64,000 nt of DNA, taken from positions 6,701,001-6,765,000 of the forward strand of contig NC_092674.1 in NCBI RefSeq assembly GCF_964355755.1, read 5' to 3'. Positions within the stretch are counted from its first letter, which is position 1. Every line of letters begins with the position of its first letter. Below are positions 1 to 64,000 of the stretch, piece by piece. Origin of the DNA: Antedon mediterranea (taxonomy: Eukaryota > Echinodermata > Crinoidea > Comatulida > Antedonidae). The position numbers were made by a program, and so were the translations under genes. Below the pieces are notes generated by a model. The model saw only the letters and a program-made list of their open reading frames with translations, ran no database searches and was not told the DNA's origin.

Positions 1-1049
1 ATCCAAAGGTAATAAAACTGTAAAATTTATGTTTTTACTATAACTATATAACAACATACTAAGGAGGAGGCCCTGACAATCCCATATGGGTAAACCTGAA
101 TGTTCCATAGATGGCGTTACACCACCTATGAAATTTCAACAAGTTACATAGACTCGCTCATGGTTAAGCTGTGTCGTTGAACCACTGAAAGCTACTGTAG
201 AACGTAAGTTTTACGGTTTTATTCCCTTTGGATCGACCAAAAGAAAAATGTTATGAATACTATACAGAGATCCAGATAAACTTTTATACTAAATACAGAG
301 TACCTTTAAATTGGGATTGCGATATTGTTAAAACATACATTGACCCTCATTCGTTTCACAAGAAAGTGTCCCCACAATAGGGATGTCTTCTGAATAGATA
401 TTCCAAAAGAAGGGTTTTAGTGTAGTAGGCATTTTTATTTCATAGTTTCACCTGAATTTATTGATTGGTTAGTAGTAAAATTAAGGCACTTCGCTGTTGT
501 TCCTTCGTCACGCAACATTTAAGAGCATCCAATCATAATATGAGCAGTATTCTTAAAAGATCTATTATTTATTGAAGCAAACTTTAAAGAGGACTTTAAA
601 ATGAATTAACCAGAAATTCTTAAGCCCTCTCATAATCTTCCTAAATTAAAAACTAAAATTGGGAATTAAGAAGAACTTGTAAACTGCCTCCAGGAATCAT
701 GCTATTCAAATACCTCTCTTTGGATTAATCCGTTTTAAATTAAGTTAGTGTACATATTTTGTAGACATACTGTACATAAAAACTGTATAGAAATGTTTTA
801 GAACATAATTTTGTTTCCTTGATGCAATTGTCAAGGACATTTAAATTTGTTTCTTTTTATGGCTTGAGGCCCAAATAAATTATTTCAAACAGGTTAAGGA
901 ATAAGATGAATTAAAAAAAATTACATTGTCGACTAAAACTTGAATGAATTAACTAAAGAAAATGTTTTTGAATATCAGAAACATATTATGTTGTTATCTA
1001 TGTACTATGTTTAGCTTTTAGCAACTTGCAGTACTGTCTGCAACAAAGA
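1..1049. other. Non-coding, nothing recognised
   Basis: AT-rich sequence without an ORF I trust. A few words (gtgtccccacaatagggatg near 368) belong to the dispersed repeat family seen at 6300 and 13400. Confidence 0.6.
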
Positions 1050-2650
1050 TTAATTATCATTGGTCAATACTTAATAAGCCATTGTGATTGGTCACAATAC
1101 TTTTATATTCATTGTGATTGGTCAATACTTTACATGGGATAATTATCATTGGTCAGTACTTAATAATCCATTGTGATTGGTCACAATACTTTTATATTCA
1201 TTGTGATTTCTCAATACTTTAATATTCATTGTGATTTGTCAATACTTAAGAATCCATTGTGATTGGTCAATACTTTACATGGGATAATTATCATTGGTCA
1301 ATACTTTAGAATGCATTTTGATTGGTCACAATACTTTAAAATGCATTGTGATTGGTCAATACTTTAATATTTATTGTGATTTGTCAATACTTAAGAATCC
1401 ATGGTGATGGTCAATACTTTAGTATCCATTGTGTCTGGTCAATATTTTTCATTGGTCAATACTTTAAAATGCATTGTGATTGGTCAATACTTTACATAGG
1501 ATAATTATCATTGGTCAATACTTTAGAATGCATTGTGATTAGTCAATACTTTACATAGGATAATTATCATTGGTCAATACTTTAGAATGCATTGTGATTG
1601 GTCAATACTTTACAAGGATAATTATCATTGGTCAATACTTTAGAATGCATTGTGATTAGTCAATACTTTAGAATGCATTGTGATTGGTCAATACTTTACA
1701 TAGGATAATTATCATTGGTCAATACTTTAGAATGCATTGTGATTGGTCAATACTTTACAAGGATAATTATCATTGGTCAATACTTTAGAATGCATTGTGA
1801 TTAGTCAATACTTTAGAATGCATTGTGATTAGTCAATACTTTAGAATGCATTGTGATTGGTCAATACTTTACAAGGATAATTATCATTGGTCAATACTTT
1901 AGAATGCATTGTGATTGGTCAATACTTTAGAATGCATTGTGATTAGTCAATACTTTAGAATGCATTGTGATTCGTCAATACTTTAAAATGCATTGTGATT
2001 AGTCAATACTTTAGAATGCATTGTGATTGGTCAATACTTTACAAGGATAATTATCATTGGTCAATACTTTAGAATGCATTGTGATTGGTCAATACTTTAG
2101 AATGCATTGTGATTAGTCAATACTTTAGAATGCATTGTGATTCGTCAATACTTTAAAATGCATTGTGATTGGTCAATACTTTACAAGGATAATTATCATT
2201 GGTCAATACTTTAGAATGCATTGTGATTGGTCAATACTTTAGAATGCATTGTGATTAGTCAATACTTTAAAATGCATTGTGATTGGTCAATACTTTACAT
2301 AGATAACTATCATTGGTCAATACTTTAGAATACATTGTGATTAGTCAATACTTTAAAATGCATTGTGATTCGTCAATACTTTAAAATGCATTGTGATTGG
2401 TCAATACTTTACATAGATAACTATCATTGGTCAATACTTTAGAATGCATTGTGATTAGTCAATACTTTAAAATGCATTGTGATTCGTCAATACTTTAAAA
2501 TGCATTGTGATTCGTCAATACTTTAAAATGCATTGTGATTGGTCAATACTTTACATAGATAACTATCATTGGCCAATACTTTAGAATACATTGTGATTGG
2601 TCAATACTTTAAAATATATTGATTGGTCAATACTTTAAAATGCATTGTGA
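1050..2650. repeat. Minisatellite A1: ~28-bp units with CCAAT boxes
   Basis: Units follow attggtcaatactttaraat plus gcattgtg, with a longer variant holding aggataattatc. Dozens of copies are present, mostly in the same orientation. Many carry ATTGG, the reverse complement of the CCAAT box. No coding content is seen. Confidence 0.92.
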
Positions 2651-3749
2651 TTGGTCAATACTTTATTCATTGTGATTTGTCAATACATAATAATTCATTG
2701 TGTTTGGTCAGTACTTTATTCATTGTGATTTGTCAATACATAATAATTCATTGTGATTGGTCAATACTTTATTCATTGTGATTTGTCAATACATAATAAT
2801 TCATTGTGTTTGGTCAATACTTTATTCATTGTGATTTGTCAATACATAATAATTCATTGTGTTTGGTCAGTACTTTATTCATTGTGATTTGTCAATACAT
2901 AATAATTCATTGTGTTTGGTCAATACTTTATTCATTGTGATTTGTCAATACATAATAATTCATTGTGTTTGGTCAATACTTTATTCATTGTGATTTGTCA
3001 ATACATAATAATTCATTGTGTTTGGTCAGTACTTTATTCATTGTGATTTGTCAATACATAATAATTCATTGTGTTTGGTCAGTACTTTATTCATTGTGAT
3101 TTGTCAATACATAATAATTCATTGTGTTTGGTCAATACTTTATTCATTGTGATTTGTCAATACATAATAATTCATTGTGTTTGGTCAGTACTTTATTCAT
3201 TGTGATTTGTCAATACATAATAATTCATTGTGTTTGGTCAGTACTTTATTCATTGTGATTTGTCAATACATAATAATTCATTGTGTTTGGTCAGTACTTT
3301 ATTCATTGTGATTTGTCAATACATAATAATTCATTGTGTTTGGTCAATACTTTATTCATTGTGATTTGTCAATACATAATAATTCATTGTGTTTGGTCAG
3401 TACTTTATTCATTGTGATTTGTCAATACATAATAATTCATTGTGATTGGTCAATACTTTATTCATTGTGATTTGTCAATACATAATAATTCATTGTGTTT
3501 GGTCAGTACTTTATTCATTGTGATTTGTCAATACATAATAATTCATTGTGTTTGGTCAGTACATTATTCATTGTGATTTGTCAATACATAATAATTCATT
3601 GTGTTTGGTCAGTACTTTATTCATTGTGATTTGTCAATACATAATAATTCATTGTGTTTGGTCAGTACTTTATTCATTGTGATTTGTCAATACATAATAA
3701 TTCATTGTGTTTGGTCAGTACTTTATTCATTGTGTTTGGTCAATACTTA
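2650..3749. repeat. Minisatellite A2: 53-bp higher-order unit, about 20 copies
   Basis: It is built from two A1-like half units: tttattcattgtgatttgtc then aatacataataattcattgt then gtttggtcagtac. Copies are almost identical, differing mainly at cagtac/caatac. It looks like a younger higher-order expansion of the neighbouring A1 array. Confidence 0.92.
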
Positions 3750-3893
3750 TGGAAACATTCATAGCTTTATTAGATAGAAAGAAAAAAATAGAATCACAAA
3801 ACAATGAAGCGTATTCTCTTGATGGTGTAAGTAATCGTACATAAGTAACAATAACATGTAAAAAAAATATTAACACATTATACTACATTATTA

Positions 3894-4565
3894 CCGTACT
3901 GACGCGGGTATAAGCCCACCCCCCTTGAACATGAAATCACGTCAAGTTTGGGGGGTGGGCTTATACGCGAGGATCCAAAAATGCAGATCGTCAAAAACAG
4001 CACATGTACACTGTGTGTTCCACCATGCGAGCGAGCGCCCTCACGTGTACGACGTTGCCTCTAAATACACGAGGTGTAGAGTGTCGGAAAATTAAGCTTA
4101 TATAGGGGCCTAGTTCGTGTAATTTATCGTAGAATATCTTATTTTAAACATCAATTGAACAAGAATTTATCAAGCAGAAAAGCAAGTATATAATGTTCGT
4201 TAAATAGAAATGTACCAAAGAAATTTAATAAGCTTGTTTATGGCAGCCGATACCAAATAGTGGTTTTCCGTTTTGGCGACTTATAGCATTGTGTGTGAAG
4301 CGATCTTCGACCGCGATGGAGTGTAAACAAAACAGGACCGCTAGGCCTCATATGGCCTAGCATATATTAGCTTGGTTACGATCAAAGGTAGGTGTATTCG
4401 GTGTATGGACGTCGCCAAATACAAAATAATGTATTACGACACACACTGTAGATCTTCGAATTAATGTGTGGGCTTATACCCGAGTGCCTCATTTTTCATG
4501 AAAATTAGTCAAAAGTCGGGGGTGGGCTTATACCCGAATATGGGCTTATACCCGCGTCAGTACGG
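3894..4565. mobile_element. TA-flanked MITE with 27-bp perfect TIRs
   Basis: The termini are exact inverse copies: ccgtactgacgcgggtataa at left and its complement at right, each next to a TA dinucleotide (3892-3893, 4566-4567). Subterminal copies of gggcttatacccg occur on both sides. TA duplication fits Tc1/mariner-type mobilisation. No ORF of note. Confidence 0.85.
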
Positions 4566-5053
4566 TACTTGTCTGGACATTAAAACACAAGGAAATAATT
4601 TGATTAGATGATACTTGCATATGTGGTGACATAAAAACAGCCCAAGGTTATGTGATATTAATAATTTAATTTCATTGAAATTACATAATTTGTGAAGGGT
4701 GAATTGTCTGGGTTACCAAAGTGCTTAAACAGGCTACAATAACATTTTATAAATTTATGTTACAAAACTGCATATAAGCTCAATATAAGACCATGGGAAA
4801 TGTGTTCTTTCAGTGTGTGCAACATTTTTTCTTTATTTAATTTCAAAACATAACATAACAGAAAAAGGTGATTTGACAAAATCACTTTATCATTAACATT
4901 TTTTCCAAAATTAAATACAGAGACTGGCAGTGAAAAATACAATTCTTGTAACATTTGTAAATTCTCCAATCTCAGAAGAAAACAGACTTGCAAATTTCCA
5001 CTCAGTAAATATTTCCGGTAATACTGCTATTAGGCCTATAGTATCCCTATTAT

Positions 5054-5209
5054 AAAGCTCTGTCTACACTATCAAACTGTATGCGACAGAAAAATGTGAT
5101 GTGTCATATGTGGACATGATGATGTCACTACCATACTTGGGTATCACTACCATATTTGGGTGCATCACCCTTTTTTAGTCAAATTAGTTTGATAGTTCAG
5201 ATAGAGCGT
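5054..5209. mobile_element. MITE family ctctgtctacactatcaaac, copy 1
   Basis: Inverted ends aaagctctgtctacactatc and gtttgatagttcagatagag, about 155 bp, with inner caccatatttgg-type subrepeats. The same family recurs at 15148, 24254, 24823 and, as a fragment, near 32810. Confidence 0.8.
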
Positions 5210-6045
5210 AAGTCTAAAAAACAGCCAATCTGAGAAAAAATGGAAAGTGTTTCTCAACTGATTTGTGTCATATGGGGTCTATATATCCACCAAAACAAAT
5301 TTCCAGCTCATCTGGCCTGGGGAAAGCTGCCATTTTTAAAATGGCCAACATAAAATACAGATTTCTGCTCTTATATTAATATCGAAGATCCTAAAAATGT
5401 GTTTGTATTTCTACGAAGAAAAAAAATATCTGAAACAAATCAATTAGCTTAAGCAATGTACAAACTACATACTCAAACAGTTTCGTAAACACACAAAAGT
5501 TAACTCAACGTCGTTTAGCCATCATAGCTTTGATGACGTTGACAAGATAATGGTTTTTAGATGACCTTTTCTCGTTTCGTAACAAATAACCTGTCAGGTT
5601 TCAACCTTTAATCGCGTTTACTAGGCATACAAAAACATATCTTTGATTAGTAAGTTGAGTGATATGAGCACCTTTAAGTAGTTTACAAAAGATCGCCGAA
5701 CTAACCTTTTGAACTCTGTGTATGTTTTAACCATTTCTGACGAATGCTATGAAAATTAATATTACAAATTTAGGCTGTCATCAATACTGTTGAACATTCT
5801 TCCAGCCGAAACGGTTTGAATATTTGGCTAATGATATACTATTGAGGTACAGGTATTTAAATTGCAAATACAGGCTTCTAGTTGTTTTTCAAGCTTGTTC
5901 TTCATTTATATTGTCTCACAATTTTCTGAGTTCACCAGCCTACATAACAGCATATATACCTGAATTACAATCACTGCTACATTGTAGGCCTAGAGTAGAA
6001 CCCCGGCCTATTAAGAGAAAACCTTTGGGATGCAACAAAGTGTCC

Positions 6046-6252
6046 CCTTAATATGGGTTTTCCCTTAATATGGGTTTTCCCTTAATACAGGTATGGGTTT
6101 TCCCTTAATATGGGTTTTCCCTTAATATGGGTTTTCCCTTAATACAGGTATGGGTTTTCCCTTAATATGGGTTTTCCCTTAATACAGGTATGGGTTTTCC
6201 CTTAATATGGGTTTTCCCTTAATATGGGTTTTCCCTTAATATGGGTTTCCCC
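6046..6252. repeat. 17-bp minisatellite inside a MITE-like repeat
   Basis: Units of ttaatatgggttttccc, interrupted by ttaatacaggta variants. The flanks (5990-6400, agtgtcccctta and ataggggtgtcctctgaata) resemble sequence at 360-420, 10255-10335 and 13396-13585, so the array grew inside a dispersed repeat family. Confidence 0.88.
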
Positions 6253-6901
6253 TAAGTAATAGGGATTTTTTCTGAATAGCGGTTAACTATACTGTTGATT
6301 GTTCATCATTCGATCATTACACATTAAAGTATCCCTCTTATTAATAGGGGTGTCCTCTGAATAAGGATGTCCTAAGGAAAGGTTCTAATATGAAGATGTG
6401 TCCCTGCTTTTCAAACATAAGAAATATTCATTATTTTCTCAATACAATACAATATTTCTTCTCAAAGATTTATATTTTTATTGAATTTTTTCAGTAAAAA
6501 TATAAATTGTATGAAAATTGAAATATCATCTAACATTAAATCTGCACGTAAATTTCTGTAAACTCAAATAATTTTTTAAAAACATATTTGTTTATAATGA
6601 CGATCATAAACATAGAGTGTGATTTCATTAGAAATAGAAGGCACAAATAAAATCTTTGTTGACATTTCCTTTACAATTATTCACAGCTTGTCATTTTCTG
6701 ACATACGTTTTTGTGATTGATTAAAAAGTATTCTCGCTTTCTTCGATAAAGCCATAGGCACTCGCCATTCCAAATTTACAAATTTGTCATTATAATCTAA
6801 AGTGTAACACAGATGTCATCAGTATATATTATTTTAAAACTGTAAACATGGTACTAAAAGTGTCAGTAACCTATATCTTCTGTGGATAATACATTGAAAC
6901 A

Positions 6902-7980
6902 GGGTGTCACGAAACCTAAGACCACGAAAGCTAAGACCCCCTAAGACCTAAGATCACAAAAGCTAAGACCCAAGACCTAAGATTACAAATATTTATCTTT
7001 CGCACCTGCCTTGTATTTTAACTCCCAACATTTATTCTGAATACCACACCTTAGAATTGGCACTTTCATGAAAAAGAATCACATAAAAAGTAACAAACAC
7101 ATTTTTAAATTGATGATTTTACAGACGTTTTTCTCGCACACAAAATGACTAGCCTACAGCACACTAGAAGTAGGCCTACCCCATGTTCAATGTTTTTGTT
7201 TCTATGGAACGTCAAAAGAGCAAAAATTATATAGAGGGCTGAAAACTCTGTGGAGTCCATCTACAGTGAGGATGGAACAATGTAAAATTAAAATTGTAAT
7301 GATAATAGTATAATCATGCAAGTACGAAGAAATAAATACTGGCAAATAAATTTTAAATTAAAAATTATGATAAGTTTTTTTGTTTCGTTTTCTTTCTGTT
7401 TTTATACTTGTACTATTATTGTTGCTCTTTTGGTGCTCCATAGAAACGAAAACATTGAGCATGGGGAGCTCGAGGAGTTACATTACAGAATACAAAGAAA
7501 CACGTCTGTAAAATCATCAATTTAAAGGATTTATTTATTTGTTATTATGTGTTTCTCCTTCTGAAAATACTTATAAGTCCTAATTTTAAAGTGTGGTATT
7601 CAGGATAAAGTTAGTCAACAAATTTGAAGTCAAAATACAAGAAAGGCAGGTGCGTAAGAAAAACATCCTCTGAACCAACACATTGGAGTAAATATATACC
7701 AACAAACAACCCGTCAAGTTTGTTTGTTGTAAAGAAAAAATATACATTTACTCAACGGGCGAAAATAATGTGAGTTTATCTATGTTTTGCGGTAGTATTA
7801 AATTATATTTATGGTAATAAATGAAACCTACTGTGTTTAAAATTATGTATGGATAAACAAGTATTGTTTTTAAGCTGTAGTATATCTTAGAATTTGTAAT
7901 CTTAGGTCTTGGGTCTTAGCTTTCGTGATCTTAGGTCTTAGGGGGTCTTAGCTTTCGTGGTCTTAGGTTTCGTGACACCC
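6902..7980. mobile_element. Mutator-like foldback MITE (type A), copy 1
   Basis: Terminal inverted repeats of about 84 bp start gggtgtcacgaaacctaaga and are made of ctaagac/cgaaagct subrepeats. A perfect 10-bp target duplication cattgaaaca lies at 6892-6901 and 7981-7990. Inside, a second imperfect inverted repeat (gcacctgccttgtattttaa outward) almost fills the element, so a single strand can fold into one long hairpin. Long TIRs with 9-10 bp duplications are the mark of Mutator-like elements. No transposase is present. Confidence 0.9.
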
Positions 7981-8117
7981 CATTGAAACAAGGGAAACCA
8001 AGTGTTCTGTTAACGGGAGTGTCAACTGAATAAGTCTTGGTATTACTTTCAAGTGTTTCCACAACTCTGCCCCTTACTATATTCAAGACCTATCAATTTA
8101 CCACTTTGAAACATCGT

Positions 8118-8204
8118 TTCTCGTAGGATCACCGAAGTTAAGCAACGTTTGGCCTGGTTAGAATTGGATGGGAGATCATCTGGGAATATCGGGAGCTGTA
8201 TATG
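8118..8204 (+). ncRNA. Truncated 5S rRNA-derived sequence (pseudogene or SINE3-type head)
   Basis: aagttaagcaacg, ggcctggttag, attggatgggagatcatctg and ggaatatcgggagctgta follow the 3' two thirds of metazoan 5S rRNA in order, including the A-box and C-box regions. The 5' third is missing and there are scattered changes. Downstream sequence to about 8400 is unrelated to 5S and could be the body of a 5S-derived SINE. Confidence 0.75.
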
Positions 8205-8404
8205 GAGCTGGGGTCCCGTTATGCATTTGAAATCAACACTGTCCCTGCATCTAGTATCTGCCTAAAGATGTATTGGCCCATGCCTTTCCTCTGGTTAAGG
8301 TTAGAACTGGAAAAGAGAAGCCATTTGTCAATGATAGGACCAATCAAGGTGCTTTAAAAAGTCCTGGCTTAGTTTCATCTACATTTAGATGAATGTAAAA
8401 AGAA

Positions 8405-10189
8405 ATTGTCGCTGGAAACATACGTCGGCCATAAATTAATACCCATTTATCAACCTTGTCGTTGTCTCTACTCATCCACTGATAATCTTAAAATTTCACT
8501 TCCCACACAACCTTTTCCGTTGGAATACAATACCTCATTGTATACAGAATTCGTCCGCCTCAAAAAGTTGTTGGCTGTTGTGTCCCCTATTCTGGGGACA
8601 CCTCTATTAAGAAGACAGTTTGTTAGGTTCCAAAGATGTTACATGTTTTTGGATGCAAACTCCATCAACCATTTTCAGCGAGAGATAATGATTTTTAAAG
8701 ACATTTACTATCTATTATTGACATGTTATTGAAATATAATATTTTAAAAGCTACCTAATTGTAATGTAATAACATGTCCACCTACACTTTTGTTAATTAT
8801 GAAACTTTTTCACCCACTCAAAAATTTTAATTTAGAAAAAGTAATATTGTTATATTGCAGTTTACATATTCCATCAGCTACAGTAATTATCTGATTTACC
8901 AGATAGATGATTTAAAATTTGGTAAAATATTTTCAGCAAAAGAATTAGTTGGTTTACTTTTTAGTCGTAAGGTGGTTTCCCGAAAGATCGTAAAATCAAA
9001 ACGGTACTAAGTATGACCAATTAGCATTCTTGTCACCAACTAGGCATCCATTCATAAATGTACTGATGTAGCAGTCTATCTGTATGGCGACTACAGAACG
9101 TGACCCTAGACATGACTAACCACGACTTTTAGTTGATAGAAGATTGAAAAAATTGTTAAGAAGAGTTGTACTGTATGTGGATGTTTAATAAAATTATGTC
9201 AGTAATGTTTAGGCATATTAACAGTAATGTTTGCCAGTAGTATAGTATAACACAATTTGAATTAATAAGAATTAGATATAAGGAAGAAAAGTAAAGAGAC
9301 TATGGAGCAGCTATTCCTGAATATGCAATACTAAGTACTAAGTTTGAAATTCAACAACTTCAATATGCTAAATGAGTTATTGTCACTCTGTTGGGGACAT
9401 GCATGGGCGCTGAAAGGGACAAGTTGGTGATGTCATCTCACAATTCAAGGGTAAATGATTTAATTTGGAAACAATGATTTTACCAACTTTACGCTTTTAA
9501 TCTATTCCATTTTGTACAATAAAACCACAGCTATTAAATTAATATTTTATTCAGCACCTGTGATTACTAGTAAACATTTTTGCCCGAGAAAACTGGAAAA
9601 CCCTTTAAATTAAACTTTTCTTTTCTTAAAGTCGCAATTTTTTCTACTCTTTTCCCAAAAAAGGATTTTCAAAAGATTATTATTATAGGAATAGTATTAT
9701 TATAGGTCCTTGTTTAGAGTGTTAAAACAATATACTAGGACTTTTGGATTGTGAGCTATAGAGCTACATTGACTCTTTAGAAGTTCCAGCCACTTTGTGG
9801 AACAAATTAATGAAATAATGAGTTTATTCAACTGCAACCCAGATACACAGTTTACTATAATACAAAAAAATGATTGTAAACAAAATGTTTATGTTAAACC
9901 TATCAATAATACCAAGGTTATTACACTAATAGTTATATTAATATCCATCTTCCTACATTCAATGTGACCAATAACTGTATTACTGATTTCCTCATGACCG
10001 GAAATTCATCATGGAATGCTATCTTTCCTAGAAGTCATATTAATTTTGTTGCTTCTTCCCTTTCTAACCTGTAGTATAACATTATCAAAACCACTGCCGT
10101 CATGATTATTACATCATATACCATTCTAAGTTTATCAAAAAACAAAACCTATTATTGTGTGGCACAATTCTGGTAAAATTTGCTTTACA
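8405..10189. other. Non-coding, nothing recognised
   Basis: AT-rich. One 108-codon open stretch (8406-8732) has no recognisable domain or codon bias and is not taken as a gene. Confidence 0.55.
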
Positions 10190-10340
10190 TGCAAACAACC
10201 CACTCAGCAATAAATGAATCGACCTGTATGCTTACTAAACTAACTTTTACCTATAAAGTAAAACCCCTGTTAAGTGGACACCTTCAGGACCAAAAAAGTG
10301 ATGCCCTCTAAATAGGAGGTTGCCTGGCTGTAGTGTTAAA
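10190..10340. repeat. Partial copy of the 13325-13450 locus
   Basis: Shares gacctgtatgcttactaaac, taacttttacctataaagta and aaacccctgttaagtggaca with 13325-13450, in the same orientation. Confidence 0.7.
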
Positions 10341-11744
10341 ACATACTTCCCCCTCATATGCTTTTTTACTGAAAATTGTTCCTTAAACTAAAGTAGTTTT
10401 TATATAAATTTCAACATTGCATACTGAATATTTTTAAATAACTTTTAACATAAATTTAAAATGTCTTATATACTGTAAATGTTACTGTTGCCTTTGGATA
10501 TAATTGTTCCCCTGAAAAATATTTTGTTGTTTTTGTTGAATATGTCATTTTAATTAATAATATAATAAAAGTTATTCACTTTGACCAAAAACTGGGTCGT
10601 AAAAGTTTACCTGAAAAGTGAAGTTTTTTCGGGATTTTTTTCTAGAGAAGTGAATTACTTTTATTTTTCATGTTTTTGGGGATAAGATAAACAAATTTCA
10701 AATAAATTTGACAATAATTAATCTTCTTGAAGCAATGTATTTGACTGAAGGGGGCAGCAAATAATTTTTTTATGAAAACTTTCAAATGAAGGACGGGGCA
10801 AGACCTGTGTAAATATTCCTGTATTAGGGTACTGTCACGATGCTATCCTACCTTCACAATGTCATTTACATTTATCAAAATATCTGCTACAAATAAATTT
10901 CATGTTTACCTAAATACAACAGTAATTGATAGGTCTACTTATAGTTCATGTTCGATTTAAAATATTGTACTAAACTATTTAGTTGGTTTTTTTTCCCAAA
11001 AATATTACAAAGTGTCACATTAACCTGCAAAATCAATGACTGATAGAATTTTTATTTTACACCAATCACATCACCCTACTTTCACACATACACATTTTTT
11101 AAATTAGATCACCTATATTATAAAGGTAACACTATCATTTTCTTTAAAAGTGAAAAGAAGATTTATAAAGTTTACTAATAAAAAAGCATAAATGTGTTTT
11201 CACGGATATCTTTACAGATGAATACTTGTAATGATATATCCTAGAAAAAAAATTTAAAAAATATATACAGTACTGTATATAAGATTAAGGTAACAATACA
11301 TTAGGCTCTTCCCCTTTGACAAGGTGTGCGCTTTAAAGAACACCAGTTCTTCTTTTCAAAGTAGGAAGCTATCTTGGTTATTTAGGCTCAAAAATTGTGC
11401 AGAAAAGCAAAAAAATTATATTTTAAATCTATTTTGAAATAAATGGTTTATTCAGCACTATGCAGCAGAAACAGAAGACTACCTAAATATTTCAGTATGT
11501 ACACTACATAAATCTCAGTTTACAAACATTCTGATATATTAATGGGCTGTGTAGGTTTTAACGGGGTTAATATATTCAATCATGTTTGTGGTAACATTAA
11601 TGCTGATTGACAAATGTACAACCTGATACCACAATATTGCTAGATGCTATTAAACAAATAAAAAATACAGTATGAGCATTCTCAACCATTTATTTTAGTT
11701 CAAAGTTTTCAGTAAGGGTATTAGTTGTCCTACAAAATGTTTTA
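10341..11744. other. Non-coding AT-rich stretch
   Basis: No ORF, inverted repeat or RNA gene that I can support. Confidence 0.55.
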
Positions 11745-12305
11745 CAAGATGTTATTTATTTTTGGGTATCACGCTATTGAATAGTTACTCATTTCACTAT
11801 GTTATTTTTGGGTATCACGCTATTGAATAGTACTAATTTTTACTATGTTTATTTTTGGGTATCACGCTATTGAAAAGTACTAATTTCACTATGTTTATTT
11901 TTGGGTATCACGCTATTGAATAGTACTAATTTTCACTATGTTTATTTTTGGGTATCACGCTATTGAATAGTACTAATTTTCACTATGTTTATTTTTGGGT
12001 ATCACGCTATTGAATAGTACTAACTTTCACTATGTTTATTTTTGGGTATCACGCTATTGAATAGTACTAATTTCACTATGTTTATTTTTGGGTATCACGC
12101 TATTGAATAGTACTAACTTTCACTATGTTATTTTTGGGTATCACGCTATTGAATGGTACTAATTTTCACTATGTTTAATTTTGGGTATCACGCTATTGAA
12201 TAGTACTAACTTTCACTATGTTTATTTTTGGGTATCACGCTATTGAATAGTATTAATTTTCACTATGTTTATTTTTGGGTATCACGCTATTGAATAGTAG
12301 TACTC
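11745..12305. repeat. 47-bp minisatellite, 12 copies
   Basis: Unit: tttttgggtatcacgctatt then gaatagtactaattttcac then tatgttta. Twelve copies with small indels in the T and A runs. No gene is seen in it. Confidence 0.92.
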
Positions 12306-12679
12306 ATTTTCATTTAAAACATTTTTAAATTATAACATGTTTTATTAAAATTGTTGAGGTATTTATATATTGTTCGATAAGATGATTTGGTTTAGGAGGA
12401 TGCTACTTAACGTATACTCAAATAAATGCCCCATTTTGAATTGTTATTATTTAAATTAGCACAGTTTATTAATGGTTTTAATCTAAAAGAGGCATGGTAT
12501 ACTGTACATACTAACTGTAAATACTGTACATGGAGCAAGAGCAGTTCATTCTGTTTAGGCCTATGATTGATTGATTGATTGATTGTGCTTGATATAATAA
12601 AATGTCGGAGAGAGAGGCTTATGTTGGTTTATCCAGGTAAGCTAGGCACGATATAGACACATAGTATTTTTAATACTAA

Positions 12680-12915
12680 TAATACTTATTTTTAATTGGT
12701 GTATCTCATTATAACTTTGTTTTGTTTGGTTTTATTTTGACTTAATTTGTGCTACTTAGTTTTGTTATTTTTGTATTTTATAAGTAATGATGGAGTAAGA
12801 GCAGTTTTCTGTTTGGGCTCATGCCTATTACTTGCTCCTGGCAAGATGAATTGTAAAATGTACTTTATGAACTTTTGCCGAATAAATATTATTATTATTA
12901 TTATTATTATTATAG
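12680..12915 (+). mobile_element. Retroelement 3' tail with (ATT)n, copy 1
   Basis: The segment gtgctacttagttttgttat through gccgaataaatattattatt is nearly identical, in reverse orientation, to 28632-28800. An (ATT)n tail is typical of some non-LTR elements and SINEs. No RT domain is attached. Confidence 0.75.
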
Positions 12916-15147
12916 TATTATACTTTGGCGTGTCATCCAGAGGGTACAAAGTGTCAACGAAAGTGTACAAAGTGGCATGCAGGGGGTAACATGGTACCAT
13001 TTCAGTTCTCCTTCTCACTTTCGATACTGACCAAAGAAACCACAAAATAATTTATTTTGTTTATGCAATCTTCCCACTCCCATAACCTGTATATGCCCCT
13101 AAAACAAACTTATGCCCAGATTTAATATTAATTGTAGAAAGGCTCTTTAATCGATCGTGTAGCATTACTGTTAATTGCTAAATGCAAAATTTGATACAAT
13201 GACTGTGGCATAACAGTTTCTATGTGGGCACTAGTTGACCTGAAAAATTTTCAGTAAGGTTTTGATTCTGATTTGAACTTGCCTCCTCTCTTTGATGCTG
13301 TCCGACAAACCACTTAAAAATTTGCTTCACATGCAATCAGCATACTCAGCAATAAATGAACCGACCTGTATGCTTACTAGACTAACTTTTACCTATAAAG
13401 TAAAACCCCTGTTAAGTGGACACCTTCAGTACCCTTAAATAGGGGTGATGCCTGCTTGTACTGTTAAAACATATATTGCCTTTATTCTTTTTACTAAAGT
13501 GTCACTTAATAGGAGTTTGCTCTTAATATAGGTGTGCCCTTAATATAGGGGTGTTCCAAAGGAGGGGTTTAACTGTTTTGAACAAACACTATAATACCAA
13601 TAATAGTATCAGTGCAGATCCTTGGGTGGGGTGGAGGGGGAGTTTGTGAAGCAATACCTTGCATACTGGATGTTCGCACCCAAAACTTCAGTATAAATAA
13701 TGCATGCCAACAGCAACTGTTTGTCTACTTAAAGCTAAACATGAAATAGATAGCAGCTGTAATTTTGTAATTTAATTTTTGTTACCAAATACTGTAGTGA
13801 GTGGGACATTTCTTCTCTGCCTGCCACAAATGTTATCAAACCTCTTTTTCCTTCTACAACTTGGCATCTGTGAACTAACTCTAGTCTTGTGGTAGTTGAC
13901 ACACATTTAATCAGGGTTGATATTTGTAAATCATACAATTATGTTTAAGGTTACATTACTGTTGATTGAAAAATGTAAAACATGAAACAAGAATTTCATG
14001 TGCATGCCTATAAAACAAAGACAATTATGAGCACTTTGATTTTAATTCAAAAGTTCAAAAAGAAGTCTATAGGAGCATTACTGATCAACGAAATGTTTGA
14101 AGGAGGTTATGATTTTTATATAGTTTTAGTAGGCTCATTTCAAGTTACAATTTCAATTTTGTTCGCATGACACTCACAGATTTCAAAAGGTTTAAACTGA
14201 AGATCACAAGCAACAAAAAGTAAAAATAAATAAGTAGTTATTATAAACTTCACTTCATACATCCGTCTCATTAATTTTGTTCAGAACTTTGAATTTCAAG
14301 TATGATAAATGGCGTATGAGGGCTCCATGGCTAAACCCAGGGACCCCGGAGCTTATGGGGGCCCATGAGCAGTGCCCTGAGGAAAAAACAGGCATTCAAA
14401 TATGTTGAAAAAGGCTAAAAACTCCCGAGGTCCCCAGCGTTAGAGGGCCACTTTAGGGTTTCTAAACCAGGGGCCACAGGCCTCTGCGTTACGCCACTGA
14501 GTATGCTGTACTTACCTACTGTATCTACAAATTTAACTACATATTCATTTCACAATTATCACCAGACAAAAATTTAAATTTCTAGTATGGCATGACAATG
14601 TTGACAAAAATGTCTACATACAGTTACGCTTTTTGACAGAGGTCAAGAAACACAAGTTTTATAGCCGAATTCCCAGGGGTAGCATAAGAGTGGGGTTCAA
14701 GAATGAGAGGAACTCCGAGTCCTAGTGAGGGAATTATGCCCCAACAATTGACCCTAATTAATTTTCAAGCATACAGTATGTGTTTGTAAAATGCTTTCAA
14801 CATAGTTAATGTCTTTTTTCATGGGTTATTAAAAAGTGTCAAAATATGAAATTAATGAAATTTTTAAAGTCAGACTTGTCTGATTCTTATAGGTGGCCAG
14901 TAGGCTTACATGGTAGCTATGATGGTACTGTATTTTGTTACTGGGTGTGATTGGATTCAGACATCAAAAAAACATTATCTTAAATCTAAATTTAATGTTA
15001 TACAAAATAAATCTTTTATTTATAATTAATAGTTAATGATCAGGGATGTAACTTGAGATGTCGATGATGGTGGGTCGCAAAAAGAAAAACAGGTACCCAA
15101 AGCGCCTTGGGTTGCGGATACATGGTGAAATTTGGCTGGTTGTATGT
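12916..15147. other. Intergenic, mostly fragments of repeats
   Basis: Contains the short TIR repeat at 13396-13585 and, at about 14310-14500, a GC-richer stretch ending gttacgccactg that looks like an old TIR element. Nothing coding. Confidence 0.5.
13396..13585. mobile_element. Short TIR repeat (gtaaaacccctgttaagtgg)
   Basis: Starts gtaaaacccctgttaagtgg and ends ccaaaggaggggtttaactg, which are imperfect inverse copies. About 70 bp upstream plus the left end are also found at 10190-10335, so part of this locus was duplicated. Confidence 0.6.
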
Positions 15148-15305
15148 AAAACTCTGTCTACAGTATCAAACTGTGACAATAAAATGTGATGTGACCAAAT
15201 ATGGAAGTGATATACAAATATGGTAGTGCTATATTATCATCATGTCCATGTATTGCCACATCCAATTTTTTGTCATATAAAGTTTGATAGTGCAGACAGA
15301 GCTTT
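15148..15305. mobile_element. MITE family ctctgtctacactatcaaac, copy 2
   Basis: Ends aaactctgtctacagtatca and tttgatagtgcagacagagc in inverse orientation, about 158 bp. Confidence 0.8.
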
Positions 15306-16566
15306 AGACATCTAATAAGCTTCAGGAGGGGTAGAAAACTTAAGGTGGATGTCCAACACAAATACATCATTGATTTTTATTTATGAAAAAGCCAGAGGCC
15401 GTATTTACCAATCACACTTAAGTGAGATAAATTTCCCTTAAATATTGAATATTTCACTTAACTCAATAAATAAGTGTTTCTCTTAAATTAAATTGTATTT
15501 ACTTAGAATTAGATAGGGGATTTTTTAAATTTTAATGGTAAGTGTTTCTCTAAGAAAGTGTGAATGGTGAATATGGCCACAGGATTTGATGTTATCCTAC
15601 TCAAAAAATGTGATCTTCGAGCATATTCAGAACTTAGGAACAAGACAACTGGCAACATAAAACATCAGACCACCTCAAAAACACAACATGATTGTTCATT
15701 ATTCTACACAGACAGATAAACTTTATTTAATATAATATTTCTCAAAAACATATGCCGTATGTACACAATCCGGCAGTGCGTTGGCCTGCTTTAAAACTAT
15801 CAATCATTTTTTACATAAATTTCACACTAATGACAGACTCTAACCTTTGCATTTTACGCCATATTATTCAATCATTGAAAAGGCCACATGAGTGGAAAAC
15901 GTGCTGAAGACACATAGGAATGTGAAGCGAGGGTCTCATTTGAATGCTTGTAACATTTAAAAGTGACACCAAGATGAAACTACTCCCAGCAGGGCCAGGC
16001 TTTATATGATATGCTTAACAATAATTATTTAAAATTGATGATTTACAGCTAAACAATGGTATAGAGAATACGAATGGTTTTTATAATATTTCTCCACTCT
16101 ACACAACTCTAAACAACACAGAATAGCCTATACCTTTTGCTGATTTTTTCTACAGCGCCATGAGCAATGAATGTTGGAATGGCGCTATATAAATCGAACG
16201 ATTGATTGATTGATATACAAATGAAACATAAAACAACAAACAAAATAAATAATGATTGAATTAAACTAACGGACATCATCTTTAGTCAATCATGATGACA
16301 TCACTGTGACTTGAAATTGGTCTCAAAAATAGATTTTATAACAACATAAATATGCAATCCTAACATACGCTTAACAATAATTGTATTATTTAAAATTGAT
16401 GATTTACATCTAAACAATGGTAATAGTATAGAGATTTTGAATGTTTAATTTATTATTTTTTATTTACTCTACCTAAACCAACTCTAAAGAAAACCTGAAT
16501 AGCTTATAAAAACTGCAACCTAAAGCATGTGTGTAATCAGTGCAAGTTTTTCATCATGTGGGTTAA
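15306..16566. other. Intergenic; SINE-like tail and a short duplication
   Basis: taaaattgatgatttacagc and taaacaatggta occur at about 16030 and 16390, so roughly 350 bp is duplicated and diverged. Otherwise featureless. Confidence 0.5.
16140..16213 (+). mobile_element. SINE-like 3' end
   Basis: cagcgccatgagcaatgaat then gttggaatggcgctatataa then atcgaacgattgattgattg. A ggcgctatataaat motif before a short simple repeat is a common 3' end of marine invertebrate SINEs. The same (gatt)n tail is seen near 12567. Confidence 0.45.
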
Positions 16567-16993
16567 GCTTGGTTCCCACTAGAACGTAACGCAAGGACGT
16601 AAACGCAATGCAAGCGTTTTAACCAATGACAAGCGAAGTTATAGACAGTTTGCAATCACAAGCGAATAAGCCATCGCTTGTGATTGGTCAATTCATTTGC
16701 GTTGCTTTACGTCCTTGCGTTGCGTCGCTAGTGGGAACCAAGCTTAACCAATGACAAGCGAAGTTATAGACAGTTTGCAATCACAGGCGAATAAGCCATC
16801 GCTTGTGATTGGTCAATTCACTTGCGTTGCTTTACGTCCTTGCGTTGCGTCGCTAGTGGGAACCACGCTTAACCAATGACAAGCGAAGTTATAGACAATT
16901 TGCAATCACAAGCGAATAAGCCATCGCTTGTGATTGGTCAATTCACTTGCGTTGCTTTACTTCCTTGCGTTGCGTCGCTATGGGAACCACGCT
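16567..16993. repeat. TIR element with the inner part tandemly triplicated
   Basis: It starts gcttggttcccactag and ends tgggaaccacgctt. Three tandem copies of a ~124-bp segment (aaccaatgacaagcgaag to ctagtgggaacca) follow. Each copy contains the inverted pair caatcacaagcga / tcgcttgtgattg. A related single copy lies at 53452-53606. Confidence 0.85.
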
Positions 16994-17089
16994 TTAGGAA
17001 GAGATAGCTGAGTACCAAACATTAGGTTTGCGTTAATTATAATAACATATAAACGATTTCGAATAAGAGAATTCGATCCAACTCGGCCC

Positions 17090-17225
17090 TAAACCGTCTC
17101 GGCCAAAGTCAAGTCGGCCCCAAGTCAAGTCGGCCCCAAGTCAAGTCGGCCTCAAGTCAACTCGGCCTCAAGTCAACTCGGCCTCACGTCAACTCGGCCA
17201 AAAAATAATCGGTCAACTCGGCCCC
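17090..17225. repeat. 15-16-bp minisatellite (caagtcaactcggcc)
   Basis: About eight copies of aagtcaactcggcctc variants. GC content is well above the surroundings. Confidence 0.85.
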
Positions 17226-18753
17226 GTTAAAGTATGGAACGCAAAAAGTGCTAATGAAGAATTATAAACACATACAGTACAGTATTGTCTTTGTACTGTA
17301 TATATCTTCTAAACCATGCTCACATCATTCATGTGTAGCTTTAGGGCACCTTCTAATAATTTAAAGTATGCCGATTTAAAAAATGTATATTTTAGACAAA
17401 TTTAGAGGCCAAACTGCTGAACATGCCTATTGCTAATTCTCGACCATCTTTACAATGTATCACTCAGGTCACAGAGAGGTCAAACATACACGTCCTACAG
17501 ATGCGCCGTACAGATGCGTATCAGCTAGTATATTATTTTATAATTCTTTCAATTTCTTTTGAAATAATAATCATCATAACATTTTGTGATACTGACGGCC
17601 AATACAATAGAATGTAAAATTTAACAGGTGACAGAAATGTGGAGGTGATGTATTTTTAAAAAGAACATACCACAGGTAAATGATATGCCCCTTGACAAAT
17701 TTATCAAGCCAGGTAAATTCTAAGAAGTTTCCAGCAAGGTTAGTCTGTCTACATACCTGTGTCTATAACACAAATTAGTAAACACATACAATATATTTGA
17801 CAAATTATCTTTTTAGTTTTAAATCATTTTTGGTTGTTAAAATGACATAATATTTTATTCATTTTATATAATATTAATTATTATTTACTACCTTATTTCT
17901 CTGTAAGTATGAACTTTGTACTGTATTATTTATATATTATATGTTATGAAGGAAATAAATATTATTATGAAATGAAATAATGAATGAAAAATCTCTAGGT
18001 AAAATAGTGTTTTATAGTAATCACTTATCCGTTGATTAAAACAGGACAAATCGGGACACACCTATTCAGGGGAGACTTTCCTGTGAAAAATGGGTAATAC
18101 AATTAATGTTTAACACTAAGGCCACAATTTGGAGGGTAACTGTGCTGCTTATTCGAAGTTCCTTATTTAAATTATGAGCTTATAATTTGGAGAAAGCAAC
18201 ACATGAAAAATTGTATTTACACATTGTATTACAGAAATGGAAATTTTGCGAGTTAGAAAGTTATGAATCTATAGAGGGCAGCAAACAGGTTTATTAATAT
18301 ATCACATACATATTTTTAAGGAAAACATTACATTTAAACTCGGAAATATAATAAGCTAAATGTGATTAAAGTCTAAAAAACTTGTAGAATTAGTAGACAG
18401 TTGAAGTATTTTAATCTGCAGTTTTTAATTTAAGCTAATTACTATGATTGGCTAGGCCATCATCACCCCACACTTAAATCTGAGGATGCACCATGATGGG
18501 ATGATATTCTACCTAGCCTAGCCTAGGGCCTAACTAAGAAAAGTCTGGTGGTTCATTCAGGCCTCATTGGCCTACAATTTTTAAGTCCTGGTTTTAAAGT
18601 ATATACTTTACTGCCAACTTAAAAGAATATATCATAAACATTTAAAAAAATAATTATACTTACCTACTGAGATCATATTTTACAACAAAACAACCACAGC
18701 GAAATTAACACATAAAATCTGACCACCCTGTGTGTAAACTTTTTTTATTTAAT
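17226..18753. other. Intergenic, nothing recognised
   Basis: AT-rich. The 64-codon open stretch at 17423-17617 has no domain. ctagcctagcctagggccta near 18514 is a short simple repeat. Confidence 0.5.
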
Positions 18754-21700
18754 TTAAGAGCCATTGTCTGTAAAAATCAAAGATTTGGTGGCAGATGTAA
18801 AAAAATGGATTTCTCTCAAATTTTTACCATGAATAGACATTTCAATAAAAAGCATATCTACAACATTCATTTTAATTTTTAGCCTCCGTTGCCATGACAA
18901 CGGTCAATTATCCAAATTTTGTTGTTTTTGCCATTTTTCACAGATTTTCTATAGTGAAAAAGTACAAACTTGTATACTTATTTTAACCAAAAATACTTAC
19001 ATTATACGGTTTTTGTTTATAGCAGTGTAAACAACATGTATTGAGTTCCATTTAATGTAGAAAAAAAATAAATTACAAAATGGAGTTTGGTTGATACCAT
19101 TATTTTAAAAAGGGGTGTTTTTAAAAAATATTTTTTTTATAAAAGTATACCTCATAAACGTACCTATAACTTCCAAAGTGGTGTTTTTAAATCAATCAGG
19201 TTTTTTAATTTGATAGTCAATAGGTTTTTCAACAATAATCACGAAAAAAACACTGGGGTAAATTTCGTACATAGGTTTTGTGTTGCCAGGAAAATACGAA
19301 AAATGCAAAAAATATAACAAAATATCAACAAACAAAACACATGAAACACAATTTAAATATGGCTAATCCAATAATAAAATGTATATATGGCTTGTCATAT
19401 TGCTACTAGAGTCATACGAATAGTTTAGATAAAATAGGAGAATGTGTTGCCAGGTTTATTTCAATTAATTGCCAGAAAAACAGTATTTTGCATTGAAATA
19501 TTTAGTTGATGGAAAATAATGTTAAACTTGGAAATAATTGAGTCAATGGTTTTTATAAATTTTTAAATCTATTTTGTGTAAAGAGATACAGAAAGACCTC
19601 CCAAAAAATCTGACCTTGTAAATAGGTCATTTGAGGTCAAAAGGGGTCAGATTGCAAAACAGGACAGGTCCCCACTTTACTACAACTATTAATGTTTGAT
19701 CAAAATTTACAAGATAGTTCATAACAATTCTCAACAATTTTCATATTTTACCTATAGTGTTACCTTAGCAACCATTTCTATGTGTAACTAAGGAAAGTAA
19801 TTTTTAAAAAACGTAAAAAATGGCGTTTTTATAAATACAAAGAATTGATTGCATTTGTACATGTTTCTCAATTTTACTTCTACTGCATTCCATTAATGAC
19901 CAACTTGACCTTGTAAATTCATTCATTTTGAGGTCAACATTTTACCATAGTAACTTTTTCTATGCGAAAATTTAAAAAAAATAAGGGGTTTTTCATAAAT
20001 AAAAAACATTTTTTCTACATAGTTTTACATTTCTACTTTTTGCCAAATTTACTTTAAATACTGAATCCTAATAATCTCAGAAAGAAAGTCTTGAAGAATC
20101 TGAATAAAGGTTAAAAAAAATGACCTTTAGTGTTATCTTAAACCTGTTTACGTAACAAATGATATTTAAAAAAAAAATTAAATATGGAGTTTCATGAAAA
20201 AATAAAAATTTTACATATTGAGGTCAAATGACATCAACATTTTACCTATAGTGTATTGTAGCAACTGTTTCTATACGTAACTAAGTACAATATTTTTAAT
20301 ATGGGGTTTCATGACTACAAACAATTGATTACATAGCTTTACTACCTTTTCCCAAATTTACTTATCTACTGAATCCCAGAAAATGTCTGACCTTGTGAAA
20401 AAAATTTTTTGGTCAAGTTATGTCAAAATGTATTATTTATGTTATCTTAGAACCTGTTTCTATGCGTAACTAAGGATAATTGTTTTGTTAAATACAGTTG
20501 TGGCCACCCTCGGGACCTGGAAAAGTGGCCGCTTACGGGCGGTGACCCCTTACGGGAGGTTCTGCCGATAAAGGGCCAAAATCACTTATTATGGCTATAT
20601 ACGATATTCTTAACGAAACGAGCCTCTCAATTTTCCAGCTAATTGTAGGCATATTATTATTTATAATCAGGTGGTTTAGTATTTTTTAGCATTTTCAGAC
20701 AAATTTTAAAAACTTTTATCATATGAAAAATGGTCGGTCAAAATCTGTGTAGTTTTCTCATCTCTTCACAGTAATGTTTTTAAAACCTCTTCAAAATAAA
20801 GCTAATATATAAAGAAATACAATAAACATGCACCTCTAATTCATAGGTCCATGCAATAAGTATCACATTTTTCGATTGGCCGCTTACAAAAAATCTCACT
20901 TTTAGTATAAAAAGGTGCTCGCAGCTGCTTACGGTAAGCACCAAATGCACTAATTAGATAGGAAGAACAAACAGGCTTTTCAAAGTGCGTCCGTTAAGGG
21001 AGGTGGCCGCTGTAAATAAAATATGGGGTTTTCATGAATAAAAATAATCACAGAAGAAAGTGCTTACGAATATGACCTTGTGAAACGGTAATTTGAAAAT
21101 GCAAATAAGGCATGCCTGCTAATAATCTACAAATTTAAATTTGTATGAGATAAATATGCAAAATCTAAAGAATATCTCATTTTTAGTTACCATAGTAACT
21201 GTTGCTATGCATAACTAAGGGAAATTAAATAATTATCAGATAATTATTAATTAATAATTATTACTGAATCCAACCATCACAGTAAAAAAAATATAGAATT
21301 TAAAACCAATATTTAATAATAAAGTGTGATATTTTACATGCTGACCTTAAATGAAATGAAATTTCAAATCAGGGCTTCAATATTTGTTATGTAGCATTAA
21401 CATACCTGAGTATATCATTGACTTTTGATTGGTTCTATTTTGGGGAGGGGAAAGTGGTGGATCCAGGACTTTTAAATAGTTAGGTGGTTGAAGGCGAGGG
21501 TCTAAAAACTTAACTTTATGTCCTATCTTTTGCATTGCAATTTTTAACTTGGGGTGGGTGGGGGCTTGGAGAAAAGGGGGAGGTGGTTGGATGGAGGAGT
21601 TTGAATCCGTCTATTCATTGGGGCGATAGTAGCGGCAGTGTGGGTGGTGCTTGAATGCATGCATTTGACACTCTATAGTGGATGATCGACCAAAGTGTTG

Positions 21701-22652
21701 CAGTTTATCTTTTTGTGGTTATAGTCGGGGTGGGGGTGGGGAGGGGTGGTAGTCGAAAGTGGTGGTGGATGGGCATATGGGATCTGCTTAGGTTAGCAAA
21801 TAAAAGAAGTAAACAAATGAAAGAGGAGCTTCAAAATAAGAGAGGAGTAATCTGTTGCAAAGATTAAAATTCACAACGATCTGATAATTTATTCAAATTT
21901 CCAGAGGATATAACCTATAAAATGACATTAAAACTGGGAATTACAGAATCTATAATTAAAAATTAATTTTTTTTCTCACAACACAACTAGAACTATATAA
22001 AACATTAAGAATTTTTCTGACCAATGAGTTTCAAATCAAATAATCAAAGAAAATAAAATGTTTTTACTAATATACCATGTTTTTTTTTATATAAAAATGC
22101 CTATGTTTCTCGCAACACTGCTTGTAGATTTTAAATTTACCCCAGTATTTTATTTTAGAAATCAATTATTAAACATTAGAACTACCTATTTGTAATAAAT
22201 CAGCTAAAAAAATACACCACTTTGGGCGTTATGGTGAAGTAAAGTTTAGTTGCATTGAACAATTTAAAAAAAGTGAAAAACACCCCTTTTTAAATAAATG
22301 GTATCTCCCAAAGTATGAAATAAAAAAAAATAAAAAAATTTGAAACAGGTACACAATGCATTGTTATTATGCATACACTAATTATTTTTTATAATTAAAT
22401 GAACAACACAAAAATATCGCTCATCAAAGTAGTGCCAATATCCATTTTAAAAAACCTTAAAAAAGGACAAAATTTGTCAAAAACACAAATTTGGCCGTTG
22501 CCATGGAAATATACGTTTGAAATAAAAAATACTTCATATTTGATTTCTCGCAACACATATATAGCCATGTGCAAAATTTGAAAGAAATCCATTTTTTTGA
22601 GTCTGCCACTTTTTTTGATATTTCTTTGATTCTTACAGACAATGGCTCTTAA
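18754..22652. mobile_element. 3.9-kb TTAA-flanked element with long inverted repeats
   Basis: TTAA at 18754-18757 and 22649-22652 flanks gagccattgtctgtaa and its inverse. The inverted repeats extend, diverged, for several hundred bases (ttgccatgacaacgg / ccgttgccatgg; ccattattttaaaaaggggt near 19098 against its inverse near 22280). The middle holds degenerate tandem repeats around cttagcaaccatttctatgt, and gaccttgtaaat with gaggtca. No transposase. TTAA targeting suggests piggyBac or Kolobok type. A smaller element at about 20497-21017 is nested in it. Confidence 0.72.
20497..21017. mobile_element. Nested TIR element (tacagttgtggccaccctcg)
   Basis: tacagttgtggccaccctcg at the left and ttaagggaggtggccgctgta at the right are imperfect inverse copies. 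Internal ggccgcttac motifs repeat. The left and right outer sequences continue the host element's own repeat. Confidence 0.6.
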
Positions 22653-23525
22653 TAGTTAGTGCGCCCTCTTTGCAAACCTGTGTCGAGAACCGTACTATTC
22701 CGTGTAGAATTACGTAATCGTCCTCATTTTAGACCTACTCTACTGGATTTTTACAGTTATTTTCCATCACATACACCACTTTGAATAGTTTAATAAGTTC
22801 AACATGTTTTTTCAAGAAGTTAATCAAATCAACTGAACCGAAATCTGTATTCCTTCTCCTCCCGGCCTCGGCCGTCCGCTTCCTCTCTCTTTAGTCTTAT
22901 GAGAACAGAATCTTCTGCTAAGGACTACTACAGACAGTACTATTAAAACAATTGAATATATTATAACATCTTTCCAGCACAAAATCAACTGCGATCAATT
23001 TAAATATAAAATGATCAGTATCAAATTCTTCTTTCCAATGACACCATGGATGCCCATGTTGAATGTGGATGGTTTTCGGCCATTTTGAAATCCAAAATGG
23101 CCGCTTTCTGATCCTGTGAACAAATTTTAGGCAACCCTTCCACTTTATGTTTTTGATACCCCAATTTGAAATAAAACATAGTAAAATACAACCACAACGA
23201 AATAACCAAGACATTTATTTTTTGTTTAATGGTTAGTGCGCCATAACTCGTACTATTCCGTAGAATTACGTAATCGTCCATATTTAGACCTTCTCTAATG
23301 GATTTTTACAGTTATTTTCCATCACATACACCACTGAATAGTTTAATAATAACATGTTTATTCAAGAAGTTAAAGAGTTCATCAAATCAACTGAACCGAA
23401 ATCTGTCACATTCGCTTTGCTTCTCCCCTCCTCCCCGCTCCTCTCAGAATCCGACCTCGAAATCTTCTGCTTCTTGCTTTACATAAGGACTACTACAGAG
23501 AGTATTATTATAACAATACCCGTCA
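22653..23525. repeat. Direct repeat pair around the TTAA element's right flank
   Basis: gttagtgcgcc to ccgaaatctgt occurs at about 22655-22845 and again at 23233-23405, with further shared sequence (aatcttctgc, aggactactacaga). The second copy preserves tttaatggttagtgcgcc, which looks like the unoccupied insertion site of the 18754-22652 element. Confidence 0.7.
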
Positions 23526-23804
23526 GGGTTCCAAACGGAGTTTTTACTTAATATTAGTAAAAACATAAATGTTTTGCCACATATGGCGTTTCATACGTAT
23601 ACTACTTGAGCTTCGTTGTAAACTCCAGATAGATAAAAATCGAAACGTCGACTTAAAAAGACAATAAATATACAGACTTGGGACAAGTCTAAGAAAATAC
23701 ATTTAACTCAATTTAACTTAAGCATAGAAAAAATAATCCTAAAACAGAAACATTTTTAGGTATAAATGTTTTTTTTTTAATGTATAGTTGTTAACGCATT
23801 GTAC

Positions 23805-24142
23805 TCAAACTGCCGTTTCCTCTTCGTTTACTTCAGTATTTTTCTGTAACTTCAAAACGTATCTGACCATGATATCCAATGCGTTGTAGTGTTCGATGCG
23901 TTTAAGCTCGGGCAGGAACGCGTCTAGCCTAAAATCGCAACGCGAATCCCTATACTTCAAAAGGCTTAAAAGAGGATCAGAATCACGTTCAAAATTGTCT
24001 AGCATTCTGCCTCGTACATTTAGATTGCTACCAAGGTGTTTCCAATTCTTTGTTCCGGTTGAACATTTTGGGTTGAGTTCCGTTGAAAGGTTTTGAAGTA
24101 TCGCAATGTTACAATCCATAACAGTCTTATTACACCGCTTGT
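23805..24142 (-). CDS. Gene 1 exon 9: death domain and stop
   Basis: 338 nt, phase 1 to stop, acceptor tttggtag. The domain has the helix-2 signature KNWKHLG, then a series of amphipathic helices ending LDIMVRYVLKLQ and a short acidic tail. A possible variant poly(A) signal ATTAAA lies about 25 nt past the stop. Confidence 0.85.
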
Positions 24143-27100
24143 CTACCAAATAAAAAATTACGTTTACACATGTCACAATTAGTACATTTTACACTATTAT
24201 TAAACGGATTGTTAAAGGCTGTCGAACTGCACGAGCCGAACACTTTATATACTAAACTCTGTCTACACTAATACAACTAGTTTGACTAAAAAAGTGTGAT
24301 GTGACCAAATACGGTAGTGATACGGTATGATATCATCATGTCCAAATATGGTCACATCACATTTTTCACACATAAAGTTTGATAGTGTGGACAGAGCTTT
24401 ATGCCCAGGCTTTCCTGGCCTATTCTAACTATAATTTGAAGTATTCTATATTCAATATCTCAGATTCAAATGGCAATGTATTGCATGGTTTGTTTCGGTG
24501 AGCCATTTCATGTGCACTTTTGGAAGTTATAAACTACTTTGATTCGATTTGCGCCGGCTGTTTTAGTCATTTCTTACGATTTTCCGTTGTAACTGACCAT
24601 GCCTAAGTATCATTATACAAGGTAGGCGTCAATCAAGAAGGGATTTCATTGTAAATTATTCAGAAATTAGTTTTGATCATACCTTTAGATAAGATTTGTG
24701 TTGCTTTCTCATAGCGATGCCTTAACTCTTCAGGTGGAAATTCTACCTGTAAATCACAACAAATTGAAATAATTATATATAGATGACGTCACAATTCGCG
24801 TATTGGGATACAAGCTATGTATAAGGCTCTGTCTACACTATCAAACTTTATGTAACAAAAAAATGTGATGTTCCCTTATATTGACACGAAGGCTAGTTTG
24901 ATAATGTAGACAAAGCTTTTAAAAAATACACAACATCAATCTATTTTGTGTATTTTTTTATATAAGCATGTTTAGAAGAAGGTCTGTTACTCCATCCATA
25001 GAGTAGGCCCTACGCCATGCTCCACCCATGGAATACTCCATGCTCTATCCAGAAGTAAGTCTTTGCTCCATCAACAGAGTACTCCATTCTCTTTCCATGG
25101 AGTAATCCATACTTCATCCATGGCATAGGCCTACCTCTTGCTCCATCCCACGATTTAAACATCTCATAAGTTCAAATTGAATGCCCACCTCATCTGTTAT
25201 GTAACCACTGCTTGATCGTGATATTCTCGTCTCGTTTTCGACATTGACAGCAGTCACAAAGGGGGACGTCTCTCTGAAGAAATAATGCAATAGGCCTAAT
25301 TATTAAGAAATAAATTGAGGCTATGTTTGGGACAAACAGATACGGTAATTATATATTGGGCTAGGAATGGTCACCGTCGATACGTATCCATTCAATTATT
25401 CATGGTTATACCAAATGTATACTTACGTAGTATCGGTATTCGGACTTTCAGTGTCTATTTGCACGGCGATAGTTTGTATTTGAGTGCCAGGTTCGACATC
25501 CGCTAATAATCCGAAAATCAAAACAATAATATATATAATATATAATTTCATCAATTAGTATACAAACAAAACCAGTAATGTATTGGTTACTAATAATAAA
25601 CATAGTGTTCGGCATCATTCATAAATTGTCATAATTTCATTTTCAACTCATTTTAATGTTTAACTCAATTAATTACGAAGTCTTAATTTTTGGCTTAAAT
25701 TGGTTTTTTTTAAATGAAAAGTAATAACTTTATTATTTCACTAACCTTCTTCATTTGTATGTGTGATTTTCCAAAAGGTTCTTTTTCGAATTCCGCATAG
25801 GGTGGTGGAAAAAATAGCTATCACAAGTATTAATATCATCACCGCCACTACTATACCCATTGTCCACCAATAATGGTTAAGTGGTGTGGGCTCAACTGAT
25901 TCTTTAAAAAAAACAATGATCAATTTGTCAATGATCACAATCTGTTTTGTTCCCTAACAGATCTAACTATTACAATCAGTGGCAATACGAAAGTTGGGGG
26001 GTTGCTATTAAACCATAATGACTCTGGTCCATTTTTCTGCTGACGTTATAAAAAATGTAAACGTTCTAAAAATGAATAACCTTATTATATAGGCCCTGTA
26101 GCGTTTTGGAATAATAAAGAATAAGTTTACTTTAGTTAGTAGTCTAAGTTCCAGACGGAGTTTTGTCTTATTTTTAGTAAAAAGATAAATATGTTTGCAC
26201 ATATGGCGTTTCATATGTATACTACTTAATTGAGCTTGTATTTTCAGACAAAAATCGAAATTCTCACAAGAATATTTCTTACAAAAAACGCTGCTCGCTT
26301 ATTGTTATTGCTAAGGTCAAGTCTGGGGGTCACTTTATCAAGCCTAGATACTTCAAGTATCCTATTACAAACAAAAACTTCAATGGACATTGATAATAAT
26401 TCAATGATTATCTGACAGTGAATTATAGTAATATCATGGGACTCATAAATACCAGAAATGCTTTGGGATTTGTCATTAGACTCTTTTCCCAGCCGTTTTT
26501 TGGATTCAACAGGTGGTACCTATAAATTATAGTCGAGTTTCCATTTTAACAAAAATGTCAAAGTGTAGTACTATACTGCTGCTTGATTTCATCTAATGAA
26601 TGAGTCATCTCGTGTGACGTAGCGGGCCAGAGCAGCAGCGTGAAAAATTAATAAAAAATGACAATGAATACAGACTTGGAGAAAGTCTATTTAGTTAGAT
26701 TCGGACCCACGACTTCGTATTGGATCTTGATGAAAGAGTAATGCTCAATGGAATTTATTTTCCAATTTTATCACATTCACCAATGACTAATGTCTCCACC
26801 TATTCTATCCTTTTTGTTGTTATACATAATAACAGGTAAATCAGGAATGTTTTTGCTTTGAAGCAATTGTAAAAAAAAATCCATCAGTGGCAATTCTCTT
26901 TATTCTGATACTGTACAAATATAATAATGAATAGCCAGATTTGATACCGTTCGTTACAGTTTTGATGACTAATCAAAATAATATATTTATAATATTTATA
27001 GCCTGTGTATGTTTTTGTTTCTGTGCCCTGGATATGTGTTTATTCCGGATGTCATTGTTTGTGGTTTCTCACCTGATCGACCGGACGAATATTTCGTAGT

Positions 27101-29902
27101 GGTGTGATCTTTTCATGCACGTATAGGTATGTAATATGTTTCATGTGACTATTTTATGTACCCTGGAAATGTGTGACGTTGTTTTTTACCTGCGACTACG
27201 CTGAAAGTACATCTTTCAAGTGGTGTGATCTTTTCATACATGATGTTTCATGTGACTATTTTATGTACCCTGGAAATTAAATTCGTGACGTTGTTTGTTA
27301 CCTGCGACTACGCCGGAAGTGCATCTGTCAAGTGGCGTGATATCTTCATAATGACATCAATAATATATTTAGCTTTTGTTTGTGTGTGCCTTAAATATTT
27401 TTATTGCTGGGGTATTTTTGTTGTTTGTTTGCTTACCTGTGACAGAAGCAGGCCTACCCTCTGTCGCATCCTCTGCCGTCGGTAGTGACGTGGTGTCTTC
27501 TTCATGTGACGTCATTGGGCTTTTTGTTGTAACAGTTGTCTCAGGATTGTCTATCGTGTGACAATTAGTACAAGGTTCGCACGGTGATGTGATATTGAAA
27601 CTAACGAACCTGAAAAAGGTTTCAAATAAGAATTACGTGTGCAACTTATTTATTTTTCTTTCTTTTTTTTATATACTGGGTAACCTCTTCAGTCAAAGAC
27701 TGGCCTCAGCGGGCCGAATTATGATCAGTGGCTGTGTGTGTACTCGTCTTGTTTCTATCGGCGGTTCGGTTAATCTGTGACCATTTCTCGAAATAGGGAA
27801 ATAGGGGGAGGGGTTTGTGGGGGGGGGGGGCTGTGAAGTTGTTAATTAAAAGGGGAATCTTCTTCAGTAAACTTAGAATTGGTATAGGCCTATATTGAAA
27901 AGTTATGTTTTAGATTTGTGTAGTCCTAATCGTAAATGATGGTCTTCATCATTGATATAGGGAGAGATAGATACTTACCCTGGTAGACAGTCCCCACACT
28001 TCGCATCATGTGACGTGACAAGTTCGTGTGAACAGCTCTGTACTTCATGCCGATTCAGAGTACTGCATTGTGTACAAGGGGAACATTGACCATGACCATG
28101 TTCCGATTGAAATTCACCGATTTTACAACCCCGACAGTCACCACTTAATCCTTCAATTCCGTACCCACACGGAAATATCTAAACATGAAAGAAATTATAA
28201 TTTTATATAATTAAATTTTATCTGGGCTGAAAATGTGCTTATTTTATTTCGCATACCGATTCAATGCATGGGGTGGATGCACACAATTTGTGTAGGCCCT
28301 GGGTCTCCAAACCCCACCCTACGTTTAAAACTCGCCAAACCTTTTGTGTTTGTTATTGCTTTATCAGTTGTTATGTTGAATCCATGTTGTTCATGAATGT
28401 AAATATTATGTGTGTATTGTTTTGTTTGTGTTTTTTTTTTATCATTGTACTAAGAATGACTTAAATCGAAGCTGAATCTAAATCTGAAATCTGAACTATC
28501 AGACAATATGTATACAATCACCCCGCAACACCCCCTCCCTACTACCCATTATATTGAATCTATTTATTTAGATTTACACCTTTTGTTAAATCGGTGGCAA
28601 ACACAAAGATACATCCTTCAAAATAACAATATTAATAATAATAATAATAATAATATTTATTCGGCAAAAGTTCATAAAGTACATTTTACAATTCATCTTG
28701 CCAGGAGCAAGTAATAGGCATGAGCCCAAACAGAAAACTGCTCTTACTCCATCATTACTTATAAAATACAAAAATAACAAAACTAAGTAGCACAAATTAA
28801 ATATAACATATAAATATAAAAGACAACAAATTTTAAAAATACAATATAAAAGAAATATAATCTATGGGTGTTAAAATGTTTTCTTATAGAATTGATCAAT
28901 CACCTAATTTTCGAAAAAGGTATAAGAGAATATCTTACGCCAGTATATTCAGTTCCAGGCGGACAGACCAGACACCGCATGCATCGTTGCTTCTCTGTAT
29001 CCCATAATACAGACTTGGATTGACAACTTGGATGTAAAGACTTCGCTAATGAATACTACAAAAGAAACAATATTACCATTAAATCAACAACATTTACAAC
29101 AATCGTAAATCCATTCCCTTACGGAAATTTCCATCAACAAATTTTAGTTCTTTTATTTCAGATATTATAAAAGAAAAATGCAATACTGGAGGTATACAAA
29201 GGAAAGTAAGCATTTTACAAAATCGTATACATTCCTAAATATAAAATATACGTCAGTAATAGTTTGGGATTAAAAAATGCTCACCGACCCAGCCGTCGAT
29301 TGTTGTAAGCCATATACCCTAAATAACGGGCTGTCATAGATAATGTATATAGGCCCTACCACACGGTCAAAGCTACAATCCATCTGCACGGTACAATTTG
29401 AATTCTTTTTTTACAATATCATAGTTGATTGGTAAACTAATTAAAACAGTAACATCAGTTTCGTTTCATTGACCAAAGGCTATAATTTACACAGACGAAC
29501 GGTACGGTAACGCTAAGCGGAAACCGCGTAGCTTGTCGGATGTAGAATCTGTATCTATCCTGAGCGGAAACCACCCGTCCGCTCCACGTTGTGTGTAAAT
29601 GGTCATAAGGAATAACATAAAATCTATATTTTTATTACCGTTACCATTCGTCTGTGTAAATTGGCCTTTATGCATACAGTGAGGACAGAGTACAGGATAG
29701 AGAGAATGCAATGTGAGAAGATACAACGAATAAGGAACATACAAGATTTTTGTTTTAATTTAAACAAATAAATAAAATAAATATGTATAAAATAATTAAT
29801 AAAATAAACAAATTTAATATAAATTTGAATTCTACTTACCGGTACAGTATTCATGAAAATCATAGTATATACAAGCATAACAAACATTTTGTCAACATCC
29901 AT
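23805..29902 (-). CDS. Gene 1: TNF receptor superfamily death-domain receptor (EDAR/TROY/XEDAR-like), complete
   Basis: Nine exons join in one frame: 29902-29840, 29055-28939, 28178-27979, 27609-27437, 25901-25746, 25502-25427, 25273-25189, 24746-24683 and 24142-23805 (1272 nt, 423 aa). Every junction is GT-AG, with phases 0,0,2,1,1,2,0,1. Domains: signal peptide about residues 1-21; cysteine-rich TNFR repeats about 32-145 (CxxC pairs, CGYG and CGDCLPGF motifs as in TROY/XEDAR); Thr/Ser-rich stalk about 146-195; membrane helix about 198-220; cytoplasmic linker with GYITDE; death domain about 322-411 with the conserved Trp at 345. It should be a cell-surface type I receptor for a TNF-family ligand that recruits death-domain adaptors. 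The start is the first ATG followed by a hydrophobic stretch. Introns carry MITEs, a retroelement tail and tandem repeats. Subfamily is inferred from motif pattern; the gene model itself is strong. Confidence 0.87.
24254..24400. mobile_element. MITE family ctctgtctacactatcaaac, copy 3, in gene 1 intron 8
   Basis: Ends aaactctgtctacactaata and gatagtgtggacagagcttt in inverse orientation. It lies between gene 1 exons 8 and 9. Confidence 0.8.
24683..24746 (-). CDS. Gene 1 exon 8: linker before the death domain
   Basis: 64 nt, phase 0-1, donor AAAG|GTATGA. It encodes VEFPPEELRHRYEKATQILSK. Its size and phase match gene 2 exon 57785-57845. Confidence 0.75.
24823..24918. mobile_element. MITE family ctctgtctacactatcaaac, copy 4 (shortened), in gene 1 intron 7
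   Basis: Ends aaggctctgtctacactatc and gtttgataatgtagacaaag, only about 96 bp, with the middle deleted. Confidence 0.75.
24985..25150. repeat. Degenerate tccatggagta repeat in a gene 1 intron
   Basis: Six or more imperfect copies of ctccatccatggagtaggcc-like units of about 25-30 bp. They sit just 5' (plus coordinates) of exon 7. The core tccatgga is palindromic. Confidence 0.6.
25189..25273 (-). CDS. Gene 1 exon 7: cytoplasmic linker with GYITDE
   Basis: 85 nt, phase 2-0, acceptor cttcag and donor GAG|GTGGGC (a weaker donor). It ends in SRSSSGYITDE. The corresponding gene 2 exon carries STNYISDK, so a Tyr/Ser motif is kept at this position. Confidence 0.75.
25427..25502 (-). CDS. Gene 1 exon 6: cytoplasmic linker
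   Basis: 76 nt, phase 1-2, donor AC|GTAAGT. It encodes 24 residues of acidic, Thr-rich linker with no recognised domain. The frame is supported by exact phase fit to both neighbours. Confidence 0.72.
25746..25901 (-). CDS. Gene 1 exon 5: transmembrane segment
   Basis: 156 nt, phase 1-1. It encodes a WWT lead-in, a roughly 20-residue hydrophobic helix rich in Val/Ile/Leu, and a basic stop-transfer IRKRTFWK. This is a single-pass type I membrane topology. Confidence 0.87.
26255..26650. repeat. Dispersed repeat, copy 1 (in gene 1 intron 4)
   Basis: acaagaatatttcttacaaa through agagcagcagcgtgaaaaat is over 90% identical by eye to 39597-39977. No coding potential. The sequence just upstream (26149-26240) matches 23527-23620 near the gene 1 3' end. 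Confidence 0.82.
27010..27360. repeat. Diverged tandem repeat next to gene 1 exon 4, with decoy donors
   Basis: Three imperfect copies (offsets about 135 and 107 bp) contain taccctggaaat and, on the minus strand, a donor after GTCGCAG or GATCAG. The copy near 27300 reads HYEDITPL before its donor, resembling HEEDTTSL of exon 4. I read them as decayed duplicates of the exon 4 end. They are unlikely to be used, because reading past the real donor meets a stop. Confidence 0.5.
27437..27609 (-). CDS. Gene 1 exon 4: last Cys cluster and Thr/Ser-rich stalk
   Basis: 173 nt, phase 2-1, acceptor tttttcag and donor ACAG|GTAAGC. It begins with FVSFNITSPCEPCTNC (one N-glycosylation sequon, three Cys). 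It then becomes a Thr/Ser/Glu-rich stalk likely to carry O-glycans. Diverged copies of its 3' end plus donor lie just downstream in the intron (see 27010-27360). Confidence 0.83.
27979..28178 (-). CDS. Gene 1 exon 3: main TNFR cysteine-rich domain
   Basis: 200 nt, phase 0-2, donor GG|GTAAGT. It encodes CGYG, CRGC, CSPCTQC and CKCGDC-type clusters, ending in CGDCLPG. The order and spacing fit the second and third CRDs of the EDAR/TROY/XEDAR group. Confidence 0.87.
28632..28800 (-). mobile_element. Retroelement 3' tail with (ATT)n, copy 2, in a gene 1 intron
   Basis: Reverse-complement copy of 12745-12915, lying between gene 1 exons 2 and 3 in the same orientation as the gene. It includes the AATAAATATT just before the tail. 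Confidence 0.75.
28939..29055 (-). CDS. Gene 1 exon 2: first cysteine-rich domain
   Basis: 39 codons, phase 0-0, acceptor tttgtag and donor GGC|GTAAGA. It contains four Cys in the pattern C-x13-C-x2-C-x2-C followed by PPGTEYTG, which is typical of the first TNFR repeat. It aligns in position, phase and Cys pattern with gene 2 exon 61361-61471. Confidence 0.85.
29840..29902 (-). CDS. Gene 1 exon 1: start codon and signal peptide
   Basis: ATG at 29902-29900, 21 codons, then donor CCG|GTAAGT, phase 0. The peptide has a short Met/Val/Ile-rich hydrophobic core (FVMLVYTMIFM). An in-frame GTG lies 18 nt upstream, but ATG is the sensible eukaryotic start. Confidence 0.75.
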
Positions 29903-30110
29903 TATATTCCGCCGAATCACGTATAATAAAATTACACCGCCACACGTTTACAATAAACAAAATACTATACTACTTCCGACAACTTATCTATTGCTATTGG
30001 TTTGGTAAAAAATCACGTGCGGAAATTCATGAATTAAAACACACCCGTGACCATCTTGGTCGTGCGCCAAGATCTCGCGGTGGAAATTTCCCAGCCTTTC
30101 ATAGTCAATT
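29903..30110 (-). promoter_or_regulatory. Gene 1 upstream region: kB-like, CCAAT and E-box motifs
   Basis: Upstream of the gene 1 ATG the minus strand has CCAAT (29996-30000), CACGTG (30014-30019) and GGGAAATTTCC (30082-30092), which resembles an NF-kB site. The transcription start is unknown. These are motif matches only. A kB site would fit feedback, since this receptor family can signal to NF-kB. Confidence 0.3.
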
Positions 30111-30263
30111 ATGAAAAAATAATACAAATAGGCATCTGATAGGCATACAGTAAATATTTATCAACTTCATCATGAAAAATTTTTAATCTCATAAATTTAC
30201 TCTGTCAATTTTTAATACCGATAGCCTACATTTTGTGCAAACACATTTGGTTAATTACGTATA

Positions 30264-30300
30264 CTAGAGGGTGAGCTCGCTTCGCTCGCTCCCCCTCTAG
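30264..30300. other. GC-rich hairpin ctagagggtgagc / gctccccctctag
   Basis: Thirteen-bp stem with one mismatch and a loop rich in tcgctc. It stands out in AT-rich surroundings. Confidence 0.5.
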
Positions 30301-32800
30301 GAAGTGTAGACGATGGTTCTCGGAATGATAATGTTCTCCTTATACATTTTCTGTCGGTTACCATTATTGAAAATGCTTGACATTCGTAAAACTGAACTAC
30401 TTTGTTTCACAGTGTTTTAGATGATTAATAACATTTTAAAGTATAGTTTTTATTGTTTGGTAGGGCCCTTTGGGGAGGCGGAGGTCATTTGAGGGAGGTG
30501 CTTATTCGAGGGATATATGTTAAATTTTTTAGTTCTAATAATATGGTAACATTTATAATCAAATGAAATCCTCTCATAGATATGAAAAGTGGTAAAAAAG
30601 AATAACAAATGCTTGGTAAATTGCAGATAACAGTGCGGTGAATTCTACTACAAATAGTATAATTGTGTTATTATAAATATGTGGATGGACGTTTATTAGA
30701 TAGTTGGGTTGTGGGGGGGGGGGGGGGGTATTATTCAAAGTGATGTTTTATTGGAGAGGCGTTTATTCAAATGAATACCATCCTAATAATTATTAATACA
30801 TTATTTAATTTAATCATCTTTTGAAACTAACTGCCGTGACAGAGTGGGCCCAAGAAAGAAGACATTACGGCTTGCAACATGGGCAGACATCTCGGTCCTA
30901 ACGGGACACAGGAAGATAGCCTACAGTTATTCATGCAAGCTTACTCAATAAAACTCAGCTATCGGGATTTCACTCGAAAAATGTCTTATCACCAAATCTC
31001 CCTATGTAATTGTATAATACTATTCCCCACAATATATTCTGATTCTTTATGGCGTATATTTAATTTGATCTTTATTAATTTGCAGTATAATTCCTATTAT
31101 TTAACTACTGTACCTTCACACACGTGTGGTATGTTTTAAAATAAACAAAAAACTGAAATGGCTATGATTAATGGCCAATTTTTTCGTCTTCCAAAGGGAC
31201 ACTGTATTGATTGATGGAAAGTGCCTGTTTCCAGTCACCTTTAGGGTCAAATCTATTATTTTAACTGCTCCCTTGTGTATAAAAGAGAGAAAATATTTGA
31301 AACTAAGGTGAACTTATCTTAAACCCGGAAATTACTTTGACCGGGAAGAATTGAAATTGAGAGGAAAATCCAATGTTGAAATCATAAATGTTGTTAAAAA
31401 ACTCTTTATAATATCTTCCTAAGATATAAATATGGAACAATAGCGTCGGCGTGCACACTAATGTTATCAAATCTACGTTTCGCGGTACATCTCGGATAGA
31501 TAATGTAGGTATCCAAGGCGGAGATTTGTACCGAAGTTTTTGCATTGTGCTCGCCTATGTCAAAATTAACCATAATTTATATATAGATAGTACCCAAAGT
31601 ATAAGGCCGCGTATTCTGCATAAATCGGCATAGTTGACTACTCGTGGTTAACAGAATACTAGAACAATCGGACATCAATGACAACTTTTAAGTTAAAACC
31701 AAATGGTTTAATTTATTTAATAAATATTAAACGTCATAACAGATTTGAAGAAGATATTATAATAACCTATTTATCAGTATTCATTATTTTTCATATTTGT
31801 TATTCACTTGCATAATAATAGCACGGTAACTGAAAAAAATTCCCTTTTTCAAGGGTATGGATAGCCTGCAATAAACAATTAGTTTATAGATTATATATAC
31901 TTCAATTCAATAAATAAACATAGATAACTCAAATAGGCCTCGCCCACGCTCTATACAAAATACACTGTCATGTGCATCGATTGAAGCCTAGATATCTTTA
32001 GGCCTATGCTTTCATATATATATATATATATATCCTCATCTTTATCGTTTCAAATTAATTAATTAAATTTCAGTATATCACCGGGCGGTTTAGAATTAAT
32101 GTTCTTTGCCTCTTGTGTTTATATATATATATATATATATATACAAATTATGAAATAAGGTCGAGGTATCCACTGCACTGCAATGTTTCCGTTATAAAGA
32201 GCTCAGCTCAATCTCCCGTAGTTTTTTATGACAGACTACCGGTTAAGAATAAGACATTCAACGATAAAATGCTTTTAAAATGCTTTTTATTTCACTGACT
32301 GAATGTATTCTCAACTGAGATCAATTTTTTACAAATTCTTCATTTTTCGTCTATATTATTTATTTTTTTTTGCATTGGAGGTGAGTTTCAGTTCACGAAT
32401 CACGTACAAGTGAATACTGAAAGTCACTTTGAGATGCTGAGCGTATTAAAAGTGAGAACTGTATGTAGGCCGTTGTACCATAAAATCACCAGTTTATTAT
32501 GACAATAGGTCTACTGTACTATGAAACAAAAATCTAGCAAGAATAAGTGTGCGATGTATGCTGTAGTAGCCTAATAAATTGACCCGGATGTGATCGCGCT
32601 TTGACAGCAGAAGAATACAGTATATCTCATTGAATCAATTGCAAGAGAAAACGGATCGATAGTTTATAAATAAAATATTAACATAATACCAGTGTAAATA
32701 AAGAAAAGTAACAGACTCATTGTGAATACCTACTTGCGCACCGCAGCCACACAGTTAGCCAGTCAAAAAATGTGCCCATATATAATTATATATATAGACA
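30301..32800. other. Intergenic upstream of gene 1
   Basis: About 30470-30790 resembles the aataaacgc element at 56813. 32380-32720 shares gaatactgaaagtcactttg and a tttgacagcagaagaatac-like word with 38.6-38.98 kb. No gene is seen. Confidence 0.5.
32010..32150. repeat. Two (AT)n microsatellites
   Basis: catatatatatatatatata at about 32013-32032 and tatatatatatatatatata at about 32120-32142. Confidence 0.9.
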
Positions 32801-32804
32801 TGAA

Positions 32805-32875
32805 TGAATGATGTCTATCACTACCATATTTGGGCATGTCACAAGCTGGTTTGATAGTGTATACAGAGCTTTAAA
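32805..32875. mobile_element. MITE family ctctgtctacactatcaaac, 3' fragment
   Basis: atcactaccatatttgggca followed by gtttgatagtgtatacagag. The left half is missing. Confidence 0.6.
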
Positions 32876-33685
32876 GATTGATAGTGAAATTCTGATGAGA
32901 TCGTAACTCATAAACTACCCTCGGTACGTCGTAGTGACGAATACCGTCGTGTTCGGCCGCCAACGAGTTCGGCCGCATGTATTTAGTATGGAACGCCAGG
33001 CTTGCTTGCATTGTTTATATTAAATGCATTGTTTAGATTGGCGATCTCCGTGGCTTATTCCATTAAAAAAATAGGGGTGCATTGCTTTACCGATTTTTCT
33101 CTACATTTGTATTATTGTATATAATATTACGATTTCTTTTCAGATACAGTTAGATTCATCACAGAGATAGAGAAAAATGAAAATTATTTTATTATATACA
33201 ATCTTAACACATTTATTATCAATTCCTGTATTTTTATTTAGACATGTTATAAGTTTGAGAATTTACGAACGAATTAACTTAACTACCATATTTTATAAAT
33301 AAACATATAATATAACATTTATATTTATAATTGTTTTTTCATATATAACCACTAGCATGCATTAAAATTGACTTTATTACTAGTAATAACATGTTATATT
33401 ACAAAACTACTTAACTAATAAGTAATATAGTTTGCAAATAGTTTAAAATGTAACAATGAAACAATATCTTTTTTAATGTTTATTACTAACATACGATTTT
33501 TACTAATATCTTACTTCTTTACATATATTAAAATTGACTTTATTTCTAGCAATAACATGTTATATTACAAAAGTTCTTAACTAACGTATTTTGCAAATAG
33601 TTTAAAATTATATTTAATGTTTATTACTAACATAAGAGTTTTTACTAATTTTTTAACTAATTTAACTAACATACATACATTAGCA

Positions 33686-34383
33686 CTATTCAACGCGAGC
33701 ATCGCGAGTAATAAGTTTACTCGCGGCAAGCATTTGAGAACGTACACTACGTTGGCCCTCGCGGTACTCGTCCCACAATGTTTCAACTCCATTCTTCTCC
33801 AACACTGTTGCTTTGCACGTCACATTCTTGTTTCCGAGAAAACATCTCCATGTTGTATTTGCCCGTCTTTTATCAATCTTCTCTGTATATTGGTACCCAT
33901 GACTGTCTACAAGCGAGTCCTGAAACAACAGAAGGTTAAGTTGGTTTTCACAAGAAATGCGATAATAAAAAAAAAATTACAAAGAATAGATTATAAATAT
34001 TTTAAGAACTTACATTCCCACGTTTTGTTGTTCCTGCTAATCGCCGATAAGTAACGACGTCATCATCAACAGCAGGCATCACTGGTATTGGTTGTGGTTC
34101 AGGGTAAAGATTCAGTACCTCTTCTTCTATGAACGATTGGTTCCAAAAAGTCGCCAAGGTCGGCTGCAAAAATCTCCAGTTGCGGCACCGGTTGGACGTT
34201 GTTTTCTGGAGCACATTCTCTACATGTCTAATCAATAAAACCCTCTTCGACGGCTAACCTGTACGCTGCTCCTCTTTTCACTCCTGAGTCACACCGACGA
34301 TGTTGCCATCTCTGACACTCTTCGCAAAACGGTCCTTCTTGCTGTTCCGTTACGGGTTCGCGACATTCAATACAATCGTTCAT
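33686..34383 (-). pseudogene. Broken PHD-finger/FLYWCH gene of a Mutator-like element
   Basis: From ATG at 34383 the frame reads CIECREPV, FCEECQRWQHRRC, then a TAG stop just before TCRECAPE, where a PHD finger usually has Trp. Further on, the frame shifts to one reading YPEPQPIPVMPAVDDDVV and TYRRLAGTTKRGN up to a donor at 34002 (GTAAGT). After an intron it joins DSLVDSHGYQYTEK and WRCFLGNKNVTCKAT, the FLYWCH zinc-finger pattern. The final HxH of FLYWCH is absent and a stop follows at 33686. FLYWCH domains often precede MULE transposases. One nonsense and one frameshift make it a pseudogene. Confidence 0.65.
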
Positions 34384-34424
34384 GGTTCGTAGATAATCAG
34401 TAAAAGTGTAGTTAACAATTCAGA

Positions 34425-34498
34425 TGGCAATTCCACCCGATTCTGCTACTGTCCACAGGTGCTATCTGTAAAACTATAGCAGAATCGGGTGGAAATTC
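34425..34498. other. Hairpin (18-bp perfect stem) upstream of the PHD/FLYWCH gene
   Basis: ttccacccgattctgcta and its exact inverse are separated by a ~30-nt loop. It lies just upstream of the pseudogene ATG. Confidence 0.75.
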
Positions 34499-36612
34499 AG
34501 AAATAAGTAATATTCTCTAAAATGAGGTTCTCTTATAAAGATGCGCGCACTCCGGTTATTGTTTTACCGATTACAAAAAAAGAATCCTTAAATGTACCGA
34601 ATTTTGTGTGTGTGTATTGTGTGACGGTAAACGCCTAACTTAAAAGCGTTATTAATAAATAATGGTCATTGTTTAGCCAAACTTCTTGCAAGTAACCGAC
34701 TGCGCTTGTGTCATCATGCGCTTTTTGTAGGTGACTATACTTTTAAACTTTAACTTTAGAGGCCTAACTGTAATAAATCAAACCAAAATGAATAACGATG
34801 CAAGCGAAAACACACAAAATTATATATTTACAAAATTTCCTTTTTCATGTAACACTACGATGAAATCAAACAAACAACTGTTTTTTTTAAGTCTTTTTAC
34901 TAATTTTTGTAATAACTAGTGAATCACGTTATGAAATTAGACATTATACAGCAAAGTTTCGATGTTATACTTAGATCACTTACCCTACTTTTTTTATGTG
35001 AGATTATACAGTCATAAATATCTGACGTTTTATTATTAACTAAGTACAACAAAATGTTATTTATAAATCAAATTAAATGAGATTTAATGCGTATTTTGTG
35101 ATATTGAACATAAAATCATGCTTTCTTTTTTCTTATATAAAGATTGAATTATAAATAATGACATAAGAAAATGAAATGTTTTCATTTTTGTACCGGTCGG
35201 AAAATGTGCCCCAACGATTATATTTAAGACTGAAAGGAATGCAAGTTATATACAGTACTGTCATTAGATTAATTTAAGGATATGCACTTCTATAAGTTAT
35301 AATGAAAAAGAGTGTGTGTACTTTACAAATAAATATTAACTTTTAATTATGTTTTTCTTCATGTATCGTTGTTGTTACTGTATATCAATGTCGGTGAAGT
35401 TTGCCACATATAATTTGTACACTTGAAAATCAGAATCAGTAATGTATACCACAACTTAATAACATTTATTTTTACAAATACTGTACAGAGTAAAATAAAT
35501 ATAAAACCAATAATGAACATATTATATTAACATAACGTAAGAAAAGAAATGTAAGTGAAAACGGACGCAACAACAATAATAAGCAAGGTTTATTTATTTA
35601 AATTGTTCTTGCAGTTAACAAACTGAATTACAACAATCGTGACAATTTATAAAAATAGTAAATATTGGATAAATAACATAATAAAATGTAACATTAATAT
35701 TAACATCTCCATTAATCACATACAACAAGCAAGCTAGCTTCCCTCTAATTATTAAAAACATAAAATAATTCACCATTATTTTTATATTTAACTTTGATGT
35801 TAATAACACTTCAACAAATTGAAGACACGAAACGTAACACATTTCATTGTTATGTTAATAAAAAACAACCATGCTACACCACCTTCATTGTCTAAGATGG
35901 AATTCAAGACACTCCCTCATTGTTTTAAAACAATAGCAGTAGTAGCCTTTTCAGAGTTTTCGCAATCCAATGTTGGTAGGTTTTACTGTGGAACTGTATA
36001 ATCCTGAAATAATTCAAGCCTTACTATATATTAATTTTTCCAAAAATCGCTATAAAAAAGGAATTTCGAAATACTGTAATGTTATTTCCTCCTATTTTCT
36101 TACGAAGGCATAGGCTTATTTAAGTATTGTTGATAGTATACAATAATTATTAGACATACAATAGGCCTATATAACCAGAGTTTTAAAATACTTAATGTAT
36201 TATTAACTGATTTAATGGTCATTTCTGTTTTTATTAGAACACATTAGGCCTGCAAGAGTAAATGTACAAGACACAAGTACAAGTTTATTGCCCGTTTAAG
36301 ATTATTATAATAATAAACGTATATCTAAATCATTTAAAATAGATTCAAATATATCCACACCACAGCATTCTAAATAATACTTATCACAGAAAGTAATATG
36401 ATAATACGCCGTACATTTTATGTCGGTCAATTTCGATCGATCACGTTAGAATGCACCCACATTTTTAGAATGGAATAACCCAATGAAAAAAACCAGCAGA
36501 ACAAACGGAAGTTGATGCATAGTTGGCGCTCCATACATAGCGCCTTATATGGGCATTCAAAACATTGCGGCCGAAACCGTTTGCGGCCGAACACGATGTA
36601 CACCGTAGTGAC

Positions 36613-39180
36613 CCGGCCCACATAGGCCTACTTATAGGTATAACGATGCAAAATTAAAAGTTATTATTTTTCACAAACAAATTATACATATATTGCCTGT
36701 TAGTATTTTGTATCAATATTATAATAACAGAAGAATTATGAAAATCTCTGACTTGATTGAAACATAGGGTCTAAAACTTCGCCGAAATAATCGTTTTTAG
36801 CCGGCCACGAACGAAGTAAAATTGCGCCCTCACATTTTTCGAGAATGTTACACTACAATACATAAAATTACGGGTTTTAGTAATACAGTATATTTTGTAC
36901 AGTATATCAACATTGTAAAATTCAATAAAATATGATATTACATGTTTATTAAATAAAAAATAGTGTTTATTTAACCTCATTCAAAGAATTTAAATACATT
37001 ATTTTCCCGCGTATTAGACAGACCGAAGAGACAACGTGACTTCACGGCACACGCGAGGAAATTGTTACCATAGAATGTTTTGACCACCATTATTCAATGA
37101 TAAGTTGATGGTATTTATTATACCCGGCTTATTTTGACAGATAGCTTACAACAGACAGATGATGATAGTCATGCTACTACCTGTCTGCTTCCTAAATCTC
37201 AAGACTCTCATTTCCCACACGTGCTTTGGGTCTAAATTAGTCGAGTTTACACATTCTCAATTCTGTCAAGCCGTAGCTTTGCGCCCGATACTGCTTCCTA
37301 ATGCTTACTTCCTCCGGGTATATAACTGCCTGAGGCAGCATTACCGCAACATTATTGATATTACTTTCTACTTACCGGTACATAATTCATTAAATACAAC
37401 ATACAAAATAAACATTTTGACTAAGGACATTATTTTATTTTGTTTACACATCAGCATGCAACACCTTCCGAATTTTTCAATCAAAACAATCGGGTAGATA
37501 CCGACGACACCTTTACTGATAAGTTCCACGTGCCTAATCTTTCTGGAGGGAATTCCCCTTTAATGATAGCCAATCATGAAGCAGGGTTTGTAGGTGGTCA
37601 TTGCGTCATGGAAAGTATTTGAGATAGAGGCCGAATTAATATTATGTTGAATTGCTCAGAAATACACTAATCATCAAACATCCATGCCAAATCAGTTCGA
37701 TTATGTTTTGTAAATAATATTCATCAAACTATCGATCCATGTTGAAATACCAGACTAATAATATCCACATTTATTGGTCTGGTATTTCAACATAGATCAT
37801 ACAACCTAGCGCATCATACAGCCTAGCTTTAGAGATTATTTGTGATCGTAAAAAAAGATTACATAATAATTAATATGCAATACACTGAAGTGCTGAAAAC
37901 AAAATTAAATTTTAAAAGTAAACAAATATTGACCAAAAAATGCAATATTAAATCGTCGATAACTACCGTATATGAGAGCATAATATTCGTGTAAGTTGAT
38001 AATTATTATGTGATGGGTATATCCAACATATCTATTTTACTTACAATAATTATAGGCAAATCAGTGTTTAATGAACGAACACACTCTAAAGGGGAATATC
38101 TGTATTGATCCATGATTGGATTGAGTCCAACATTTATTATGCACTTTGTAGCATCCGTGAGTGAACACAAAAGATGACTTTCAGAGTGGCATCCTCTAAA
38201 TAAACGTCAAACTTTCCAGAGGCGAAATACAATGCTGAGCGGAACACATTCTGAAGGTGACTTTCAGAATGCCATCATTGGAATTAACTAAACTAATAAA
38301 GTCAACCGGGCTTATTAGAGATATTCAATATAAAGTGGAAAAATATAAAATGTAATGTAATTTGTATCATGCACAATGATTTAAAGATATATTGTCCTCT
38401 AAAAAGAATATTTTAAACAAACATACAAGGAGTAACTCAATGGCTAACACATAGTAGGCCTACTCCCGAATTAGTCAGTGAATTAACACCAAGCATTCTT
38501 TATAATATAAGTTAATTATTTATAGATATTAAAAACTCTTAAATAAAACGGCAGTTACTGCTGGATAGATACTTGATCAATCCGTGATTAACATTGAAGG
38601 TGACTTTCAGTATATATTCACGTACGAATGAATATTGAAAGTCACTCTCAGCATTATTATGCATGTTACAGTAGAATCATCAATTAAAAAGGTGTAAAAA
38701 ATATAGCGCAATGAACCGCATAAAATCACTTGTATAGTCTTATCAGTTTAAACCGGATTCATCAGCTGAGAGCTAATACTCCATTCTTTGTACGGTATTA
38801 TTGAATTTGAACTCAAATAACGTGATGATACAGCAATTCAATATCATTATGCAAGAATGGCATTATTGAATACAATACATTGTATTGTACTGTACTGTAT
38901 ACATGCAATAGTATATCAGTAGTTCATCAAGAAATATTTATTTTGGGTGTGGTCGCTGCACTTGACAGCGGAAGAATACCTGACAGTATATTATTGCTTT
39001 GGGTTTGAGTCAAAGGGTATTGCACAATCATTGCAACAACCGATCGATATGGCCGGCTTTTCACAAATAAATTATAAACAACACTTCATTAGTGTTAGAC
39101 GCACGAATACAAGTATACATGGCGTGATTTGATTAACTGATTATTCATTTGTTGTATTTGAATCTTCTAATAGTAACCCA
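36613..39180. other. Intergenic, diverged repeat fragments
   Basis: Repeated gaaggtgactttcagaatgc-type words (38175, 38255, 38605) and pieces of the ~1-kb repeat (gggtgtggtcgctg at 38945). Open stretches at 37159-37497 and 38947-39132 have no recognisable domain. Confidence 0.5.
37737..37797. ncRNA. Long near-perfect hairpin, miRNA-precursor-like in shape
   Basis: atgttgaaataccagac pairs exactly with gtctggtatttcaacat, and the stem continues by a G-U pair and taataa/ttatt to a loop of about 9 nt. Total about 61 nt with roughly 26 bp. Shape only: it could be a tiny MITE. Confidence 0.35.
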
Positions 39181-39240
39181 CAGTGGCGTAACAGGCGGGG
39201 GGGGGGGGGGGGGGGGGCAGGGGGGTCGGAATACCCCCCT
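39180..39240. repeat. Poly-G tract in a repeat
   Basis: A G run near 39197-39217 follows agtggcgtaacaggc. Similar G or C runs occur at 27816-27830, 30713-30731, 41128-41139, 41190-41202 and 56868-56881. Their lengths may be unreliable in an assembly. Confidence 0.85.
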
Positions 39241-39596
39241 GGCGGATTTCACCGGGTTGAGAAGCGTTCGATCGGGCTGGGTAACAAGTCAAAAAAATAA
39301 AATAAAATACAAAGAAGGGATAGAAGAAAGAAAAAGAAAGAAAATATAAGATAAGAATAAATATACGATATATGATATGGCTTCAAATGAGTCGCAGTAG
39401 TGTACAGTATGATATTCAAGTAAGATGATATGAAATACACAAAATCCTGACTGACAACTCGTGGGAAGACGCACTGCTTATCAGCACATTAACATGCGGT
39501 CAGTTGACTGTGGTTTTTGGCGTCTTTTATCTAAGCCGCCATCGCGGGCATCTCATACACAATTGTGACGCTGTGCTGTGCGTGTGAGGCCACCTT

Positions 39597-39977
39597 AAAC
39601 AAGAATATTTCTTACAAAAAACGCTGCTCGCTTATTGTTATTGCTAAGGTCAAGTCTGGGGGTCACTTCATCACGCCTAGATACTTCAAGTATCCTATTA
39701 CAAACAAAAACTTCAATGGACTGTTTTGATAATAATTCAATGATTATCTGACAGCGAATTATATCATGGGACTCATAAATACCAGAATGCTTTGGGATTT
39801 GTCGTTAGACTCTTTTCTCAGCCGTTTTTGGATTCAACAGGTGGTACCAATAAATTATAGTGGAGTTTCCATTTTAACAAAAATGTCAAAGTGTAGTACT
39901 ATAAAGCTGCTTGATTTCATCTAATGAATGAGTCATCTCGTGTGACGTAGCGGGCTAGAGCAGCAGCGTGAAAAATA
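39597..39977. repeat. Dispersed repeat, copy 2
   Basis: Same orientation and near-identical to 26265-26648, differing by a few substitutions and a small indel. Confidence 0.82.
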
Positions 39978-40066
39978 CACTCCTACTAATCGTATGTAAC
40001 GCTCTAGCGATCAGCAAAACGAACGTACTTTTGTGGCTGGCTGTCGCTCCAATACTCAATCTTTCA

Positions 40067-40843
40067 CAGGCCCGTAACCAGGGGGGATCGGGGGATCGTA
40101 CCCCCGCTGAACAGCGAGTTCCGCTTGTCCTCCCACTTTTTTTTTGCTGGGCATACTAACACAACACTACGATTGTTTACTACAGGCCTAGTCAAGCCTT
40201 AATAAATTTAATTAATATAAATCGACATAAGAATATAAAGTATATTTTAACTAAAATATAAAAACCTAACACTAAATTTACAAGATAAATTCTATTTGAT
40301 AACTGCTGAACATCGTGGTTCTGGAGCTAGCCGTACACAGAGCATAGTTGTTTGCTTGACATAAAAGGGTATTCCCCTACACAGGTATCTGCGTGCGTGT
40401 GACGTGCCCAGCCAGCTGCTAGAGAGAAAGCATGCAGCTTACGCAAGTGCAAGATGCAATGGTTGAGTGAATTCAGGGATCATCTTAATTCCATGGTTTG
40501 TTACCTAAACACCACATGATGGTGAATATGCCTGTTAAAGTCTCAATGATACGATCCATTAATGTACCATGTTGTTGCTAGGAGGCTTAAAGGGAGCAGG
40601 GATCTAGCCTAGTTTCGGTCGGCAAGAGAATGCCGTCCTCTGACAATTTAAGGTCGGCAATAAGGTCGGCAATTGAAATTTGTGGGCTGGAAATTACACC
40701 AAATTATATAGTTCATAAACAAAAGAGATTACCCGGAAATGCGATTTGCGGCCATACATAGGCCTATAGAGAAAAAAAAAATTCGAGGGTATGGTTCCAC
40801 TAAACAACGATCCACCCCGCCGTCAAACCTGGTTACGGCCCTG
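40067..40843. mobile_element. TIR element with 5-bp target duplication
   Basis: caggcccgtaaccagg at left and its inverse (one mismatch) at right, flanked by tttca at 40062-40066 and 40844-40848. About 777 bp, non-coding. Confidence 0.7.
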
Positions 40844-41639
40844 TTTCAGTCTTCTAACCGGAAAAATTACTACCTTTGCCAGGTGCGGATCCAATGTTAG
40901 ATTGGGTTTTCACATGTTCAAATGTTATTTCACCTGTGTTTTTAACGGTGGAAAATGTACGATCATTTTGCTGATTGCTGTGCAATAAATGAGAGTGTTA
41001 TTTCCAGGCCAACTACTACTAGTTGGCGAGGCGCCATTTATCATGAATTTTATGTGCAAGAGTACCATTTCCGACGATCTAGGGGTGTCATTTACCAAAA
41101 TTCGCTTCGCCACAGCCCCCACCATGGGGGGGGGGGGGGCTGTGGCTCAAATACTTGGTGTCTGGAAGGATCAGCCCCTCTTTGCGCCCCCCCCCCCCCT
41201 GACAAGACTCCCTTGTTACGCGGCTGGTAACCCACCTTATAAGTCAATCTATAATAGTAACCCACTACTCTAGTAGTAACCCATGGAGGTTATTAGTCAC
41301 AAAAACTATTGACAAAATGATTGGTTTATGATGCAGCTGTATTTTTAAAATAAGGAGATAATGCATGTTGATCTCGGGAGTGGAGGAAGATTGAGTGTTT
41401 TTGGGTTTATAAAAAATAAAGTTAGAGTTCAACCATCTGGATTAGTAATAGTAACACACTACTCTAATAGTAATCCCACTTCCAATATAGTAACCCACCC
41501 TAAAAAACAATTAGAAGATTTACGGTAGGCCTACAACGTATTATTTTTCAAATGATGAGCCTTTAATTACCGGGTAGAATACAGCACATTTTATCACTGT
41601 ACCGGTAACGTAGCCATGTAGGGATTGTATCTGTTAGCC

Positions 41640-43598
41640 GGTTTTCGTGCACGTACATTGACAGCGTATAATTTAGTATAAGTTATACTAGTGATGTTTA
41701 CATTTATTATTTAAGAAGTCGTTTTTACCCTATATGATACTCAACATGGCCATGAAACAGGTACTCCGTCTCATAATTGATGTGTTTTTATCCTATATAA
41801 ATATGTTTTAAATAAATAATACTATATAAAGGCCCAATAAAAGTGGAAATTAGTTTAAACATAATTGCAATCTATCAGGTGTCATTAAATATGAAAGAGT
41901 GTTACACATACGGTAAACAATAATGTTAAGTGTTGGTAGGGCAAAGTCTCGTCGTTTTTAAATAAATATCTTTATGTCACTGACCAGGGCATGTGTTGTT
42001 GATTGCTTTCCCCTGACGTACATTAACAATTCGAGTTCCAGAGAAGAGAATTTCCATTATTTGGGTGTGGCTGCTATAATGTCAAATCCTGGCTAGCGGC
42101 CAATTGCATGTTGTATACCGTAGCCTAGGTTACTTATGAATGTATACCAACCGTTCGATTGCAAGCAATAAAGCATTTCGCAATATAAAAAAAAATCTGT
42201 ATGTAAATAATAATTCCTTCGTGGTATGTATGATACCTGGAATTTGAACGTGGGCTGAATGATTCTATTGTCATTTGTTCATCTTGAGGAACTTCTATCT
42301 ATGTACATTTGAAAAGAGTAACAATACGTGATGGTATTGCTTTGTACTGTCAAAACTGGAATAATCTAGGATTGCTTTGCCAATACAATCAACCGTATGT
42401 CATCATCTTTTTAATACCACAATACGGAATAGGGCGGTATTTAACACACACCAAATCAAACCCGTAGAAAGTTGTCTAAATATCTGAAAATGGGGGTGTT
42501 TCGGCGTTCTGTGAATTTTAGGCCATTTTAGGTACTTAATGTTAAACAATTTCATTGCTGCTGCATACAGTTCTTATAGGCATGTGGTTTTTTTTTATCT
42601 TAAGGTGAATTATACCATTGGATATTGTTATAGTCCTAATTTAGTATAAGTTATAGTGATTTTTATATTATTATTTTAAGAAGTTGTTGAGTATGTTATT
42701 TTACCCTAATAAATATATCATAAGGATCATAATATGTAAAACAGGTGCTCCGTCTCTTAACTGATTTGTTTTTATCCTATATAAATATGTTTTAAAATAA
42801 ATAATAATATATAAAGGAGGCCCAATAAATAAATAAATTGAAACCTAATTCTGATCCATGGTCAATTTAATGAACCATTATAATAATCCATCCGTCGATC
42901 AATCAATAGTTATCACTTATATTTCACACAGAAATTTGTAGCACAATATTTGCAACAACATACACAATAGTGGAAAGGAGTTGAACAGTTAGTAATGGCA
43001 ATTAGTATCAGGTGTCAATCACTCATAATAGGGCCCTACATTAAATATGAAAGATTGTTACATAACATGGTTCAAAATCCTGTAAGGATGAGTTCAGCGG
43101 AACGGAGAATGTCGATTATTATACTTGGGTGTGGCCGCTGTTAATGTAAGATTATGGCTTGGTGCCAAAGGTAGACTACGTTTGGCATAACTGATCGATT
43201 GCAGTTGGTTCTGGCTTGGTGCCAAAGGTAGCCTAGGTTACTTATCAATGGCATAACGAAACTGATTGATTTCAGGCAATACAGATATCGCTCTTTGCGT
43301 ATTTCGCAACTTACATCTTCATATCATACTACTGTAATTCATATAATATATATAACATATAAAACATATTAAAACACTTGTTAGTGTGTATGATTTAAAT
43401 AGCTGAGTTTAATCAGTTGAGCTGAATAGATTCTATTGTTCACTCATCTAATACCCATTGTCGGTGGAATGTAATAGTTGAAAAGGGTATACTACTGTAG
43501 CAATACGTGATGCTATTGCTTTGCACGTGGCTTACTGGCAAGAATTCAAGATTCAATCGTATTGAGTCATCGCCTATTTAAATACTACCACAATACAG
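41640..43598. repeat. Two diverged ~1-kb tandem units (units 1 and 2)
   Basis: agtataagttata, aacaggtactccgtctca, tcctatataaatatgtttta and cccaataaa recur in order at about 41671 and 42645. gggtgtggcygctg and taccacaatacrg also recur. A third unit lies at about 52872-53870, and scattered pieces at 32.4-32.7 and 37.9-39.0 kb. No ORF is conserved across them. Confidence 0.7.
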
Positions 43599-45654
43599 GG
43601 GTAGTAACAAAGTGCGAGGCAGCGAGGCACGCGAGGCAGGGAAGGCATGCGAGGCAAGTCAGAAATTTATGCGAGGCATCGTTTTACCATCATCAAAAAA
43701 TGCGAGGCATCATTTTATCATTTCTCAAAATTGCAAGGCAGGTAATCACCGAAATTGAAGTAGCCTAGGCCTAGGCCCGCTAGGCTAGTTTCCTTTTGCA
43801 CCTGCCTTGTATTTTAACCAACTTTATCTTGAATAGGCCTACCACAGCTTAGAATTAGTAGGCCTACTTTAATGAAGAAAAATCACATAAAAGTAACAAT
43901 ACATCCATTAAATTGGTGATTTTACAGACGTTGTTTTTCTCGCATTTCGCACACTCAATGTTCAATATTTTGGTTTCTATGGAACGCCAAAAGAGCAAAA
44001 TTAATTAGAGGGCTAAAAACTCTGTGGAATCCATTTATATTTAACGCATTATTTGGTGAAAATCAAGTACAATTTCAATAGATTTTGTCACTGTCAGTAA
44101 GGAAAAATGTTACTGTTGATAATGTACACGGTTTCGTTAACCTTTTAAAGAATAAAATAGAAAAATTCATCATAATATCCTTAGTAGGATGTCCTAGGTC
44201 TAGACTAGGTAGTGATGTTGATTTAGGATCGATTATTATTCTTTGAAGAAAACAGAACAGTATCAGCAGTAACATATTACAACATTTTTATTGACAAATT
44301 AACAAATATATTGAAATAAAACGTGTTTTTCACCAATAAATGCATGAGAAATTGACGCATTCCACTGAGTTTTAGTCCTCTATTATCGTTGCTCTTTTGG
44401 CGCTCCATAGAAACAAAAATATTGAACATTGAATAATAGTCCAGTCAATCTAGTGATATTTAGAGGTAAACCCACCACAAATTGCAATAGTAACGAAACA
44501 TTGATTTTTTCATTCCAAATGTAGTTTAGAATGACATATTAAAAGTCACCGAAAATTGAAGCATTGGAACACATTATTTTTTACGTAATCTCAACAACTA
44601 TATAGTGATTTTATTCCGTCAATATTTTTGGGGTAGGGGTAACATTTATGCCCATAACTTGTGGGTTTATAATCCAATCTCAATAATCTTGATATCAATG
44701 TGTAGAATATATATTTCTTTCTAAAATGCAATTTAAAAAAACAAAATACAACACTTATTTATATAACTAGAGGTCAAAGGGTTATTGACCTTTTACAAAA
44801 AATCATTTTTTCCTTAAAAAAATGATTAACTGCAATATCGTATGCCATAATTGTGGATGCATTTTAATCAAAATTGTGTTTTTTCTGTACCTATCAATAT
44901 ATAAAATAGGAAACATGATGTTAACTAGAAGAATTTTAAAAGTAATGATGTACTATTCTTATTGAAATTGATTCTTGATCAAATGTAATGTAAACAATTT
45001 TGGGGTAGGGGGTAGCGTTTATGCCTATAATCTATTATTTTATAATCATATCTAAATAGCTTTAGTACCAATGTGTAGAGTATATATATCCTACTAATAT
45101 ACATTAAAAAAACAATTAATACAACAGTTATACGTAACTAGAGGTCAAAAGGTTATTGACCTTTTACAAAAACTCAAATTTTTCCTAACAAAATTATTAA
45201 CATGCAATGTCTTATTCCATAATTGTCGATGCATTTGATGTAACTTGTGTTTTTTCTGTACCTATCGTCATATGAATTAGGAAAAATGATGTTAAGTATT
45301 TTAAATTAATTATGCACTTATAATAAATAAATAAATAATAATAACAATAATAAAAATAATCCTATAATAATGATAAATTGTTATCAACAACAGGTAGTGT
45401 AGTAGTAGGTAACATTATTTTATGCCTGACAATAACATCTAAATAACTACAAATGTGTATAATGTGTATTGCTTACTCTAAAAACTAATTGATACAACAG
45501 TTTTTATGTAACTATAGAGGTCATTGACCTTTTACGTAAAACTAAATCATAGTTATATATATTTTATTTATATTTTGGTAGTATTTGGTGCAAATAATGT
45601 TTTTCCTGTACCTATTGTATCATCATGAAATAGGAAAAATAATGCTAGCTAGAA

Positions 45655-46440
45655 GAATGATGACTGTCGCAGAGAACAGGACAATAGTCATCTTGTCAAA
45701 TTTGCTGACGACACTGTCTTGCTGTCTCTCCTTCAAAATTCACAGGACGGTCATGGTTCCGCATTAGATTGTTTTATCCAATTTTGTGGAAACTTCTACT
45801 TGGAACCCAATGTGACCAAAACCAAGGACATGATTGTAGATTTTAGGAAGGAGAAAGGACGCAGCCCTCTGGTATCCATCATAAATGACGAACCAGCGAT
45901 ATTGTCCATTCCTTTAAATACCTAGGTACTATATTTGAGGACAATCTCAGCTGGGAATTAAATACAGAGGCATGAATAGTAAAGAAAGGACACCAGAGAC
46001 TTTATATGTTAAGGAAGCTGAACCATTTTAATGTCGATAGATAAAGTAATTCTCAGGCTTTTTTTATAATTCCTTTATTAAGAACGTTTTAACTTTTTTC
46101 CTTTATATGCTGGTTTTTCAGTCTTAGGGTCAAAGAGAGAAACTCACTACAAAGAATTGTTAACTTAAGTTCTAAATTAATAGGTTGTCAACTTTGTAGC
46201 TTATCTTCCTTCTGTGACATGCAAACTCTAGAAAAAAGTAGAGCTATTCTAAAAAATGTTAACCATGCCTTGTTCAGTGATTTCGAGCTTATGCCTCATG
46301 GGTGTCGCTTTCGATGCATGTAGAACAAACCGGAAAAGAAATTCGTTTTTGCCAGTTGCCATCCGACTCTTCTTGAACTTTGACTCTTGTTATATTGTAC
46401 TGTGTATTGTGATATTTTTGTATATTTTGTAGGATCATTT
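45655..46440 (+). pseudogene. Degenerate non-LTR retrotransposon reverse transcriptase fragment
   Basis: Reads HLVKFADDTVLLSLL (the YADD-box variant FADD at 45701-45712), then FCGNFYLEPNVTKTKDMIVD, KYLGT, DNLSWELN and KGHQRLYMLRKLNHFNVD. In shifted frames come FYNSFIKNVLTF, NSLQRIVNLSSKLIG and LPHGCRFR-like pieces. This order is the C-terminal half of a CR1/L2/jockey-type RT. Several frameshifts and stops; 5' part absent. Confidence 0.8.
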
Positions 46441-46454
46441 TAATCCAGACCTTT

Positions 46455-48103
46455 TTATTTGAATTGCTCCGTGTGGGATGATATTGTTAAACCCTTCAAA
46501 TAGAAAAGGACTCACAACTTATATGTCATCAGTATCACTTTCTTGTTCGGGTATTAGTACAGTGAAATGCCATTGCATTCACCACATGTAGTTCTAGTTA
46601 CCCCTGAATGCTTCAAGGAGATACTCAGGTGCTGGCTTTAAGTCTGTGTGTAGAGGAACCATGTTTCCATCATCTGATCTTCCATCCCCAATCCTCGGTA
46701 CACATATCAACCCCACTCCATTGCTAAAAGATAACTTGAACTTGAACATGATGTTAAGTACCTTGGTTGTGGTACGATTATGAAGTTGGCGATATGCGAG
46801 GTTGTACTTGTAGATGGGATGGAGTCAAAGGCATTCCACGTTTTCCAGGTCGTCCATTGTACAGACACACTAAATCATTTTCTCTAGCAATCACAATGTC
46901 ATCCTTTCAAGCTTGTTTGCATCTGAAGACTACAGCATAATGTAAGAAATAAGTGCAATGACAAGCTTTTTTTAGAGGCAATTCTGAAAACTCTGGATGT
47001 TGTGTCACCAGTATCGCATGAGCAAACAGAAGGTTATCACAGATGTCTCTCAAAAGTACTGTTTGAACCAGTTTGATAGTCCAGCATCTCAGTTCCAGTC
47101 TAAAGAATATCACAATATGCTTTAAATGCTTGACTGCAGAGGAGCACTAGTAGATCCCTGTCATCGGATAATGACAGATGTTTTCCTGTTTGCTGATTCA
47201 ATGGTTTTTTGTACTATCCGAAAGAACATCTGCATCAGCAGTTGCATTCACTCATTGCCATGTTGTTCAAATACTAGTTATTTGAATTGCTCCGTGTGGG
47301 ATGATATTGTTAAACCCTTCAAATAGAAAAGGACTCACAACTTATATGTCATCAGTATCACTTTCTTGTTCGGGTATTAGTACAGTGAAATGCCATTGCA
47401 TTCACCACATGTAGTTCTAGTTACCCCTGAATGCTTCAAGGAGATACTCAGGTGCTGGCTTTAAGTCTGTGTGTAGAGGAACCATGTTTCCATCATCTGA
47501 TCTTCCATCCCCAATCCTCGGTACACATATCAACCCCACTCCATTGCTAAAAGATAACTTGAACTTGAACATGATGTTAAGTACCTTGGTTGTGGTACGA
47601 TTATGAAGTTGGCGATATGCGAGGTTGTACTTGTAGATGGGATGGAGTCAAAGGCATTCCACGTTTTCCAGGTCGTCCATTGTACAGACACACTAAATCA
47701 TTTTCTCTAGCAATCACAATGTCATCCTTTGTAGCTTGTTTGCATCTGAAGACTACAGCATAATGTAAGAAATAAGTGCAATGACAAGCTTTTTTTAGAG
47801 CCAATTCTGAAAACTCTGGATGTTGTGTCACCAGTATCGCATGAGCAAACAGAAGGTTATCACAGATGTCTCTCAAAAGTACTGTTTGAACCAGTTTGAT
47901 AGTCCAGCATCTCAGTTCCAGTCTAAAGAATATCACAATATGTTTTAAATGCTTGACTGCAGAGGAGCACTAGTAGATCCGTGTCATCGGATAATGACAG
48001 ATGTTTTCCTGTTTGCTGATTCAATGGTTTTTTGTACTATCCGAAAGAACATCTGCATCAGCAGTTGCATTCACTCATTGCCATGTTGTTCAAATACTAG
48101 TTA
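46455..48103. repeat. 823-bp direct tandem duplication
   Basis: Copy 1 is 46455-47277 and copy 2 is 47278-48103, offset exactly 823 bp. Only a handful of differences are visible (for example tttcaagct / tttgtagct; gaggcaatt / gagccaatt). It duplicates the 3' part of the decayed minus-strand gene. The junction has a short ttattt overlap. Confidence 0.93.
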
Positions 48104-49310
48104 CGAAGATTTATAAATTGTTGTTTGTTACAGAAAGTGATCTAATTTTGTGGAACATGTCACTGGTAAAATGTACAGGAACACTACCACCTGACACGCC
48201 TTACCATGTGCGCCGTCTTTGGTGTATGAACCGCTTTCATAATCATCAAAGACTATGATGGCAGAGCAATATTTTTTACAGATCTCTACACTATTCCATG
48301 GAATGCTGTGCAGTAGAGCACTACCATCTAGAATGTAGGCCTACTGGACATCATTCAGTGATTTGGATGTGTTAGACTATTCAGAAGAAGTTGTTTCCAC
48401 ATAGCATCATGTTGGTTTATTAGCTGAAAGTATTGTAAGTTGGTAGTTTCAGAAAGTGCTGGTGGATAACAAAGTTCATGTTCATGTTGTCACCTCGAGT
48501 CTCCTCTGGAACTGTAGGATCAATGCACACATATTTGCCTGTATGTACATATGACTTGATTGCCAGGATCTTGAATACATTGCAAGGCCAAAATATTCAA
48601 TGCTTAATACCACATTGCTTATATTCCGAATCACCTGCAGTAACTCCCGTATCAATGGTATGAAGTCTCTGAGTCGTAACCAAATGTATTTCTCAATTGC
48701 CATTGTGTCCCTGACGTGTGGCCATAAGGTCTTATGTTGGCCGCTGCTGGAGTAACGCCCTGATACTATTGCAAGGCATTACATACATTTCAGCGCAGAT
48801 TTGGTCTGGATGTACTCATTCCTATATCTCTTGCCAAACCTCTGGTTTTCTTTGAGGCTTCTCATAGAAACCCTTTCAATCCAGTCCAGATGGTCCGAAC
48901 GTCATACAACATGGAGGTCATTGTCAAACTGCTGTTGAACATCTTTGTATTTATACTGGTTAAAAAATCGTTAAAATACTTATACATCCCAATATAAATA
49001 CTGTAACTATGGCAACACAAATGCCATCTGGAAAAAATGGAATGTAGATCATCCAGAAGCAACAGGAACGGAGATGTCACTCATCTGCATCTTGAGCTGG
49101 TCATTAGTGTATCGCTTTGGACTGAAATGTTCACCCCAGGGTATCCCTGTGTGTATACCATTGTTGATTACAGCTAAAACAACATTTTTTGCCAAAATTG
49201 ACACATTATGTTGTGTTTTTCCGCAAAAATGACATTCTAAATAACATGTTATGACTATAAGTTTGATATCACTGAATAGAAAATTTAATAAGCTTTCGGA
49301 TGACATAAAT
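46455..49310 (-). pseudogene. Decayed gene of an uncharacterised invertebrate family (DADVLI / DDTDLL type)
   Basis: On the minus strand, in shifting frames: KRYTNDQLKMQMSDI (about 49100); SAIIVFDDYESGSYTKDGAH (about 48240); TADADVLS and SDDTDLLVLLCSQAFK (about 48060-47950); DICDNLLFAHAILVTQHPEF, ALKKACH, DIVIAREND, CLYNGRPGK and LQVQPRISPTS (47936-47601); DWGWK and VPLHTDLKPAPEYLLEAF (about 47480). I recall this motif order (FDGY..STKD, ADVLI, DDTDLLVLL, VQPR..PPTS, DWGW, TDL.PAP) from a widespread family of hypothetical proteins in cnidarians and molluscs. The acidic motifs resemble PIN-like nucleases. Many stops and frameshifts. Confidence 0.55.
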
Positions 49311-49944
49311 CACACTTGTATATAATGTATTTCAAATGGTTAAATATATGTAATTAATGGGGCATATTAATTTTGACTTAAAATGACCTTTATTGACCTC
49401 TGACCCCTTGACCCAATGCTTGGATTTTCGGTGACTTTTAGTATGTTGCTCTACACTTTATATGGAATTCAAAAATACTTGCTTTGTTACTATTGCAATT
49501 TGTGGTGGGTATATCATTAGATTGACTGGACTATAAGTGAAATTCGCGAACAGTGTGCGAGAAACACGCCTGTAAAATCATTAATTTATTAAGGATTTAT
49601 TTGTTACTTTTTATGTGATTCTTTCATTAAAGTACTCATGAGGTATACTTCTAAGGTGTGGTATTCACACGATAAAGTTAGTTATCAAATTTGGAGTAAA
49701 AATACAAGCGAAGGAAACTAGCGCCACGTTTATTAGTACGTACATGGACAACAATAAATAAAAATCGTTCGTAATATACCTAGCTTACTAAAACAGGAAT
49801 AGTGTATCATTATTAAATATTACACAAATTATTATTATATCAAAATTGATTAAATTATTTTCTACATAGGCCTCTTATCTAGGTTAGGGCTAAGCATATT
49901 AAAAATTATTAGCTAAAGTTTAATTTTAGGCCTAGTATTACAAT

Positions 49945-52030
49945 GGGTAGTAACAAAGTGCGAGGCAGCGAGGCACGCGAGGCAGGGAAGGCATGCGAGG
50001 CAAGTCAGAAATTTATGCGAGGCATCGTTTTACCATCATCAAAAAATGCGAGGCATCATTTTATCATTTCTCAAAATTGCAAGGCAGGAAATCACCGAAA
50101 TTGAAGTAGCCTAGGCCTAGGCCCGCTAGGCTAGTTTCCTTTTGCACCTGCCTTGTAATTTAACCAAGGCTTTATCCTGAATACCACAGCTTAGAATTAG
50201 TAGGCCTACTTTAATGAAGAAAAATCACATAAAAGTAACACTAAATCCATTAAATTGGTGATTTTACCAGGGAAGAGTTAAATTACTTAACTCTTCCCTG
50301 ATTTTACAGACGTTGTTTTTCTCGCATTTCGCACACTCAATGTTCAATATTTTGGTTTCTATGGAACGCCAAAAGAGCAAAATTAATTAGAGGGCTAAAA
50401 ACTCTGTGGAATCCATTTATATTTAACGCATTATTTGGTGAAAATCAAGTACAATTTCAATAGATTTTGTCACTGTCAGTAAGGAAAAATGTTACTTTTG
50501 ATAATGTACACGGTTTCGTTAACCTTTTAAAGAATAAAATAGAAAAATTCATCATAATATCCTTAGTAGGATGTCCTAGGTCTAGACTAGGTAGTGATGT
50601 TGATTTAGGATCGACTATTATTCTTTGAAAACAGAACAGTATCAGCAGTAACATATTACAACATTTTTATTGACAAATTAACAAATATATTGAAATAAAA
50701 CGTGTTTTTCACCAATAAATGCATGAGAAATTGACGCATTCCACTGAGTTTTAGTCCTCTATTATCGTTGCTCTTTTGGCGCTCCATAGAAACAAAAATA
50801 TTGAACATTGAATAAGTGAAATTCGCGAACAGTGTGCGAGAAACACGCCTGTAAAATCATTAATTTAAGGATTTATTTGTTACTTTTTATGTGATTCTTT
50901 CATTAAAGTACTCATGAGGTATACTTCTAAGGTGTGGTATTCACACGATAAAGTTAGTTATCAAATTTGGAGTAAAAATACAAGCGAAGGAAACTAGCGC
51001 CAGGTTTATTAGTACGTACATGGACAACAATAAATAAAAATCGTTCGTAATACAAACAGGAATAGTGTATCATTATTAAATATTACACCAATTATTATTT
51101 TATCAAAATTGATTAAATTATTTTCTACATAGGCCTCTTATCTAGGTTAGGGCTAAGCATATTAGCTAAAGTTTAATTTTAGGCCTAGTATTACAATTGT
51201 CGGACGGAAGTCTTTTTTCACACGCGCTCCAGAATTCTGTCGCAATTTTTTTCTTTGCGGCATGTTATTGGATCGGCATATCAGTTACCTTTTATTCACC
51301 GCCAGTTATTGAACTTGTCCTGGCAATCGCTGTTCACCTTATTTGCGAGAGAGGTACACGTGTTGTTCCTAGAGAATGGAATGTCAAAAATGTCTTTGGC
51401 ACGCCGCTCAGAGAGAAGTCTGTGCGTTGCTGCTGAAACCACGTGCTATAGGAGGGGAATGCACCACAATCCTCTGAGCTGAGGGCTGAATCATTCCGCT
51501 ACCTGCTAAATAGTAAAGAGGGATTGTCCATCTCTCGGGTCTACCGGATCTAGGCGCAGGGGTGTGTCAAAATATTATTTTCACTCTGCTATGTTCGAGA
51601 GACATGTGAGTGAACACGCTCGAAATGCCAACAAACATTGACAGTCATTTGATGAGTGTGTCGCTATAACAATTATTGTTTATTGAAAGTTGAAGACTGT
51701 CGTTCAGATTTTTGAACCGTAGTTTGGGCACTTTTGTAAAAGTAAAATTTGACACGATATGACTTGAATGAAAAAACAATCGTTACATAAAAATAAACAA
51801 CATGATGAGTGTATACACGAATCTATTTAGATACGCTTGTATCGATTGATTATTAGGCCTATAATATATCATAATAGCACGTTAAGATATGCCTCGCACC
51901 TTTTTGAAATTGTAAACTATATGCCTCGCATGCCTCGCACTTTTGGAAATGATAAAATGATGCCTCGCACAAATATTTGGCATGCCGCGCTTGCCTCGCG
52001 TGCCTCGCTGCCTCGCACTTTGTCAACACT
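49945..52030. mobile_element. Mutator-like element (type B), inner copy nested in the outer copy
   Basis: 2086 bp, same termini as the outer copy. Target duplication gtattacaat / ctattacaat (9 of 10) at 49935-49944 and 52031-52040. The empty form of this site is visible inside the inner copy itself (about 51187-51206, agtattacaattgtcggacg). No transposase; paired ORFs in its right half and in the outer copy encode nothing I recognise. Confidence 0.88.
50268..50300. mobile_element. 33-bp hairpin insertion with hAT-like ends
   Basis: cagggaagagttaa, attac, ttaactcttccctg: two 14-bp perfect arms and a 5-nt loop. It is flanked by attttac at 50261-50267 and 50301-50307. The outer type B copy (43919-43931) has the empty site gattttacagacg. 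CAGGG..CCCTG ends and a 7-8 bp duplication are hAT-like. Confidence 0.72.
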
Positions 52031-52871
52031 CTATTACAATTGTCGGACGTAAGTCTTTTTTCACACGCGCTCCAGAATTCTGTCGCAATTTTTTTCTTTG
52101 CGGCATGTTATTGGATCGGCATATCAGTTACCTTTTATTCACCGCCAGTTATTGAACTTGTCCTGGCAATCGCTGTTCACCTTATTTGTGAGAGAGGTAC
52201 ACGTGTTGTTCCTAGAGAATGGAATGTCAAAATGTCTTTGGCACGCCGCTCAGAGAGAAGTCTGTGCGTTACTGCTGAAACCACGTGCTATAGTAGGGGA
52301 ATGCACCACAATCATCTGAGCTGAGGGCTGAATCATTCCGCTACCTGCTAAATAGTAAAGAGGGATTTTCCATCTCTCGGGTCTACCGGATCTAGGCGCA
52401 GGGGTGTGACAAAATATTATTTTCACTCTGCTATGTTCGAGAGACATGTGAGTGAACACGCTCGAAATGCCAACAAACATTGCAGTCATTTGATGAGTGT
52501 GTCGCTATAACAATTATTGTTTATCGAAAGTTGAAGACTGTCGTTCAGATTTTTGAACCGTAGTTTGGGCACTTTTGTAAAAGTAAAATGTGACACGATA
52601 TGACTTGAATGAAAAAACAATCGTTACATAAAAATAAACAACATGATGAGTGTATACACGAATCTATTTAGATACGCTTGTATCGATTGATTATTAGGCC
52701 TATAATATAGCATAATAGCACGTTAAGATATGCCTCGCACCTTTTTGAAATTGTAAACTATATGCCTCGCATGCCTCGCACTTTTGGAAATGATAAAATG
52801 ATGCCTCGCACAAATATTTGGCATGCCTCGCATACCTCGCGTGCCTCGCTGCCTCGCACTTTGTCAACACT

Positions 52872-53870
52872 CACAATACAGAATAGGGCGGTATTTAATA
52901 ACCCACCCAAAAAATCGTAACAGTTAAAATATGAAAATGGGGATTATTAATAATAATGGGGTTATTAATTTTGAACAACAATTTCATGCTGTTGCATATA
53001 CTATAGGCCCATGTCCATTTATTGTTTTTTTTTGTTCTCTCTTACGTTACCGTAATATGGTTTGTACCATTGGATATTGTATTATTGTATTATACTGTAT
53101 ACTATAGTTTAACTTGATGTTTACAGTTATTATTTAAAAAGTTGTCGAGATGTTAAGTACCCTAAATGGTACTCAAAACATGACCATATGATTGTAAGTG
53201 TTCATCTGGTTTGATATTAACAAGTTGGTTACCATCTGTACCATTGGTTTGATAAAAATAATTTTTTACACATGACTATATTATTTAGTGTTTGAAGGTT
53301 TGCATGGCGAAATATATATTATATAGAACAATAATAAATCATCAGTTCATAACATTACTTATTTCGCATAGAATTAGTCTATGGAAATGAGTTTAATTTT
53401 AAAATAGTGTCACATCTATCAGCTGCTATGTTGCACTCTAGGACCATGAAGCTTGGTTCCCACTAGGACGCAACGCAAAGACGTACGTAGACGTAACGTA
53501 AGCTAGTTGACCAATGACACGCAACTGTTCAAATAATCCATCGATTGTGATTGGTCAGATTGCTTGCGTTGCGCTTACCCTACGTCTGGGCGTTACGTCT
53601 TAACCAAGCTTAAGTTAAAATGAAAGATTACTACATTATACAAAATAATTGCGGGTTCCTACCACTATTTGAGGATGAATCCTGTTATTTAAATAAAATG
53701 TCTTTATGAAACTGACCATGGACACGTGTTGTTACATTGCTTTGCACTGACATACATTAACAATTAGAGAAATTGCAAGACACTTTGTACACCATGATCA
53801 TTACTATTTGCATTATTATGTTGTGTTGTGAATCATTAAATAGGCTAATAGCCCAGCATTGGAATATTCG
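52872..53870. repeat. Third diverged unit of the ~1-kb repeat
   Basis: It starts with cacaatacagaatagggcgg, matching 42418-42437, and continues with tgatgtttacagttattatt and tgtctttatgaaactgacca, which match units 1 and 2. Confidence 0.6.
53452..53606. mobile_element. MITE related to 16567-16993
   Basis: gcttggttcccactaggacg at the left, with gtctgggcgttacgtcttaa and ccaagct at the right. The inner inverted pair aatccatcgattgtgattgg lies between. It is a single unexpanded copy. Confidence 0.7.
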
Positions 53871-54269
53871 ACATTAAAATATTAGCCTGCGATGTGTGAC
53901 TCTTTTTGTCAAGCTACGACAACTCCCTCATGATGAACAATGGGCATACTCGCATGACAGGAGATGGAATTGGAAACGTGTTATGCTTACAAACAATATA
54001 GTTTCGAAAATGTAAAAAGCTATTATTCCCCAGCCGGATATGGCATTGGGAGTCACCCCACCATATTTATCCTTTTACCACGAATTCATCAACACCAATC
54101 CGACTGGGTGTAGCCGTCATGCGATCCTCCATAATCTTTGAACAAACCCTTTTATTATACATTGTTAAAAAAAAAAAATGATCAATACCAAATAAGGGCT
54201 GTTAAGAGTGTAGCCGTCACGCGATCCACTACGATTTTTGAACAAAACCTTTTGTTCACATTCACATTC

Positions 54270-54365
54270 TCACTCCTGAGGACGATCAAAGAATATTGAT
54301 GACCGAAACGTCGAGAAACTCAACAGTTCTTTTCAGAACTAATATACGTGGTGTACCGTAAACTT
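54270..54365 (+). repeat. Dispersed repeat with gaccgaaacgtcgag and an agttctttt hairpin
   Basis: cctgaggacgatcaaagaat, tgatgaccgaaacgtcgaga and acagttcttttcagaactaa in order. A related inverted piece lies at about 54755-54830, and the second half recurs at 55314-55365. This resembles dispersed repeats common in marine invertebrates; the source element is unknown. Confidence 0.5.
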
Positions 54366-54914
54366 TATATTAACACAAAACCTTTTATTTACATTGCCAC
54401 GGTTTTTCTGACTATAATATTGATGACAAATAATATTATATAAAAGCTGAGCCGGGAGCTGAGCTGGGCTGAGATTGTCATCTCAATCATGAATGACAAT
54501 AATCGTAACGGGGTAAATCATCTCTTATGCCTACCAATCATCTCAGTTCTCTGCAATGCTTAGGCCTACCGTGATTTCCGAAAGCTTTACAAAGTCATAA
54601 ATACTTTATTGAATGGTATGTGTTTATTTATTACACCAATCAAAACTACACCAATACACTAATAACAACAATACCTCAAGAAGAAGAAAATTTAAATTAA
54701 TTGAACATAAACAACCATTTAAAACAACATTAATGTTTTAACTTTAACATAAAATTTAATGACAAAAAAGATCGACGTTTCGGAACCATCATGAAACCAT
54801 TCTCAAGAACAAATGAGTAAAATTAACAAAGTACAGAGCACCAAAGGGTGCTTGTCGATCTTTTACTGTTACTGTATTAATACGATTGATCAATCAATCA
54901 AAACAATATCTAGG

Positions 54915-55280
54915 ATTTTACCGACTCTACAGTATTAATTATTAGATTAATATATGAACAAAATTTATAAATTAAAGCAATTATCTATGGTTTTAATTAC
55001 TCTATAGTATACTTGGTTAATTAACAAATCAATTGATTTGAAACAACCATTTAAAACAACATCAATGTTTTACTAATATATTATTAATTCCAAACAATTT
55101 TATCGACTCTACAGTATTAATTATTCGATTAATATATGAACACAATTGATAAATTAAAACAATTATCTATGGTTTTACTGAATCTACAGTATATTAGTTA
55201 TTTGATTTGTTTGAATACAATTGATCAAATCAACACAATATCAATGGTTTAATTATAGTAAACATTGATTAATTAACAAA
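54915..55280. repeat. ~182-bp tandem duplication, AT-rich
   Basis: gactctacagtattaattat with its downstream sequence at about 54921 recurs at about 55103, and a partial third copy follows. No coding content. Confidence 0.65.
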
Positions 55281-55699
55281 AACAAATCAATTATTTTGAA
55301 GGTTTGCATGGCGACAGTTCTTTTTCAGAACTAATATACGTGGTGGTGTACCGCAAACTTTATATAAAATCAACTGAGTTAAACTATTTAATTGAGTTAA
55401 ATATGACACCGTGAATAATAATAAACAAGTAATAGCATTCCCGATTTAACAATTATGACAAATACATATATATGAACTGTATTATCTGGAAAATATCTGG
55501 TTGAACTTTAAAACATTAAGTACACATTGTTTATTATGGTAGTAAACAAATACTGTACTATTGTAGTTCACTGATCCTAGTTGGAGGTAAGGAGGGCGAT
55601 TACAATTAAAATCATGCTATTTGTCTATTTATAAAAATACAAAGTTAAGCTTTATGATAAAGTTAACCCACTTTATCGACACCCATCATCCATTTTTTA

Positions 55700-55920
55700 T
55701 TCCACAATGCGGCGCCATAAACAGTGAAGCAACAAATATCTGCACATACTCACAAACTAATCTGTGTTGTGATAGCTACTGTAACCAGGGAATTGTTATT
55801 TTACAACTCCCTGCTGTAACATTACAGTACTTAATTTGGGAAAACACAGATTGGTTTGCAAGGATGCGCAGATGTTTATAACGCTCTATGCTATTGCTTC
55901 AAAGTCTTTGATGGCGCGTC
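55700..55920. mobile_element. Foldback MITE (~110-bp arms)
   Basis: gcgccataaacagtgaagca and later caaactaatctgtgttgtga, actgtaaccagggaattgt are mirrored by acaactccctgctgtaacat, aacacagattggtttgca and caaagtctttgatggcgc. Arms are imperfect and the loop is short. Confidence 0.6.
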
Positions 55921-56812
55921 GGGCAATAAAAACAGATGTTTGAATGACACAGATAAAGGGTTAACTTTTAAAGTTTAAGCAACACATTCATAAACAGCCT
56001 ATTTATAGGAATGTATATAATGTAAAATATATGTTGATATAAAGTTCCACAAATGTGGTGTAACAAATTGATTTTCACCATGCAAACCACCTTTTAAACA
56101 ATATATGAAATACTGTAGATACAAACTAATAATAATAAAATCTGTATTTTACAATGATTTAATTAATTAATTCATTACTCTAATTTAATCTAATCTAATA
56201 ATTTAATATTGAGGTTTACAAATTAAAATTTAAATTCACAAGCACGTCGCAATCCCAAGTTAACCTATTTTAACCATCATTCAATGTTTGAATTGAATGA
56301 CTTTGCTAGCAGATTAACATTAGACCTAACCAACTTAAAAAAGCTGGCTTAATTAATTGTTCAAAAAAATTCAGCCAAATTTGCAATTATATTTTGATAT
56401 ACATGAATTTAGTTGTGCCTCTCTTAGTGGAACCATATAATTTTGTTGAATACAGTACAAATAAAGATTCGAAGTTGAAAAATAATTGTTCCAAAAATTC
56501 AGCCAATTTTGTATTCAGTCACAAAGTCTAATATTATGTACAATAATTTGCTTTAAAATTAAAAATACAGTAGTATATAGGAAACAATTTTAAACAAATC
56601 CTGTAGAATATAAATTTTAAAAAAAGACTGTACAAAATATTAAGGGAGAAATCTGAAACTTTTAAAATGAGGCAATATTAATAGTTGAATACTAAAACCC
56701 TTAATTACAGAGAAAAAAAACAGTTTTGGCAAAAATGGATTATTTCACACAGAATTCACAATGGCTTCTTGGAAGAAAAATGGAATTATCAAAAAATAGA
56801 TTTTATATTTGT

Positions 56813-57014
56813 TATACCATATTTATTCGAATAAATGCCTGCCTTGAATAAACGCACGCCCATACCCTCCCCCCCCCCCCCTCTCGAATAAACACCCTCC
56901 ATGTGTTGCATTTCATATCTACCTTCAAACCCAAAAAATTAACCCCGAATAAATGCACCCTACAAAACCCTCCCGAACAATAAGCACATGGGAGCTTACT
57001 CAAATAAATATGGT
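56813..57014. mobile_element. MITE just 3' of the gene 2 stop codon
   Basis: taccatatttattcgaataa at left and the inverse attaccatatttatttgagt at right, with inner aataaacgc/aataaatgc repeats and a C-run. It starts about 55 bp past the gene 2 stop, so it may contribute to the 3' UTR or poly(A) site. Confidence 0.65.
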
Positions 57015-57068
57015 AATATAAAAATAAGACATTTAAAATAGAATTTAGATATGAATACTAAATAGAAT

Positions 57069-57565
57069 TTATACGCATGTTGTTAATATTTCTCCATGAA
57101 ATGTGCGTTTCTTTGGAATGCATGGAGCATCACAATCATTATTTATATCATCATTATCATCAAAAACATCATCATTATCATCAAAAACATCATCATTATC
57201 ATCATCTTCATCTTTTCCAGTCAACATTTTTTGATGCACCTCATCTTTAACGGTCACATTATCGGCTGCCGCCGTTTGGTCCTCCTTTAACTTAATTATA
57301 GCCCTACAAACCACATTTATGGCCTCCGAATTACCCACTTCTTTTAATGCTGTCAGAAATTTTTCCATAGGTAATTCCAGAGTATGCAGATATTGATGAA
57401 GCCTTACATAAGACCCAAGACTGTTTATTCTAGCTTGATCTGTAATTCCAAGTGCAGACGCCAAATGTCTCCAACATTTAATTGGCGGTTCAGGATCTTT
57501 ACGTGGGTTAAGCAGCTCTGCTAGACGGTCAGTTGTGTTGATATTAAGATCAGTATAGCCAAATC
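57069..57565 (-). CDS. Gene 2 last exon: death domain and acidic tail
   Basis: 497 nt, phase 1 to stop TAA, acceptor ttaccaatag. The death domain has the helix-2 signature KCWRHLASALG, DQARINSL and later amphipathic helices. After it comes a linker and an Asp/Asn-rich tail built on a short tandem repeat (DDVFDDN, about 57140-57205), then a basic PKKRTFHGE end. Confidence 0.87.
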
Positions 57566-60500
57566 CTATTGGTAACAAGAAAACAACAACATAAGATGAT
57601 ATACACATGGAATAATGAATGTTTTTGACTAATACTTCTATCCATTTTTTCATGACCAATTTGTCAAAAGGGAACCTGTTACTTAAATTCCTTTTTGATC
57701 GCGTGACTAACTACAGGTACAGTATTTAGGTAATTTTCCGTATGTTATTTTGACAATTGAGTCTTAACCTTAAACTGTACATACCATTGCAATATTCATA
57801 GGCTTTGTAAAGAAGACTGCTACTATTAGTTTCATCCTCAGGTTTCTAAAAGAAAAAACACAAAACATAAATACTGGATTTTGAAGATGACTGCTACTGG
57901 AAGCCCACCAATGTTTAATCATTCCTGTACTTATTTGCATATATATGTAAATTAAGCAGTAGGAAAACTGTCATTATTAATAAATTAATCATAAATGTTT
58001 TAGTATTTCCTGTACATATTTGTTGCCAGTTAATCGTGTAGTTCTCGCTCTAGAATATAAATAAAATATTTTATTTTGAATAAAGATTAATAAAGAAAGC
58101 AAGAATTTACCTTTTTTGTGCAAGTTCTTGTTACCATCTCAATATTGGCAGTGCAATCTTTATCTGAGATGTAGTTGGTTGAAGACGATGTTTGAGGAGG
58201 AATATAGCTACAAATAATAAAATTAACTCTACTTGGCATCTACATCATTGATAAGGCTAGGTTACAGTTTCAGAAAGACTATTTATCATTAAACATAGCA
58301 CTAAGTTGTACATTACATAATAACATAAAAATCTTCACTTGAAAAAGAGTGCATTCAGAATTACAAATATCTCTCAGGGGCACCTGTGACTACAACTTGT
58401 TTTGTATCATTTATGAAAAACAATATATTATATATAATCAGATTACTTACATCTGAGTTGCATATCTCGGAAGACCTGAAAATGGAATAAAGTTGGATGA
58501 ATTTGACACGAGTAAATCAATTAAATTCATTCTGTAAGAATCTGAGCATCAATCAGACTTAGCTTAGATAAGACTGGAATTGGAAACACACAGAAAATTG
58601 AAAAGGGAACCTTTAATTTGAACAATCTTGCTTTAGGCAAGAAAAAAAAACACACAAAAAATACTTAATAGTACACAATAGAGCAATTTCCTATAATCTA
58701 AACAATTTAGTAAATATTCATTCTACATAGATAGAGCAATTGTCTACTTTGTAAATAGCTTTTAAAGGCATAACAAAAAAAACCTACCACGCATACAACA
58801 ATAGCCTTTTATACCTTTAAAAGCACAAAACAATATGATGACAGTCATGTTTACAACAGATAAAATGAATATCCAGAAGTTGAAAGTTTTGAAATCCATC
58901 TTAACGCAGAAAAAGTAGCCTGGTTTACGGCTGTCATCTTTGGAGAAAAAAAACGAGAGAAAAATACAAATGTTTAGTTATTATATTACTGAGACAAATC
59001 CTTAATCTTTTTTAATGTAATGAGTCCCTTTTCATAGCTTTTGTGTGCATGCTGTTAGAAAAACAAACAAGAATAATAATTAGCATAAGCTTTTCTTAAA
59101 AATTTTCGCAGTTTTAATTTGGCAAAATAGAATTTTTGCTATAGTTCTTTTATTAGTTGTTTTTTTAACGATAATGTCCACAATTTTAAAAATATAGGTT
59201 AAAAATGCCTATTGAATTCTTAAAAAATCGTTTCATTAATAACTTAAAAAAAAAAAAAAAATCTGTATTATTTTAACTTGGGCTGAAATATCAAGTAGTG
59301 TACCCTGTCTCTCCTTGCCAAGTACTTCACTCAGTTTCTGAGTGCTTTCAATTATTATTTATACTTACTATCATCTGAAGTGGAATTCACACATGCCTGT
59401 ACGGATTCATAATTTTTATTCTCTTCTAAAAAACAAAACAGAATCATAATGGTCTCATTAAAACACTAGATAGTGGTCCTATTGGTGGGTATCTTTGATA
59501 CCTATAATGTATGGCTATGAATTGGTGAGTCACCTTTTTTGTGGGATATCACTGTAAAGTTACAATTATTCCAGTGATTTGGAGGATACAAAGTACAAAC
59601 AAATATACTACTATAAGCCTACTGCTAACAATATAGATTTATACAAAGATTATTTATATAGAAACAACATTATATATTCAGTGGTGTAACTGCTATGAGA
59701 ACTTACAGGCTAAATGAGAGCAAAGAGGAAAATCCAGGATTTAAAATACATCAAAAAAGGCTGAAACATCTAAGGCCTACAGCGTTGAAGGGTTTCTGAA
59801 CCGTACACCACTGTATATATCTAACTGGATTATAAGTATTTCTTATTTTTCTTTATTTTAGTTACCTACCTGTATTTTCAATTGAAATATTTGCAAAATT
59901 AATGCTTTTTTTTTCAATTCGAAAGTTGTGTTGGCTATCAGCATCCCATACAGCTTTACAATAATATACTGCATCATCTGGTTCCAATATAAACAGCATC
60001 TTTCCCTTCTCAACAAACTTGTTCTCATCTGTTGTGTCCAAAGCCTCATCATTTCGATACCAGACATACCTTGTGTCGGCTCTATTGGACGACAACTCAC
60101 ACACGACGTTTACCACGTTTTTAAAAGACACTGTTGGAGGATCTAAAGAAATCATTTTTATATACGGTAATTATTTTTGGGCTTTTAATTACACAATGTT
60201 ATATATGTGCCTTCACATTGTGGAATTGAAACATACGAATATTAGAGTTCCTATCAATGAATGTTTATATTTTATAATAAATTGAATTATGAATAAATCG
60301 AAAAAAAAAGATTATTGGTCACCTTCACAGCCAAACAGGTTTCCGCGGTCTTTGTGCTCACACCGTGTGCAAGTTTCCCTCCTGCTGTCCCAACCGTAAC
60401 TATAATAGAACTCATTGTTTCAATCATGTATATAATAAAAACTAAAACACTAATTTTGACCGTGACAAAATTCCTGGTACTCCCATGGGATTCGAACACA

Positions 60501-61471
60501 TACCCTGATATTTTCTAAGCCATGCCACACATAATAGCCTACTTGTGTTATAAACACAAATCAAAATTTGTGCAATGAACCGAAACAAGAAGGTAATGAT
60601 TTGTCTATATGTATTGTAACTTACCCACTATGGCACGCCCCGGTAACTTACCCACTATGGCACGCCCCGGTAACTTACCCACTATGGCATGCCCCGGTAA
60701 CTTACCAACTATGGCACGCCCCGGTAACTTACCCACTATGGCACGCCCCGGTAACTTACCCACTATGGCACGCCCCGGTAACTTACCCACTATGGCACGC
60801 CCCGGTAACTTACCCACTATGGCACGCCCCGGTAACTTACCCACTATGGCACGCCCCGCAGACAGCAGAAGATTCATTTGTACAGCTTCTTATTGTCTGC
60901 TGATTTGGGCACAAGTTGCACGGATGACATCTACTATCATCCTCAGTCTCACTGTACGTTTTTCCAGTTACACATGCTGTACACCTGTCCCTTTTCATTT
61001 CTCCATTGCCACAGTCTCTCTATGAAACCAAAACATTAAGTTAAAATGGTTTTAGGTTTAGTTTTATCCAGGTTCATTTTATTTTAAAGATTGTTCCCCC
61101 GAAAAAATAAATTTATAATAACTTAATTTTGTTGAATGAGAGTTACTGTAGACTTGATTTGACCAAATATTGAATCGGAAAAAAAAACCAAAAAATTTAC
61201 CTGAAATATTGTAGTCAAATTGTCAGACAATGAGTTTTAAATTAACCCATTTTTCTGTATGTTTTATTTGTTATGGAAGTGAATAGTCAAAGTCTATTTA
61301 TTATTCTTCCTTTTTCATGGTTTCCCAAACAAAGCAATAAACAGAAAATATCAATTCTACCTCAAAGTATCCATAACCAGGTGGACATGTCGTGGGACAT
61401 GTCTTACAAGTTTGTGTTTTCTCATCAAAATACACATCTTTTCCTGTACACTCTGAGTTAGCAGCTTGGCA
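57069..61471 (-). CDS. Gene 2: Ig-containing TNFR death-domain receptor, 5' partial
   Basis: Ten exons join in frame: 61471-61361, 61019-60841, 60399-60323, 60142-59870, 59425-59369, 58937-58788 (or -58815), 58475-58451, 58207-58111, 57845-57785 and 57565-57069, giving 508 aa from the first visible residue (499 with the other donor). Order: CRDs about 1-122; one Ig domain about 123-213; linker with Cys; membrane helix about 251-272; linker with NYISDK; death domain about 345-435 with Trp at 375; acidic Asp/Asn repeat tail. All sites are GT-AG, with phases 0,2,1,1,1,1,2,0,1. It should be a cell-surface receptor signalling through death-domain adaptors. The signal-peptide exon is not identified; by analogy with gene 1 it ends in phase 0 and lies upstream. 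CRD motifs resemble EDAR/TROY/XEDAR. An Ig domain in a TNFR-death receptor is unusual. Confidence 0.85.
57785..57845 (-). CDS. Gene 2 exon: linker before the death domain
   Basis: 61 nt, phase 0-1, acceptor ttcttttag and donor AATG|GTATGT. It encodes KPEDETNSSSLLYKAYEYCN and matches gene 1 exon 8 in phase and size. Confidence 0.78.
58111..58207 (-). CDS. Gene 2 exon: linker with NYISDK
   Basis: 97 nt, phase 2-0, acceptor ttatttgtag and donor AAG|GTAAAT. It encodes a Ser/Thr-rich linker with SSTNYISDK, matching SSSGYITDE in gene 1 exon 7, then a Cys-containing stretch. Confidence 0.78.
58451..58475 (-). CDS. Gene 2 micro-exon in the cytoplasmic linker
   Basis: 25 nt, phase 1-2, acceptor ccattttcag and donor CAGAT|GTAAGT, encoding LPRYATQ. 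It takes the place of gene 1 exon 6 (phase 1-2), but is much shorter. Its small size makes it less certain, but both splice sites are strong and both phases fit. Confidence 0.68.
58788..58937 (-). CDS. Gene 2 exon: transmembrane segment, with two possible donors
   Basis: Phase 1 at both ends. It encodes a hydrophobic helix (FWIFILSVVNMTVIILFCAF). Donor CGTG|GTAGGT at 58788 gives nine extra juxtamembrane residues, GIKGYCCMR. Donor AAAG|GTATAA at 58815 omits them. Both keep phase 1, so either splice form is in frame. Confidence 0.8.
59369..59425 (-). CDS. Gene 2 exon: short extracellular linker
   Basis: 57 nt, phase 1-1, acceptor tgttttttag and donor ATA|GTAAGT. It encodes 18-19 residues with one Cys and an NST sequon. 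There is no counterpart in gene 1. Like the Ig exon it is symmetric and skippable. Confidence 0.72.
59679..59813. mobile_element. Small TIR element in a gene 2 intron
   Basis: cagtggtgtaac and its near-inverse gtacaccactg at the ends, with TATATAT-like flanks. It lies between the Ig exon and the linker exon. Similar ends (agtggcgtaac; gttacgccactg) appear at 39181 and 14488. Confidence 0.6.
59870..60142 (-). CDS. Gene 2 exon: complete immunoglobulin domain
   Basis: 273 nt, phase 1-1, acceptor tttctttag and donor ACAG|GTAGGT. The single exon holds a full Ig fold of I/C2 type: PPTVSF strand, first Cys in NVVCEL, core Trp in YVWYRN, and DDAVYYCKA with the second Cys. An NIS sequon lies near the end. 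Because it is symmetric (91 codons), skipping it would keep the reading frame. Confidence 0.87.
60323..60399 (-). CDS. Gene 2 exon: end of the cysteine-rich region
   Basis: 77 nt, phase 2-1, acceptor ctattatag and donor GAAG|GTGACC. It encodes YGWDSRRETCTRCEHK and FGCE. It is needed to bring the CRD exon (phase 2) into frame with the Ig exon (phase 1), and the fit is exact. Confidence 0.8.
60615..60857 (-). repeat. 27-bp minisatellite x9 carrying a 5' splice site in every unit
   Basis: Nine units of 27 bp. Each unit holds, on the minus strand, the last 17 nt of the CRD exon and the first 10 nt of the intron (GTAAGTTACC). The unit at 60831-60857 is the real exon-intron junction; the other eight lie downstream in the intron. 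Two units have single substitutions. The copies are nearly identical, so expansion is recent or homogenised. Confidence 0.95.
60841..61019 (-). CDS. Gene 2 CRD exon; its 3' end is the first unit of a tandem array
   Basis: 179 nt, phase 0-2, acceptor tttcatag and donor AGTGG|GTAAGT. It encodes CGNG, CTAC, CHPCNLC, an NES sequon and CGACHSG, a TNFR CRD. The last 17 nt of the exon and the first 10 nt of the intron form one 27-bp unit that repeats downstream. Only the first donor keeps the frame open: reading on gives GGG TAA at once. Confidence 0.85.
61361..61471 (-). CDS. Gene 2 first visible exon: CRD1
   Basis: 111 nt, phase 0-0, acceptor tctttttttag and donor GAG|GTAGAA. It contains six Cys, including CKTCPTTCPPGYGYFE, and matches gene 1 exon 2. 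Confidence 0.85.
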
Positions 61472-62322
61472 CTAAAAAAGACAACAAAATTAAAGAGTCG
61501 TTATAAGTAAAGCAACCAAAGTGGATTCATATTTTGAACATTTCAATGCAAAGATGGGACATTAGGTTAAGTTCAGCACTTCATTTACAATGTTTAGGCA
61601 AATCCCTATCCAATCCTGGATCTGGCAGTTTCAATTTTCAAGATTCTTATACTACTAGTTTCCAAATTTCGATATGCAATGCTATCTTTCAAGTCCTACC
61701 CCTATTTCAAATTGCTTGTTTACTTCACCATTTTACAAAATGTGGTGTAGTACCAAACATCTAGTATATTTCATAATAAACAGTTTAAACCCCTGGCCAA
61801 GTTTTTCTAAAATGTTCAATTACAGTACCTCACAAAAACTCATGATTTAAGCTATTGAACATGTATTTAGTAGTAGTAGAACAAAAATAAATTGGGATGG
61901 TTTGAATTTATTTTTTATTTTTTTTGTATTTTGTATTAATATTTGTCTTCAGTGAGGAAATTCGGATTTGATAACATATACAAGGGCATCACATAAATAC
62001 AAAGTTATGGTGGGTATAGGGTACACAAACCTATTAGTGTATTTTACTGGATTATGCTCAAGTTATTAATAGTAGTTAGCAAAATGATATTAAACAAAAG
62101 ATCATGCATACCTCAATAAAACCAGACCAAATGAGAAATTGACAAAATATAGGAATATATATAATATAATGTAACATCATAGATTCATAATGTTCATTAT
62201 TATTAAATTATGGTATTATAACAGCCACACCAATCTGAAAATCAAAAGAACATATCATAATAAAATCTGCTGGTAATGACGATGTATTTGTTTTTTTGAG
62301 ATAAATGTAGTTTTTTATATAG
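61472..62322. other. Upstream of the visible gene 2 exons; no exon recognised
   Basis: By analogy with gene 1, the signal-peptide exon should lie upstream with a phase-0 donor. I find no convincing candidate here. Confidence 0.45.
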
Positions 62323-63161
62323 GCTTTTCATCGGGTGTCACAAAACCTAAGACCACGAAAGCTAAGACCCCCTAAGACCTAAGATCACGAAAGCTAAGAC
62401 CCAAGACCTAAGATTAAAAATATTTATCTTTCGCACCTGCCTTGTATTTTAACTCCCAACATTTATTCTGAATACCACACCTTAGAATTGGCACTTTCAT
62501 GAAAAAGAATCACATAAAAAGTAACAAATACATTTTTAAATTGATGATTTTACAGACGTTTTTCTCGCACACAAAATGACTAGCCTACAGTACAGTACGC
62601 CTACCCCATGTTCAATGTTTTTGTTTCTATGGAACGTCAAAAGAGCAAAAATGATATAGAGGGCTGAAAACTCTGTGGAGTCCATCTACAGTGTGGATGG
62701 AACAATGTAGAATTAAAATTGTAATGATAATAGTATAATCATGCAAGTACGAGGAAATAAATACTGGCAAATAAATTTTAATTAAAAAATCATGATAAGT
62801 TTTTTTGTTTCGTTTTCTTTCTGTTTTTATACTTGTACTATTATTGTTGCTCTTTTGGCGCTCCATAGAAACAAAAACATTGAGCATGGGGAGCTCGAGG
62901 AGTTACATTACAGTATACAAAGAAACACATCTGTAAAATCATAAATTTAAAGGATTTATTTATTTGTTATGTGTTTCTCCTTCTGAAAGTACTTATAAGT
63001 CCTAATTTTAAAGTGTGGTGTTCAGGATAAAGTTAGTCAACAAATTTGGAGTCAAAATACAAGAAAGGCAGGTGCGTAAGAAAAACATCCTCTGAACCAA
63101 CACAATGGAGTAAATATATACAAACAAACACCCCGTCAAGTTTGTTTGTTGTAAAGAAAAA

Positions 63162-63606
63162 CGTTATGTCTAAAGATACGGTACCGTATCCATACTTTTA
63201 AAAACTAAAGGTACGGTGATTATAGAGGGCGCTATGTAATGTGGATGTTAATCAATTAGGTTATTGCATTGGTTTTCTGCAAGCCAGCTGTGTAGCCTAG
63301 TTGGCATGTGGTGAGGCTTTGGCTTAAGGGGTTGTAGGTTCGATACTCTTCATGACGTCTTTTTTAAATTTTTATTTTTTAGTTTTTAATTTAAGAGAGA
63401 TTATTTAGAGGGTTAGGTTTTTAATATTTAGGAAGGAGTTTAATATTTAGGAACGAGTTTTATATTTAGGAACGAGTTTTATATTTAGGTACGAGTTTTA
63501 GGAATGCAATTTTACCGTACTTTTAGCAAACGGAAGCACCCTCTATAATTACCGTATCTTTAGTTTTTAAAAGCATGGATACGGTACCGTATCTTTAGCA
63601 ACGGCG
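63162..63606. mobile_element. Nested MITE with ~65-bp TIRs and 9-bp target duplication
   Basis: Termini carry taaagatacggtaccgtatc followed by catrcttttaaaaactaaag in inverse orientation. The duplication aaagaaaaa lies at 63153-63161 and 63607-63615. The uninterrupted site is seen in copy 1 near 7731-7745. It also contains a short tandem repeat (tttaggaacgagttttata) and a tRNA-like segment. Confidence 0.88.
63285..63356 (+). ncRNA. tRNA-like segment with A and B boxes inside the nested MITE
   Basis: tagcctagttgg (63293-63304) fits the pol III A box, and ggttcgatac (63338-63347) fits the B box, at tRNA-like spacing (about 34 nt between). I could not fold a convincing cloverleaf, so it is probably a tRNA-derived fragment or SINE head and not a working tRNA gene. 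Confidence 0.5.
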
Positions 63607-64000
63607 AAAGAAAAAATATATATTTACTCAACGGGCGAAAATAATGTGAGTTTATCTATGTTTTGCGGTGGTATTAAATTATATTTATGGTAATAAATGA
63701 AACCTACTGTGTTTAAAATTATGTATGGATAAACAAGTATTGTTTTTAAGCTGTAGTATATCTTAGAATTTGTAATCTTAGGTCTTGGGTCTCAGCTTTC
63801 GTGATCTTAGGTCTTAGGGGGTCTTAGCTTTCGTGGTCTTAGGTTTCGTGACACCCGCTTTTCATCGAGATTAACAAATCAATGCCTTCGGACAAGTTCT
63901 GACATGTCACTTTCCCTTTAAACTTTAAAAAAACATTTACCATGTGGAGCTAAAAATGCAGTAGCATTTAACGTTACATTAACCATGGATATTTATTTAC

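Follow-up and report, generated by a model that had tools for sequence, protein, structure and literature searches.

Tandem repeats that multiply a 5′ splice site have been described in a few human genes (CBS, ABCA7, and IFI6), and the array reported here is a further case of that published layout. Turri 1995 is reportedly the source on the minisatellite of IFI6 (6-16). According to the available portions of the published reports, CBS carries a 31-bp VNTR at the boundary of exon 13 and intron 13 (c.1444_1467+7), present in 16-21 repeats (PMC2630376, PMC5188458, PMC1395315). ABCA7 has a VNTR with a 25-bp unit in intron 18; single-unit retention there is about 2% and independent of repeat length, and with a longer repeat, total expression is lower and exon 19 is skipped more often (PMC5954066). 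In IFI6, tandem units give multiple splice donors, and two downstream units are used (PMC4526556).

Our locus lies on the minus strand of a 64,000-nucleotide stretch of DNA, which we call the window and to which positions refer unless a contig is named. Like CBS, it has many copies of a unit made of the last exon bases and the first intron bases (24 + 7 in CBS, by our reading of the coordinates). It differs in gene, sequence, and unit length (31 bp in CBS), and copy-number polymorphism and an effect on activity have been reported for CBS. As in ABCA7, where use of the next-unit donor leads to a frameshift and a target of decay, the array's first GT coincides with the donor of the exon (PMC5954066). 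The ABCA7 array differs in that its description places it in the intron, from the GT onward, and in that its main reported length effects are next-exon skipping and lower expression. IFI6 resembles our locus in that tandem units multiply the splice donors, whereas downstream use in IFI6 is said to yield protein isoforms (PMC4526556). In our literature search we recognized no genome-wide survey of donor arrays, which does not in itself show that there is none.

A receptor-like gene model

The model joins ten minus-strand exons, through GT donors and AG acceptors of compatible phase, into an open frame of 508 residues that lacks a start codon. In the modelled protein, cysteine-rich repeats are followed by an Ig-like domain, then by a hydrophobic (membrane) stretch and a C-terminal region. 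The exons are as follows.

62112-62180, minus strand: possible first exon, low confidence, signal-like MMLHYIIYIPIFCQFLIWSGFIE, donor GAG/GTATGC, phase 0 (relaxed scan, one of seven candidates)
61361-61471, minus strand: exon Ea, cysteine-rich, end phase 0 (gene model)
60841-61019, minus strand: exon Eb, cysteine-rich repeats, phase 2 at its end, bounded by acceptor ttcatag and donor 1 (TGG/GTAAGT), with an open frame
60323-60399, minus strand: exon Ec, remainder of the cysteine-rich repeat, phase 2 in and phase 1 out (gene model)
59870-60142, minus strand: exon Ed, Ig-like (Ig_2 E 2e-5, 25.1 bits against a cut-off of 27, piece searched alone)
59369-59425, minus strand: exon Ee (gene model)
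58788-58937, minus strand: exon Ef, hydrophobic, membrane-spanning by eye (gene model)
58451-58475, minus strand: exon Eg (gene model)
58111-58207, minus strand: exon Eh (gene model)
57785-57845, minus strand: exon Ei (gene model)
57069-57565, minus strand: exon Ej, C-terminal region and stop codon (weak Death_EDAR, E 0.008, piece alone)

A strict scan for a signal exon gave no candidate, and a relaxed scan gave seven.

Every family match for the modelled protein falls under its curated cut-off. TNFR_c6 matched at E 0.001 (19.8 bits) with the piece and at E 0.006 (17.4 bits) with the whole protein, against a cut-off of 29.4; Death_EDAR, with a cut-off of 27, matched the piece at E 0.008 (16.5 bits). 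The search with the whole protein returned TNFR_c6 (0.006), DMP19 (0.1), and Death_EDAR (0.15), and Ig was absent. Among solved structures the top match was an NCAM2 Ig domain (E 0.024), and no TNF receptor was found at E <= 1. A single-sequence structure model of the C-terminal region, made as a death-domain check, was helical with a pLDDT of 51. Because the family matches are weak and solved structures give only the Ig domain, the receptor label is based mostly on architecture. No paralogues were found at E <= 0.01 in a search that weak matches can escape; all nine matches were the gene's own exons.

A 27-bp minisatellite spanning the exon-intron junction

The features of the array are the following.

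60616-60858, minus strand: minisatellite, nine units of 27 bp (TRF and unit comparison)
60835-60840, minus strand: donor 1, GTAAGT, the sole frame-keeping donor (frame analysis)
60619-60813, minus strand: donors 2-9, each leading to ...GACHSG and a stop (frame analysis)

The units are arranged head to tail (TRF period 27, 9.0 copies, 98% matches), and each consists of the last 17 exon bases and the first 10 intron bases. A GTAAGT donor is present in all nine, with GT at 60840, 60813, 60786, 60759, 60732, 60705, 60678, 60651, and 60624. A sequence-only reading of this DNA had described nine 27-bp units of this composition with nine GTAAGT donors, and both TRF and the donor positions confirm that description. 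The array that it placed at 60615-60857 is real, whereas its boundaries were shifted by one base. Six of the nine units have the consensus sequence; the others carry single changes (G16T in unit 6, G6A in unit 7, and C27A, at the last base, in unit 9). Identity at a lag of 27 is 0.98 over 216 bp of the array vs a window background of 0.28, and it exceeds 0.6 at no other stretch of the window.

Because the unit straddles a real exon-intron junction, each copy contains a full 5′ splice site, and by the gene model the first unit carries the real donor of the exon. The U1 pairing energy of the array donor is -9.8 kcal/mol (-8.6 for copy 6), which ranks second among the nine distinct donors in the gene model. 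In the 354-Mb, 18-contig genome, a pair of GGGTAAGT separated by 19 bases has six matches, all of them inside this array. A looser GGTAAGT pair with period 27 has 16 matches, eight in this array, seven in a low-complexity array on contig C4, and one on C7; read backward, the same pair has 40 matches vs 16 forward.

Since repeats can be miscounted, the copy number might be an artefact of assembly. We consider this extremely improbable: the array is only 243 bp long and contains three units with single changes, which is short for long reads (the sequencing method is not known), and similar arrays are present at other loci.

On the minus strand, another frame is open across the whole array (60889-60608), reading (GRAIVGKLP)n with one unit altered; it shows no sign of translation.

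Reading frames after donor choice

Only donor 1 keeps the frame, as the earlier reading had held; it reads open into the next exon (60399-60323), joining in phase 2. Its further claim, that the other eight donors share one short protein through GGG TAA, is also borne out. Donors 2-9 all retain GGG followed by TAA. The product common to them covers 97 residues of the modelled frame and ends ...VCGACHSG; a message spliced from a downstream donor would be longer by 27 × n bases, which include this in-frame TAA. The stop does not come right after the cysteine-rich domain, as had been proposed. It sits inside a cysteine-rich repeat that the next exon (YGWDSRRETCTRC...) carries on, and the truncated form has its last repeat cut and its earlier repeats whole. 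The intron is 441 nt long from donor 1 and 225 nt from donor 9. It contains no AATAAA or ATTAAA; one ATTAAA, at 60189, is in the following intron.

The shared short product had been interpreted as a possible secreted decoy. In a regulated form of this idea, purposeful use of the downstream donors would release a secreted cysteine-rich fragment. Such a role would fit the identical truncated protein from eight of eight downstream donors, and the possible signal-like first exon would suit it too. The stop common to donors 2-9 requires no design, however, because any phase-2 intron that starts with GTAAG reads NNG TAA if retained, and here it cuts a cysteine-rich repeat. By the usual exon-junction rule, a stop far enough before the last exon junction predicts nonsense-mediated decay. 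The early stop lies 763-952 nt upstream of that junction, so decay is predicted for the downstream-donor messages. Also against a decoy is the absence of AATAAA and ATTAAA from the array intron.

Donor arrays at other loci

The genome was searched for three GGTAAGT with gaps of 8-38 bases. The matches listed for contig 1, which reach 41.21 of its 41.37 Mb, include seven arrays, all of which were read. In three of the seven the array starts at a verified exon end, in genes resembling DHX8, EIF3L, and TDP2. The unit is 37 bp with 21 exact GGTAAGT donors in the DHX8-like gene, 29 bp with 14 in the EIF3L-like gene, and 31 bp with 27 in the TDP2-like gene. The exon joined to the next exon through donor 1 was compared with the corresponding solved protein: the DHX8-like join matched over 79/79 residues with equal lengths (best E 2.9e-42), the EIF3L-like join over 62 residues without gaps (E 2.4e-27), and the TDP2-like join was gapless at the junction (E 3.9e-35). 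The introns measured from the first donor are 886, 801, and 1092 nt long for the DHX8-, EIF3L-, and TDP2-like genes; measured from the last donor they are 86, 346, and 222 nt. These arrays resemble ours in starting at a real exon end and in having a first donor that alone is open and in frame (four of four genes, with 21, 14, 27, and 9 donors), and they differ in their unit lengths, donor numbers, and unrelated sequences. The DHX8-like array is at C1:17776255-17777061 (L011); a DHX8/PRP22-like product is itself a spliceosomal helicase, and splicing from the last donor would shorten the intron to just 86 nt.

On contig C3, two families of GTGAGT arrays are probably also at exon ends, as judged by the exon upstream of each array. 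One has a 17-bp unit in 23 copies and stands behind an open exon, DVRQQQEKVRK...AEDAQTQ (L025). The other, with a 34-bp unit, occurs at no fewer than five loci (>=5) at 20.09-21.65 Mb, and a short open exon precedes the array in both of the two that were read (L024, L027). At these two loci the exon is similar (DAPIAAP..SSLGT), as if exon and array had been duplicated together.

In all, 17 other arrays or families were read, three of them verified at exon ends, two probable, and 12 not. In those 12 (L010, L013, L014, L015, L017, L018, L019, L020, L021, L022, L023, and L026) no exon end was found at the array start, meaning no open frame with an acceptor that abuts the first donor, a definition that a non-coding exon end would escape. 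The loci are a non-random sample, set by the words searched and the matches listed. For AGGTGAGT, four of the ten listed loci were read (L024-L027), leaving out C1:24690375, C1:37700749, C2:24824379, and three C3 34-bp loci; the C4 low-complexity array and the C7 pair were also left out. The array at C1:40902567-40903660 (L015) has 36 donors (GTAAGTATCTATAATTTGTAGGTTGATACAG) in 31-bp units, each of which includes an AG as well as a strong donor; it is on the strand opposite an exon that looks fibronectin-type by eye.

A donor array is thus not special to this gene. Because some unrelated genes of this genome, and a few human genes, have like arrays where an exon ends, a repeat by-product is the most likely origin, not a purpose-built switch. 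The roles of the DHX8-, EIF3L-, and TDP2-like genes make a decoy senseless. Genes that seem essential must still yield a full message, which favors use of donor 1. Since a sequenced animal has arrays in genes such as DHX8 and EIF3L, donor 1 presumably supplies enough correct message. Together with the automatic stop, the predicted decay, and the low retention of ABCA7 units (about 2%), the equal anatomy of these three genes makes a secreted decoy very unlikely. The observation of the array is confirmed, and the case for its decoy interpretation is weak.

Counts of donor words in the genome

The triple GGTAAGT search gave 1250 overlapping matches in the genome vs 1005 for the reversed word, and single GGTAAGT sites numbered 37,770 vs 51,161. 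Per single site, donor-word arrays are therefore somewhat commoner than reversed-word arrays, with large arrays inflating both. The forward and reversed counts were 180 vs 236 for AGGTAAGT, 47 vs 29 for pairs of CAGGTAAGT, 729 vs 389 for TGGTAAGT, and 273 vs 51 for AGGTGAGT. Among the matches listed, one C3 array dominates those of TGGTAAGT, and one C3 family supplies most of those of AGGTGAGT. Whether donor arrays are in excess, which might point to selection, was considered and set aside, given the mixed forward and reversed counts across words, and because the counts are of overlapping matches we draw no inference from them. A Markov background computed from 73.8 kb predicts approximately 30,000-41,000 GGTAAGT, which is too rough for estimating the share of true donors. 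The long TGGTAAGT array that inflates the donor-word counts runs from C3:1667842 to beyond 1669086 with alternating periods of 14 and 15 bp (its start is in L023); no exon was seen upstream of it.

Splicing of the array and gene dosage

We think it likely that the array is a largely neutral minisatellite spanning a splice junction, with donor 1 dominant and with rare downstream use giving messages that are probably lost to nonsense-mediated decay. Local tandem duplication of a 27-bp junction piece, followed by expansion, would have created it. Minisatellites are common in this genome, and some land on splice junctions of unrelated genes, as verified in three and probable for two families. Donor 1 would be the working donor because it gives the sole in-frame message and, across the exon, lies closest to the 3′ splice site. 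With donor 1 in use, copies 2-9 would be intron and nearly neutral; an occasional downstream donor would give a message with the in-frame TAA, an expected target of decay. In the available text of a minigene study, when two identical strong donors competed under exon definition, the upstream donor was used exclusively in five minigenes, and short introns (<250 nt) favored the downstream one (PMC9225289). Because the intron here (441 or 225 nt) is near that short-intron border, some leak is plausible.

Arrays of this kind need not be neutral, since ABCA7 expression is lower when the repeat is longer, and CBS activity when the repeats are more numerous. Copy number could act as an attenuator, the extra donors diverting splicing from donor 1 and allele length setting the amount of full-length protein through message decay. 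The published excerpts offer it some encouragement: the CBS repeat number is polymorphic, from 16 to 21 (PMC2630376), more copies of the 31-bp repeat accompany lower CBS activity (PMC5188458), and ABCA7 expression is lower with a longer repeat (PMC5954066). The short last-donor intron (225 nt) points the same way. However, unit retention in ABCA7 was constant across repeat lengths, and in the text available its authors did not ascribe the lower expression to decay of unit-retaining messages (PMC5954066). An effect of copy number on dosage is possible; as an account of this array, we judge attenuation unlikely.

On its own, an array of this kind is a curiosity for which human parallels have been published. 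Of greater interest is that one genome has a series of them in different genes, with 9-27 competing donors. Several arrays with varied unit, copy number, and intron length would let ordinary RNA sequencing show how the spliceosome chooses among identical nearby donors. We put forward, as a speculation that we consider unlikely, that minisatellites carrying splice donors recur in this genome as a class, located where exons end in many unrelated genes, some of them essential. The first of 9 to 27 near-identical donors would win, and the copy number would determine the size of a small leak into messages that decay. The arrays, this one included, would then be evolvable, gene-specific dosage trimmers. 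How often a genome produces a striking layout should be checked before regulation is inferred from the layout.

Folding of the array RNA

Because the units are self-complementary, structure in the array RNA might hide or expose particular donors. The array folds at -107 kcal/mol, with a z of -3.45 relative to dinucleotide shuffles (-3.17 when folded as DNA), and in the ensemble, pairing predominates at most of the donors. When the unit itself was shuffled and repeated nine times, however, 133 of 400 such arrays folded at least as well. The stability is therefore that expected of a GC-rich tandem repeat and is not evidence of a mechanism. RNA structure as the key to donor choice was rejected by this unit-shuffle control despite the z obtained with plain shuffles, and we regard it as most improbable.

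Other repeats in the window

TRF identified five other tandem arrays in the window with a period >=16 and >=4 copies. A 2.7-kb minisatellite of ATTGGTCAATACTTTAATATTCATTGTG, with about 97 units of 28 bp in one TRF reading, occupies 1051-3749. A 15/32-bp repeat (approximately CCTAAGATCACGAAAGCTAAGACC) occurs in pairs of opposite orientation, at 62339-62414 with 63761-63850 and at 6908-6989 with 7885-7975. The members of each pair are about 1 to 1.4 kb apart and are perhaps the ends of mobile elements.
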